From positions 1,422,201 to 1,486,200 of the forward strand of contig OX637359.1 of assembly GCA_951799405.1 (NCBI GenBank): a DNA stretch of 64,000 nt, given 5' to 3'. This DNA comes from Agapetus fuscipes. Taxonomy: Eukaryota > Arthropoda > Insecta > Trichoptera > Glossosomatidae. This document shows positions 1-64,000 of the stretch, one piece after another. A program made the position numbers and the translations under genes. Within the stretch, counting starts at the first letter, position 1, and every line of letters begins with the position of its first letter. The notes below the pieces were generated by a model. It saw nothing but the letters and a program-made list of their open reading frames with translations, was not told where the DNA came from and ran no database searches.

Positions 1-343
1 CCTATTAACCTTCCCTTCCCTGTGCAGTGTAAGTAGTACACGCTTAATAGGCATCGGCCGATGATTTTTTATGTTTTTAGCATTTGAATACTAATTATTG
101 CCATTTACTTCTTCATTAGACTTCAATTATACGTAATTAAAGTGATTAGCTATTAATATACATCATTTACCGATCATAAATCCGACTTTTATGAGCGTGT
201 AGTAACTACACAGCACCGTTGCGCGTGTAATTTTTTTAGCACAGAAAGGGGAAGGTTAAGGGTAACCTGTTGTGCATAAAAAAAAAACAAATCTTCACTG
301 AAGAGGCATAGAAAGAAAAATAAGAAATTAAAACATTACTTAC

Positions 344-3235
344 TTCTACTGTAGAGTACATTGAGAGGAGCAGTCACGGCTCCGTTGAATAAGATGGCCA
401 GCGTGGAGACGGTGAATTCAAATCTGTTTTCACTGGATAGAGCGACCACGTCTCCTCTCTTTACGCCGAGTTTCTTGAGCTGGACGGCGAGGTTGACACT
501 CTTCTGCAGGATCTCCTTGTAGGTGACCTTCTCTCCAGTGGCATTTGAAATCTGAAAGAAAACGTAATCAATCGCCATTAGCCATCTTCACTACATAGAC
601 TCGGCACAAATTTGAGTTTAGATTTTTTCCTCGGCGGGTAAACATCAATAAAGATTCGCATTATATGCATTCTCACAAGCAGACACGTATAAGTTTGCGT
701 TTGCACATGCGGCAGGTGAACCTACAACATAAAAACACAAATCTCAAATGAACATACACCCTGCAACTCTTGCCAATCTTCCCTGAAACAGGGGTGACAT
801 TGGCAAAGTGAATAATTTTCAACAGCATGGGTGGTCGGCTAGAGTTGCAGGGAGTATGTTCGTTTGAGATTTGGGTTTTTATGTTGTAGATTCACAAACG
901 GCATGTGCAAGCGCAAACTTATATGTGTCTGCTTGTGAGAATGCATATAATGTGAATCCCCAATGTTACATAACTTTGCAACTTAGATTAGATTTAGATA
1001 TAAATTGTTTTTTTTATATCATACATATAATGTTTTTTTACATATTGTATTTTATTTTAGTTCCTCGACTTATAGGTTGGTGTGAAGCTGACCATCCACA
1101 CTGTAAAAAATGGTTTACTTTGCCAATTGTCACCCCTGTTTCGATAAAGGTCGGCAAGAGTTGCAGGGCTTATGTTAATTTGTGATTTGTGCTTTTATAT
1201 TCCTTAACTTACACGTTGGTATGAAGCTGACCACCAGCACTGTAAAAAAATTGTTTACTTTGCCAAATGTCATACCTGTTTTGAGGAAGGTCAGATAGAG
1301 TTGCAGGGCTTATGTTCATTTGAGATTTGGGTTTTTGTTGTTGTAAGTTCACATGCGGCATGTGTAAGCGCAAACGTAGATGAGTCTGCTTGTGGGCATG
1401 CATTAAATACATATATTAATTTTAAATATTGATATACCTTTGTATTCATTTTGAATAATTTACACCAAGTACAGATTTTGTTTGGTTTCTACTTTTTATA
1501 AACATTTAGATTAGATTTGACCACTTCTTATAGTATTGTTAAAACTGGTTTCTATAATTAGAATATTATCAGCATTCTAATAATAAGGTTGACTGATTAC
1601 GAAGCTGACCACCCGTCCTGTAAAAATCGGTTCACTTTTGCCAATGCCACCCCGGTTCAGGGAACGGCGGCAGGAGTTGCAAGGTTTATGTCCATGTGAG
1701 GTTTTCTTTATTAGTATGCACACATGCAGAATGTGTAGGCACGAACCTACATGTGCCTGTCTGAAGCATGCATTTCATATGAGCCTTAAATGTTAACATA
1801 TCCTTGCAGCTTAGATTATAGATTAGATTATAGATAGGTAATAATTAGAAAAAAGTAAAACAAATATTACATAGCATACATACTAAGTAGCTCCATTATG
1901 TTCTTATAATCTGAGTTGCAAAAATACATTAACATTTCGACTGCTCCAAGGAAGACAGCACTAAGTCAAAAAAGATAGTTTTGCAAAAAAAAACAATTGT
2001 ATGTTATTTATTCCATGGAGAACAATGCCTTAACTATTTTTTACATTAATTTATTAACGAATTTAAAAGAGATAGAGACACGGCTGTCATCTTGGAATGA
2101 AGATAATGATTTGTTACCTTCAGAAATGGAAATAAGTCAAAAACCTCAATTTCGGAGTTACTTCCTTCTCGAATAAGTTCTCGATAAACAAATGCTGGAT
2201 GCGCACAAAATAAAGACCCACATCTCAAATGAACATAAGCCCTGCAACTTTTACCGACCTTCCCTGAAACCGGGGGGGCTTTGGCAAAGAGAACTATTTT
2301 TTTACAGCAGGTCAGCCTCATACAAATGTCTTAGTCAAGAAACAAAATATATCTGACAAGTGGTGGATCAGGAGGTAAAAAAATATATATTAGATTTAAT
2401 TAAAATTAAAATTTAAGCGCCCTATCCGCAAACATTGCAGATCAACCACCATTTCCTTTGGCCCTTGCATGTCATAAGATGCAAAATGCACACAACTAAG
2501 CTACACATATAGTGCACCTTCTTGCCGCGTTATCCCTGAAGGGTTTCACATGTGGCAAGTGGAACCTATTTACTTTTACAGGTAAGGGGACCGGCCTTAC
2601 CCCAACCACTTCAGTCGAATTGGGAGTTTTCCAGCTCCCGAGTTCCTTGACTTATAGGTTGGTATGCGGCTGACCACCCATACTGTAAACAATGGTTCAC
2701 TTTGCCAATGTCACCCCTGTTTCAGGGAACGACGGCAAGAGTTGCAGGGCTTATGTTCATTTGAGATTGGGTTTTTATATTGTAGGTCCACATGCGGCAT
2801 GTGTTAGCGCGAAATTATACATGTCTGCTTGTGGGAATGCATTTAATATAAATCTTAAATTATATATATCCTTGCAGCTTAGATTAGATTAGATTAGAGG
2901 GGGCTGGTACTCAGGCTGATTTAACCTTGCCAGTATTTTATTTTGGGTTTTTGAAATAAACATTGAATCGGGAAATCATTTCTGATACTCTCGGTGGGAT
3001 TCGAACCCGAGCTCTCCGAATAGAATGCAAGCACTCTACCAAATAAGCTATTGACCGGTCAAAATACTTTTTTTACGATACAATGAAATAGAAGTAATAT
3101 AGAATAATAATAATTTACTTGAGCAATGGCGTCTCCTCCTTGCTTTACTTGGTTGAATACTATTTCACTGAATGATAAATTGTAGGGGCCGCCGAGGTCG
3201 GGGGGACCTAACAGTATAAACTGTGAATCACTCAT
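344..3235 (-). CDS. AMP-binding (4CL/luciferase-like) enzyme, N-terminal part
   Basis: Two coding exons are visible: 3235-3119 (39 codons from the ATG at 3235) and 551-344 (69 codons plus one base). The protein starts MSDSQFILLGPPDLGGPYNL and continues through ISNATGEKVTYKEIL to RGDVVALSSENRFEF, the typical N-terminal part of adenylate-forming enzymes such as 4-coumarate-CoA ligase-like, long-chain acyl-CoA ligase and luciferase-like proteins. These activate carboxylic acids with ATP and CoA; insect members are often peroxisomal. Splice signals fit: acceptor TTTCAG precedes the start exon at 3240 (so a 5' UTR intron lies upstream), donor CAA|GTAAAT at 3119, acceptor TTTCAG before 551, donor GAA|GTAAGT at 344. 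The remaining ~430 residues (ATP-binding and catalytic motifs) lie left of the window, so substrate class cannot be set. Intron 1 is packed with LINE and SINE fragments. Confidence 0.85.
651..993. repeat. Two family-L LINE 3' fragments, head to head
   Basis: 651-840 is a minus-strand copy of the family-L 3' region, and 841-993 is a plus-strand copy that begins mid-element and ends in the family's GATTA-type tail. Both lie in intron 1 of the AMP-binding gene. Confidence 0.75.
1059..1415 (+). repeat. Two tandem family-L LINE 3' fragments
   Basis: 1059-1200 and 1201-1415 each begin with the family-L signature (CTTGACTTATAGGTTGG or a variant), followed by the 'gctgaccacc', 'ccaatgtcacccctgtt' and 'gcagggcttatg' blocks. 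The first lacks its 3' end. Confidence 0.75.
1588..1835 (+). repeat. Family-L LINE 3' fragment
   Basis: Diverged full 3' region from the 'gaagctgaccacccg' block to the 'cttagattatagatta' tail. Confidence 0.7.
1935..2180 (+). mobile_element. Unclassified TIR element, copy 1 (3' end degraded)
   Basis: Starts CGACTGCTCCAAGGAAGACAG and matches, in reverse orientation, the element at 39968-40224, which carries this sequence at both ends as terminal inverted repeats. The right terminus here has decayed. Confidence 0.5.
2210..2341 (-). repeat. Family-L LINE 3' fragment
   Basis: Reverse-strand copy spanning the 'catctcaaatgaacataagccctgcaac' to 'gtcagcctcatac' blocks. Confidence 0.65.
2505..3058 (-). 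mobile_element. SINE family B, split by a family-L insertion
   Basis: A tRNA-headed SINE in minus orientation. The tRNA-like head with a B box (GGTTCGAATCCC, reverse strand) lies at 2993-3058, and the body runs on at 2898-2992 and 2505-2639. The body is cut at 'cagctcccgag' by a plus-strand family-L copy (2640-2897) with a (GATTA)n tail, after which the SINE resumes at 'agggggctggtactc'. The SINE is therefore older than this L insertion. Confidence 0.7.
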
Positions 3236-3379
3236 TTCCCTGAAACAAATACATTCAGAATGTTTAATGATCAAATGAAAGTGAAATAAACAAATGAATG
3301 CTGCCGAGTGAAAGAAAGGATGTAAAATCAAATGAATGTTAATTAAAGTTGTAAAATCAAACAATGTTAAGTAGTCAAT

Positions 3380-3935
3380 TGAAAGTTATACAATCAAATG
3401 AATGTTGAATAATCATATTGTGCAATCAAACAAATGATGAATAATTAATCAAATGAAAGTTCTACAATCAAACAAATATTGAATACCTAATCAAATGAAC
3501 GTTGTACAATCAAACACAATAATTATGTTGAATAATCAAATGAGCATTATACAACCAAACGAATGTTGAATAATCAAACGAAAGTTGTATAATTGAATGA
3601 ATGTTGAATAATAAAATGAAAGTTGTATAATTGAATGAATGTTGAATAATCAAACGAAAGTTGTATAATTGAATGAATGTTGAATAATCAATAATGAAAG
3701 TTGTATAATTGAATGAATGTTGATTAATCAAACAAAAGTTGTATAATTGAATGAATGTTGAATAATCAAACAAAAGTTGTATAATTGAATGAATGTTGAA
3801 TAATCAAACGAAAGTTGTATAATTGAATGAATGTTCAATAATCAAACGAAAGTTGTATAATTGAATGAATGTTGAATATTCAAACGAAAGTTGTATAATT
3901 GAATGAATGTTGAATAATCAAATGATTGTATGGAA
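3380..3935. repeat. 38-bp minisatellite
   Basis: About ten clear copies of a 38-bp unit (GTTGTATAATTGAATGAATG and on), flanked by decayed copies starting near 3260. Period measured from 'gttgtat' at 3584, 3622 and 3660. Open frames here are low-complexity by-products. The array lies just upstream of the first coding exon of the AMP-binding gene. Confidence 0.85.
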
Positions 3936-4567
3936 TGTATTGAACATTGTATAATCCCATGTGACTATCTTATAAAATAAATAAATCAACAAATGAACAT
4001 TGCATTTGATCAGATGTAATACACTTCGTAATAAAAATATGAACATTGAAGAATCAAATGAACGACGTATAATCACATGTAACAAATTCAAAACAAATGA
4101 AAGTTGTATAATCAAACCAACAACGTGAAACCAAATGCTTTTTTGTATAATCACTTCAAATCACTACCGCACACCTTGAGATAGCAATTAAAACAATAGA
4201 AATACACCAAAGCTAGGTTATCTCGGGCAAAATATTTGCACAGAATTTTCACAAATAACCGTACAGATACGAGTATTTTATCAGTTAAAGATTATTCTAG
4301 ATAAGACGACACGTTCACATGACAAAGAGCCGACTGCAAAATGACCGATGTTGAAGAGAAAATGAAGTTTATTTACAATTTTTTGATACCAGTCGACCTT
4401 GGCCGTAATGACAGAACTCGCTGCACTTCTTCGTCTTCTTTCAAATAGTTGTTCTGATTTCATTATTTTACAGCAGGAGTGCTAGGTATTCAATATTATT
4501 TTTTATTTTTATTTTGTTGGTTTTCATTACCTATCCACATTGGTTTTTTTCATGTTTGTATTACTAT
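3936..4567. other. AT-rich stretch, no gene seen
   Basis: Decayed continuation of the minisatellite up to about 4150, then unique AT-rich sequence. No conserved protein, RNA gene or recognisable repeat was identified. Confidence 0.5.
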
Positions 4568-4872
4568 TTCCCCTTGACTTATAGGTTGACATGTCTTGAG
4601 GCTGACCACCCATCGATCTATCTATAATAATCTAAGTTGCAAAAATATATTACATTTAAGATTCATATTAAATTAATTCCACAAGCAGACACGTATAAAT
4701 TTGCGCTTACACATGCCGCATGTGGATTTACAACATAAAAACCTAATCTCCAATGAGCATAAGCCTTGCAAATCTTGCCGACCTTTTTTGGAACAGGGGT
4801 GACATTGGAAAGTGAACCATTTTTTTACAGTATGGGTGGTCAGCCTCATACAAACCTATAAGTCAAGAAATA
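4568..4872. repeat. Family-L fragments (short plus, longer minus)
   Basis: 4568-4640 is a short plus-strand piece (CTTGACTTATAGGTTG). 4665-4872 is a minus-strand copy ending 'cctataagtcaagaa'. Confidence 0.65.
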
Positions 4873-4971
4873 CAACAATTATTAATTAAATCCAGCTACT
4901 TACATAACAAACATTTAGCAGAAACAAAAAGACCGTACAGATCAGCCACCATTTTGTATTCGTTTTTTTAA

Positions 4972-5165
4972 AATAGATTTGTGGAAAAGAATGCAATCCA
5001 CCAACCTATTTTGCCTGACCAGTTGTCTTCATGCGAAAGCAGAATCTTGTGTGCATTCAACGGCATCTGTTGAAGCAGGGTCGAAGTTATCGTCGCGGGA
5101 TTCGAACCAACGTTATCCGGTTCCAAATAACCTGACTCGATCCCCGCGGCCATAACACCGACAAA
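4972..5165 (-). mobile_element. SINE family D
   Basis: Minus-strand SINE with a tRNA-like head at about 5095-5165 (reverse strand TCGGTGTTATGGCCG, then GGTTCGAATCCCGC) and a body ending 'cttttccacaaatct'. Related copies: 46106-46345, 57437-57683 and, without head, 24373-24510. Confidence 0.6.
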
Positions 5166-5338
5166 TACTTATTTTATACCTACATTTATTATTTATACCT
5201 ACTTATTTTATTTCATCCATGCCATCAATAGGGATAAAGGTTTACGAATTAATTTGTATAGGCGTGTTTATAAGAATCTAATTTCTAATATAACTTGGTT
5301 TATTTTGTCCTTGAAATTTCCAAAACACACTAAGTACA

Positions 5339-6035
5339 CAGGGGCATTTTAAGCTATTTTGGGTAGGGTCCAACGCTGCTCATGTGGGCCCCCCCCAAAT
5401 AAGTAGGTAATGACATTTTTTTAAACACAATTTAATGACATTTTTTTAGAAAAGTAGGTAGGTACATTATTATAGATAGGTACCTACATTAGGTAGCTGG
5501 GCACAACCGGTTCAAAACACATTTTTTCGTAATTTCGCAGTCACGAGTTTTTCTAGTATAGTCGAAAAATCTAAATTTTATAAGGTGTCGTAATTTATGT
5601 TCATCACTGACAGGTGATTCAGTTTGTGCTGGGAAATTGTAGTCCTGACTCCTGAGGTCATTTTTTGTCAATTTTAATTTTGAAAACGCCCTTTCTCCCG
5701 TTGCGTTACTGACCATTATTGTCAGGTAAATTTTTAAAGCCGCAGCAGTACTCGGAAAAACAACTTCTAGGTCGTTTTTAACATGAATTTGTATGTCTCT
5801 GCCGCCCCCATTGGTTCCCTGATGTCTTGAACAACATGTACCTACCTATTTTTTTTTTATAGTGAAGAATTATTTCTCATGTTTTTAAATATTTTTTTCA
5901 AGAGGAGCTAAGTACTGTAAAAAAATTAACCCAAAAGGGTCCGCGCGGGGCCCCCTTCGGTGGCCCCGCGGGGCCCCTCGGGCCTTGGGGCCCTGTCCGC
6001 TGCGGGCACTGCGGACCCCCCTTAAACTGGCACTG
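5339..6035 (-). mobile_element. Internally deleted hAT transposon with transposase remnant
   Basis: Terminal inverted repeats CAGGGGCATTTTAAGC (left) and CAGTGCCAGTTTAAGG (right, reverse strand), flanked by a perfect 8-bp target duplication TAAGTACA at 5331-5338 and 6036-6043. On the minus strand, 5760-5489 encodes the motif SNATGERAFSKLKLTKNDLRS, the C-terminal dimerisation region of ZMYM/DUF4371-type hAT transposases; the frame then runs through non-transposase sequence. A GC-rich stretch at 5941-6016 stands out from the AT-rich surroundings and belongs to the element's 5' end. At about 700 bp it cannot be autonomous. Confidence 0.8.
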
Positions 6036-6355
6036 TAAGTACATATACAAATATGTTAAGGTATAATTGGTACCTATACTTACAAATTAGTTACCTACTT
6101 TGTAAAGCTCGGAACTGACCAAGATAGTTGTCAAGTGGCAAGTTGGCTTTATTAAGTACAAATTTAGAATGGCGTCCTGTCTATAGGTACTATCTGGTTA
6201 CCTACATTCTGTTCGGACTTGCATTCCCTCTATATTGACTTGTACTGTCTCCATCAATAACACAGGGACCTTATACGTACCACAAACTTCTGCTAACCAT
6301 AAAGCAGCAAAAACAGATGTACTTCGGTCAAGAAATGAGAAATACCCCCTTCTTC

Positions 6356-6632
6356 GACCGTAGTCTAGTGGTAACGCTTCAGGCTCGTTAATGGAAGGTT
6401 GTGGGTTCGATTCCCGGCGGAGTACAAAAAATATACCATTTATACTTTCAAATAATATGCTCTTAGCTGGGTTGAAATATTCATACACCTTTACCAAAGA
6501 ACGGTCATCAAAGGTCCATCCAGCCTTACAGCAACTGGGTCTTGCTTGAAAATTGGCGCTTTCTATAGCGACGACCAAGCTTGCAGAGGGCTCTCGAGGT
6601 GTTTTTCACACGAAAACAGCGCTCAACAAATA
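6356..6632 (+). mobile_element. SINE family A
   Basis: tRNA-like head with A box (TAGTCTAGTGG) and B box (GGTTCGATTCC), then a body with 'caactgggtcttgcttg', 'ttggcgctttctatagcgacgaccaagct' and 'aaaacagcgctcaacaaataaa'. It abuts a minus-strand family-B body. Not a functional tRNA: the anticodon arm is not intact and the sequence recurs with the same body. Confidence 0.8.
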
Positions 6633-6838
6633 AACTTGCCGCGTTATCCCCAAAGGGTTTCGCATGTGGCGGGTGGAACCTATTTATTTTTACAAGTTTT
6701 AGCCTTACTCCTACCACTTCAGTTAAAGTGGGGGTTTTACAGCTCCAGAGGGGGCTGTTACTCGTTCCTTGAGAAGGCTGAGTAAACCGTGCCGATATTT
6801 TATTTTGGATTTTTGAAACGAATATTAGTAAAACTATG
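6633..6838 (-). mobile_element. SINE family B body, headless
   Basis: Minus-strand copy of the family-B body ('cttgccgcgttatcccc', 'ccacttcagtt', 'gggggctg', 'aaggctgagtaaacc'). The tRNA head is absent. Confidence 0.65.
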
Positions 6839-7234
6839 CAAAAGAAAAACAAGTATACCTATAGAGGTTAACCAACGAAAGATAAATACTACCTTAAAGT
6901 CAACTTACCACTTACAAACTGCCCTCGTGTGAACGGCCTGGATATTTTAGGTTAAAGGTTACAGGCAGAGATTACGTCTAGGAGGATTTCACTAATAAAA
7001 TTATGAGGTAGGTACATTACATTATAGCCGCGCTGTTGAAAGCAGGTAAGCGGGTAAGTACATAGGTAGGTACATCTTGCGCAACGTTTAGTCAGCTGGG
7101 ATTTGTCCTAAATTCTAATACCCACCTAATACTTATGGAAATTGAAATATCGAGCTTTATGTCATAATGCCAAAACATAAAAGTAAACATACTCGTAGAT
7201 TGTGGGGCTTGGGGTGAAGGAGTATAGGGTCTTT
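6839..7234. other. Intergenic, no feature recognised
   Basis: AT-rich sequence with several 'taggtaggtac' motifs. No open frame with recognisable similarity, RNA gene or repeat was seen. Confidence 0.4.
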
Positions 7235-7500
7235 TAAATTACTGTAACTGTAACTATGCGGCCATTCCGCTAGAGGTGGCAAGAGCCTCTGCAGAGCTGC
7301 TTCCATTTTTTCCTATCCTGACGTACCTTTTTTCAATTCATTCAGATCCATCCCATTGTTCATGCACTTCATTCTTTTAAACTCATTTTGTACCTACCTA
7401 TATCATATTCTTTCACAATTTCCTCAATCTGATCACTCCATACTCTTCTCGGTCGTTCTTACCTCTTTTTCCTTTCACACTACCTCTGTACCTATATAAG
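7235..7500 (-). pseudogene. RTE-like LINE, decayed 3' coding remnant
   Basis: The reverse strand resembles the last part of the RTE-like ORF (the 'RGRPRK/W-DQI' and 'KKWRRLCRG' segments), with frameshifts. Equivalent to the minus-strand remnant at 39255-39480. Confidence 0.5.
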
Positions 7501-7615
7501 TATACGTTATCACTCTATCATCATTCATTCTTTCAAATTGGAATTTTGTATTAATTGTTTGGATGTTTATACATATTATTATTTGTGATGTAAAAAAAAT
7601 TTAATTTGTTGTGTA

Positions 7616-7868
7616 TGTTCCTTGACGTATAAATTGGTATGTAGCTGACCATCAATAGGTACTGTAAAAAATGGCTCACTTTGGCAATGTCACCCCTGTT
7701 CCAGGAAAGGACGGCGACAGTTACAGGGTTTATGTTCATTTGAGGTTTGGTTTTAATTTGTTAGTACACATTCAGTATTCGTAAGCGTGCACTTAGGGCC
7801 TGATTGTGGGCATGCATTTGATATGAATATTGAATGTTAATAAATCTTTTCAACTTAGATTATAGATT
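7616..7868 (+). repeat. Family-L LINE 3' fragment
   Basis: Diverged full 3' region ('ttccttgacgtataaattgg' to 'cttagattatagatt'). Confidence 0.7.
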
Positions 7869-8045
7869 GCTATCAGCTACTCCTAGGTATTCTACAATTT
7901 TCTCAGTGTTTTCCTATTGTTAAGCCTCTTTTATATCTGAAAATGTAGCGTCGTAAAGAACGAATGGAGTCGAAACGAAAGTTCAAAATTTTAGTTTTTC
8001 GGCGACCAAACGACGCACTTCTATGAGAATAGTGTCCACAAACGC

Positions 8046-8446
8046 AACTAAGCTACAAATTTAGTGTAATTCCTTGCAGAATTTTCTCCCAAGGGGTTGA
8101 ATGTGGCAACTAAGCTACACATATACGAGTAGTACCTACCTATAACTTTTTGCCGCGATAACCCCGAAGGGGTCGCATGTGGCGAGTTGAACCTATTTAT
8201 TTTTACAGGTAAGGGGGCCGGCATTACGCCAACCACTTCAGTTGAAGTGGGGGTTTCCCAGCTCCCGAGGGGGCTGGTAATCATTTCTTGTGAAGGCTGA
8301 GTAAACCTTGCCGGTATTTTTATTATGGGGTTTGAAATAAACACCGAAATAGGAAATCATTTCTGACACCCTCCTCGGTGGGATTCGAACCCGAGCTCAC
8401 GGTGTAGAATGCAAGCACTCTACCAACTGAGCCATCGACCGGACAT
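8046..8446 (-). mobile_element. SINE family B, near full length
   Basis: Minus strand, with tRNA-like head at 8376-8446 (reverse strand 'ggtcgatggctcagttggtag', B box GGTTCGAATCC) and the full body down to 'acttagttgcgtt'. One of the most complete family-B copies. Its outer end is followed directly by a second copy. Confidence 0.75.
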
Positions 8447-8690
8447 TATTTATTTTTACAGGTAAGGGGGCCGGCCTTACACCAACCACTTCAGTTAAAG
8501 TGAGGGTTTCCCAGCTCCCGAGGGGGCTGGTACCCATTTCTTGTGAAGGCTTCGTAAACCTTGTCTGAATTTAGATTTGAAATAAAAACGGAAACGGGGA
8601 ATTATTTTTGACACTCCCGGTGGCATTCGAACCAAAGCTCTCGGTATGGAATGCAAGCACTATACCAATGAGCTATCGACCGTACTGCAA
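8447..8690 (-). mobile_element. SINE family B, adjacent second copy
   Basis: Same orientation as its neighbour. The head lies at 8620-8690, and the body stops where the neighbouring copy's head begins, so one inserted at or in the other. Confidence 0.7.
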
Positions 8691-8769
8691 CTTTTCCTTA
8701 GTAATCGCAATAGCAAAGTAAGAATTAGTATCTAAGCTTTTCTGTGTTATTTTTTATTTCTTGAGATGG

Positions 8770-8945
8770 CCGTTTCCAGGGAAGGTCGGCAAAAGTTGCA
8801 GGGTTTATGGTTATGTAAGTACCTAAACGTTTTAGATTTGGGTTTTTTTTTGTAAACACACAGCACATGCAGCATGTGTAAGCGCTAAGCGCGAAACTTC
8901 ACGAGCCTGTTTGTGGGAATTGCAGACGTGGGCTTGTGGACGCTG
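8770..8945 (+). repeat. Family-L LINE 3' fragment
   Basis: Central and 3' blocks only ('ccagggaaggtcggcaaaagttgcaggg' to 'tgtttgtgggaat'). Confidence 0.55.
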
Positions 8946-8959
8946 CAGCTCTAAATATG

Positions 8960-9450
8960 GGTTTGATGCTTTAGTTAAGCCATCAGCCAAAGAAGCAGTT
9001 CAATCGCTTTCAATCTGTGTTGAATTCGGCAGCAAGACTCATATTCGGCGATACCCAAATTCGATCACATCACTCCGCTGTTAAAAATACTACATTGGCT
9101 TCGTTTCCCGGAGGAGGTGGTCTACCGTGTTTATCTGATGGTATATAAAGCCATCAATGGCTTGGCTCCACCTTATTTGACTGACACATGATGTTGAGAT
9201 GGGTGTAAGGAGGCAGACACTCAGATCCGCGGGCGATGGAGTAGTTAATTTGGTTCAGCCACGCCGTCAGATTCGTACAAATTTCGGAGACCGCGCTTTC
9301 CGTTGCGGGTCCGGTGGAGTGGAACAGACTGCCACCCGGAGTGAAGAACTCCAAATCTGTGGGTGTATTTCGCGGAGCACTCAAGACACACCTTTTTACA
9401 AAGTCTTATCCATGATCGGAGAGGGCCCTTGAGGTGACACACACAAAAAC
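8960..9450 (+). pseudogene. CR1/L2-like LINE RT C-terminus, frameshifted
   Basis: Reads in several frames as the C-terminal region of CR1/L2-type reverse transcriptases: FNRFQSVLNSAARLIFGD, then a frameshifted 'HITPLLK-LHWLRFP' part, KAINGLAPPYLTD, LRSAGDG, and FGDRAFRCG. Stops and frameshifts interrupt it. A better preserved relative lies at 50613-51250 (minus). Confidence 0.65.
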
Positions 9451-9479
9451 GGCGCTCTCTTATCATTTGTAACTTTAAA

Positions 9480-10428
9480 ATAAATTAGTCTGATATTATT
9501 ATTATAATTATTAGCACGATGTTCTTTGGCTCACTTGTAAGATAAAGTAGGCGGTGTTTTTCGTTTACATCTATTCGCCTCTTCGGAGAGCACGCGCCTC
9601 CTAAATGATGATTATTATAATAATATTCCCTTATATTATGTTTCATAAGTGGTTTGCATAACCCTCCAATTTGTAACAGTGCATATTATTGTATATATTA
9701 TATAGTATTGTACCTATATTATTATTTTTGCGTTTCTTCCCAGCAGTCATTTTGACAGTTCGTGTCGCTGGAGAAGCATTTGGCGGGAAATCCTCTCATT
9801 CGCTGACGTTTCCGGAAGCTCGCGAAGCGCGTTCCATGTTTGAAAAAAGTGTTCCAAGCTTAAAAAGAAAATTCAATAGAAACAAATTCAAATTTTGAAA
9901 TTACTGTTCCAATTTAAAAAAGTGTTCTAAATTAAAAAAAAAATGTTTCTAAAATAAATTGGAAAAAAGTTTCAGTATACATGTCTGGTTATTCATCAAA
10001 AACAGTTAAATTTATGTAATTTTCATTGAATGAAAATGTGGTTTAATTAATAAAATCGATTTTATTGAATACAAAATTTGAAGTGATTTTTGATAAAACT
10101 AAAAAATACATTTAGGTAGATATTGAGTGTCTTTATGGGATTGCATATAAAAAAAATTACCGTCAGTTTATTATTAACAAAATATATATTTTGTGCCGGC
10201 TTTCAAAACTAATTAAATTCTAAAATAGTAGTGAAGCTACTCTGCAAAATTGACTAAATATTTTTTAAGTTCTCCATTGCATTTTTTATTCCAGTGCCAT
10301 ATTAAGTCCGTTTGACGTTAAAAACCACTTGAGAACAACAACAAAAACTGTCTTGAGCTTATATTCCTCCTTAAATCTATTATTCAAAAAAAAAAACGTA
10401 ATTCGGTCTTAAAAATTGTGAAACCAAG
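9480..10428. other. AT-rich upstream region of the first INAF exon
   Basis: No recognisable coding or repeat sequence. It probably holds the promoter and 5' UTR for the exon starting at 10429, but no core promoter element could be assigned with confidence. Confidence 0.4.
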
Positions 10429-10810
10429 ATGAGCGGAAGTGTGAGTGGAAACTCCGGGATCCTATCACCAACCTGTCGATCTCCAGACGGACGCCAGGGT
10501 TCCGAAGACGGCGCCGAAGACGCATTCTCTTCAAGAGCGAAAGAACTAGCAGAATCTAAAAACGCCAGCAAGTGCGTCAGAATCCTGACTGTCCTGGCTT
10601 ATATCCTGTCAGTTTCCATGGCAGCCATTCTCCTGTCTTTGTACTACGTGTTCCTGTGGGAAGGTGAGCAGCCTCAGCCCATTGAGAGCTCTCCAAGTCC
10701 TCATAGATCTGAGAATGATACAAATGATGCGGAATACGCCATGTACAATGCGGTTGTGTATGAGAAACAGATGCAAGACGACATTGACATCGATGGGAAT
10801 AACGATTATT
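10429..10810 (+). CDS. INAF-motif membrane protein, first exon A
   Basis: ATG at 10429 (context CCAAGATGAG). The exon encodes about 127 residues: a Ser/Gly/acidic N-terminus, then the INAF motif KCVRILTVLAYILSVSMAAI and LLSLYYVFLWEG (about residues 48-79), a single predicted membrane segment (about 52-76), and an acidic C-terminal part ending NNDY. It ends TATT|GTAAGT, phase 1. The family (Drosophila INAF, vertebrate INAFM1/2) comprises small membrane proteins; Drosophila INAF is needed for normal TRP channel function in photoreceptors. No exon of its own was found downstream before the second INAF exon at 28591, but the phase matches the exon at 33776, which would give a 215-aa protein. Whether this is a separate gene or an alternative first exon is open. 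Confidence 0.75.
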
Positions 10811-10997
10811 GTAAGTACTACGCTGTTTTAATTAAGTAATTAGATTAATTAGAATAGTTGGTTTTATTCTTGCACAGCACTAAATATCGTACACATCCCT
10901 ACGGGATTGAGGAAATGCAAATTAAAAAAGAACGTTTTTAAAAAATGTTTTTTTTTGTAAATTTACATGAAAAATGCAAATACGCTGCACTGATAGG

Positions 10998-11165
10998 ACA
11001 ACTTTTCACCGCGTTTCCCCGAAGGGGTAGTACCTATGTCGCGTTTGGAACCTATTTATTTTCAAAGATATGGGATATGGTCTTATTCCAAGCACTACAC
11101 TTCAAATAGGGGATTTCACAGTTCTCATTTTTAGTGAAGGCTGGGTGAACGCCGTTGAACCGGAC
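10998..11165 (-). mobile_element. SINE family B body, diverged
   Basis: Minus-strand headless copy ('caccgcgtttccccgaagggg' to 'gtgaaggctgggtgaac'). Confidence 0.5.
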
Positions 11166-11349
11166 ATTGTTAAAAATGCCCTTTTTTAATTTCTATAAGC
11201 ATAACTTAAAATAATATTAGACTTTAGAATCGTAAACATAGATATTATACATAATATGCTTCAAGAAAACACAAATTTAAATAAAAAGGATGAAAATGTA
11301 CCTAAACATCGCTACTTATTAATTTGATTTGATTTCATTGTTGCACATC

Positions 11350-11788
11350 ACTCCAGGACCGAAAGAAATGGCGGTTGATCTGTAATGCTGGCGTTTAAGG
11401 CTGAGGCTTTTAAAAATATTTTTCATTTTTTATAGAATATGTTTTGTAGGTTTTAATTTTTACTGTTTAATTGTTTAGTGTTTATTTGTTTTATATACTC
11501 AAATGTAATTAATTGCTTGTATTCATTGACTTATAGGTTGGTATGAGGCTGACCACCCATTCTGTAAAAAATGGTTCACTTTGCCCATGTCACCCCTGTT
11601 TCAGGGAAGGTCGGCAAGAGTTGCAGGGCTTCATTGAGATTTCAGTTTCATTCGAGATTGGGTTTTATATATCGTAGGTCCACATGAGCCATGTGTGAGC
11701 GCGAAATTATGCGTGTCTGCTTGTGGGAATGCATTTAATATGAATCTCAAATGATGCATATCTTTGCGACTTAGATTTAGATTTAGAC
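11350..11788 (+). mobile_element. RTE-like LINE 3' end (family L)
   Basis: 11360-11402 matches the last codons of the RTE-like ORF ('gaaagaaatggcggttgatctgtaatg'), followed by the A/T-rich 3' UTR and the family-L block from 11524 to the tail at 11788. This copy shows that family-L repeats are 3' ends of the RTE-like LINE. Confidence 0.75.
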
Positions 11789-12169
11789 TCAATACCATAG
11801 GTACACATCCCTACTAGAGAACTCAAATTCAAAAAAGGAACATTATTTTAATATCGTTCTTTTTTCAAATCAAATAAAATATAAGTTTGAAAATGTAGAA
11901 TTTATGTAGGTATGGAGTTTGCACGTTTAGTTAAAATGGGAAAATAAATGTGACTAATGAAAATAAATAAAACTTGGCCGGGCTAAAGGCAGGCATAATG
12001 TATTATCTAGGTTGATCAGAAAGACAAGAAAAACACTACTTATTGCATTCGGCACATCTATCAATCCCATATTTTTCGCAATGCTGTAAAATAAAATAAA
12101 ATCCCTGATTATCGGAATAATCCATTAATTTTTCTATTTACTACGGGTGACGAACCTGTGACTTCACAT

Positions 12170-12320
12170 CATCATCATCATCTTCTAAAGGCAGTGCTTT
12201 GTTGTGTCAGCCATTTGTCTCTGTTGGTTGCCATCCTCTTGTAAAGGCAGTGCCTTGTTGTGCCAGCCATCTATCTCTGATGGTTGCCATCGTCTTGTAA
12301 AGGCAGTGCCTTGTTGTGCT
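12170..12320. repeat. About 65-bp tandem repeat (three units)
   Basis: Three diverged units of 'gtaaaggcagtgccttgttgtgccagccat..tctctgttggttgccatcctctt'. The same unit occurs at 49600-49700 (plus) and 59925-59995 (minus), so it is part of a dispersed element rather than a local array. Open frames over it are by-products. Confidence 0.6.
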
Positions 12321-12813
12321 AGCACTTGGGAAAGTTGTGTAAACACTTGGGAAAGTGTAGCTTCATGGGAGGGCCTTCTGCCACTCGCATCTCATATAAC
12401 TTTTGCATGCGAGTCCTGTGACACATCCCCATGTGGGATGGATATACAGGGTGTGGGTCAGTGGAGGGGAGACTGACCCTGAGAGAAGGTGTTGTTGTGC
12501 TAGCCATCTGTCTCTTCTGGTTGCCATCCTCTTAAGCTGCGAATAGGAGGAGACATTCATGAGCTGCTTCAAATCTTGAAAGTATGAAGTTCTTGGGCAA
12601 CCTCTTGTACGTCTTTTCAACATTTCCCTTTAAAAATATTGGAAAGGTGCTGTGTCTAATCGAATGGTCCTATTAGTTTGGTTCTCCTCTTCAAAATGTG
12701 ACTTACAAGCTCTCTTCTTTCTTCTACTTTCTGCAACACTTTTTCGTAGGACTTCCTTTTAACTAATGTCTTGGTAATTTTCCGTCAAGTCCACATTTCG
12801 GATATCTCTAGGC

Positions 12814-13083
12814 CAGAGGTGCCCATACGGTCGATCGCGGGAGGTTTTAGATTAGAGCGGGAGATCGCCGAGGATAGCTAAAATTTCAGTGACCGACCTT
12901 AAAACTGATAAGTCATTTTGCACTCAATGTAGTTTTACTTATGCTAATTTTTTTTTTAATAAATATATATGCATTATGAATTATGAGTTATATTTGGTGG
13001 GCTAAACAGTTAAAATGTAGATCTCCTATTCATACATTTTGGCTAGGTCGATCTCCTCAAGAAAAAGTATGGGCACACACCTG
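12814..13083. mobile_element. hAT-type MITE (copy 1)
   Basis: Termini CAGAGGTGCCCATAC and GTATGGGCACACACCTG (inverted), inner 'cggtcgatcgc' and 'taggtcgatctcctcaag'. Flanked by CTCTAGGC at 12806-12813 and a two-base-expanded CTCTATAGGC after 13083, an imperfect 8-bp target duplication. Homologous to 56575-56853. Confidence 0.8.
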
Positions 13084-13384
13084 CTCTATAGGCGGTCCGT
13101 TTCGTATTTCATATTTTCGTATTTGACGTCACATGGCCGAGGGATATTTAATATTTGGAACGAACACACATCTAAGTGTAGGTAAAGCAAATTTAGGCAA
13201 GACCAAGAATATGTCAGGCAAAGCTTTAGTTTTAAATCTTTAATCCAATTATGTGTATAGGTATATTTTTCATTGGTATTTTAAATCGTTGTTTGTAAGA
13301 TCTTTTTACATAACGTTAAATTCTGGATACTAAACACTTTATAAGGTCAATATTAAATTGAATTAGTGTCATATCAAGACATTG

Positions 13385-14045
13385 ACCGGTCCGTAGTCCA
13401 GTGGCAACACTTCGGACTCGTAAATGGAAGGTTGTGGGTTCGAATTCCGGCGGAGCACAAAAAAACAATACTTAATACCATTTGTATTTGCAAGTATGAT
13501 CTTCGCTGGATTGAAAATTCATACAACCTTTTTACCAAATACTGAGACTAAGACTAAGACTGACGAAGAAAGTATATGTTGGTAGAATAGATGGATGTCG
13601 TGGTAGAGGAAGACCGAGAAAGGTATGGATGGACCAAATATCCGAAATTGCGAATGAATGGAATATCCAGAGTCATAATAAAAGAAGAGCTTGTATGAAG
13701 AAGGTTATGACTCTGGAGGAAATGAAAGAAGTATATAAGGATAGAAAGAAATGGCGGTTGATCTGTAATGTTGGCGGCTAGGGTTTATTAAAGTGAAATT
13801 TGTTTTATGTTTTAGTTTTTTTTGATGTCCATGACCATGTTTATATTATATTACTGTTTATTAATTTTAAAAATGTAATTTGTGATGTTTGTTCCTTGAC
13901 TTATGGGTTGGTAGATTTTTGACTTAGATTTTTACCAAATACCGGTCACCAAAGGTCCATCTAGCCTTACAGCAACTGGGTCTTGCTTGAGTATTGGCGC
14001 TTCTATAGCGACGACCAAGCTCGTAAACAACACCTCTGTAGCACT
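13385..14045 (+). mobile_element. SINE family A, split by an RTE-like insertion
   Basis: The SINE head and early body occupy 13385-13528 and the rest 13943-14045. The 13543-13928 insert is an RTE-like 3' end (the '[20 protein letters not shown]' coding region plus a shortened 3' UTR). A 14-bp duplication TTTTTACCAAATAC flanks the insert at 13529-13542 and 13929-13942, a clean target-primed insertion. Confidence 0.8.
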
Positions 14046-14120
14046 ACAACAAGTATTATAGACCCCTAGAGTCTCTGAAATCTAGGGACTCTACCACACA
14101 GGATTTCTTAAAAAAAATGA
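14046..14120 (+). mobile_element. Jockey-like LINE 3' end fragment
   Basis: Short copy of the 3' end seen in full at 34597-34846 ('caacacctctg..gcac', 'tagaccccta', 'cacaggatttctt', A-run). Confidence 0.5.
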
Positions 14121-14144
14121 AGTGGTCTTGTCAATTTGTTAGTA

Positions 14145-14277
14145 TTCCTTGACTTATAGGTTGATATGAGGCTGACCACTCATACTGTAAAAAACGTTTC
14201 ACTTTGCCGATGTCCCCCCTGTTGCAGGGTTTATGTTCATTTGAGGTCTGGATTTTAATTTGTGAATTCACTATGGT
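14145..14277 (+). repeat. Family-L fragment upstream of the RTE ORF
   Basis: The 5' portion of a family-L 3' region, ending where the 5'-truncated RTE-like ORF copy begins. Confidence 0.6.
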
Positions 14278-15262
14278 GTGAAAGTGGGTGAGACGAATGT
14301 TGGAGTTCTTCTCTATGCTGACGATGCCGTAGTGTTGGCTGATACAGCGGAGGAGCTCCAGATGATACTCACCAAAATGAATGATGCTTTTAGTAAGAAC
14401 GGTTTAAAAGTGAATGCCAGTAAGACGAAAGTATTAGTGTTTGACAGGACTGAGGAATGTGAGGAAATTGAGATAAGACTGAATGAAACAAGAGTGGAGG
14501 TCGTGAAAGAATTTGATTATCTGGGAAGCAAGTTTGAGTCGAATGGGAAATTGACGAAAGAATTGGAAAAGCGTGCTAGTAGAGGAAGAAGTGTAATGGG
14601 AACGATTGGAAGAATTGCAAGAAATAGGAAACTTACGAAGAATATGAGATTGGCGGTCCACAATGGCATATTGGTTCCAACATTGATGTATGGAAGTGAG
14701 GCGTGGACAGTTAATGAATGTGAGCTGAGTAAAGTATGTACGGTTGAAATGGCTTACCTGAGAGCAATGGCTGGAAAAACACTGAATGATAGAGTACGTA
14801 ATGATTGGGTGATGAACGAGTGTGGTATAAAAGAGAATATGAGAATGAAAGTACAAAAAAGTACGATGAGATGGTTCGGACATCTCGAAAGAATGGATGA
14901 TGAACGACTAACGAAGAAAGTGTACAAAGGAAATGTCAGAGGAAAGCGCGGAAGGGGAAGGCCGAGGAAAGAATGGTTAGACCAAATAGGTGAGATTGCG
15001 AAAGAATGGAACCTGCAGAGTGAAAATAAGAGAAGAGTATGCATGAAAAAGGTGATGAATATTGAGGAAATGAAAGTGGTTTGTAAGGACAGAAAAAAGT
15101 GGAGGCGCATCTGCGGAGGTACCGGCCACCCCTAGTGAAACGGCGGCAGGATACAGTAACTTGCAGCATTTGTAAGCCCTTATTTACACATGTCTGTTTG
15201 TGAGCATGCATTTAATATTAATTTTAAATGACAATGTACATTTACAACTTAGATTATAGATT
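14278..15262 (+). mobile_element. RTE-like LINE, 5'-truncated, open RT C-terminus
   Basis: A 285-codon open frame (14278-15135) holding the end of a non-LTR reverse transcriptase. It includes the catalytic box LLYADDAVVLA (YADD at about residues 13-16), LPTLMYGSE-type LVPTLMYGSEAW, MRWFGHLERM, and a basic [20 protein letters not shown] segment, ending CGGTGHP. No frameshift interrupts it, so this copy is young or recently inserted. The 3' UTR (15136-15262) ends in the family-L tail. It is the longest coding copy of the LINE whose fragments fill the window. The clade is probably RTE-like; I am less sure of the exact clade than of the RT identity. Confidence 0.85.
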
Positions 15263-15439
15263 ATATGTAAAGTACCCATGCATCATGTGAAAGCACCAAA
15301 TAACACGTCGTGTCTCCTTGTGGACGTGAATCAAATATAAATTCCAACTTAGATTACAGATAGAAAGATTTTTCTTTTCCCAAAAGAGTAATCTGTCTTT
15401 TATTTTACGGAATTTTACGAACCGTGGTGTGAAGAGGAT

Positions 15440-15625
15440 CATATTCCTCAACGTTTAATCGGAGTTGTATTCGATGTCATCAGGAAATGTGCCTCTTTAA
15501 CTAGTTTATACCTCTTCGGCGTGGAAGAGAGAGTTCGGGAAGTATTGTAGCCACCCTTGATAGACTCAAACCTTAGTCCTCTGGATTGATCGCAAGCGTT
15601 CTACCAATAGAGCTATAGACCGGAC
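15440..15625 (-). mobile_element. tRNA-headed SINE, separate subfamily
   Basis: Reverse-strand head at about 15548-15625 ('cggtctatagctctattggtagaacgc', B-box-like GGTTTGAGTC). The body differs from family B. Confidence 0.5.
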
Positions 15626-15835
15626 GTAAGATATTATTTATACATTTCAAAGTAACCACAATTTTCCATGAAGTAATATTATTTTATCGAGATGTTGTTT
15701 TGTTTATATTAATAAGTGTACATGCCAGAATCGTTAGTCATACAGAATCCCAGAGTTTCACAAATTTTCCTGAAAAGAAAAACAAAAAAAAATATAGAGA
15801 GTTCCTTCAACCTTTATTAGACAACAAGTATCTTG

Positions 15836-16135
15836 AACCGGTCCGTAGTCCAGTGGCAACACCTCGGACTCGTAAACGGAAGGTTGTGGATTCGAATCTC
15901 AGCGGCGCACAAAAAATATACCATTTATATTTCCAAATGTGCTCTTCGATGGTATGAAAAATTTATAAACCTTTACCAAAGGACCGGTCAATGAAAGGTC
16001 CATTCAACCTTACAACAACTGGGTCATGCTTGAGAATTGGCGCTTTCTACAGCGACGACCAAGCTCGCAGAGGGCTCTTGACGTGTGATACACACATAAA
16101 CAGCGCTCACCAAATAAATCATCCTAAAACTATTA
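15836..16135 (+). mobile_element. SINE family A, near full length
   Basis: Head with A box TAGTCCAGTGG and B box GATTCGAATCTC, full body through 'aaacagcgctcaccaaataaatcatcc'. Confidence 0.8.
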
Positions 16136-16199
16136 TATTATTATCTACTTATTAACGGTAAAAACAAAAAATATAAATAAATTCATAGAAATCGCCAAT

Positions 16200-16980
16200 T
16201 GGGATTTTCTGAGTAGTCCTTGGACTCATTCTGGAGACATGCCATTTTCAAAATCCCCTTCTGGATCTGCTCCAGCTCACTATGTCCTCTATTTTACAGG
16301 CTTTGCGTATGTGCTCATTGTGGATGCGGACAATGTTCTGCATATGATCCCTCTAAGAACTTCCATTTATGATATTCTGAGTAGTCATTTGGTGTTTGAC
16401 TCATTCTGGAAAAATTAACACTTTAAAATTGCCTCCTGGATATGCTCCATCTCACTTTGTTTTCTATCTCACAAGCCTTCTTATGTGGTCATAGTGGATG
16501 TGATCTCGTATACATCTGTTCTGCCTGTGCTCGTTCTAAGAGCTTTCTAAATCTAAATCTAAATCTAAGCTGCCAATATATATTTCATTTAAGATTCATA
16601 TTAAACGAACGCATACCCACAAACATACATGTATAAGTTCGCGCTAACACATGCCGCATGCGGACCTACAATTTAAAAAAATCCAATCTCAAATGAACAT
16701 AAGCCTTGCAACTCTTACCGACCTTCCCTGAAACAGGGGTGACATTGGCAAAGTGAACCATTTTTTACAGTACCTATGGGTGGTCAGCTTTAATTTATGA
16801 TAAGCTGAGCAGTCCTTTGGATCTGGACTCATGCCGGAGACATGATCTCTCCTGGATCTGCTCCATCTCCCTATGTCCTCTATTTCACAGGCTTACAGTA
16901 TGTGCTCATTGTGGACAAGATCTCGCAATGTCCCAACTGTGATCATTCTAACAACTTTCATTTCGTTTTGGAAGCCGTGC
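16200..16980. repeat. Three units of an unidentified ~175-bp repeat
   Basis: Units at about 16200-16372, 16376-16545 and 16800-16980 share 'ctgagtagtcctttgga', 'actcattctggagacatg', 'ctggatctgctccatctcac', 'tgtcctctat' and 'gtgctcattgtgga'. A minus-strand family-L copy (16548-16795) sits between units 2 and 3. No protein similarity could be assigned in any frame. Confidence 0.55.
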
Positions 16981-17269
16981 TTTGTAACTTATTTATTGTT
17001 ATTGTTTTCTGGAATGATCCATAAAGCATAACCGGAATCTGCTGAGCTTTCAGCGGCCGCCAGTACAGAGTGGGGCACGAGAAACACGCACAAGGATTTT
17101 TCAACAGGATCATTCTTTGGTCTAAATTTACACTCAGAGGCTTCATAAATTATTTCAGTATCTGGAGAGTCATGACAGTTATTTTTATGGTGATCACATT
17201 GAGCAGCTTTGAACAAAGGTTATGAGCCGATTTTTGTTTTTTTGTTGTATTTTCAGTTTTCCGGCTGAC

Positions 17270-17868
17270 CACCTAATGTTATCTAAGCTGCAAGGATATA
17301 CACCATTTAAGATTTACATCAAATGCATTCCCACGAGCAGAAATGTATAATTTCGCGCTAACACATGCCGCACGTGGACCTACATTATAAGAACCCATCT
17401 CAAATGAACATAAGCCCTGCAACTCTTGCCGTCCTTCCCTGAGACAGGGGTGACATTGGCAAAGTGAACAATTTTTTCACAGTATGGGTGGTCAGCCGCA
17501 TACCAACCTATAAGTCAAGGAACATACATGACAAATTACATTTTTAAAATCACTAAATTATAATACATATGTATGGACATCAAAAACTAACAGAAAACAA
17601 ATTTTAATTTAAAAAACCCTAGCCGCCAACATCACAGATTAACCACCCATACTGTGAAAAAGTGGTTCACTTTGCCAATGTCACCCCTGTCTCAGGGAAG
17701 GACGGCAAGAGTTGCAGGGCTTATGTTCATTTGAGATGGGTTCTTATAATGTAGGTCCACATGAGGCATGTGTTAGCGCGAAATTATACATGTCTGCTTG
17801 TGGGAATGCATTTGATATAAATCTTAAATGGTATATATCCTTGCAGCTTAGATAAGATTAGATTAGAT
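17270..17868. repeat. Inverted pair of family-L 3' ends
   Basis: Minus copy 17270-17525 and plus copy 17638-17868, with an RTE-like ORF end on the minus strand between them (17605-17640, 'agccgccaacatcacagatt'). The arms are very similar and could form a long hairpin if transcribed. Confidence 0.75.
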
Positions 17869-18019
17869 TCAGTGTCACTGAGACTTTAGCATGGATTTCA
17901 CGGAGTTATGTTTGGCGAAAATTTCATTTCTTTACAAATTGATAAATTCACAGACGCGACGATGTCAATTTTATTGCTACCGCGTGTGCGCGATTTCCGA
18001 GCAGAAATGACATCTTAAG

Positions 18020-18330
18020 TAATCATCATCATCATTGGCACGACAACCCGGGGTGGGTCTTGGCCTCCCTCAGCAACCGCTGCCAGCGCTGTCTAACCAA
18101 CGTCTTCCTCCTCCAGTCCCACCTTCCCACTGCACGGCAATCCGCCACCACTCCATCCAGCCATCTTGAACGTGGTCTTCCCACTGTCCGGAGTCCCTCC
18201 GGGTTCGTCATCACAATCGTCTTTTCCAGGCTCCGATGGTCCATTCGCTGAATGTGCCCCAGCCAATGCAGTCTGTTGACCTTTATTGAGCGGACCCCAT
18301 CAGCGTCCTGATACAGTTCGGAGTTATATC
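18020..18330 (-). pseudogene. Second LINE RT C-terminus with (ATG)n tail
   Basis: Reverse-strand reading gives RLHWLGHIQRMDHRSLEK, GRPRSRWLDGVVADCR and RLLREAKTHPGLSC, the end of a non-LTR RT different from the main RTE-like family. The 3' end runs into a CAT/ATG microsatellite (18020-18034), the usual kind of tail for such elements. Confidence 0.7.
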
Positions 18331-18344
18331 ATCTTAAGTAATGC

Positions 18345-18507
18345 CAATCTCAAATCTATAATCTAAGTTACAAATATATATTAACATTCAAAACTCATAG
18401 AAAATGCATGCCCACAAACAGACACGTGTAAATTCGCGCTTACCAATGCAAAATATGTACATTGTACTTACAAATTAAAATCCAAACCTGAAATGAACAT
18501 ACCTTAC
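18345..18507 (-). repeat. Family-L LINE 3' fragment
   Basis: Reverse-strand partial copy ('aatctataatctaagttacaaatatat' to 'aaatgaacata'). Confidence 0.6.
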
Positions 18508-19048
18508 ACATGATGGTTTGGGCATATGGAGAGAATGAATGAGGAAAGACTGACGAAGACAGTATATGTTGGTAGAATAGATGGATGTCGTGGTAGAGGA
18601 AGACCGAGAAAGGTATGGATGGACCAAATATCCGAAATTGCGAATGAATGGAATATCCAGAGTCATAATAAAAGAAGAGCTTGTATGAAGAAGGTTATGA
18701 CTCTGGAGGAAATGAAAGAAGTATGCAAGGATAGAAAGAAATGGCGGTTGATCTGTGATAATGGCGGCTAGGGTTTGTTAAAGTGAAATTGGTTTTATGA
18801 TTTAGTTTTTTTATGTCCATGTATATATTGTTATTTATTGATTTAAAAAAATGTTATTTGTCATGTATGTTCCTTGACTTATAGGTTGTTATGCGGCTGA
18901 CCACCCATAATATAAAAAATTGGTTCACTTTGCCAATGTCACCCCTGTTTCAGGGAAGGACGGCAAGAGTTGCAAGGCTTATGTTCATTTGAGATTGGGT
19001 TTTTATATTGTAGGTCCACATGCGACATGTGTTAGCGCGAAATTATAC

Positions 19049-19519
19049 TGTTACGAAATTAGGGTTCAATTGTCTTCAAATTAAAAATACACAGGTCTTC
19101 TTCAATAGTTATTTATTTTACACTGTTACAAAATTTATTTTCACACTACTTTCTCGATTATTCCATTGGTTTCGGTTCACTGATCAGATGGCTTCGATGT
19201 GTTTGTTAGTCGCTATGATACTGGCCCGCTCTGCAGGCCATTCGCACCTTTATACTCTTCAGAGCAGTATGATCCAGAACTAAAGTCGCCAGACGGTTCC
19301 AGAGTAATTATTACTTCTCGATGTTTCACGTACTACCTAGACACAACCAAAATCCTACCTACCAATGCAATACAGTATTCCTATAATTATAACAAATACC
19401 TACTTAGCCTAGAGAATTCTACACTTATACATAATTATCGATCTTACCTACCAATACTTTTGAGGATTCTTATAACTATAACTACCCATACTTATTTCAA
19501 TATTTATATTTACATAACA
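19049..19519 (-). repeat. 3' LTR of the Gag-macrodomain element
   Basis: In element orientation it starts TGTTATGTAAATATAAATA and ends TTCGTAACA. A TATAAAG box lies at 19254-19248, and an AATAAA-type signal lies near the end (about 19109-19116). Confidence 0.95.
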
Positions 19520-19533
19520 CTACCCCCCACCTA
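19520..19533 (-). other. Polypurine tract of the LTR element
   Basis: Element-strand GGTGGGGGGTAG directly abuts the 3' LTR. It doubles as the last Gly codons and stop codon of the Gag-like ORF. Confidence 0.8.
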
Positions 19534-21856
19534 GACTGTTTCGTCCCGGAACAGTCTTGACTCTGTGTAGGTAGGGGCATGCTGATCCACGTCGACACCC
19601 TGTGGTTAGGAAGAAGTGGCAGTCCACGGATTTCTCCCCACTGGCTCTCGGCTGCGCTTGCTCGCAGCACACCATGACGCTGATGCCGACTCCCGAGAAC
19701 ACTGCTTCAATCATACTCCGGATTATCCGCCAGTCTCGATTAGCGCGGCCGCCACCCATCTTCGGTATTGCCAGACGCGCCTGCTGATCCTCCAACATGT
19801 AGTCACGCAGCTCAACAAGGCCGTCCCACAATGCCTTGTAGTCCTCTTCCAGGTTGCTGGAATCCGGGACAACCAGGCAGTATGCTTGTTGACGCCCCTT
19901 CGGTAGTCTCAGAGCTCTTCCTAGCGGGCTGCTCGAGGGTTGCGGTTCTCCGAATTTGTATCGGAAGACCCGTGCAATTCCTCTAGACATATCTAGATCT
20001 TCCGGTACACTGCATGCCAGTGTGTGGTCCCCAGTGACCTCAAATAAGTCCTTGTGGACTTCTGTGGTCACTCCATGGCGAATCTTCTGTCCCTCTTGCA
20101 CCTTGCTCCAGAACGTCTCAAACAGGGGCGCTTCTTTGGATGCGACGCATTTTTGTACTCTCTGGGCGGGCTGGTCATTGTTTGACCACTTTGCTCTTTG
20201 AGTTGGCCGGTGGTTATCCTTCATGCGAGCACCCGCCTCATTGTTGTTGCTGATCTTGGACTCCAGGTTGGCAATGGTGTCCTTTGCCCTGGGCACCTGC
20301 CCAGTCTCCAGCTGCTGGAGCTTAGTCCTAAGCCCCTTGTTCTGTCTCTCCAGGCTCATCACAGTCTCGTGCAACTCGTCCCTCTCGGCCTCCGCTGTTC
20401 GCCGGACCCTTTCACTGCTGGCCAAGTTCTTCGTCAGCTGCCTGTTCTCCGTCTCCATGACTTTGACCTTTCTCTCGGCATCCTGGAGCTGAACTTGCAG
20501 TTTCCTCAGCCGTTTGTTCATCTTCATGGTGGTCTCTACATCCTTGCGGTCGTCTTCCAATTTCTCCGGTCCTTGAGACTTTGGGCACCTAGCGCTCAGG
20601 TGTCCTTGCTGGCCACACGTCCAGCAGTGCGCCCCCTGTCTCGTTGGCTCAAGTTGCTGCAGCACTTTTTCTATTATTTCCTCCGTCGTCAGTGGCTTGG
20701 TTTCTTGCACTTTCATCGCGCATACTCTGACGTGGCCCCTGATGGACTGTTTGACAGCCTCAAATTCGAGAGCTCGGCTTAGCGCCTCGTTCAACGTCTT
20801 CGGAAGAGCCAGCTTCACTGCTTGCTGCGTCTCCCATTCTCTCAATCCGTTCAGGAACTTGTCCACTGCCAAGCTCTCGCAGATGTCATCAGGGAATGTC
20901 GGGTAAGCGTCTCGTACTAGGTGGACGATGTCCATCTCAAACTCCTGGAGGCTCTCGTTGGGCTTCTGCACCCTTGTGTTCAGCTGTGACTTGTACAGCT
21001 GCTCCAGGCACTTGTGGCCATAGCGCATATCCAAGCGCTGCTTCAGCTGCCCAAAGTCACCACGGTTGTCCAGGGGTATGGCCTGCAGAACCCTGAGAGC
21101 GTCTCCTCGGAGCGACAGGCTGAGAACCGAAGCCTTCTTCTGCTGGCTCCAGGCTCCCATCATGGCAGCCGTCTCAAAGAGGGTCAAATACTCCTCCCAC
21201 GACGTCTTCCCGTCGAAGGTCGGAAGGTTGTGCTTCGACAGCGAAGGGTCGTCATCCCCTCTAGTGATCCTGGTTGGAGTTGAGCATCCCTGGTCGGTCT
21301 CGTCGTGAAGGCCGCCTTTGGGGGAGATTCTGGTGGACTCCATCTGGCACTTGTCAGCCAGCTCGGCACGCAGACGATCCTCCAGGCTTGCCACACGGGC
21401 CTCAATCTCCGACATTGCTCGCGAGCTTTCTGCCACTTTCTTCTCCAGCCCGGCTAGGTTGCTGGTCATCTTCTCCTCCAGCCCAGTCATCTTCTCCTCC
21501 AGCCCGGTCAGGTTGCTGGTCATCTTCTCCTCCATGGTTGCCAGGTCCTCCTTCAGGGTCTTGGCGTTGTCAGCCATCTCCACTTTCAGTCCTGTCAGGT
21601 TACTGGTCATCTTCTCCTCCATGGTAGTGAGGCCTTCCTTCAAGTTTCCATTGATGCTGAGGTTCAGCTCCTCAAGGGCGCGGTCTCCCCCAGATGCCAT
21701 GACAAAGTATGCCGGGTCTTCGCCTGACTGTTCTAGAGCTTCCATGAGGCGTGCTTGTAAGGCCGCCTTCCCTCCTGAGGTCTCCAGGTCCCTCTCCAGA
21801 AGCTCATTCTTAAGCTCAGTGACTTTGAGGTCCTTGATGTTCACCTTAGCTGCCAT
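19520..21856 (-). CDS. Gag-like protein with macrodomain and CCCH finger
   Basis: 778 residues from the ATG at 21856 (MAAKVNIKDL); an upstream in-frame run of Lys codons from a T-tract is not needed. Domains: SAP-like helix pair (8-42); coiled coil (68-170) with repeats of EEKMTSNLTGL; retrotransposon Gag capsid (about 209-375, LPTFDGKTSWEEYLTLFE); CCHC knuckle C411-x2-C414-x4-H419-x4-C424; second coiled coil (440-535); macrodomain of the TARG1/OARD1 type (about 602-731), recognised by KDLFEVTGDHTLACSVPEDL, GIARVFRYKFG, YCLVVPDSSN and AIPKMGGGRANRDW; CCCH finger C746-x7-C754-x5-C760-x3-H764. The stop codon sits at the polypurine/LTR boundary. At positions aligned with the TARG1 catalytic Lys and Asp I read Pro/Asp and Ala, so hydrolase activity is doubtful, but ADP-ribose binding is possible. 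Gag should package element RNA; a role for the macrodomain in handling ADP-ribosylation is inference. Confidence 0.9.
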   Translation of the reverse strand: MAAKVNIKDLKVTELKNELLERDLETSGGKAALQARLMEALEQSGEDPAYFVMASGGDRALEELNLSINGNLKEGLTTMEEKMTSNLTGLKVEMADNAKTLKEDLATMEEKMTSNLTGLEEKMTGLEEKMTSNLAGLEKKVAESSRAMSEIEARVASLEDRLRAELADKCQMESTRISPKGGLHDETDQGCSTPTRITRGDDDPSLSKHNLPTFDGKTSWEEYLTLFETAAMMGAWSQQKKASVLSLSLRGDALRVLQAIPLDNRGDFGQLKQRLDMRYGHKCLEQLYKSQLNTRVQKPNESLQEFEMDIVHLVRDAYPTFPDDICESLAVDKFLNGLREWETQQAVKLALPKTLNEALSRALEFEAVKQSIRGHVRVCAMKVQETKPLTTEEIIEKVLQQLEPTRQGAHCWTCGQQGHLSARCPKSQGPEKLEDDRKDVETTMKMNKRLRKLQVQLQDAERKVKVMETENRQLTKNLASSERVRRTAEAERDELHETVMSLERQNKGLRTKLQQLETGQVPRAKDTIANLESKISNNNEAGARMKDNHRPTQRAKWSNNDQPAQRVQKCVASKEAPLFETFWSKVQEGQKIRHGVTTEVHKDLFEVTGDHTLACSVPEDLDMSRGIARVFRYKFGEPQPSSSPLGRALRLPKGRQQAYCLVVPDSSNLEEDYKALWDGLVELRDYMLEDQQARLAIPKMGGGRANRDWRIIRSMIEAVFSGVGISVMVCCEQAQPRASGEKSVDCHFFLTTGCRRGSACPYLHRVKTVPGRNSLGGG

Positions 21857-22205
21857 TTTTTTTTTTTTTTTCAAAATTTACGTCAAAACAAAAATATTTT
21901 CAAATTTATTTAATACAAGTTTTGAGTTTTATATATATAGCTGTTTTGAATACGTACTTTAGCAAAAATAATAATTTGTCTGATTACACTGATTGGTAGG
22001 TAGGTACTGTCTTTTAATATTTATTTTTAATTCACCAATATTTTTAACATAATAATGTCTGATAGTACATAATTATTTATTTCGTCTCAAGTCTTTCAAA
22101 CACACAGGTAGGTACTTAATGTACATTCACACACTTGTAAACAAAGGATAGTTATTCAAAAACTTTTTCTCGATGAATCTGGAACGTTCTTTTGTAATAT
22201 TTTTC

Positions 22206-22244
<39 letters not shown>

Positions 22245-22548
22245 CACACACAATAATAAAAAACTATGGTCCAATTTGATGACTTTCTCAATGCGGTAAA
22301 ATAGTCATTATGTTATGTCCAGAATTATGTCCAGAATTATGTTCCGTATGATGTTCCAGAATTTATAAGCAACTTGCTTTTGCGTCTTTTCTTTTAACAA
22401 GAATTTATTTAAACACTTGTTTTCACAAAAGTCAGTTCACACAAAGTTCAATTTGAATAAAGTTCATTTTAACACTATTTAATATATTTTATTTATTTTT
22501 AGACAGAAGATCTTAATTTTTCTTGACAATTCCGCACCTGACGCCAAT
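21857..22548 (-). other. 5' leader of the LTR element
   Basis: About 690 bp between the 5' LTR and the ATG, AT-rich, with a T-run of about 32 bases (22211-22242, plus strand). It should contain the packaging signal, but none could be identified by eye. Confidence 0.6.
22530..22546 (-). other. Candidate primer-binding site
   Basis: Two bases inside the 5' LTR the element strand reads TGGCGTCAGGTGCGGA. It begins TGG, as expected for pairing with a tRNA CCA end, and shares the GTCAG core with tRNA-Leu-type sites of insect elements. The exact primer tRNA needs a search. Confidence 0.65.
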
Positions 22549-23019
22549 TGTTACGAAATTAGGGTTCAATTGTCTTCAAATTAAAAATACACAGGTCTTC
22601 TTCAATAGTTATTTATTTTACACTGTTACAAAATTTATTTTCACACTACTTTCTCGATTATTCCATTGGTTTCGGTTCACTGATCAGATGGCTTCGATGT
22701 GTTTGTTAGTCGCTATGATACTGGCCCGCTCTGCAGGCCATTCGCACCTTTATACTCTTCAGAGCAGTATGATCCAGAACTAAAGTCGCCAGACGGTTCC
22801 AGAGTAATTATTACTTCTCGATGTTTCACGTACTACCTAGACACAACCAAAATCCTACCTACCAATGCAATACAGTATTCCTATAATTATAACAAATACC
22901 TACTTAGCCTAGAGAATTCTACACTTATACATAATTATCGATCTTACCTACCAATACTTTTGAGGATTCTTATAACTATAACTACCCATACTTATTTCAA
23001 TATTTATATTTACATAACA
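22549..23019 (-). repeat. 5' LTR of the Gag-macrodomain element
   Basis: Same sequence as the 3' LTR with no difference noticed. The TATAAAG box at 22754-22748 would drive transcription leftward through the Gag-like ORF. Confidence 0.95.
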
Positions 23020-23144
23020 ATACATATCTGCTTGTGGGAATGCATTTAATATAAATCTTAAATGATATATATCTTTGCTTAGATTAGCTTAGATTAGATT
23101 AGATTAGATTAGATTACACCCTGCAACTTTTGCCGACCTCCTGT

Positions 23145-23302
23145 CTCAGGGAAGGACGGCAAGAGTTGCGGGTCCATTTGAGATTTGGTTTTTGTGTTGT
23201 AGGTTCACATGCGGCATGTGCATGTGCTTGTACGTGTCTGCTTGTGAAAATGCATGTAATGGGAATCTCCAATGTTACATACCTTTGCAACTTAGATTAG
23301 AT
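23145..23302 (+). repeat. Family-L LINE 3' fragment
   Basis: Central and 3' blocks ('caagagttgcgggtcc' to 'cttagattagatta'). Confidence 0.65.
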
Positions 23303-23599
23303 TAGCACTTATTTGGTTTTACCTTTAATGTGGCGATTTTATAACTCAATGGTGGCATCTATACTCGTATTAAAACTTCAAAGGGAACCGTTTTATCGAT
23401 GTGAATTGTTTACTTTGTATTTAATAACTTGACCATGTTTATGACGCTGTGAAGTGAGAGAGGCACCGCCAATCCTCGGTCAGCCTTACGCTAAACAAAC
23501 TCCAAGCCACCATCGCAATAACAAAATCATAATTTACAACTCATGCCAAACCACTCCCTTGATCTGCTGGAAGTTACGAGTGTGCATGGTCATTAAACT

Positions 23600-23862
23600 A
23601 GATAGCTAATCTAATCTTAGTTGCAAAGATATGTTACATTGGAGATTCACATTACATGCATTCTCACAACCAGACACGAACAAGTTCGCGCTTGCACATG
23701 CCTCATTGAACCTACAACATAAAAACCAAATCTCAAATGGACATACACCCGCAACTCTTGGCGTCCTTCCCTGTAACAGGGGTGACATTGGCAAAGTGAA
23801 CCATTTTTACAGCATGGGTGGTCAGCCTCATACCAACGTATAAGTCAAGGAATACTAACAAA
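23600..23862 (-). repeat. Family-L LINE 3' end
   Basis: Full reverse-strand copy from the GATTA-type tail (plus-strand 'agctaatctaatctta') to 'cgtataagtcaaggaa'. Confidence 0.75.
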
Positions 23863-23869
23863 ATAAAAC

Positions 23870-24325
23870 TCTTGGCCCTTCCCTGAATGAGGGGTGACAT
23901 TGGCAAAGTGGTCCAATTGTTTCAGTATCCAAATTCTAGGAACAAAGAACAAGGAACAAGGAACTTGGAACGACTATAATTTATAAATTCACTCTCGCCG
24001 ATCTTCCCTGAAACAGGGTTCCCTGTTGGCATTGGCAAATTGAAGCATTTTTTACAGTATTGGTAGTCCTTGACTTATAGGTTGGTATGAGGCTGACCAA
24101 CCATACTGTAAAAAATGGTTCACTTTGCCAATGACACCCCTGTTTCAGGGAAAGTCGGCAAGAGTTGCAGGGCTTATGTTCATTTGAGATTGGGTTTTTT
24201 ATACTGTAGGTCCACATGCGGCATGTGTGAGCGCAAAATTATGCATGTGTGCTTGTGGGAATGCGTTTAATATGAATCTCAAATGATACATATCTTTGCA
24301 ACTTAGATTTAGATTTAGATTATTT
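23870..24325. repeat. Family-L fragments: minus pieces, then a full plus copy
   Basis: Minus fragments around 23870-23925 and 23985-24055, then the plus copy 24063-24325 ('ccttgacttataggttggtatgagg' to 'cttagatttagattt'). Confidence 0.7.
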
Positions 24326-24372
24326 TATTGGTTATCCTCATACCGACCTATACGTCAAGGAACCATTATTGG

Positions 24373-24510
24373 GCAAATATTAATTAATAATCCATTACAA
24401 TATTCAATAATGAATTATTAATTGAAAATGAAAATATTACCTGTTTCTGGCCAGGAGGTTGGTGAATTGCATTCCTCTTCACACATCTTATTAAAACAAA
24501 AAATAACAAA
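24373..24510 (+). mobile_element. SINE family D, headless
   Basis: Plus-strand body only ('aatattaattaataatcc' to 'gaattgcattcctcttcaca'). Confidence 0.5.
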
Positions 24511-24533
24511 TGAAAAAAAAACCATGAAGATGT

Positions 24534-24868
24534 CGATAGCTCAGTTGGTAGAGTGCTTGCATTCCATGCCGTGAGCTCGGGTTCGAATCCCACCGAGGGT
24601 CTGATTTCCCTCTATATTTCCTTCTATGATTTCCCGTTTCGGTGTTTATTTCAAACCTCAAAATAAAATACCCAGCCCAGTTTACTCAGCCTTCACAAGA
24701 AATGAGAACCAGTTCTCTCGGGAGCTGGGAAACCCTCACTTCAACTGAAGTGATTGGCGTAAGGCCGGCCCCCTTACCTGTAAAAATGAATAGGTTCAAC
24801 TTGCCACATGCGACCCCTTCGGGGATAACGCGGCAAGAAGTTACACTATATGTGTAGCTTAGTTGCGT
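24534..24868 (+). mobile_element. SINE family B, near full length
   Basis: Best plus-strand copy: the head at 24534-24605 reads 'gtcgatagctcagttggtagagtgcttgcattcc' with B box GGTTCGAATCC; the body ends 'gtgtagcttagttgcgtt'. Confidence 0.85.
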
Positions 24869-25234
24869 TGCGTTTTCGTAAGAGTCAATTTCTATTGGGA
24901 AATTGTTTTAAAAAAAATAAAGAATTCCAAAATAAATAATGAATTACTTACTTCCAAAAGCTCTCGTTGCGCAGGCCAGAGCTTTTTATCAAGAAACTAG
25001 AGACAGAGAGAGAGCTGGGTATCTACCTCAGTACATCAAAATATTGATTTTCTCTCGGGCGCGATGGGTTTTCAAGTCTGTCACACAGAACTGTCAAGCC
25101 AAGTGTTATCTGAATCATATAGCAAACGAAAACATTCAATAACTAAGCCAATCCAATAAGAAAAATAAACATGTAGTTTAGAACAAGTGTTAAAAATATA
25201 TAGTAATTCATTCTTGTACGGAATCAAGTGAATT

Positions 25235-25470
25235 TGTCTCAAAGCAAGGGTTTATTTACGATTTTATATTGCCTGAAAGTGGGTTTATTTACGATTTGAT
25301 ATTGTCTCAAAAGTGGGTTTATTTATGGTTTGATATTGTCTTAAAAGTAGGTTTATTAACGATTTCATATTGTCTCAAAAGTGGGCTTATTTACGATTTC
25401 ATATTGTCTCAAAAGTGGGCTTATTTACAATTTAATATTGTCTCAAAAGTGAGTCTATTTACAATTTGAT
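25235..25470. repeat. 34-bp minisatellite
   Basis: About seven copies of 'attgtctcaaaagtgggttt' + 'atttacgatttgat'. The short open frame through it is a by-product of the array. Confidence 0.8.
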
Positions 25471-25552
25471 ATTGTATTATTAATGTCATGGACCACATTC
25501 CCAATTTTTTGAGTTCTAATTGTATACAAATTTAATATAATAGAGTGACTAA

Positions 25553-25800
25553 AAGGTTGGTATGTAGCTGACCCCGCATGCTGTTAAACCTTGTTCACTT
25601 TTACCAATGTCACCCCGGTTTCAGGGAAAGGCGGAAGGAGTTGTAAGGTTTATGTTCATTTGAAGTTTGATTTATTTTGTATGTATGTGCAGTGTGCACA
25701 TGCAGCATGTGTTTGCTTGTGGGCATGCATTTCATATTTTTATCATTATTCAATATTAACCTTAAATTTCAATACATCCTTGCAACTTAGGTTATAGATT
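25553..25800 (+). repeat. Family-L LINE 3' end, diverged
   Basis: 'taaaaggttggtatgtagctgacc' to 'cttaggttatagatt'. Confidence 0.65.
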
Positions 25801-25928
25801 TGTAGATAAAGGTATCGAATTTATTTTCTTACATTGTTGGTTGTCAAAAAAACCATCAGAATCCTGCATTCTTCAACTTTTAATTTGGATTTTATTTCTG
25901 CGTAAAAGAGTTAATAATTGACTTTAGT

Positions 25929-26830
25929 AATCTAATCTAATCTAATCTAATCTAAGCTGCAAAGATATATATCATTTAAGATTTATATTAAAAGCAGTAA
26001 AAAATCTGATAAATATTTTTAACCTTATCATTTCTACAATTTTCTCTTTTTCTTAATTTGACCACTATGGTACTTACAAACCTTTGCTTTTAACGAAGTT
26101 ATTAAGATATAACTCACACTCAGTTATATCTTACTCAATTCTGAAAGTGACCCAGATAAATTGAAACAATATTTCTCTTTACTAAATAATAATTCCTTCA
26201 AGTGAATTTTACTGAAAACGCGTTGTAAGGAAAATAATATGATCATTAAAATCGTCTCAAAATAGAACATCGACGTTCAAACTTGATAAACAAACCGATA
26301 GAATCTACAGTACAAGCAGTTGTTAGTAAAAACGTAGTGAAAGAGTTGATAAAAGTATTTAAAAACTTATAAATAGTAAAAGCTTTATACTAAGGGTTAA
26401 ATAGCTAAAAACTGAGTGTTAGATTCAAGTTTCTTTGTGTGATATTTTGAAGTAAACAAAGGGCGTTGACCCAACGTGAAAATTGCATTTTCATTCGATC
26501 GATTTTCTAAAGAAAATAGGCCAAAGCTTTTAGCCGAAGTGCGCTTTCGGGTTACTTTCATTTGTTGGAGAAAAAACTCTGAAATCTGACGGAATTGAGT
26601 TTAAAATTGTGGATAAATAAAATACGTGAATTGTTTGAGTTGCCATTCGATTTTTGAAACAATTGTATTGAATTGGAATCTGTGGGAAATACGATTTGAG
26701 TTTGATTTTCAGTTTTATAAGGAAAAGCTTTGAAGTCTGAGCTTAAATCGAGCTTAAAATGTAAAAAAAAAAATTTTTTTTAAGGGTTTGGTGGTTTACA
26801 CAGTGAAAGTTCATAGTATATTAATTAAGT
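25929..26830. other. AT-rich, no gene; small L remnant
   Basis: 25929-25992 is a minus-strand L tail fragment. The rest is AT-rich. From 26540 diverged units containing 'gaaaaagctctgaaatctgacgg' begin to recur (also near 26730, 27110, 27270 and 27435), a decayed repeat of roughly 150-200 bp. Confidence 0.45.
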
Positions 26831-26833
26831 AAA

Positions 26834-26984
26834 CCACAGTTTCAATTCACTTTTATGTTCTTTAAATTTTGTCTAACGTTTTCGCCTACAAGGCCTCATC
26901 AGGATGGCATCATCCTGATGAGGCCTTGTAGGCGAAAACGTTAGACAAAATTAAAAGAATATAAAAGTGAATTGAAACTGTGTT
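26834..26984. mobile_element. Fold-back element with hammerhead-like core
   Basis: Near-perfect palindrome centred at 26908/26909 (4-base spacer). Arms are perfect for about 42 bp each and imperfect for a further ~30 bp. On the plus strand the right arm reads CTGATGA (26915-26921), G, GCCT-TGT-AGGC, GAA, AAC-GTT, A: a hammerhead catalytic core with short stems II and III. Stem I is not supported in this palindromic form, so the copy is probably a rearranged dimer. Flanks ('acacagtgaaag..cat', 'aattcactttta') are shared with 27990-28370. Confidence 0.7.
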
Positions 26985-27544
26985 TTATTTAATTAATATA
27001 AAAAAATAAATATTGTAAATGTATTCATTTAAGAGTAAATTTGTGAATGAATGATATTGAATATAAATTCGTGAAAAATCGCCTTAAGTTTTTTTTCAGT
27101 TTGACAAGACAGAGCTCTGAATTTTAATGGAACGTTTGTTAAATTGAGCTTAATATTGTGAATAAATTAAATTTGTGAATCGATTGAGTTAAAATTGAGT
27201 TTGTGAAATAATTATTTTTAATTATAATTCTTGAGAAATTTGCTTTAAGTCTGTTTTTCAGTTTGTAGGGAAAAAGCTCTGAAATCTGACGGAAAAGCGG
27301 TCGAATGAATTTCAGGTAAAATAAAAATTCAATTTAATCGAAATTAATTAAGTAATTTTCACATGTGATGCAGTTAAATTAAATTTGGATTGGTAAAGAA
27401 ATAAGTTAAATCTAAAGTTTTCAGTTTTTCAAGAGAAAGCTCTGAAAACTGAAACAAAGCTAGTTCATTTAGTTACTGTTTCGAGAATCAACTAAATAAA
27501 TAAATAACCAGTGAATTAATGGATTCGGCACATTAATTAGCATA

Positions 27545-27690
27545 GGCAAAGTTGTGACGTCACACAAAGAAAATGCAAACAAATATTTTGGTGGCATTTG
27601 CTAAGGACTACGGTCCCATTTAAATGTGACGTTTGCTCATCTAGGAAAATAATCTATTCAAATTTGTTATGAGTCCACTGAGTTAAAACA
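27545..27690 (+). repeat. Family-C dispersed repeat
   Basis: Matches 'ttgtgacgtcac', 'gcaaacaaatattttg', 'ttgctaaggact' and 'tgacgtttgct', a block found at least eight times in the window. No head, terminal repeat or coding part was recognised. Confidence 0.55.
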
Positions 27691-27989
27691 CTTTTTTTTT
27701 ATTAATAAACAATTTAATAGAATTTGTATCTGTCAAAAATATGTTTAGGGTTTTACTTTTTAGATTTTATGGGCTAAGCAACACGTCATTAAATTAAATT
27801 ATAATTTGTTAATCAATTGAATCAACATAAAATCCACGAATCAATTGAGTAAAACCATTTTTGTTAATCAATCGAATTAAAGTAAAACATTCACTCGAAT
27901 CAGTTAAAAATACGGTAGGGGCTTACTTTACAGATTTTAAAGACCACAAGCAGCATTTTAATAAAATAAACTGTAATTTTTTAGTGTTG

Positions 27990-28370
27990 ATCTGTTAACA
28001 CAGTGAAAGTCCATTTTTATAAATATTTAAAAATATAAATGGTAAAACATTGTTTTAATTCACTTTATTTTATTTGTTTATGCTCGAATATTTTCGCCTA
28101 ATGAGGCATCTTCAAGAGCAGAATGGTTACAAATATATTTTTATAAAATAATTTTCAAAACAATTTTCAAAACAACTTTTTTTCCCAAAACAAAAGCAAA
28201 ATTCATAGACAAAAATTTTTTTTAAACACAAATGTAAGATTCAAAAATGCATTATTGTTTGATGCCTCATTAGGCGAAAATATTCGAGCATAAACAAATA
28301 AAATAAAGTGAATTAAAACAATGTTTTACCATTTATATTTTTAAATATTTATAAACTGTAATTCATTAAT
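27990..28370. mobile_element. Long inverted-repeat element with hammerhead-like motif
   Basis: Arms of about 110 bp ('tataaatggtaaaacattgt', 'gcctaatgaggcatc') face each other across a ~140-bp spacer. On the minus strand 28119-28082 folds as a minimal hammerhead: stem I GCTC/GAGC, core TTGAAGA, extra T, stem II GCCT/AGGC, GAA, stem III AAT/ATT, cleavage-site C. Only the first core base departs from CUGANGA. Confidence 0.7.
28082..28119 (-). ncRNA. Hammerhead ribozyme-like motif (b)
   Basis: All three stems can be drawn (4, 4 and 3 bp). The core carries C3 to U and one extra base before stem II. Very short stem III is typical of retroelement hammerheads that work as dimers. Activity is doubtful. 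Confidence 0.5.
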
Positions 28371-28590
28371 CAGTTTAATCAAAATAAAATCGATGAATCA
28401 ATTGACTTAAATCACACATTTTTTAAACTCAAATCTCTTAAAAACACAAATGACGTTTTCTTTTTAGATTTAACAGATCAAGCAGCATTTTTTTTTTAAT
28501 AAACTCTAATTTATTAATCAATTAAATCAAAATAAAATCAGTGAAAAAAAGGTGTAACACTTATAAGTGAATCAGTTGAATCAAATCAAA

Positions 28591-31500
28591 ATGGCGAGCA
28601 TGACTTATAAAACAAACCTTACAAACAGCGTCAGATCTGGGAGTGGATCCTTCCGCCAAAACAGCGTACACGAGAAACTCCACTCCACACCGTCGACAGA
28701 AGAAAAGATCAAATTCGCAGGGGACGAGTCCAAAGACAGGTTATACGAACCCAAGCAGAACAAGAAAATGGTCCGCGTGTTAACTGTGGTCATCTATATA
28801 TTCTCCGTGTCCTTGGCTGCCATCATCCTGTCCCTGTACTACGTGTTCTTCTGGAAACCTCCGAAGACGAATGTGAAGATTGTGGCGATGCCGGTTGACA
28901 ATGTAACTAACACAATGCCTACCGCACTCCCTAGATGCTTATCTCACGGTACGTTTCACCTAGTGACACCAGCATTTGTAATATTACACTACACAAGGGA
29001 CCAAAAAGTGAACCTTGAGGTACTCCATGAAAAATATTTTTAATTCCTGTGCAAAATTTGCTTCATCTCTCATCGTATTCCGATCCAATCCAGAATTTTG
29101 CACAACTGTTATGCCCCATTTATTCAGCGGAAGTGAGAAGGGAAGTTGGCAGGGCATGTGTGTGAACGCGTATACCTAATTAGTCTAAGAGCCCACCGTA
29201 ATTTGCGCACTACCTTTTAGAACGGGGCGTCATCTCTCAGGGTGGAGGGGAGTGTTTGTGCGGACCCATTGCCCAGGACGTGCGGCACGTCCTGTGGGAT
29301 TGCCCTCTGCTGCACTCTCAACGAGAGCTCCTCATCGACGCAGTCCGGCCGGCCGGTTCCGGACCGGTCGGCTACGCGGACTTCGTTGCCAGTAGAGCCA
29401 ACTACCTTGCATTCCGCCGCTTCTGCCAGTCCTGGCACGAGTTCGCAGCCGCGGGCTCAAGACTGGGCAGAGGTGACCATTAGCCCTCAGTCAGTCCTCG
29501 CGACACCCATACATATTGACGTATGTACACCCATAACTTACTGCGCTCAGCGCGGATGGCAACTCGTTCGATACACGTCAATGAAGGGCTCCCGTCAGGC
29601 ACATTAGCTTCAGTAACCTCGACGTTCTGGGGAGGGTGGGACTTCTTAGAGTCATGCGTTAGCCCCTGATTTGAGGATCCTCTTTTTCCTTTCTTGAGTA
29701 GAGTAACTTTAGCTGATTAACTTCAACGGGAAGGCCTTCCGCCGCCAAAAAAACATTGCAAGTGAAGTATCACCAAGTGAAGCGACTCCGCATGAGTTGT
29801 ATGAACTTGGTGGGTGGAGGTGGGTAAAGTGCCATCCACTACCAGGCAGAGACATGTTCAGGCAGGTAGTCTGCATCGAGCACATGATTTTTTCACAGGT
29901 CTGCCTTTTCCTATCCTGGAGCGTTTTGGATGCGGCCTCTTCAAAGAGGCCCAAAAAATTATGAAAATAATCTCATCCACTACCAGGCAAAGACTAGTAA
30001 GAGGTAATGCTCTATATTAATTAGCTGCTTTTTGCATAAAAAAAATTTCCAAACCTGGAGCGTTTTGAATGCGGAGATTTTTTTACGATAAGGCGAGGAG
30101 TGGCGAGGGAGCGTGGCTAAACAAACTGTTGTAACCAATCGGGCTCTCGAATCGTTCCTTTGACTCGCACAAAAAGACCGCCGACTTTTGAGTGCACACT
30201 TCCCCTAAGAGCAGGCTGCTCGTATCGCGAGTGAGCCCATTGTCCTGCTCACTGCCCTGCCGCTAGGAACAGAATGTAAATGGGGCATTACGTTTGTCTT
30301 CTATTCGCTCCTCGTCTTCCTTCAGTTCCACATTCATCAGAGATCAGTATGTCATCATTGATACACTTTTTAAGTATTACCAAGTCAAGTTCTTTTGGTA
30401 TAATATATTTTTTAAATCCATTCTTCAGGTAAAAAAAAGATAATACAAAGCTAGAAGAGGATGTGAGACAGAGATAATGAAGAATGTAGTGAGATGGTTT
30501 GAGCATTTGGAAAGAATGGATGAAGGACGCTTGATAAAGAATACCTGACGAGAAAATGTGAGACGCGAGAAAAGAAGGTGAAGACCGGGAAAGGAATAGC
30601 CTTATCAAATTGCTGAGAACGTGAAGATTTGGGATAAATAAAGTGAATATAAAAGAAGGAAATGTACAACAAAAGGATTGGATATGAATGAACTGAAAGT
30701 ATGTCAGGATAGGATTAAATGGAGGAGACTCTGCAGAGGTTCTGGTCACCCCTAGAGGAACGGCGAAAGTGTAACAGTTGCTTTAATCAGATGGTTTGTT
30801 GTGTCCGCTCTAGCTTCTACCACGCTAGAGGGCGCTAGTGTTGTCCACAGGGTGGTGTTCGAGCAAGCTTATTGGTGGCGAAAAAAATCCATGTGCCTAT
30901 AATTGGTTCATCCCTTTTTCTCAGGCGTTGCGTGCGGTCGCATCTTTCAGATAATGGGGTAGTGGTCCGAACTGTAGGCTGACATCTGACGACCGTGGTG
31001 GTAACCTTTTATTAATTAGCTAAGACACCAACCATAATGACTGTGGTGCTCTTTTCAAGAATAGATAAAATTTTAGACCAGTAGTCTAGCCTAGAGTGTA
31101 TATATTTGTTACAGTGTGAGTGGCTAATCAACAAATGCCCATTATATTTAACAGGATGTGACTTGACAATAGTCAAGCTATGAATACTAAAATGAAAAAA
31201 AACTTTCAATTTATTTATGGCCTGGTATGAATGGAATGGCCAAAAATTTATAAAATATTGTAAATATGTTTAATCTAGGTTCCAATGTAAATTTGTGTAC
31301 AAAATTTACGTTCTCTTAAAATATGTAAGGGTTCTTTTTAACATTTTGTTTTATTTATCCAATTTTTATTCAGTTTTAGTTTCACTGTGATATATTATGT
31401 AAGTACCTTATTTAGCACAGTTTTTCTTTTGTTGTTTTTTCACAATTTTACACCACACACTCTTTCACAAAATTTTCAGTGTTCCAAAAAAATCACAAAA

Positions 31501-34041
31501 AAACCAGCACATGTTTTCTACACAGGCTTTTCCAATTTATATATTTTGTAAATATATTCACTACCCACATACTTGTAACATTTTATATTTTCTTATGTAG
31601 GTACCTATTTATCTCTGTGTACGTATTTAAGTTATTTTTATATGTTTACAATGTGGTAGAATTTTAAACCATTTTCTCGTCAGGCAAACTTGTATGGAAC
31701 TGCCATCCTTAGCAACCAATGACAAAATAATTGTGTGCATTTTCACAACAACCCGGCCGGGTGACGACACAATATTGTCTATGCCAACTCACGTGCGGAC
31801 CTCATTGAGCATATAAATACCATATTTAAAAATTAAAATTATTTTCAAGGTTAATTACACTCTTTAGATAATAGACAAGCCCTTAGGGGCCGTCCATAAA
31901 TTACATCATCGATTTTGGCCGATTTTCGACCCCCCCCCCCTTACAATCATCCTATAGTCATTAGCTAATGACCCCCCCCCCCCCTCTTGCCATAATAATG
32001 GATGAGCTTAATAATTAATAATGTTATATTACTTACATAATATTTTGTATATTTTGTAGAAACTGATATTTACAAGAACGACGTCACTTTTGGTACTCGT
32101 ACATCATTTTCCATCATCCGCAGACCAAACTCCCCCCCCCCCCCCACTTAATGCGAATGACGTAATATATGGACAGCCCCTTATTAGAGAACGTACATTA
32201 TTATCGACGTTTCGTTGGCGACGTAGCTAACGTCTTCAGGAGGCACCCTCTCTGCATGACGATGGAGGATGAACTGATTTTAATATCGCAAATTATTATG
32301 TATTTAGATTCTCAATGAGATCCGCAACAATATCGTGCCGTCAGTTTGCTAGGTTACTAGGGAAAAGGTTTACAAATATTTTGTTGTTGGTTGCTAAGAA
32401 TGGCAGTCCCATACAAGACTGACGTTTGCTTGCCGAAAAAAAAGTTTCAAATTCCAAATTAAAAAATGTCCAAGAGTCTATCGATCATAAAAGTATACCT
32501 ACTTTAGCGCCTTAATATAGGCAATCTTTATCTTAGCTAAGAAATAATAACTAGTCATATTTTTCAAATGAAAGATCGTGTTAAAATGTTTTTCTAAAGA
32601 TATTTTTGCTGACTAATTTTTTAGGTGTTTTTTTTTATCTCGTTTCTAGATGGAAAGAAAGCCGGTCAAGTGTTTGAGGTTATAAATAGAACTTAAAAGG
32701 GTTGTTACAAATTCTACCAACAGAGTTATATTATTTTGACAGCAAAGAAAAAAGTAACAACAAAAATGATCTCTTTCATTTTTATAGTCAGCATCAGCAT
32801 CAGACCGGTCTGTAGTCTAATGATTATGCTTCAGATTTGCAAATGGAAGATCATGGGTTGGAATCCCGGTGGAGCACAAAAAAAATACCAGTTATATTTT
32901 CAAATATGCTCTGCGCTGGGTTGAAAAATTCATATACCTTTACCAAAGTCCGGTCATCAAAGGTTTATCCCAGCAATACAGCGAATGGGTCTTGCTTGAG
33001 AATTGGCGCTTTGTTGCGACGACCAAGCTCGTTAGAAGTCCGGTCGACAGCTCAGTTGGTAGAATGCTTGCATTCCATACCAAAAGCAAGGGTTCGATCC
33101 CCACTGAGGGTGTCAGAAATGATTTCCCGTTTCAAAATAAATACCAGCAAGGTGTACTCAGCCTTCACAAGCAATGAGATCCAGCCCCCCCGGGAGCTGA
33201 GAAACCGCCACTTCAACTGATGCCATTGGCGTGAGGTCAGCCCCCTTACCCGTAAAAATAAATTCCTCCAATCACATTAGAGGAAACCAATGGAGATAAA
33301 GACAGTGCATTAAACCTCAAGTCAGTCAACAACAAAAAGCAGACACAAAAGCAACCGCACCACTTCAAAAACTAGCCTTGAAAACGTTTCCTGCCGCGGC
33401 AGTCCAGAGCGCTACCAATAATAACATTATATTGATTTATTTAGTGAGCTCTATTTTTATGTTAATCACACCTCAAGAGACCTCTGTAAGCTTGGTCGTT
33501 GCTATAAAAAGGGCCAATCCACAAGCAAGACCCAAATGTTACAGTTATTAAAATGAACTCCGTACAAAATTTATGTAGCCCAGTAGGTCTATACGAATAG
33601 GGTTTGTGGCAACCAACACAATAATATTAGCAACCTACCTGAGTGAAGTCACAATTTATTACCATCTTATATGTTTGGAATCTATTCAAATTGTAATTCT
33701 ACATTTCAGGACATCGACAGGTAAGTCAAACACCTTTTTCACCTTCAAAAACTAATCACAATTTTATAATTTCAGACCCAAACAATAACCGAGTAAGCGA
33801 CCCAGAGACAGCCACCTTCCCGTTCCAGATCGACAATCCTTTTGACAACAACAACACCACCGAGACTGTCTCCGGGTCCCCCTCCAGCCCCAGCAGTTCC
33901 ACCGAGCACGTAGAAGACGTCACTCCGTCACAGCACAACGCACCAGTCCTCAGAGACAAGCCGGACAGCTCCACAAGCAGCATCTTGCTTACCAAACTCT
34001 CTAGAAACTTGTATAAGAAAATTGTTGCCGTTAATGTATAA
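28591..34041 (+). CDS. INAF-motif membrane protein (exon B + terminal exon)
   Basis: Exon 28591-28948 (ATG in 'AAATGGCGAGC') and exon 33776-34041 join in phase (donor CACG|GTACGT, acceptor TTTCAG|ACCCA) to give 207 residues ending KKIVAVNV; an AATAAA signal follows at about 34076. Residues 59-89 hold the INAF motif KMVRVLTVVIYIFSVSLAAI and ILSLYYVFFWKP, a single membrane segment with a basic cytosolic flank. The tail is Ser/Thr/Asn-rich and has no recognised domain. INAF-family proteins are small membrane proteins; the Drosophila founder supports TRP channel function. The intron holds an R1-like LINE scrap, an RTE remnant, a Harbinger-type MITE and a SINE composite. The other INAF exon at 10429 ends in the same phase and may share this terminal exon. 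The start at 28591 is the first in-frame ATG. Confidence 0.8.
29222..29483 (+). pseudogene. R1-like LINE ORF2 C-terminal fragment
   Basis: Reads CLCGPIAQDVRHVLWDCPLL then RRFCQSWHEFA, the CCHC-like region that ends R1/Jockey-group ORF2 proteins. GC content is far above the surroundings. No other part of the element is present. Confidence 0.7.
29500..30435. other. No gene; two short repeated motifs
   Basis: 'catccactaccaggca' and 'ctggagcgttttggatgcgg' each occur twice between 29825 and 30075. Otherwise unassigned. Confidence 0.4.
30440..30775 (+). pseudogene. RTE-like LINE 3' coding remnant, decayed
   Basis: Frameshifted match to the MRWFGHLERMD, RPRK and KWRRLCRGSGHP regions of the RTE-like ORF. 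Confidence 0.65.
30780..31880. other. AT-rich intron sequence, minor family-C piece
   Basis: 31675-31800 is a reverse-strand family-C copy ('gtcaggcaaacttgtatgg', 'cccggccgggtgacg'). The rest shows no gene or known repeat. Confidence 0.45.
31886..32180. mobile_element. PIF/Harbinger-type MITE
   Basis: Terminal inverted repeats GGGGCCGTCCATAAATTACA and its near-complement GTAATATATGGACAGCCCC, flanked by a TTA duplication (31883-31885, 32181-32183). Three C-runs of 10-14 bases lie inside. TTA target and terminal sequence fit the Harbinger superfamily. Confidence 0.75.
32200..32239 (-). ncRNA. Hammerhead ribozyme-like motif (c)
   Basis: Reverse strand: CTGAAGA, extra C, stem II GTTAGC/GCCAAC (one mismatch), GAA, AC/GT stem III, C. 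The core is intact, but stem I is only two pairs. It lies 17 bp beyond the Harbinger MITE's target duplication. A decayed relative lies at about 39812-39868 (minus). Confidence 0.5.
32315..32475 (+). repeat. Family-C dispersed repeat
   Basis: 'ctagggaaaaggtttacaaatattttgttgttgg', 'ttgctaagaatggcagtccc', 'gactgacgtttgct'. Confidence 0.6.
32803..33270 (+). mobile_element. Composite SINE: family A joined to family B
   Basis: Family A (32803-33036, head with TAGTCTAATG and B box GGTTGGAATCC) is followed directly, in the same orientation, by family B (33040-33270, head with CAGCTCAGTTGGTAG and GGTTCGATCCC). The same order and nearly the same junction ('gaccaagctcgt') recur at 61950-62450. Confidence 0.75.
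33271..33775. other. Intron end, decayed family-A piece
   Basis: 33480-33545 is a reverse-strand family-A fragment. The terminal INAF exon follows at 33776. Confidence 0.4.
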
Positions 34042-34327
34042 GATATATTTCATTAACTGAAACTTACAGTTTTAAATAAAAGAATATAAAATCTTTGAAA
34101 TTAACTATATTATGTGATTAAAAATATTATTAAATGAATTATTAGAAAATTAAGTAAATATTTACATTTATAAAATATTACCTATAGTATTAAATGAAGT
34201 ATTGATGTAAATTTCTAGTCGTTTTGAATTTAAAAAAATATACTTTTATATATATTATAGTATTTACCGCTGCTTTCCAAATTATGCAGTAGTACAGATG
34301 TACACAGCTTTAAGAATTCATTATTAT

Positions 34328-34565
34328 TTTTACAGGTAAGGCGGCGGGCCTTACGCCAACCAATTCAGTGAAGTGGGGGTTTCCCATTTCCCGAGGGGGC
34401 TGGTACTCATTTCTTTTGACGGCTGAGTAAATCTTGCCTACTTTTTATTTTTTGGTTTGAAATAAACACCGAAACGGGAAATCATTTCCGACACCCTCAG
34501 TGGGATTCGAACCCGAGCTCGGACCCAGCATAGAATGCAAGCACTCTACCAACTGAGCTATCAAT
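34328..34565 (-). mobile_element. SINE family B
   Basis: Minus strand, head at 34497-34565 ('gatagctcagttggtagagtgc'), body to 'taaaaataa'. Confidence 0.75.
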
Positions 34566-34596
34566 TTACTTTTTAGAATTCCATTATTTTTAGTAC

Positions 34597-34846
34597 TAAG
34601 TAGTGACTCATTCCTTTGCCAAACTGCCCGCTTATGGAATGGTCTACCAGTATCTGTGTTCCCTTCCCAATTTAATCCGGTTTTATTCAAAACCAACATC
34701 AATCACCACTTCCTTGCAGCGCCTCACGACAGAACCAAGAACTCAAGCAACACCTCTGCGGCACACTTCCAGGGTGACATAGACCCCCAAGACTCTCAAG
34801 AATTGGGGAGCCTCCCGCACAGGATTCCTTAAAAAAAAAAAAAAAA
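34597..34846 (+). pseudogene. Jockey-like LINE RT C-terminus with A-tail
   Basis: Reads RLWNGLPVSVFPSQFNPVLF then [16 protein letters not shown] to a stop, followed by a 16-base A-run (34831-34846). Typical C-terminus and tail of a Jockey-type LINE. Other copies: 38929-39115 (minus, with T-run), 49036-49240 and 14046-14120. Confidence 0.75.
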
Positions 34847-34949
34847 GTAGTAATTTAATTTAATTTATTTCTTCATTTGACATCTTTAAATTTTTAAGGT
34901 CATTATAAAACAATGGACTGTACATTGAAATTGTGGGGAATACAATGTC

Positions 34950-35310
34950 CTTCAGCGGGTTGCCAGGGAAAAAGCATACAATTTTTTTCTTTTGATAATA
35001 ATTTGTCAATTTTTTGATTGCCATTTTGTGTATTCACTGCAAGGGCACTGCACAGCCATAGCATCTCCTCAACAGACACACCTTTAAAGTTGACTGAATT
35101 GTTATTGGTTGCTAAGGACTGTAGACCTATAGAAGCGTGATATTTGCCTGCCGAGAAGAAATGTTTTTTTTTTTTTACTCGGTGTGGTTGGCGTAAGGCT
35201 GCCCCCCTTACCTGTAAAAATAATTAAGTTCCACTCGCCACATGCGAAATCCTTCGGGGATAATGCGCAAGAAGTTACACTATATATGTACTTGGTTGCG
35301 TTGTGCCATT
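34950..35310 (+). repeat. Family-C repeat followed by SINE B body
   Basis: 34950-35165 is family C ('gcgggttgccagggaaaaagc', 'ttggttgctaaggactgtag', 'tgcctgccgagaa'); 35182-35310 is a plus-strand, headless family-B 3' part. Confidence 0.55.
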
Positions 35311-35974
35311 AGAAATCATCTTCCATCTCTGTCTTGAAAATAAGAATCCACAAGATGTAATTTCAATTTCCACAAATTTTCCAGGTGGCAGAAATAAATT
35401 TGCAGACTGCATTCCTTTTCCTAATGGCTGCTCTCTTCACTCCATCCTCCCACCAGTCCCCTTCCATCAAGGCAGTCAACTTCTCATTCGGAGTCTATAT
35501 CTTTGTCTGTTTGAGGTGAAGCTTTCATCTCGTTGATTTATTTATATGTACTTAGATCCATTTTAAAATCTACGTCTGAAAGATACAACTTTATTTTCAA
35601 GACATTTAGTTAATGTACGTCCTTTCATGACTTCAAACAACATCTTCACATTTATACAATTTAAAATTAGTGTCGTTTTGTTTATGTATTGTTATTCTTA
35701 AAATTTAATTATTAAAAAAGGGCAAGGGATTGTCATCAAAATAAAATGTGTTTTATTTAAATAATAATTTAATATGTAGGGAAATTCAACATTTGTGTGA
35801 TCACAACATTAAGAATTCACAACATTGTCATTCACCACTTTTTCAAATTCCTCCGAAGAGTCAACATCCAAACAATCTGTAAGTCAAACTTATATAATAC
35901 ATGACAATGTACAATGCGATGATTTGAAATATAACAATGAAAAATATCATTAAAATAAAACAGAAAACAACCTA
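35311..35974. other. No gene recognised
   Basis: An open stretch at 35303-35536 has no recognisable similarity or splice context. The rest is AT-rich. Confidence 0.4.
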
Positions 35975-36144
35975 GGGCTGGAAGTCTCATCCCAACAGTA
36001 ATTCATATCAACCGGATATCGGTAATACTTGCATGAAGACTAATCAGCTGTTGACTTACGGCCATCTTGGATTGACAGGTCTTCATAGAAATATTACCGA
36101 TATTCAGTAGGTAAGAATTACCGTTGGGATGAGACTTCCAGCCC
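35975..36144. mobile_element. Short TIR element (MITE)
   Basis: Ends GGGCTGGAAGTCTCATCCCA and its exact complement at 36125-36144. A further imperfect inner palindrome ('accggatatcggtaat' vs 'attaccgatattc'). Superfamily unassigned. Confidence 0.7.
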
Positions 36145-36254
36145 AGGATGGGTCTGTGATCAACAGCAACCAACATTGCATATCCAACACCTTCCTCCTC
36201 CATTCTCATTATCCTAACTCACAAAATTGATCGAAAATTGACATTGGTCAATGC

Positions 36255-36388
36255 GCCTTTGAGCAAGTCTGCAACAGTGTTTGGAGAGCATGCTTTTGCA
36301 GTGGCGACTTCAAGGGCATAGAACCAACTGCCACCTGTGGTTCGAAAGATTGTTGACAGCAGTCACTTTGAGGGACATCTCAAGACGG
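36255..36388 (+). pseudogene. CR1-like LINE RT C-terminus, short
   Basis: Reads STVFGEHAFAVATSRA, stop, NQLPPVVR, SHFEGHLKTD, matching TVFGNRAFAVAGPSSWNQLP of the 50613-51250 copy. Confidence 0.6.
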
Positions 36389-36389
36389 A

Positions 36390-36636
36390 TCTAATCTAAG
36401 TTGCAAAGATATGTTACATTAGAGATTCACATTACATGCATTTTCACAACCAGACACGTACAAGTTCGCGCTTGCACATGCCGCATGTGAACCTACAACA
36501 CAAAAACCAAATCTCAAATGGACATACACCCTGCAACTCTTGCCGTCCTTACCTGAGACAGGGGTGACATTGGCAAAGTGAACCATTTTTACAGCATGGG
36601 TGGTCAGCCGCATACCAACCTATAAGTCAAGGAACT
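36390..36636 (-). repeat. Family-L LINE 3' end, well preserved
   Basis: Full reverse-strand copy, tail side at 36390 and 'caacctataagtcaaggaac' at 36636. Very close to 63281-63512 and 23600-23862. Confidence 0.8.
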
Positions 36637-36929
36637 GGATCTGTTTACCGAATCTCTTGGGTCGCTATTAGTGATAATGTCAAGAAATGGCACCAATTAA
36701 ACTGAAAAGGAAACTGATTCATCAGCACCAAAGTTAAGCAACATTCTGTCCAGCTACCTTTCTCTGGGTCTTCCCACTGCCTTCTAGATGAAGTGATAAG
36801 ATGGGGTTGCTTGTGCAGTGGTAAAATGAAACTGGAGAAAACAGGCATTGGCTGCAGTTCTGTTCTTTTCTCATGCCATCCTGGGTTGTCTTGCCAATGA
36901 TGATGATCAAAGTGTCACACATAATAAGT

Positions 36930-37214
36930 TAGTCATCCGTCATGAACATGTGCGTATTCCTCTCGGACTCTGACATCTTGATGTCCCTCTCAGCTTCCAC
37001 TATGGCAGCTATTTGAGATGTACATTATAAGTAAAGGCTTTCGTCATGAACACGTTCTTGTTCCTCTCGGATTGTGACATCTTTAACATCAGATCCCACT
37101 ATGGCTGACAGTTGTTGGAGATGTGCAGAATAAGTTAGTCTCCCGTGATGAACATGTGCATATTCCTCTCAGATCCTACTATGACATACAGCTTTTAGAG
37201 ATGTATGGTACAAG
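36930..37214 (-). repeat. Decayed duplicates of the UTP25 terminal exon
   Basis: Three diverged copies of the exon-7 end ('cgtcatgaacatgtgcgt.ttcctctcgga.tgtgacatctt') start near 36938, 37036 and 37146, just 3' of the real one at 37215-37270. They would be transcribed as 3' UTR. Confidence 0.75.
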
Positions 37215-40200
37215 CTAGTCTCCCGTCATGAACATGTGCGTGTTCCTCTCGGACTGTGACATCTTTATAGTTCTCTCAGATCCCACAATGGCTGACAGCT
37301 GCTGTAGATCATATTTGGTGTACATGACAGATACAGTCATGTTGCTTTCACTCCCGCCATATTTGTTCTGGTTTGCCTCCTGCAAAAAATAATATCCCTA
37401 TTAGAACAAAAATCCCTAAATGACACTTTTAATCATGGACAGGGATGTCGGGGGACAGGTGGGCGGCTGGTAGAACACCATGTGCCCTTGATGAATATAG
37501 GCCGTAGTTTACCTGCATGAGGTTGCACATCTCCGAGTAGAAGTGTGGGAAGGTGGGCGGCTGGTAGAACACCATGTGCCCTTGATGAATATAGGCCGTA
37601 GTTTACCTGCATGAGGTTGCACATCTCCGAGTAGAAGTGTGGGAAGGTGGGCGGCTGGTAGAACACCATGTGCCCTTGATGAATATAGGCTGTAGTTTAC
37701 CTGCATGAGGTTGCACATCTCCGAGTAGAAGTGTGGGAAGGTGGGCGGCTGGTAGAACACCATGTGCCCTTGATGAATATAGGCCGTAGTTTACCTGCAT
37801 GAGGTTGCACATCTCCGAGTAGAAGTGTGGGAAGGTGGGCGGCTGGTAGAACACAATGTGCCGGATGCCTTTGACTCGCACCCTCCTGAAGAAGTGGAAC
37901 CTCTCGGAGTACAGCAAGAACTGTGCCTCCGTGTGGAAGAACATGTCTCTGGCTCGAGCCACTTTGGCATCCTGGAAGTCAATGAGAAGCAATTTAAATC
38001 ATGAGGAAGAAATGAGATATCAATAGCTAATCAATATTATAGAAATAGGTGGAGTCTAATAGGAACCTAGGAGTTTGGCTCTGGTATTCATACAGGAAAA
38101 AACCTTGGCATTTGTGACTCGATCCATCCAGGAAACCTTCAACATCCGACGGTAGACCCACATTTCAAAGGCAGTGATTCAGTTCTCGAGGCCCTGTGTA
38201 AGTGTCCACCCTAACATGCCATAGAGTACAATTGGACAGATCAAAGAAAAGACAAAGAAAGATTCTTACCTTTGAGTATTCACATATCTGCGTGAAGCTG
38301 ATGTCTTCCTTCTTGAAGTAGTTCCTTATCCTGACATAGTCAAAGTAGCTGGGCACATAGACCAGGGTGTGCGCCATGATGCTGTCCTTGTACTGGGGGA
38401 CTATCTCCTTGATGAAGTACTCAAAGCGGGAGTCTATGGCGGAGACTGGATCCTTGGCCTCAATTCTGGAACAATAGTCAAATAAATATATATTTTTTAA
38501 TGTTTGTGTATTAACAATGTGAAAGTTTAATAGTGGAAATAAAAATGTATTTCTAATAAAGAACTTCTGTTTTCCGGTGACAGGATAGAACAGCAGTGAC
38601 AAAACAATACATGACATTACGTCACATGACAAAACCTCACATGTTTTGTCATCACTGTTTGCTTTGTAATGTTTTTTGTTATGCATGTGCGCCAAGAAAA
38701 AATTGAGAATTTCGTCTTTATACTCTTCAGTTTACAAGGTCACCTTCAATTTTTTTTTAAAATATTTACAAACAAAAATGAATGGTTTTAAAACTAACTT
38801 AATAGTTTATTGGTAGGTAGTTTTATCCAATAGGAGTATATTAAACAATATTCAATCTTATGGATACGTAAAGACTAAAGAAAAACAACAACAAAAACGC
38901 GATCGGGCTATGAGCGCGGATCAATGTTTTTTTTTTTTTTTTTAAGGAATCCTGTGCGGGAGGCTCCCCAATTCTTGAGAGTCTTGGGGGTCTATGTCAC
39001 CCTGGAAGGGTGCCGCAGAGGTGTTGCTTGAGTTCTTGGTTCTGTCGTGAGGCGCTGCAAGGAAGTGGTGATTGATGTTGGTTTTGAATAAAACCGGACC
39101 ATTTTCTCCATGTTCCGGCACCCTGAAGATTAATGTGACTAAGCTACACATATAGTATTATTTCTTGCGGGTTCTCCCCGAAGGGATCACATATGGCGAG
39201 TGGAACCTATTTATTTTTACAGGTAAGGACTGGTACTCATTTTTTGATAATTCATTCTCATTACTGTAACTGTAACTCTGACGCCATTCCAGAGTAGCCT
39301 CTATTTTTTCCTATCCTGACATACCTCTTTCAAATCATTCATATCCATCACCTTTTTCATGCGTTTTCTTCTTTTACTTTGTATATCCCATTCTTTCACA
39401 ATTTCCTAAACCTGATCCCTCCATACTTTTCTCGGTCGTCCCTTCCCTCTTTTTCCTTTCACACTTTCTTTGTATATATAAACTTTGTCAGTCTATCATC
39501 ATCAGTCTATCATATCATCATTAAAAAAGTAGATATATGGTACTTGCCTTCTAAACACCTGTGGTACTTGAACGGCCACATGCCGAATGCTTCCAGTTTC
39601 TATGGAGTTGTGGACCCTGATCTTGCCCGCGTAGTTGAAGCATTTCTTGTTGAAGAGAGAGTTTATTTCAGGCAGGGAGACTGAAGAGAATATTAGCGTT
39701 TGTCTGAAAACAGAAACAAATAAAACTAATTAAATTCAACAAAACATATTGTAAACTTAAAAACTATTGAAACTTTACGGATATTCTAAGAAACTGTAGC
39801 AAGAGAGTATACATTATTCTCAACATATTGTTGGTGCTTTAGCCAACGTTTTCATGAGGCACACTTGTTGCGTAAGGATCAAAGAATACTTTAAATTCTC
39901 TTGCAACGCTCAGTGAAATATCACCAAAAGTCAAATAAAATTTCATTGGTAAATATGTGTAAAAAAGACAAATCGACTGCTCCAAGAAAGAAGGCAGTAA
40001 CTCCGAAATTGAGGTTTTTAGTTTATTTCCATTTCTGAGGATAGAAAATAATTATTTTCATTCCAAGTGACAGCCGTGTCTCTATCTCTTTTAAATTCGT
40101 TAATAAATTAATGTAAAAAATAGTTAAGGCATTGTTCTCCATGGAATAAATAACATTCAATTGGCTTTCCTGCAAAACTATCTTTTTTGACTTAGTGCTG

Positions 40201-43200
40201 TCTTCCTTGGAGCAGTCGAAATGCAAGTTGAAAGAGGATGTGAAAGTACGGTTGAATCAGATTGGTGAAATTGTGAAAGAATGCAATATTTAAAGCGAAT
40301 GTAAGAAGTATGCAAGGATAGAAAGAAATGGCGGTTGATCTGTGATGTTGGCGGCTAGGGTTTGTTAAAGTTAAATTGGTTTTATGATTTAGTTTTTTTT
40401 TTTATGTCCATGTATGGGTTCTAAATGAATGCGGAGTAAAAGAAAGCGTGAAAGTGAAAGTTCAAAGAAGTGTGATGCGATGGTTTGGACATATTGAAAG
40501 GATGAATGAAGACCGACTGACAAAAAGAGTGTATTGTTATGTAAATATAAATATTGAAATAAGTATGGGTAGTTATAGTGTTATGTAAATATAAATATTG
40601 AAATAAGTATGGGTAGTTATAGTTATAAGAATCCTCAAAAGTATTGGTAGGTAAGATCGATAATTATGTATAAGTGTAGAATTCTCTAGGCTAAGTAGGT
40701 ATTTGTTATAATTATTGGAATACTGTATTACATTTGTAGGTAGGATTTTGGTTGTATCTCTAGGTAGTACGTGAAGCGTCGAGAAGTAATAATTACTCTG
40801 GAACCGTCTGGCGACTTTAGTTCTGGATCATACTGCTCTGAAGAGTATAAAGGTGCGAATGGCCTGCAGAGCGGGCCAGTATCATAGCGACTAACAAACA
40901 CATCGAAGCCATCTGATCAGTGAACCGAAACCAAGTAGAATAATCGAGAAAGTAGTGTGAAAATAAATATTGTAACAGTGTAAAATAAATAAGTTTTAAA
41001 GGAGACCTGTGTATTTTTAATTTGGAAAGACAATTGAACCCTAATTTCGTAACAGTATAAAGGGAATGTAACAGGTAAGCGTGGAAGGGGAAGACCTAGG
41101 AAACAATGGATTGATCAGATAAATGAGATTGCGAATGAATGGAATTTACAGAGTGGAAACAAGAGAAGAGCATGCATGAAAAGAGTGATGAAATTAGATG
41201 AGATGAAAGAAGTATGCAAGGACAGAGTCAAGTGGAGGCACTTGTGTGGAGGTACTGGCCACCCCTAGAGGAAAGGCGGCAGGATACAAGACAAGACAAG
41301 ACAAGTATATATTGTTATTAATTGATTTAAAAAATGTAATTTGTCATGTATGTTCCTTGACTTATAGGTTGTTATGCGGCTGACCACCAATAATATAAAA
41401 AATTGGTTCACTTTGCCAATGTCACCCCTGTTTCAGGGAAGGACGGCAAGAGTTGCAAGGCTTATGTTCATTTGAGATTGGGTTTTTATATTGTAGGTCC
41501 ACATGCGGCATGTGTTAGCGCGAAATTATAAATATCTGCTTGTGGGAATGCATTTAATTTAGATCTTGAATGATATATATCTTTGCAGCTTAGATTAGAT
41601 TAGATTAGAATGTAAAAGAAGGAAATGCATGAAAAATTACATTGAATTCTTAAATTACATGAATTAAAAAACTAAATGTTTTTAGTTTACAATTTTTTTG
41701 AAGGAATTCAAAGAAAACACTGTTTATTTTCACTCAAATACATTTAAAAAGATTAAAATCTTTAAATAAATTACAAACGCGTTTTCGACCTAGTAGGTCA
41801 TCATCAGGTATCTAATAAATAAAATCTAATAAATAAAATAAAATCTAATAAATGTTTTTATTTTCACAATGAGTATAATGCTCGAGTGATTTCATTCTTT
41901 AGCAAGTCATTGATGGGAGCCAACTGTGAACTGTGGCAGCAAACAAAAAATTTAATCTTACAATAAGAAATGAAACACAGAGAGTTTTTTTTACAAATTT
42001 CTTGAAAATTAAGTGACTTTCATCAACATAATAAAAATGTTTTTCACTCTGTAAATATAAACCTAAATGCAAAGAACTTCCTCTCAGCAAGAGGAATAAT
42101 TGTAGTTTTACCTGTAGTACTTGGTCCAGCCATTGACAGCCCACAGCCGTAACCTTGAGAAGTCGGTGCCGTGCGTCTTCTTGGGCTGCAGATGCAGGTG
42201 ATCCAGCACGTGGAGGAGGTGGTCCCAGTTCTGCATCAGGAAGATCTCCGTCTGGTCCAGGATCAGGAGTTCCACAGACGCCAGGAAGTCAAAGTCGCGG
42301 TCCTCCTCTCCCTCGGCACCGACTACCACTCGCAGACCCAGTGGAGAGGCTATGATCAGGTCAGAGGAGTAGAAATCGGAGTACAGCTGAAAATGGTAAG
42401 AAGAGGTTATGAATGAGTGCGGTATAAAAGACATTAAAAATTAAAGTAAGCTCAGCACAAATTCCATAGAAAAAAAAATTGTGACATCCCATGGCAGGTT
42501 TGATATTGAAACGACAAATATTTTATTTGTTGCTAAAGCCCCTAGAAAAGTGATGTATGCATGCCGAGAAAAAAACCAGTTTTCAACTTCGTTTTGAGTC
42601 CATTAAAATTCTTAGCTGCCAACATTGCAGATTGCCATTTTTTCCAGTCCTTACAAACATACATAGAAAACCATATGTTTTTACCTTCAGTGACTTTTTA
42701 GTGATAGAAATCCCCATTTTAAAAGTGTCGTCCGTGTTGCCAGAAAAGGTCATCTCATAATCCTCGGGCTTAGCGTTTCTTTTCGGCATTATCAGCTCTC
42801 CACCAGTGAAGTCGCTCTCGAACCGATTCTTATTGATGACCTGACTAGAGTCCCCCGGCACCACAATATCAATAATCATCTTCACAATCCTATAAGCGGC
42901 ATCCTTGAACGGCACAACAATGATAACCTTCGGCCTCACTAGCCCCTGATCCCTAAATTCATCCGGCACTTCGTTCTTCTTCGAAAGCCTCGCATTGTGA
43001 TGCAGAATCTTCGTTCTCGTCTTCAATAGATGATTAACAGCGTGCAAACAATAAACAAACCTAATCTCTTCGCTATTCACAAACGATCTCTCCGGATAGT
43101 ACAAATCTTGGTAATTATTCATCACAGAAAACAACTCTTTTTGTATCGGAGTCAACTTGTCTTCGACCTCACATTCTCTCCGTATCAAATTCACTTGATT

Positions 43201-44999
43201 TGCAGGCGAAATATTGGAATGAATGGTATTTTTAATATGCAGCTTATTCCAATCTACTGATGTGATCTTTTGTGGAATTTTCCCTCGTTTTACGTAATTC
43301 TTGGGCTCTAAAATGGTAACGCTTTTCTTGTCGTTACTCTCCTTTTGTGGGTCAAACTTTGGGATCTGGACAATTAGCCTTCCTAGATTAGGCCAGGCCA
43401 GATTGCTGGTTTCTACATTCTGTGGTTGATTGGTGACAGAGTTCAGGGTGGAGAGAGACAGCTCGTCTCTCAGGTGCTGCGTGAACGGGTCTTCAGGCTC
43501 AGTTGCTGTGTCGTCTTTTTCAGTTTCAATGTCTATCTCTTTGTCCTCTATGGCTTCTTCCACCTAGAAAGACACAATATTAAGATCAATTTTAACACTC
43601 TTAATAGATAATTACTGGTCCGTAGTCTAGTGGGTAGGGCTTCAGACTCATAAATGGCAGGTTGTGGGTTTGTATCTTGGTGGAGCACAAAAAAATACCA
43701 TTTACATTTTCAAATATGCTCTTCGCAGGGTTGAAAAATTCATATAGCTTTACCAAAGGTCCATCCAGCCTTACTGCAACTGGGTCTTGCTAGAGTATTG
43801 GCGCTTTCTATAACAACGATCAAGCTCGCAGAGGGGGGATCTTGAGGTGTGATTTACACAAAAACAGCGCTCACCAAATAGATCATCCCAAGATTATTAT
43901 TATAAATGAGATTTGCAATTATACACTGTTTTCTTTTTTTACCCAGAGTGGCCCAGGGCAGTGGAAAGATCTATATCGGGATGGCTGGACAGTCGTGGGG
44001 TAGGAGTGTGGGAATGGAAGTGGCAGCTGGAATAGACAGACAGCGCAGGCCGTGTTCATCAAGGAGGCCAAGATCCACTCTGGGTTCCACGTTTCACTAA
44101 AGACTAGCCACAAAGGTGCATCCAGCCTCACAGCAATTGGATTTTGCTTGCAAAATTAGCCCTGACAAGCGATGAACAAGCATGCAGAGGGCCCTTGGCA
44201 GGTGATTCACACTAAACAAATCAACCTAAATTATTATCCCTGTTTTAAAGAAACCCAGTGAGAGTTGCAGGGTTTCTGTTCATTTCAGCTTTGACTTTTA
44301 TTTGTAAGTACACATGCAGAGCATGTAACCGCAAACTTACATGTGTCTGCTTGTCGACATGCATCAAATATAAATCTTAAATATTAATATATCGTTAACT
44401 GTTGAAATAATACAAACCTCAATTTCTTGCTCAGATCCATCATCCTCGCTTTCCGACATTTTTCCATCCTTCACCTCCTCGTTAGCATTCACCTCCATCT
44501 CCTCAGAACTACTAGACGCATCAGAATCACTGCTATCGTCTTCATCATCATCCATTGCTTCTTCTTCTTCCATACTTTCCGATCCATCTTCGCTGTCCTT
44601 CGATTCCTCCACAGTCTCCATGCTTTCATCCACTTCTGAACCTTCCTCCGATTCAGACTCTTCACTGCTCTCAATAGCGACCAGCTTCTTAGTGTTCCCT
44701 CCATTCTCAGTAAACGTAGACATCAATTTCTGAATAGGATCCACAATCTCTTCTTCAGACTCTGAAGTTTCATATTGTTCTTCAATTTTCTTATCCAATT
44801 CCTTCTTCTTACTCAATTCTTCCTTCACCCAATTCTTATCCCTGTATCTGTTAAAGCAGAACGCTTTCTTTCCTCCGCTTTGGCCGTCTTTTTTCTTTTT
44901 AAATGCACCCTGGCGATCTTTCGTACCGCGGAAGTTGCCTTTGCGTTTTTCTGGACCTTTGCGGCCACCGCCTCTGTTTTTTCTCCCGCCACCCCTCAT
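37215..44999 (-). CDS. UTP25: UTP25 small-subunit processome component (DIEXF)
   Basis: Seven exons: 44999-44418, 43563-42685, 42386-42112, 39703-39548, 38465-38270, 37971-37795, 37379-37215, joined in phase to 809 residues (human about 756). The N-terminus is Arg/Gly/Lys-rich ([15 protein letters not shown]), followed by a long Glu/Ser/Asp tract (about 95-195). The conserved core contains [19 protein letters not shown], the [20 protein letters not shown] segment, [51 protein letters not shown] and [19 protein letters not shown], ending THMFMTGD. The family is a helicase-like fold without working ATPase motifs, acts in the nucleolus in 18S rRNA maturation, and is known as digestive organ expansion factor in zebrafish. 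The exon 4/5 junction uses a GC donor (AG|GCAAGT). Exon 6's 3' part is tandemly repeated in intron 6. Divergent from the zinc-finger gene. Confidence 0.95.
37455..37860 (-). repeat. UTP25: 94-bp tandem repeat carrying UTP25 exon 6 end and donor
   Basis: The last ~60 bp of exon 6, its donor (CAG|GTAAAC) and ~35 bp of intron are repeated downstream in three nearly identical full copies and one partial. Donors lie at about 37794, 37700, 37606 and 37512 (94-bp steps). The unit is not a multiple of three, so use of a downstream donor changes the frame. Confidence 0.9.
38929..39245 (-). mobile_element. Jockey-like LINE end plus SINE B body (UTP25 intron 4)
   Basis: 38929-39115 is a minus-strand Jockey-like C-terminus with T-run (tail) and the same [19 protein letters not shown] reading as 34597-34846. 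39128-39245 is a family-B body. Confidence 0.7.
39255..39480 (-). pseudogene. RTE-like LINE coding remnant
   Basis: Reverse-strand, frameshifted 3' part of the RTE-like ORF, in UTP25 intron 4 close to the GC donor at 39548. Confidence 0.55.
39968..40224. mobile_element. Unclassified TIR element, copy 2
   Basis: Terminal repeats CGACTGCTCCAAG..AAG at 39968 and, inverted, CTTCCTTGGAGCAGTCG ending at about 40221, with AAAT on both flanks. Interior matches 1935-2180 in opposite orientation. Confidence 0.6.
40225..41608 (+). mobile_element. RTE-like LINE copies, one split by a solo LTR
   Basis: 40225-40420 is one short RTE 3' end. A second copy begins at about 40430 ([20 protein letters not shown]), is cut at 40534 inside codon context RVY|KGNV, resumes at 41059 and runs through [21 protein letters not shown] to CGGTGHP, then the family-L 3' UTR and (GATTA)n tail to 41608. 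The reading frame is intact across the LTR insertion if the LTR and one target copy are removed. Confidence 0.85.
40535..41054 (+). mobile_element. Solo LTR of the Gag-macrodomain element family
   Basis: Same LTR as 19049-19519 and 22549-23019, in plus orientation, with TG...CA ends and a GTAT duplication at 40531-40534 and 41055-41058. The first 44 bp of the LTR are tandemly duplicated (40535-40578 and 40579-40622), and scattered substitutions show it is older than the full element. Confidence 0.9.
41771..41810 (-). ncRNA. Hammerhead ribozyme-like motif (e)
   Basis: Reverse strand: stem I TAC/GTA, core CTGATGA, extra T, stem II GACCT-ACT-AGGTC, GAA, stem III AACG/CGTT, cleavage-site T. The conserved core is intact apart from the extra base before stem II. 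Lies in UTP25 intron 3. Confidence 0.6.
43615..43895 (+). mobile_element. SINE family A (UTP25 intron 1)
   Basis: Head with TAGTCTAGTGG and GGTTTGTATC (decayed B box), full body. Partial relatives at 44100-44220, then a family-L fragment 44243-44400. Confidence 0.75.
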
Positions 45000-45337
45000 T
45001 TCAAAACTTAAACTTTTCTGTGTGCGTAATTTAAGTTTCTAGAAGTTTTCTTTGCAAATACTGCGAACACGCCTTTACATAGAAAATATTTTAACCTCAA
45101 AATCTACATAAACGTCAAAAGAAATAATAAAAAGAGAGTGGCAATCTAACAAATATATTTATCCCCACAATAGGACTCGACTTATTTTTGAAGCAAATGT
45201 CAAAACTAGCACCGAGGTGTACGTAGCACACATAAATCCGCATTTGTTGTTTTTCTCAATTCACCTCAATTTTTCCTCATCGGTTTTGATTTGTGTTTCT
45301 GCAGTCCTAAATATTGGATTGTTGTTTATTTATTTAA
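45000..45337. promoter_or_regulatory. Shared upstream region of UTP25 and zinc-finger gene
   Basis: 338 bp between the divergent start codons. Both 5' UTRs must fit here, which implies a compact bidirectional promoter. No TATA box at a convincing position; a 'ttttctcaattcacctcaatttttcctcatcgg' stretch lies centrally. No repeat has entered this interval, unlike the introns on both sides. Confidence 0.6.
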
Positions 45338-48300
45338 ATGGATGTTGCTGTGAAGCTTGAGAAGGAGCCAGACTCGCATTTTGTGGATGCACAAACAGAG
45401 TTTCCATACGAAATAGACATTGTCGAGAACGATGTGAAAGAAGAGAGATTGTCCCATGAAAAAGAATGGAAAGTCGAGGACTCTGAACAGATTGTTGTAA
45501 GGACTAAAAGTTCTGCCCTATCTCATGGCTTGCCGATAAATTACTTGGTTATTGATGAAAAAAATATAGAAAAAACTGGTAGGACATTTTATCCATCTTT
45601 TTTGTATACCTAACTTGTTGCAGCATAATATGTATGGAATCTAGACCAGTCCTTAGTCTAGTGGTCAACGCTTTGGAATCGAAGGACTGTGGGCTCGATT
45701 CAAGGTGGAGCATAATATATATATATATATTTTTCATTTTTCTAAAATGCTTTTCGCTTGGGTTGAAATATTCATTTGCCTGTACTCATTGAACAATGAG
45801 GTCCACACATGGTTTGACATAGACAATATTGTGACGTCACCCGGCCGGGTTGCTAGGGAAAAAGCAAACATACTTTGGTATTGGTTGCCAAGGACGGTAG
45901 TCCCTAACAAGACTGACGTTTGCTGACCGAGAAAAGAGTTCCTAATTCGAAAATGTTCTGAGTCCATCTGAGAGCCTTTTGTTTACAAATCACTTTTTAC
46001 GAGCCCTCTGTGAGCTTGGTCGTAGCTATAGAATGTGCTAATTCCCATCCAAAACCCAGTTGCTGTAAGGCTAGATGATTTGGGGACCGTTTTTTTTTTT
46101 TATAGATTTGTGAAGAGGAATGCAATTCACTAACCTATTCTGTCTGGCCAGAAACAGGTATTAATATCATCAATTAATAATTCATTATTGTTTATTTTAA
46201 TGAATTATTAATGAATAATCACCCAATAACATCTGTTGAACCAGGGTCAAATGACCCAGGCGGGAATCGAACTAACGTTGTTCTATTCCAAACACGCTAG
46301 AAAGATCAGCCCACTTGGCCCCCTCGGCTATAACACCGATTCTTTGATAAAGGCATATTATTTTTTCAACCCAGCTAAGAGTATATTTTGTAAATTCAAT
46401 GATAATTTTTTTGTGCTCTGCCGGGAATCGAAACTATTACCTCACTAAATCAATGTTAAATTTACAGATGATAGTCAGACAAATGATTCAGCCAAGGTGG
46501 ATCATGTGTGCCGTGCCTGCAGCTACAAGGTCAATCAAAAGAGACTCCTGAGGATCCATCAGTTGTTCAGTTGCTGCAATTTAAAGAGTGCATATAGAAG
46601 TAGAAGTATTCAAGAAACAAGAAACAGCCATATAACCTCGACGAGTGGGCCATCCACTTTATCAGATCAACAAAGAAGAAATAATAACAATAGTGAGGAA
46701 GAAAAGACACAAACAGATCAAGATAAAAATGTAACAACTTCTCCGAACACAAAACTATATTCTTGCGATAAATGTGGCTATAAATCAATGTCACAATCAG
46801 ATTTAAATAGACACTTAAAAAGTCATCCTGACAAGAATTTCTCATGTGATCAGTGCGAATATAAAACTACAAATGCAAGCACTTTAAAATGTCACAAAAT
46901 CAAACACTCTGAAGAAAAACCATTCGCATGTGATCAGTGTGACTTTAAAACTTCGTGGGCATCGTGCTTAAAGAAGCATAAATTTAAACACACTGGGATC
47001 AAACCGATTGCTTGTGATCAGTGCGATTTTAAAACTACATTGTTGTCAGCTTTAAAAAATCACAAATTCCAACATTCTGGAATGCAAAAGAAGCAACTTT
47101 CTTGCGATCAATGCGATTACACAACTGCATATCGTACACATTTAAAAACTCACAAACTTAAACATTCCGGACAAAAAGCGTTTGCTTGTGATCAGTGTCA
47201 TTATAGATCTAGGGCTCTGGGAGATTTGAAAAAACATTCTTTGATACACACCGGAGATAAACCGTACGCTTGTGACCAGTGTAATCATTCAACCAGAACT
47301 TTCTCGGATTTGAGAAGACATAAATACATGCACACCGGAAACAAGCCATTCGCTTGTGATTTGTGCGAATTCACTACAACCGTATTTGCAAATTTGAAAA
47401 CGCATCAATTTTTACACACTGGAAATAAACCATTCGCTTGCGATCACTGCGATTTCACTACTGCAATAATGGCAAATTTAAAAACGCATAAATATGCACA
47501 CACCGGAGCCAAACCTTTTGCTTGTGATGAGTGCGAATATAGAACTACAAGTGCAGGGTATTTGACGAAACATAAAGTTAAACATTCTGGACTTAAACCG
47601 TTTACTTGCGATCAGTGTGATCATAGAACTAGAACCATATCAGAGATGAAAAGGCACAAATACTCACATACTGGACATAAACCATTTGCTTGTGATCAGT
47701 GTGAATACCGAGGTGCACAGGCTTCTGATTTAAATAAACATAGTTTTATACACACCGGTAAAAAACCATTGGCTTGCAATCAGTGTGATTTTACTACTGC
47801 CATAATGTCAAATTTGAAAACTCATAAATTTGTACACTCGGGAAACAAACCGTTCGCTTGTGACGAGTGTGAATATAGAGCTTCAACAGTTGCAGATTTG
47901 AAAAAACATAAATTAATACACACCGGAGACAGACCGTTTGCTTGCGATCAATGCGAATTCACCACAATAACAATTTCAAATTTAAATAAACATAAATTCA
48001 CTCATACAGGATACAAACCATTCGCTTGTGATTTGTGCGATTTCACGACTTCAATGTTGTCAAATTTAAAAACGCATAAGTTTACACACACTGGATACAA
48101 ACCGTTCGCTTGCGATCAATGCGATTATAGAACTACAACGAGATCGGATTTGAAAAAGCACGAATTCAAGCACTCAGGGCACAAACCGTATGCTTGTGAA
48201 CAGTGTGACTTTAAATCTGCGACAGTGTCAAATTTGAGAGTGCATTTATTAAAACACACTGGAGATAAACCATTCGCTTGTGATCAGTGCGATTACAGAG

Positions 48301-48389
48301 CTGCTCGTTCAGATACTTTAAAAAAGCATAAAGCAACACACACTGAACTTACACCTTACTCATTTAATACCTTAAATGATTATCAGTAA
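45338..48389 (+). CDS. C2H2 zinc-finger protein with 19 fingers
   Basis: Two exons, 45338-45578 and 46468-48389 (AAAACTG|GTAGGA and TTTACAG|ATGATAG), giving 720 residues. Exon 1 encodes an acidic leader with no recognised domain (not a ZAD). Exon 2 starts with a lone Cys pair finger C95/C98 (VCRACSYKVNQKRLLRIHQL, ending in Cys instead of the last His). After a Ser/Asn-rich linker comes an uninterrupted array of 19 C2H2 fingers from C180 to about residue 705, mostly of the form FACDQCDY-x3-SDLKKHK with HTG-x-KPFACD linkers. Tandem arrays with such linkers bind DNA; the target is unknown. The array sits in one exon. Fingers are close to each other in sequence, which suggests expansion by duplication. 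The intron carries SINE A, family C and SINE D copies. Confidence 0.93.
45640..46345. mobile_element. SINE A (+), family C (+), SINE D (-) in zinc-finger intron
   Basis: 45640-45790 is the head part of SINE A with an (AT)n run; 45820-45985 is family C ('gtgacgtcacccggccgggttgctaggg'); 45995-46085 is a reverse SINE A piece; 46106-46345 is minus-strand SINE D with head at 46250-46345. Confidence 0.65.
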
Positions 48390-48449
48390 AAAAACAATCA
48401 TAATATTATATTGACTGATGTAAAATATCTTTGTAAAATTAAGAAGTAT

Positions 48450-48835
48450 TGAATCTAAGGTCAGGGGTTTGATTCCCGGCAAAGCCCAAAAAATATCATT
48501 TAACTTTCAATGGTGCTGTTCACTGAGAATTTTTTTTTTTTTTTGAAAATTTAACATCCCTTTATCATAAACCGGTCACCACAGAATCCATTCATTCCTG
48601 AGACACAGGTTTTTCCTAGTTCAGGCACATTTATTTATTTTCAAGTTAAAAAGCTGCACCCTATGTAAATCTTCTGTAAAACCCTTTTATGGATAAATTA
48701 TTATTATTATTATTCAGTCTTGGAGTAACTGGGTCTTGCTTGTACAGTTGAAACTATGTATAGCGTCCACCGATCTCGCAGATGAACTCTTGAGGTAGGA
48801 TTTACACAAAAACAGGGCTCATTTCATTATATTAT
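48450..48835 (+). mobile_element. SINE family A, decayed
   Basis: B-box-like GGTTTGATTCCCGGC at 48464, then scattered body blocks to 'aaaacagggctca' at 48830, interrupted by unrelated AT-rich sequence. Confidence 0.5.
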
Positions 48836-49035
48836 TTTGTACTTTCACTCTCAGATTCTCATTTATACTACACTCATTATAGACCCTATCATTCAGAGTA
48901 TTATCAGTCATTCCTCTTAAATGTAAAAATGAAATGTGCATATATTTAATATTTAGTGCTGACTATTACATAAGGCATTATATAAGAAGAAATGATCAGT
49001 TTTCTACCTTATCTTATATGTAGATATATTATCTG

Positions 49036-49240
49036 TGTTCCCATACCAATTTAATCCAGCTAGGTTTATTCAAAACCAACATCAATCGCCACTTCCTCTC
49101 AGTGTCTCAAAACAAAGCCAACACAACACTACACAGCTAAGAGCCCTGCTACAAAGGACCATACATCAATTGCCAAATAACCAACACCTCTGCGCTACTC
49201 TCAGAAGTGTTATAGACCCTCAGACTTGTTTATGAGGGCT
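49036..49240 (+). pseudogene. Jockey-like LINE C-terminus, diverged
   Basis: 'gtgttcccataccaatttaatcc', 'ttcaaaaccaacatcaatcgccacttcct' and 'aacacctctgcgc' match 34597-34846. Confidence 0.55.
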
Positions 49241-49432
49241 AAAAACTAAATAAATGTACCTATTCCATAAGATGATGTCTATAATATTCTAATGTATTGA
49301 ATATTTAACTACAATAAAGTATTGGAAATTAAAAATATAAAACCTGTGTAATTATATTATGTTGTACAATTATGTGCAGTTACGAACAGCGAGCGACCAT
49401 GAAGATAACGAAAACCACCATGTCGCTATAAC

Positions 49433-49477
49433 TTGCCTTGAAAATGCTTTCTGCTCGTGAAAGCGAAACGTCGGCAG
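49433..49477 (+). ncRNA. Hammerhead ribozyme-like motif (f)
   Basis: Stem I TTGCC/GGCAG, core TTGAAAA, extra T, stem II GCTTTC/GAAAGC with 7-base loop, GAA, AC/GT stem III, C. The stems are good, but the core has two changes (C3 to U, G8 to A) that should abolish cleavage. Confidence 0.5.
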
Positions 49478-49599
49478 ATAAAAAGGCTGCAAATAGACCA
49501 TGGCTTATAGCCTGATAAACCACAAAAACAATTTGTTAAACTGTGCTTTATTTGAAAATCTCAACCCGAAAGTTCTTCTCTTGCTAATGGCATCAACAT

Positions 49600-49700
49600 C
49601 ATGTAAAGGGAGTGCCTTGTTGTGCTAATCATTTGTATGTGTTGTTCGCCATCCTCTTATAAAGGCAGTGCCTTATTGTGCTTGCCATTTGTCTCTGTTG
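49600..49700. repeat. Two units of the 12170-12320 repeat
   Basis: 'gtaaagggagtgccttgttgtgcta' and 'taaaggcagtgccttattgtgct', same element as on the left of the window. Confidence 0.55.
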
Positions 49701-50179
49701 GTCACCATCTATTGGTCTTTTCTCAATTTGCCTACAAGGTGACAGGACGGCTTGAGATAGGAGGAATTAAAAGCCAAGGAAAAATTTGGACAGTAGCGCC
49801 ATCGCAAGGACGAGAGGGAAAGTATTTTATATAAGTAAAGAAAAAATATTTTAAAGCTAAGGGTTTGTGTGTTGACATTATGAAGATTCAATTTAAGAAA
49901 AGTGGCATGAAAATATAATGATGACACAAATAAGTACCTACAGCTTAGAAAGTACCTACTTACGCATAAAAATGAAGTTAAATCAAGGCGAAAAATGCTA
50001 CATCATGCCGCTAAACTGCTAACCATCACGCTGAGGGAAATTTGCATTTCGAATGTCCCAACCACGTTCCAGAAAAAGTAAAAAAAAACAGTGTGGTTAT
50101 TGGTTGCTAAGGACCCTAGTCACATTGATGTAAACGTTGACCCTCTTAGAAAAAGACATATAGGTATTTTGAAATTTAT

Positions 50180-51970
50180 GAAATGTTTGAAAAAGATGGT
50201 AGAATGACAGGTGAACTTGAAAGAAGAGTAATGAAGGGCAGGTGTGTACTGGGTGCCACAGCTTGTATTGCCAAAAATCAAAACATATCTAAAAATGCTC
50301 GATTGGCGGTACGCAGTGGCATACTTTTACCCACCTTGATGTATGGAAGCGAGTCCTGGACGGTGAATGAAAGTGAAATTAGCAAAGTCCATACTGTTGA
50401 AATGGACTTTCTAAGAAGTAGGTATGATTGGGAAAAAACGGAGTGACAGGGTGAGGAATGATTTTGTAAGAGAAGAATGTGGTGCAAGAGAAAGTGTGAA
50501 AGTGAAGATTAAAAAAAGTTTTTTAAGATGGTTTGGGCATATGGAGAGAATGAATGAGGAAAGACTGACGAAGAAAGTATATGTTGGTAGAATAGATGGA
50601 TGTCGTGGTAGATGATAATGATGATGATGATAATGATGACTTGGTATAGCGCCGTTTCGTGAAAATTGTCACTCCAAGGGCGCTTTTTGTGTTATCGCGG
50701 CGAAGTAGTGTGTCTTGAGGGTTTTTTTAAGGTTTTCCCTGGATTTTGAAACTCGAACTTCCGGTGGCAGTTGGTTCCACGAAGAGGGACCCGCAACAGC
50801 AAACGCACGATTGCCAAACACTGTGGTTATTTTTCTGGTTGGCTCGTTTACCAATGTTTTTGAGCCCCTCTCTGCCGAGCGCAACGTCAGTCCTCTCTCC
50901 TGTAAAACCTTCGGTCGCACTAGCTCCTGCAAGTACTCAGGAGCCATTCCTTGTAGAGCGTTGAACACAATGAGATTTAACTTAAAATTTATTCTCTGGG
51001 GAATTCTCAGCCAGTGGAGTCCTTGCAAAAGTGGCGTGATGTGACAGTACCTGTTTTGTCCGAATATCAGGCGTGCACCGGCATTCAGTATTGACTGCAG
51101 TCTATTCAGCTGATATAGTGGTTGTGCAGCATAGATGGCATTGCAATAGTCCACTTTGGACACAACAAAGGCATTGACAAGCGCTTTCATAGCCTCTAGT
51201 GGGAGGCAACTCTTGACTTGTTTGAGCTGCCTGAGGCCGTAGAAACCAGCGGAAGACCGAAAAAAGTATGGATGGACCAAATATCCGAAATTGCGAATGA
51301 ATGGAATATCCAGAGTCATAATAAAAGAAGAGCTTGTATGAAAAAGGTTATGACTCTGGAGGAAATGAAAGAAATATGTAAGGATAGAAAGAAATGGCGG
51401 TTGATCTGTGATGTTGGCGGCTAGGGTTTGTTAAAGTAAAATTGGTTTTATGATTTAGTTTTTTATGTCCATGTATATATTGCTATTTATTGATTTAAAA
51501 AAAAAAAAAATGTAATTTGTCATGTATGTTCCTTGACTTATAGGTTGTCATGCGGCTGACCACCCATACTGTAAAAAATGGTTCACTTTGCCAATGTCAC
51601 AGGGTTTGTTAAAGTAAAATTGGTTTTATGATTTAGTTTTTTATGTCCATGTACTTATATATTGTTATTTATTGATTTAAAAAAAAAAAAAATGTAATTT
51701 GTCATGTATGTTCCTTGACTTATAGGTTGTCATGCGGCTGACCACCCATACTGTAAAAAATGGTTCACTTTGCCAATGTCACCCCTGTTTCAGGGAAGGA
51801 CGGCAAGAGTTGCAAGGCTTATGTTCATTTGAGATTGGGTTTTTATATTGTAGGTCCACATGCGGCATGTGTTAGCGCGAAATTATACATATCTGCTTGT
51901 GGGAATGCATTTAGTATAAATCTGAAATGATATATATCTTTGCAGCTTAGATTAGATTAGATTAGATTAG
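50180..51970 (+). mobile_element. RTE-like LINE, split by a CR1-like LINE
   Basis: 50180-50612 (MTGELERRVMKGRCVLGATA, ILLPTLMYGSESWTVNE, frameshift near 50435, then SFLRWFGHMERMNEERLTKK) and 51251-51420 (RPKKVWMDQISEIANEWNIQ to the stop), then 3' UTR and (GATTA)n tail to 51970. The 3' UTR beginning is tandemly duplicated (51421-51599 and 51600-51781). Confidence 0.85.
50613..51250 (-). pseudogene. CR1/L2-like LINE 3' end inserted in the RTE-like copy
   Basis: Minus-strand open frame of about 200 codons: KVDYCNAIYAAQPLYQLNRL, NAGARLIFGQNRYCHITPLL, LHWLRIPQRINFKLNLIVFN, MAPEYLQELVRP, VFGNRAFAVAGPSSWNQLPP and KTLKTHYF. This is the end of a CR1/L2-type RT. The tail is a CAT/ATG microsatellite (50613-50640). 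It interrupts the RTE codons after 'gtcgtggtag' and is therefore younger. Confidence 0.8.
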
Positions 51971-52250
51971 AAATTTATGCTTTCTATTGACATGTGGGGA
52001 AAAGTATTTTCCCGACATTTAGGGATTCTGAAAAAGATTAAAGTTCACAGCATTACATAGCTGGAATGTCAAAAATCTTGGCGCAAAACATTTCAGAATA
52101 TTAACGAGCATCAACATTTGACCGTTTTAAACCACATCTTATAAAAATTAAACTAAACAGAATGTTAAATAATCAACATATATGTGCTAAATCAGTGTGA
52201 AATAGGGAAAGTGAAATTTTGAGGTTAGGTTGTTTTGGAGACGCCGTAGG
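51971..52250. promoter_or_regulatory. Upstream region of CPSF2
   Basis: 280 bp between the last RTE tail and the CPSF2 start, free of repeats, so the promoter and 5' UTR should be here. No TATA box seen. Confidence 0.4.
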
Positions 52251-55200
52251 ATGACTTCTATAATAAAGTTGCATGCCATTTCGGGCGCTATGGACGAGAG
52301 TCCGCCCTGCTACATCCTGCAGGTGGATGAATTCAGGTTCCTGCTGGACTGCGGCTGGGACGAGAGCTTTGATATGGAAATCCCCAAGGAGCTGAAGAGG
52401 TTAGGAAGACCTGTTATTCATGGAAATCGCCATAAAATTTAGTTAGAAAGTTCCGTAAAGGTGTTCCTCGTTCAAATCAAAAGGAACTCAGATATGAGGA
52501 AGCTCTGTTCTTTATTCAAATTTAAAGGGTTTTATTATTTTTGCAAAACTGAAGTAACAAAACAAAACAAAACTGAGTGAGTTCTGTTCTTTTTTCAAAT
52601 CAAAAGGAATAGACTCTTTATATAATGAGATCTGGAGATGAAATGACTTAGATAAGATTGTGACGACACAAGGCCGGGTTGCAGGAAAAAGGCAAACAAA
52701 TATTTTGTTGTAGGTTGCTGAGGGCTGTAGTCCCATACAAGTGTGACGTTTGTTCACCGAAAAAAAGAGCTCTGAATGCAATTTTGTGCTGAATCCATTG
52801 GAGGTTTGGAAAATGTGTTCCTCTTTCATATCTACTTAAAGGAACTTGGACTTGAGAAAGTTCTTTTTTAAAAAATGAAGTTCCTAGAAGTTTTGAGGTT
52901 CTGTCCTTTTTTCAAATATAAAAATCAAAAAGATCAAAAAAGGTGAAAAAGTTCTGTTCTTCTTTCAAATCAAATGGAGCTCGGCACAAAATTTAAAATA
53001 CAATTTTTTTTGGCAGCTAAAAGTCACAGGTGTGACTAGGATAGTTAGCAACCATTAACAAAATATTGGTGGCCCTTTTCCTAGCAACATCTTTTTTGTT
53101 TATAGAACAAATTCAGCTTAAATTTGAAATTCTTGTCAAATCCACTCAACTATATTTTCCAGGTACATCAACAGCATTGACGCAGTGTTGCTCTCATATC
53201 CAGACCCCCTACATTTGGGAATGTTGCCGTACGCCGTCGGGAAATTGGGATTGAGTTGCCCCGTTTACGCCACACTTCCCGTGTTTAAGATGGGTCAAAT
53301 GTTTATGTACGACGTCTATCAGTCCCGACACAACATGGAGGATTTTGATTTGTTTTCGTTGGACGACGTCGACGCGGCTTTTGATAGAATGACGCAACTG
53401 AAATATAACCAAAGTGTAGCTTTGAAAGGTAAGTGATACTGAAAAAATACTTAAACCCTCATATTCACCAATCCCACTGTTACACCAGCCCTTTCCTTAG
53501 GACCTACCTTCAAACAGAGGTGACAATTGGCAAAGTGAACTATTTTCTACAGTATGGATGGTCAGCCTCATACCAACCCCTAAGTCAAGGGGCTGCCGTT
53601 TTTTGTGAAAATAAACATGCTGGACCTGTCAATGCTACTCATTTGGAAATATGTCCCGGAGGAGTTGTAGACATGGTTCTTTGATTTATTGGTATGAGGC
53701 TGACCAGCCTACTGTAAAAAATTTACCACTTTGCCAATGTCACTCCTGCTTCAGGGAAGGTTGGCAAGAGTTGCTGGGCTTATGTTCAATTGAGATAGGG
53801 TTTTTGTGTTGGAAGTCCTCATGCTGCACTTACATATGCGTCTGCTTGTAGGAATGCATTTAATATGAATCTGAAATGTAATATAATTATATATTTGCAA
53901 CCTAGATTATAAGTACAGAAATGTTGAACCCAGGATCAATTAAGTCCATTTATTTTTATCATTCAGTCCTTTTTGTAAATAACGATTAATCATAGAACTG
54001 CAACTCTTCCAGGTAAAGGCTACGGCTTGACCATCACGCCTCTGCCCGCCGGCCACATGATCGGCGGAACAATCTGGAAGATAGTCAAGGAGGGCGAGGA
54101 GGAAATCATCTACGCCACGGACTTCAACCACAAGAAGGAGCGCCACCTCAACGGCTGCGAGCTGGAGAAGCTGCAGCGCCCCACCGTGCTGATCACGGAT
54201 GCCCTCAACGCCAACTACCAGCAGGCCCGGCGGAGGACCAGGGACGAGAAACTCATGAGTGAGATTGCACAGAACCGCAGCCCGTATTTACAGTCCCTGG
54301 CCAATTTATTAGACGCATTACCGTTTTTTATGCAAATTGTTACTACTAGCTTATAAAATTTGTTTTTTTTAATAGTTAAACTGTTGTGAATTGATTATTT
54401 ATGTGTAGTCTACTTCATTATATGGGTAATATCACAAATAAAACGTGGTATTTGTTTAAAATATTTTATTTTTATAATTAAAATAAATAAATATATTATG
54501 ACATAAATTTTAATAATATTAAAATTTATGTCTGGGACATTATATAAAGAACTGCAATGGGGCAGCAGCAGAGTAGTCGCTCGGAGCATTTTGCCGTGAA
54601 ACCAATATACGCAGAGATTATCAACTATTGTAAATTGTGAACCAAACCGTGTAAAATAAATTTTGTTGGAATATATAATTGCAGTTGAATTAAAAGAGAG
54701 CCCAACTCAAATCATAACAATATGTTGTGTGTCCTCCAGCTACCATCCTGTCCACCCTGCGAGGAGGAGGCTCCGTCCTGGTGGCAGCAGACACGGCGGG
54801 CAGGGTGCTGGAGCTGGCGCACATGCTGGACCAGCTGTGGAGGAACAAAGACTCCGGGCTCATCGCCTACACCCTGGTCCTGCTCAACAACGTCAGCTAC
54901 AACGTGGTGGAGTTCGCCAAATCACAAGTAAGTACACAACAATGGTCGCATCACAAGTGAGTAAACGACAATGGCCGCATCACAAGTGAGTAAACGACAA
55001 TGGCCGCATCACAAGTGAGTAAACGACAATGGTTGCATCACAAGTGAGTAAACGACAATGGCCGCATCACAAGTGAGTAAACGACAATGGCCGCATCACA
55101 AGTGAGTAAACGACAATGGTCGCATCACAAGTGAATAAACGACAATGGTTGCATCACAAGTGAGTAAATGAAAATGTTCGAATCACAAGTGAGACATCAC

Positions 55201-58200
55201 AAATGGTGTACATCAAGGATCTGTGCCTGGGCCACTACTGTTTACCCTATACATAAACAATCTTGGGGTGGCTAGTGCCACTAAACAGCGCTAAATAAAA
55301 TTCAAAATCCAAGTATTATTATTATTATTGATGAAGAATGTTTTGACTTGGCAGATAGAGTGGATGAGCGACAAGCTGATGCGCAGCTTCGAGGGTCTGC
55401 GCAGCAACCCCTTCCAGCTGCGGCACCTGCAGCTCTGCCACAGCGCGGCCGAGGTGCAGCGCCTTCCCGGGGCCAAGGTGGTGCTGGCCAGCTGCCCCGA
55501 CCTGGACGCCGGCTGCTCCAGGGACCTGTTCCTCGCCTGGGCCTCGCAGCCGCAGAACAGCATCGTGCTCACCTCCAGGCAAGACAACAATGTTTCCTTT
55601 TATGGTGCAGTACAGGTTACCCTAATTACAGTGGATTCTTCACAGCCATCAACAAGCTAGGAGGAACTCTTTCACCATATAATCAAATTTAGATTAGATT
55701 TGATGAAGAAATAGAAATGAATGAAGATACAAATCGACGGTTAAAACGAAATAAGCGACGTTTTGTTCGAAAGTGAGTTATGAATGGTATCCTACTAAAA
55801 AATTTCCTCTCTTTCTAATGCGCTCACTCCCATGGCTCTACGATGACTTTTGTCATTTATGCCCAAGCAAAAAACTGCGTTTTCGAAGTAAAGTTTTGGT
55901 GTAACCGACAAACTTTTTGGTCTTTTTTGTCTACAAGGCGCTTGTGACATAAAACCTTGTAAAACAATGTAAAATCATATTAATAGAAATGCCAATAAAT
56001 ACTTTTGTTTTTTTAATTCTAGAGCTGTTTTGATTTTAACGATGGAAAATGGTTCACTTTGCCAATATCACCCCTGTTTCAGGGAAGGTCAGCAAGAGTT
56101 GCAGTGCTTACATATATTTGAGATTGGGTTTTTATGTTGTAAGCCAGGGATGGCGAACCTACGAGACGATTTTACGTGGCACGCGAATGAGGAGAAAAAA
56201 TAAAAGTGTATAAGAAAAAATAAAAAAAGTTATAGAAATAGGTAGTATTAAAAAAATATTTAAATAGCAACGTGTATTTTCTTCTTAATAATTCCACTTA
56301 ATTATTTTCCTCGGTGTATTAATTTTGGTTTTTATTAAAAATCTGAAGTTACAAAAAAACATTTGATGCATTTTTATTTCCATGGCATGTGGCACACGAC
56401 ATATTATTTTATTGAAAAAAATTTTTTTTGGCACTCAGTCTCAAAAAGGTTCGCCATCCCTGTTGTAAGCCAACATGCGGCATGTGTAAGCGCAAACTTA
56501 TAAGTTTCGGCTAATGGGAATGCTTTTAATATGCATCTTAAATATAATATATCTTTGCAACTTAGGTTATAGACCAGAGGTGCCCATACGGTCGATCGCG
56601 ATCGACTGGTCGATCGTGGGTGGTTTTAAGGTCGTTCGCCGAGGATAGCTAAAATTTCAGTTGTCGACCTTAAAACTGATTTGACATTTTGCACTCAATG
56701 TAGTTTTACTTACGCTGATTTTTTTCTTAATAAATATTTATGCATTATGCTTTTATGAGTTTTATTTGTTGGGCTAAACAGTTAAAATGTCGATCTTCTA
56801 TTCATAAATTTTTGCTAGGTCGATCGCCTCAAGAAAAAGTATGGACACCCCTGTTATAGACTATCTTAAAATTAGTTCAATTAGAAATTACACCCAATAA
56901 AACATTTCATCTACGATTTCTCAAATCAGTGAATAAGCAATTATTTAGTTTTACCTTTAATGTGTCGTTTTGTCAAATTTTCTACTCTAATACAAAATAT
57001 ATTCTTGTTTCCACAGAACTTCACCGGGCACCCTAGCCAGAGATCTCTTGGACAACGGAGGGAATAGAACCCTGGACCTTCATGTTCAAAGGAGAGTAAA
57101 ACTAGAAGGCGCCGAGCTAGAGGAATACATGAAGACACACAAAGCCAGGATTGACACCTTCAAGAAGTAAGAATCCATCATAACTTAATAATTCACATTT
57201 TTTAAGCTTCGGAGTACATTGATGTACGGTTGTGAGACTTGTTGTCTTTCAGAAAGTGAAAAAAGATGCTAGATCCTTTCAAGATGTGGTCCTACAGAAA
57301 ACTTGAATCCGGGAAAACGTGAATCCAAGGTGGAAGGCGCCTACTCAATTCCCTGTCCCAAAGGCATGCTAGATAGTTAGGACATGCAATACACCAGGAC
57401 TCTTGCGTATTATTATTATTATTATTTAAAAAACATATATTTGTGAAGAGGATTGCAAACCTATTCTGCCTGGCCAGAGACAGGTGTTAATATCATCAAT
57501 TAATAATTATTTTTTGTATATTTGAATGAATTATGAATTAATAATTACCCAATGACATCTGTTGAACCAGGATGAAAGTTATGGTCAAATGACCCAAGCG
57601 GGGATCGAACCAGCGTTGTTCCCTCCTAAATACGCTAGAAAGATCAGCCTTTTGACTCCGTCGGCCATAACACCGACTTATTGAGGAGATGACCGAGGGG
57701 ACAAACGCCGAGGGTGTCGCATGCGGCTAGTGGAACCTTTTTATTTTTACAGGTAAGGGGGTCGGCCTTACGCGACCACTTGAGTTGAAGTGGCGGCTTC
57801 CCAGCTCCCGAGTTGGCTGGTACTCATTTCTTGTGAAGGCTGAGTAAAGCTTGCCGGTATTTTATTGTGGGTTTGAAATAAACACCGAAACGGGAAGTCA
57901 TTTCTGACACCCGCAGCTGGATTCCAACCCGAGCTCTCGGCATGGAAATTATGCAAATATGTATAAAAGAGTTATATTGTACCTTGGTGGTTTTGTTATG
58001 TAAATAACAAATACATAAATGTTAGGTAGGTAGGTGTATTAGTTATAGCCGATGAAAGTTGGTTCTAGGTACCTAGGAAAGAGACATTCAATTATGTACC
58101 TACTGGAAGCTTTATGTTCTGGAATGATTCAGCAAAATTGGCTTCTAGTCACTACTGTCTTTGAGAGTATACAAAGCGCAAGTTGCTTGCAAGTCAGTCG

Positions 58201-61200
58201 GTCCATATACGACACTCTGCTTTTGAACAGGAAAGACATTGCAAGTGAAGACCAACTGTCAAAAAAAATGTAAAATGCTAAACCATAAATGTGAATTGTT
58301 AAAAATAAATATAAATTGTTAAATAAATCTAAGTGTAAAATAAATATCCATGAAAGAAGATCAGGTTTTTTAATTTAAAGACTTAAAAACAGTATTTATT
58401 TTTGACATTTGTCTTCTCATTTCTAGGGAAGAAGAGTTGGGCATCAGCTCAGACTCCGAGTCCGACGACGACATAGAGATGTCGGTCATCACGGGTAAAC
58501 ACGACATAATCGTGAGGAGCGACGTGCAGAAACACACCGGGTTCTTCAAGTCCAACAAAAGACAGCACGCCATGTTCCCGTTCTTCGAGGAGAAAACTAA
58601 AAGCGACGAGTACGGAGAAATTATCAAGGTACTTTATTATTTTTGCTATTCCTTCTTTTTTGTCAATTTGTGCACATTATGGAGTATAGGACCTTCCATT
58701 TTAGTTATGTCAATTTGTGCACATTATGGAGTATAGACCTTCCATTTTAGTTATGTCAATTTGTGCACATTATGGAGTATTTTTTATATTTAAATGTAAT
58801 TTATTATTCATTCATATTCCTTGACTTATAGGTTGGTATGAGGCTGACCACCCATACTGTAAAAAATGGTTCACTTTGCCAATGTCACCCCTGTTTCAGG
58901 GAAGGTCGGCAAAAGTTGTGGGGCTTATGTTCATTTGAGGTTTGGATTTTATTTGTAAGTACACATTCAGCATTTGTAAGCGCGAACTACACTTGTTGGT
59001 TTGTGGGCATACATCTGAGAGCTTTAAATGAATATATCCTTGCAACTTAGATTATAGATTATAGATTATAGATGGAGTATAGACCTTCCATTTTAGTTAT
59101 GTCAATTTGTGCACATTATGGAGTATAGACCTTCCATTTTAGTTATGTCAATTTGTGCACATTATGGAGTATAGACCTTCCATTTTAGTTATGTCAATTT
59201 GTGCAAATTATGGAGTATAGACCTTCCATTTTAGTTATGTCAATTTGTGCACATTATGGAGTATAGACCTTCCATTTTAGTTATGTCAATTTGTGCACAT
59301 TATGTAGTATAGACCTTCCATTTTAGTTATGTCAATTTGTGCACATTATGGAGTATAGACCTTCCATTTTAGTTATGTCAATTTGTGCACATTATGGAGT
59401 ATAGACCTTCCATTTTAGTTATGTCAATTTGTGCACATTATGGAGTATAGACCTTCCATTTTAGTTATGTCAATTTGTGCACATTATGGAGTATAGACCT
59501 TCCATTTTAGTTATGTCAATTTGTGCACATTATGGAGTATAGACCTTCCATTTTAGTTATGTCAATTTGTGCACATTATGGAGTATAGACCTTCCATTTT
59601 AGTTATGTCAATTTGTGCACATTATGGAGTATAGACCTTCCATTTTAGTTATGTCAATTTGTGCACATTATGGAGTATAGACCTTCCATTTTAGTTATGT
59701 CAATTTGTGCACATTATGGAGTATAGACCTTCCATTTTAGTTATGTCAATTTGTGCACATTATGGAGTATAGACCTTCCATTTTAGTTTTGATTCTGCTT
59801 TGACGACTTCTAGCGCCTTTCGTAGTAACGTCTTTATAGGAAGAATCTTGGGAAGATGAACAAGAGGTCGCCCAAGAGCTTTGCACTTCAGGGATTTGAG
59901 GCGGCTCATGGATGTATCCTCCTATTAGCAGCTCAAAAGGATGGCAACCAACAGAGACAAAAGGCTAGCACAATAAGGCACTGCCTTTACAAGATAATGA
60001 TAATGAACCCCTTCTATGAAAAACAATCTATTTACATTCTAAGCTGCAAAGATATATTCACATTTAAGATTCATATTTTAAGCATTAATGTTTGCGCTTA
60101 CACATACTGAATGTGTACTTAGCCCTGCAAAAGGTATATGACATTATCAAAAGTGTACCAATTCTGGTCACTGTCATGCCAACCTTTTAGTCTGATGATA
60201 AAAAAGTATAATATTCTGTGGTTTGTTTTTAATTTTTTTTCAGTTATACATAGTGGACTCTAGACAAATTCCTTAGACACAAAATTGTGACTTCGCACGG
60301 CCTAGTTGCTAGGGAAAAGGCAAACAAATACTTTTTAATTAAATAAGAGTTTTAGGCTTACACGGCCGGCTGATGATGCTGGAGTGAAGTTTTCCGGGAT
60401 CTGTTGCCGTGGTCTGTGGGATGTAGATGGTAGACATATAAGCCCGTTGCACACACACTGACATCACAGTTCTCATCAAGATCTTCATCATCATCACACT
60501 TCACGCTGAAGAAGCCCATCGTAGAAATGGGCGAAACGTCCGGAAGCTCCAGCTCCCACAGACCACGGCAACAGATCCCGGAAAACTTCACTCCAGCACT
60601 TTGTAATTAGTTGCTAAGGACCAAAGTCAAATAAAAGTGTAAAGTTTGCCCGTTGAGAACAAAATATTTTCATGAATGAAATTGTTTTCAGCTGGAAGAC
60701 TATAGATTAGCTGAAGTAATGGAAGTGGAAACAGAGAACAAGGAACCAGTGCAGCCAACGATAAAGAAAGAAGAAGTTGTAGGTAAGGAAACCAACATTT
60801 ATAGTCCTCTTTCTCTACTTGAATGGATAATTTAAATAAGGCACTACATATATAGTTTAACTTCTTACCGTGTTCTCAACGAAGCTCCCGAGGGGGCTGG
60901 TACTCATTTCTTGTGAAGGCCGAGTAAATCTATAATCTATGTTGCAAATATATATTACATTTGAGAATCATATTACATGCATTCATTAGCAGACGCCTAT
61001 AAGTTTGCACTTACACATGCGGCATGTAAACTTACAACATAAAACCCCAATCTCAAATGAAAATAAGCCCCGCAACTCTTGCCGACCTTCCCTGAAACAG
61101 GGGTGACATTGGTAAAGTGACTTGATTTATTTCCTTATGTGCTTGCACATCGCAATCACACCATTATTAAGAGAACATCTAACAAATCTGAAATTACAAA

Positions 61201-63649
61201 TGTGAATTCCAGAGAAAGTTGTAGGTGGCGAAGCTATGGTCGGGTGAGGAAGATTTGTTAGTTGTCCTCTTGTTAATGATGTCAATAATAACATCGAAAG
61301 CGCCCGAGGAAATAAATCAATTTGTGTAAAAAAAAAACTTGGTGTTTTATTTTTTCATTATTAATTTTCAATGATTCTTCACAATATCAATACACCAACC
61401 CTTAACCTCCAGAGTGCCGGAAGGCGGACTCGCGCTCTAAGTACTTATTGTATTTTTTTACATAGAAATAAGATTGAAGCGTTAAACATACTCTTATCAA
61501 ATAAAACTATCCACCAATAAACTCAAAGCATTAATTTTCATCAGTGAATATTTAAAAAAAAAAAAACAGTTGAACTTGAAATCTGACCTATTGAATGACG
61601 AAAATCACAAATTTATTACACCACAACACAAAAAAACTTGGTTTTTGCAGAAGTGAACATAGAAATCCCCACCAAGTGCACAGAGTCCCGGCGCCAGGTG
61701 GTCGTCAAGGCCTCCATACAGTACATAGACTTCGAGGGGAGATCAGACGGAGAGTCGCTGCTGAAGATAGTCTCCCAGATGAGGGCCAGGAACGTCATCT
61801 GCCTGCGGGGGAGCGAAAAAGCTGTCAACACCCTCAAGTAAACTATTTCTCTCTACTCTCATTTAGGCCTGGTGTTTTCAAGTTTATTAGAATCTTAATT
61901 AACTATTACTTTCAATTTACTCCAGTTTGTGTTAATTAGGGAACCGGGGACCGGTCCGTAGTCCAGTGGTAACACATCGGACTCTGAATGGAGGATTGTG
62001 GGTTCGAATCCCGGCGGAGCACAAAAAATATACCATTTATACTTTAAAATTTTCTCTTCGCTGCGTTGAAAAATTCATAAACCTTTACCAATGACCGGTC
62101 ACCAAAGGTCCAGCCAGCCTTACAGCAACTGGGTCTTGCTTGAGAATTGGCGCTTTGTAGCGACGACGACCAAGCTCGTAAAAAGGTCGATGGCTCAATT
62201 GGTAGAATGCTTGCATTCCATGCCGAGAGCAAGGGTTCGATCTCAAGGTTTACTCAGCCTACACAAGAAATGAGAACCAGCCCCCCCGGGAGCTGGGAAA
62301 CCCCCACTTTAACTGAAAGTGGCTGGTGTGAGGCCGGCCCCCTTACTCGTAAAAATAAATAGGTCCCGAATCGCCACATGCGACCCCTCTTGGGATAACA
62401 CAGGCAAGAAGTTACACTATATGTGTAGCTTAGTTGCGTTTTTTTGCATTTTTTTTGTGTTCACTAAAAACCGGAAAGACCTAACCCCACAATGGCACAA
62501 TGCTGCCTTTGTCAATTCACGTGCTGACCTCATTATTACAGTTTCTTATACGATTGAACATGGCGCTTTATAATTTACTGTAGCTTATTTCATAGTTGTA
62601 GAAAAAGTATTGTATGCCACTGCACGCAACTAGCCATTATAACATTAGTGCTGTTTACTGTCACCTCATGACATAAACTAGCACTCATTACTTGGCAGTG
62701 GCATAGATTACTATTCTTGTATTCTTGATTGGTGGCCTCTTATTCTTCTTTCTTTTGGTGCCACTTTTATCGAAGATTGGTAATCATCATGGCAATTTTA
62801 ATGCTGCGACTCGAAACAGGGACTTTGTGATTTTAATAAACCATTGTCGCAGGTTTTTCAGCCACATTGTCCTTGGGTGTCTCTGAGATCTTCTCCCCTC
62901 AATCTTAACCCTACAACTGCTGGTGACACACATAGGCGTCAAGTGTAAACTTGCATACAGTGCGGGTGTCAATCATAGACGTCATCCAACTTTGAACTTA
63001 TCCCTGACACTGTTCAGGAATTCAAAAGTCTGCAAGTGGAAATATGTGCTAAACCCTTGTGATTTTTGTTCTTGAATAACTAATACATGTGACTGTTCAC
63101 ATAGTTTGAAGTGTCGGCAATCAATGAAGGTAGGAAATGAATAAATGTTAAAAAAAAGTTCTTGAAAAGGTACTCCGTACTGGGGGTAGCATAAAGCCAG
63201 AATATTCAAAAGCAAAAAGGTTAACATGTATGATAAAATTGGTAGCCAATTCTACTGCAGAAGTTGTATGTTGCTTGCTTCTAATCTAATCTAATCTAAG
63301 TTGCAAAGATATGTTACACTGGAGATTCACATTACATGCATTTTGACAACCAGACACGTACAAGTTCGCGCTTGAACATGCCGCATGTAAACCTACAACA
63401 TAAAAACCAAATCTCAAATGGACATACACCCTGCAACCCTTGCCGTCCTTCCCTGAGACAGGGGTGACATTGGCAAAGTGAACCATTTTTACAGAATGGG
63501 TGGTCAGCCGATGTCTTGCTTGCTTGTGCAATTTGATAATGTTAATGTATGTTTTCAGAGATCATTGCATAAAGGAAGGATGCAGCAAAGTCTTCACTCC
63601 TCGAAAAGGAGAAACAGTTGACGCTACCACAGAATCACACATTTACCAG
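52251..63649 (+). CDS. CPSF2: CPSF2 (CPSF100), 10 exons, 3' end outside window
   Basis: Exons 52251-52399, 53163-53428, 54013-54258, 54740-54927, 55355-55578, 57017-57166, 58427-58628, 60692-60782, 61651-61837, 63559-63649 join in phase to 598 residues (human 782), so about the last quarter is missing. Starts [20 protein letters not shown]; key parts [75 protein letters not shown] and [20 protein letters not shown]2 is the catalytically dead metallo-beta-lactamase/beta-CASP partner of CPSF73 in pre-mRNA cleavage and histone pre-mRNA processing. The motif here is SYPDPLH (61-67), lacking the HxHxDH metal ligands of CPSF73. Intron 5 uses a GC donor (TCCAG|GCAAGA). Several introns are expanded by transposons and minisatellites. 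Confidence 0.95.
52400..53162 (+). other. CPSF2 intron 1 with family-C repeat
   Basis: 52655-52810 is a family-C copy. Around it the motif 'gttctgttctttttcaaatcaaa' recurs several times (52440-52970). No gene. Confidence 0.5.
53515..53912. repeat. Family-L pair in CPSF2 intron 2
   Basis: Short minus piece 53515-53592 and plus copy 53690-53912. Confidence 0.6.
54922..55190 (+). repeat. CPSF2: 29-bp minisatellite repeating the CPSF2 exon 4 donor
   Basis: Begins at the exon 4 end (TCACAA|GTAAGT). Then nine further units of 'gtgagtaaacgacaatgg' + 'ccgcatcacaa' follow, most recreating CACAA|GTGAGT. The first unit straddles the real splice site. Confidence 0.9.
56040..56573 (+). mobile_element. 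Family-L copy split by a hAT MITE (CPSF2 intron 5)
   Basis: L parts 56040-56144 and 56463-56573. The insert is described separately. Confidence 0.8.
56145..56462. mobile_element. hAT-type MITE with perfect 8-bp TSD
   Basis: Termini CAGGGATGGCGAACCT and AGGTTCGCCATCCCTG (exact inverted), target duplication TTGTAAGC at 56137-56144 and 56463-56470. 318 bp, AT-rich interior, non-coding. Confidence 0.9.
56575..56853. mobile_element. hAT-type MITE (copy 2)
   Basis: Termini CAGAGGTGCCCATAC and GTATGGACACCCCTG, target duplication TTATAGAC at 56567-56574 and 56854-56861. Homologous to 12814-13083. It sits in the L tail of the copy that also hosts the first MITE. Confidence 0.9.
57437..57945 (-). mobile_element. 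SINE D and SINE B, adjacent (CPSF2 intron 6)
   Basis: SINE D 57437-57683 with head at 57593-57683; SINE B 57688-57945 with a decayed head at the right end. Confidence 0.7.
57994..58391 (+). repeat. Possible diverged solo LTR
   Basis: Starts TGTTATGTAAATAAC, like the LTR at 40535, and later has 'gtgtaaaataaata', but the middle does not align by eye, and flanks (GTTT / GTAT) are not a clean duplication. Tentative. Confidence 0.25.
58660..59795. repeat. 46-bp minisatellite split by a family-L insertion
   Basis: Unit 'ttatggagtatagaccttcc' + 'attttagttatgtcaatttgtgcaca'. About two and a half units at 58660-58780 and sixteen at 59072-59795, almost without variation. The family-L copy 58781-59071 is inserted with a 9-bp duplication ATGGAGTAT (58772-58780, 59072-59080). 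In CPSF2 intron 7. Confidence 0.9.
60377..60598. mobile_element. Fold-back element with 45-bp perfect arms and hammerhead-like motif
   Basis: Arms 60377-60421 and 60554-60598 are exact complements (TGCTGGAGTGAAGTTTTCCG start). The 132-bp spacer ends with a hammerhead-like motif that runs into the right arm. Confidence 0.85.
60499..60546 (+). ncRNA. Hammerhead ribozyme-like motif (g)
   Basis: Core CTGAAGA (60506-60512), extra A, stem II GCCCAT/ATGGGC with 7-base loop, GAA, AC/GT stem III, cleavage-site C (60540). Stem I CTTC-A-CG pairs with CGGAAG with one bulged A. All invariant core bases are present (position 7 is free in hammerheads). Confidence 0.6.
60930..61122 (-). repeat. Family-L LINE 3' end (CPSF2 intron 8)
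   Basis: Reverse-strand copy; plus-strand reading 'aatctataatctatgttgcaaatat' to 'gacattggtaaagtgac'. A SINE B scrap precedes it at about 60870-60925. Confidence 0.65.
61950..62450 (+). mobile_element. Composite SINE: family A joined to family B (CPSF2 intron 9)
   Basis: Family A 61950-62180 (A box TAGTCCAGTGG, B box GGTTCGAATCCC) joined to family B 62185-62450 ('ggtcgatggctcaattggtag', GGTTCGATC). Same order and junction as 32803-33270. Confidence 0.75.
62451..63280. other. CPSF2 intron 9, no gene
   Basis: AT-rich. 62785-62945 on the reverse strand resembles a LINE C-terminus ([15 protein letters not shown]), too short to classify. Confidence 0.4.
63281..63512 (-). repeat. Family-L LINE 3' end, well preserved
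   Basis: Reverse-strand copy with (TAATC)n tail side at 63281, ending 47 bp before CPSF2 exon 10. Confidence 0.8.
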
Positions 63650-63799
63650 GTAAAAAATCCACTTCACCTTCTTCTTTCATTACTCTTCTATAAAACACAT
63701 CTTAGCTTCTGCGTTGTTCGTCACTTACAATTCCTTCCGAAGCAAACTTGGAAAAATACAACTGGAAAAAAAACTAATTGTCATTTATGATACTGCATG

Positions 63800-64000
63800 A
63801 TTCCTTGACTTATAGGTTGGTATGAGGCTGACCACCCATACTGTAAAAAATGGTTCACTTTGCCAATGTCACCCCTGTTTCTGGGAAGGTCCGCAAGAGT
63901 TGCAGGGTTATGTTCATTTGAGATTGGGTATTTTATATTGTAGGTCCACATGCGGCATGTGTGAGTGCGAAATTATGCGTGTCTGCTTGTGGGAATGCAT
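63800..64000 (+). repeat. Family-L LINE 3' end, cut by window edge
   Basis: 'attccttgacttataggttggtatgagg' onward. The tail lies outside the window. Confidence 0.8.

What the first reader, a model, noticed from the sequence alone, without database searches (positions are those of the whole stretch)
19520..21856. A retrotransposon Gag fused to a TARG1-like macrodomain and a CCCH finger
Seen: one uninterrupted 778-codon ORF between identical LTRs combines a Gag capsid and CCHC knuckle with, further C-terminal, a segment reading as a macrodomain (residues about 602-731) and a CCCH finger (746-764), in the place where protease and pol would normally follow. Known: macrodomains bind or remove ADP-ribose; RNA viruses use them against host PARP responses; TARG1/OARD1 is the closest cellular type by motif. 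Inference: the element captured a host macrodomain and may use it to neutralise ADP-ribosylation of Gag or RNP, or to target ADP-ribosylated chromatin (a SAP domain at the N-terminus also suggests chromatin contact). I do not know of a described element with this architecture.
Basis: partly seen in the sequence, partly recalled or inferred. Interest (0 to 1): 0.88.

Follow-up and report, generated by a model that had tools for sequence, protein, structure and literature searches.

The report
Ty3 retrotransposon family carrying a macrodomain
A jumping gene in an animal genome carries, at the end of its protein, a copy of a cell's ADP-ribose-recognising domain that has lost its known cutting residues, so it may serve to find marked chromatin rather than to erase the mark.

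Summary
In detail: on the minus strand (ATG 21856, stop 19520) an intact 778-aa frame joins SAP, coiled coil, Gag capsid, CCHC knuckle, second coiled coil, a TARG1/OARD1-like macrodomain (598-729, E 4e-10) and a CCCH finger, between identical 471-bp LTRs with an ATAC duplication. It is no single-copy chimera: a search with the second coiled coil scored 150 matches, 122 in frames of 740 aa or more. The larger finding lies outside the window. Autonomous partners of 7.1-8.1 kb with near-identical LTRs have gag plus a 1422-aa pol whose C-terminus, after integrase, is the same macrodomain-CCCH module, where chromoviruses keep a chromodomain. A sister family has the same order. A third Ty3 family carries a TARG1-like macrodomain with catalytic Lys and Asp kept, between RNase H and integrase. 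In the window's family those residues are lost in all 37 copies read, while most adenosine- and phosphate-contact positions are kept. Best reading: an ADP-ribose reader on integrase or Gag, aiming complexes at ADP-ribosylated chromatin; an eraser is less likely. Binding and targeting are inferred. In the open-access library searched, the only precedent seen was fish retroviruses with a macro-domain ORF.

The parts
19045..19048 (.). target-site duplication ATAC (left)
19049..19519 (-). 3' LTR of the element (471 bp)
   Evidence: identical to the other LTR
19520..21856 (-). ORF, 778 aa plus stop: SAP / coiled coil / Gag capsid / CCHC / coiled coil 2 / macrodomain / CCCH
19520..19532 (-). polypurine tract AGGTGGGGGGTAG, which also encodes the last glycines and the stop codon
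   Evidence: read by eye
19565..19633 (-). CCCH zinc finger, residues 742-764
   Evidence: Pfam zf-CCCH E 1.1e-3, just under cut-off; also under cut-off in sister family L050
19670..20065 (-). TARG1-like macrodomain, residues 598-729; T83, K84 and D125 replaced by V, P, A
20177..20566 (-). second coiled coil, residues 431-560; no match in the 8 autonomous copies read
20579..20626 (-). CCHC zinc knuckle, residues 411-426
   Evidence: Pfam E 1.5e-3, just under cut-off; PDB nucleocapsids
20702..21259 (-). Gag capsid region, residues about 200-385
   Evidence: weak Ty3_capsid match, E 0.16; homologous to gag of the autonomous partner; pN/pS 0.135
21332..21679 (-). first coiled coil, residues about 60-175, variable
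21731..21838 (-). SAP domain, residues 7-42
   Evidence: Pfam SAP E 7.8e-9; pN/pS 0.10
21857..22548 (-). 5' leader
   Evidence: shared with the autonomous copies, about 86-100% in 150-bp pieces
22532..22546 (-). candidate primer-binding site TGGCGTCAGGTGCGG, two bases inside the 5' LTR; tRNA not identified
   Evidence: read by eye
22549..23019 (-). 5' LTR of the element (471 bp)
23020..23023 (.). target-site duplication ATAC (right)

Best explanation
SHOWN: the window holds a young, pol-less member of a Ty3/mdg4 family whose autonomous copies encode Gag and, in an overlapping frame, PR-RT-RH-INT-GPY/F-macrodomain-CCCH. The pol-less form has SAP-Gag, a coiled coil of its own where PR to GPY/F would be, and the same macrodomain-CCCH end. 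INFERRED: the macrodomain descends from a TARG1-type enzyme but works as a reader: it keeps most adenosine and phosphate contacts and has lost the catalytic side chains. On integrase it would tether the integration complex to ADP-ribosylated chromatin or DNA-repair sites, as a chromodomain tethers chromoviruses, with the CCCH finger and SAP domain adding nucleic-acid contact. In the pol-less element the module rides on Gag, and reverse transcriptase and integrase come in trans from the autonomous partner.
For: Partner: in 8 of 8 autonomous loci read (L009-L016) the LTRs are 99.6-100% identical to the window's, gag residues about 201-428 86.6-88.0% and the last 567 nt 98.9-99.3%. Four of 8 have the 1422-aa frame unbroken. 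Pfam finds PR, RVT_1, RNase H, H2C2, rve and p58_C/SH3 in that order in L009 and L050, followed by the macrodomain (TARG1 match of L050 E 3e-18) and CCCH. Residues, class 4: T83->V, K84->P, D125->A in 38 of 38 rows; class 3: K84->R, D125->A in 2 of 2; D20, L21, F22, G43, P118 and GxG kept in both. Between classes 3 and 4, 9 of 11 binding positions are identical against 58 of 121 others (Fisher one-sided P 0.03; set chosen by me). Long retention as protein: class 3 and 4 macrodomains keep 52% aa identity while synonymous differences are near saturation (pN/pS 0.47, 0.37-0.58). The place after the GPY/F region (motif name recalled) is the chromodomain's (integrase C-terminus, abstract of PMC3605345).
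Against: No binding, localisation or integration data. The pol-less element keeps the module without integrase, which an integrase tether alone does not explain. The macrodomain evolves faster than RT and INT (52% against 88% and 85% aa identity). Within class 4 the module is nearly invariant even at synonymous sites (pS 0.0044, pN 0.0039), so selection on the protein cannot be measured there (pN/pS 0.89, interval 0.28-4.25). All 20 clean target duplications read NTAN, a local preference that needs no reader. Of the adenosine positions, L47 differs in both classes. Loss of K84/D125 excludes only TARG1's mechanism; other macrodomains hydrolyse without them (general knowledge).
Confidence: 0.45

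Rival explanations
1. Passenger or cis-sequence: the pol-less element keeps the macrodomain-CCCH end because it adjoins the polypurine tract and LTR, where template switching with the partner's RNA keeps copying it in; the protein does nothing there.
For: In 150-bp pieces the module is 96.7-100% identical to the window's in 28 pol-less and 8 autonomous copies while gag differs more; pS is 0.004 there against 0.13-0.16 in SAP and capsid; the PPT lies inside the last codons.
Against: 122 of 150 scored copies have frames of 740 aa or more, which run through the second coiled coil (hand count by frame length). LTR pieces next to it vary more (medians 95.4-98.7% in pol-less copies against 99.3-100% for the module), so plain 3'-end copying is not the whole story. 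It does not explain the module in the Pol of two families.
Confidence: 0.22
2. RNA module: macrodomain plus CCCH bind RNA, helping genome packaging or RNP assembly in both proteins.
For: The module is on both Gag and Pol; CCCH fingers often bind RNA (general knowledge); the class-3 finger resembles CPSF30 fingers (E 7.6e-4); some macrodomains are poly(A)-binding modules (introduction passage of PMC6397177).
Against: Gag already has a CCHC knuckle; conserved ADP-ribose contact positions suggest a nucleotide ligand; the CCCH matches are below Pfam's cut-off in both families.
Confidence: 0.18
3. Eraser: the macrodomain removes ADP-ribose from Gag, the RNP or host proteins to blunt a PARP response, as viral macrodomains do.
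For: TARG1 ancestry; RNA-virus macrodomains do this (general knowledge). For class 2 the case is good: S35, T83, K84 and D125 are kept in 9 of 9 copies.
Against: In the window's family K84 and D125 are lost in 38 of 38 rows, and the TARG1 pattern TKx(30,35)Px[IL]GxGxD (PMC6397177, section read) is absent by eye; class 3 has lost both residues too, 2 of 2.
Confidence: 0.1

Closest known systems
Ty3/mdg4 (Metaviridae) LTR retrotransposons, chromoviruses
   Same: LTRs, 4-bp TSD, Gag with CCHC, Pol order PR-RT-RH-INT, and an extra module after the integrase
   Different: the module is a TARG1-like macrodomain plus CCCH finger, not a chromodomain (no chromo family among the 10 listed at E<=1 for the C-terminal 292 aa)
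Gag-only non-autonomous LTR elements (TR-GAG, plants)
   Same: LTR pair with a gag frame and no pol
   Different: here the frame carries a second coiled coil and the partner's Pol C-terminal macrodomain-CCCH; TR-GAG seen only as a search listing, its definition recalled
TARG1 / OARD1 (C6orf130) macrodomain
   Same: closest solved structure by sequence (E 4e-10) and head of the Foldseek list
   Different: S35, T83, K84 and D125 replaced
Teleost epsilon-like endogenous retroviruses with a macro-domain ORF (Basta et al. 2009)
   Same: an LTR retroelement carrying a macro domain
   Different: described as an additional ORF of a retrovirus, not a domain of Pol or Gag; known here only from passages of the review PMC4977317; the original paper was not held
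DarG macrodomain
   Same: weak profile match and fold match
   Different: bacterial antitoxin family; far below its cut-off (23.5 of 250 bits)

Membership tests
Ty3/mdg4 LTR retrotransposon | paired TG...CA LTRs with short target-site duplication | tested here: met
   471 bp, identical, ATAC. Of 37 loci, 29 had two full LTRs by the script; 20 of these show identical 4-bp flanks; in the other 9 the called boundary fell in LTR-like sequence (8) or at a primer-binding site (1), seen
Ty3/mdg4 LTR retrotransposon | Pol order PR-RT-RH-INT | tested here: met
   in the autonomous partner L009 and sister L050; the window's own copy has no pol. No RT tree was built
Gag-only non-autonomous element | gag frame, LTRs, no pol, partner with the same LTRs | tested here: met
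Gag-only non-autonomous element | mobilised in trans by the partner | not testable with these tools
   inferred from near-identical LTRs and leader and LTR-LTR identity of 98.9-100% within loci
Macrodomain | significant sequence or fold match to macrodomains | tested here: met
   sequence; fold match supportive but from a low-confidence model; Pfam Macro not reached
TARG1 enzyme | catalytic K84 and D125 | tested here: not met
   P and A in 38 of 38 class-4 rows
TARG1 enzyme | ADP-ribosyl hydrolase activity | not testable with these tools
   needs purified protein
Chromovirus | chromodomain at the integrase C-terminus | tested here: not met
   Pfam scan of the C-terminal 292 aa of L009 Pol at E<=1 lists 10 families, none a chromodomain

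The most novel reading that the evidence does not exclude
Ty3 elements of one animal genome have taken up TARG1-like macrodomains in two places of Pol with two opposite fates: a catalytic-type eraser between RNase H and integrase (the slot where, from memory, some lentiviruses carry dUTPase) and a catalytically dead reader after integrase, the slot of the chromodomain.
Probability: 0.35. Interest if true: 0.9.

Novelty: new variant of a known kind. Interest (0 to 1): 0.75.

Why it matters
If the module reads ADP-ribose, it would be a retroelement integrase aimed by a DNA-damage and chromatin mark, directly testable with purified domains and insertion maps. It would also widen the use of macrodomains in genetic conflict from RNA viruses to retrotransposon Pol and Gag, and the eraser-type and reader-type families in one genome give a built-in comparison.

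Tried and rejected
Rejected: single-copy chimera (58 scored of 2517 candidates, 55 of the 58 without a stop inside; 150 scored of 239 candidates with the second coiled coil). Rejected: assembly artefact (clean TSD, empty-site paralogues). Rejected as evidence: dN/dS of the macrodomain within class 4 (too few differences). Class 5 was not counted as a functional macrodomain: it matches class 2 (E 2.8e-10 and 6.7e-10) but not human TARG1 (best E 0.099 and 0.43, elsewhere in the locus).

Rows dropped: L018 (frame holds a stop; 28 of 29 pol-less loci used); L001, the window's own copy, left out, and matches under 100 nt ignored there; 8 of 37 loci without two full LTRs; 9 of those 29 left out of the flank profile.

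Led nowhere: viral contigs with P0001 and with A1 and genome contigs with A1 gave no confirmed relative (they hold viral and prokaryote contigs). Pfam Macro at E<=1 does not see class 2 or class 4 and sees class 3 only at E 0.11. Rfam and tRNA scans of the window were empty. No source for the second coiled coil was seen (its 150 rows look like the element's own copies). The tree of 8 rows gives three groups and cannot tell one capture from two. Ten paper searches: macrodomain + LTR retrotransposons + integrase, 0 papers; macrodomain + transposable element + ADP-ribosyl + domesticated, 0; the 20 listed of 105 for integrase/chromodomain/Ty3/macro domain hold no 'macro domain'; some searches were judged from listings, and one search gave the fish precedent; (10 listed of 4,590, none with OARD1) is uninformative; two searches sought TARG1 and TR-GAG papers. 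Most subscription papers are not held.

Full report
WHAT IS THERE. The finding's coordinates hold an uninterrupted 778-codon frame on the minus strand, from ATG at 21856 to a stop at 19520. It lies in an element of 3971 bp (19049-23019) with two identical 471-bp LTRs, a leader with a candidate primer-binding site, a polypurine tract that also encodes the last codons, and a 4-bp duplication ATAC. Joining the flanks gives a sequence that matches other copies of a dispersed repeat across the junction, the best at 94.7% over 190 columns. So this is a clean, recent insertion.

NOT A CHIMERA. In the 618-Mb genome the full protein scored 58 copies of 2517 candidates, the window's own included, 55 of 58 with no stop inside. 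That list favours intact copies. A search with the second coiled coil alone, which does not depend on the macrodomain, scored 150 of 239 candidates; 122 of the 150 sit in frames of 740 aa or more (hand count by frame length). The macrodomain itself was read in 29 pol-less loci.

THE AUTONOMOUS PARTNER. The LTR search scored 40 of 1953 candidates and showed LTR pairs about 7 kb apart. Eight such loci of 7.1-8.1 kb were read (L009-L016). All eight have the window's LTR at 99.6-100%, a gag region 86.6-88.0% identical over residues about 201-428, and at the 3' end the window's last 567 nt at 98.9-99.3%. Four of eight have an unbroken 1422-aa pol frame; in the other four pol is broken by stops or a change of frame, and L015 and L013 have a broken gag. 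In L009 pol overlaps gag by 49 nt in the -1 frame. Its order is protease, RT, RNase H, integrase H2C2 and core, GPY/F region (p58_C and SH3 models), then macrodomain and CCCH. In one search, 37 rows have a frame of exactly 1422 aa (hand count). The macrodomain thus belongs to the end of Pol, in the slot of the chromodomain of chromoviruses (abstract of PMC3605345). The window's element has that end on a Gag without pol, joined through a coiled coil with no match in the eight autonomous copies.

OTHER FAMILIES. Searching the genome with human TARG1 (150 scored of 995 candidates) showed more. Class 1: an apparent cellular TARG1 gene, three loci, K84 and D125 kept. Class 2 (nine loci, L041-L049): a TARG1-like macrodomain in a Ty3 Pol (L041 against TARG1 E 8e-23), catalytic residues kept in 9 of 9. 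It lies between RNase H and integrase by Pfam in L041 and by eye in L043-L048; the frame of L042 lacks the RNase H end and that of L049 stops after the macrodomain. Class 3 (two loci read, L050 and L051): the same order as the window's family, pol frames of 1453 and 1445 aa. Class 4: the window's family. A search with the class-2 domain (150 scored of 988) added class 5 (two loci read, L052 and L053): a degenerate relative in the RNase H-integrase slot, 27% identical to class 2, E 2.8e-10, with no direct match to TARG1. Only the loci named here were read; other rows are assigned by score and frame length.

ENZYME OR READER. Against TARG1's site (PMC6397177, section read): S35, T83, K84, D125 are kept in class 2 (9 of 9). 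In class 3 they read A, T, R, A (2 of 2). In class 4 T83, K84 and D125 read V, P, A in 38 of 38 rows and S35 reads P in 37 of 38; the 38 rows are 37 copies with the window's counted twice. D20, L21, F22, G43, P118 and the GxG loop are kept in classes 3 and 4; L47 is not; class 2 has lost D20 and L47. Between classes 3 and 4, 9 of 11 binding positions chosen by me are identical against 58 of 121 other columns (one-sided P 0.03). This is the pattern of a ligand reader. It does not prove binding and does not rule out a different hydrolytic route.

SELECTION. Among 28 pol-less copies, SAP and capsid show purifying selection (pN/pS 0.10 and 0.135). The macrodomain shows almost no differences of any kind (pS 0.0044, pN 0.0039), so its ratio (0.89, interval 0.28-4.25) says nothing. 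Between classes 3 and 4 (one copy each) synonymous sites are near saturation, yet the macrodomain keeps 52% aa identity (pN/pS 0.47, interval 0.37-0.58) and the CCCH tail 50%; RT keeps 88% and integrase 85%. In class 2 (L041 against L046) the macrodomain keeps 73% and integrase 84% (pN/pS 0.22 and 0.14). The domain has been kept as protein for a long time, but evolves faster than the core enzymes.

HOW IT MOST LIKELY WORKS. Shown: the architecture, the partner and the residue losses. Against this stand the lack of any binding data, the module's presence without integrase in the pol-less form, and its odd nucleotide-level uniformity, which suggests exchange with the partner. An RNA-handling role and a passenger role remain open.

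WHAT IS KNOWN. In the held open-access library no paper has macrodomain, LTR retrotransposons and integrase together. A review says some fish epsilon-like retroviruses carry a macro-domain ORF (passages of PMC4977317). I know of no described element with a macrodomain inside Ty3 Pol or Gag; that rests on the searches and on memory.

Noticed in passing
L041-L049: Class 2: TARG1-like macrodomain with catalytic residues kept (9 of 9), between RNase H and integrase of a different Ty3 Pol; a likely eraser.
   Followed up: partly
L052:1826-2254 and L053:1171-1569: Class 5: degenerate relative of the class-2 macrodomain in the RNase H-integrase spacer of a further Ty3 family; such spacers in other elements may be relict macrodomains (speculation).
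   Followed up: partly
19520-20065 and the same stretch in 36 other copies: The macrodomain-CCCH stretch is nearly invariant, also at synonymous sites, while LTRs, coiled coils and gag vary; cause (template switching, sweep or nucleotide constraint) unresolved.
   Followed up: partly
19045-19048, 23020-23023 and 19 other loci: All 20 clean target-site duplications read NTAN with an invariant central TA.
   Followed up: partly
L004, L005, L013, L017, L030, L032, L033, L035: LTR-like sequence directly outside the called 5' LTR boundary, as if the LTR start were partly duplicated.
   Followed up: no
G000:C33:10380118-10385967: Two pol-less copies 3504 bp apart, and the LTR of the first (L019) runs on into a primer-binding site: looks like a tandem pair sharing a middle LTR.
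   Followed up: no
L038, L039, L040: Three loci of an apparent cellular TARG1 gene, two of them on one 12.5-Mb contig.
   Followed up: no
C5:10653759, C16:316943, C21:2392379: Frames of 1838-1843 aa, the size expected if gag and pol were fused in one frame.
   Followed up: no
46449-48389: Long tandem C2H2 zinc-finger frame; named by eye.
   Followed up: no
14266-15135 and 50669-51430: Frames that look like LINE reverse-transcriptase fragments; named by eye.
   Followed up: no
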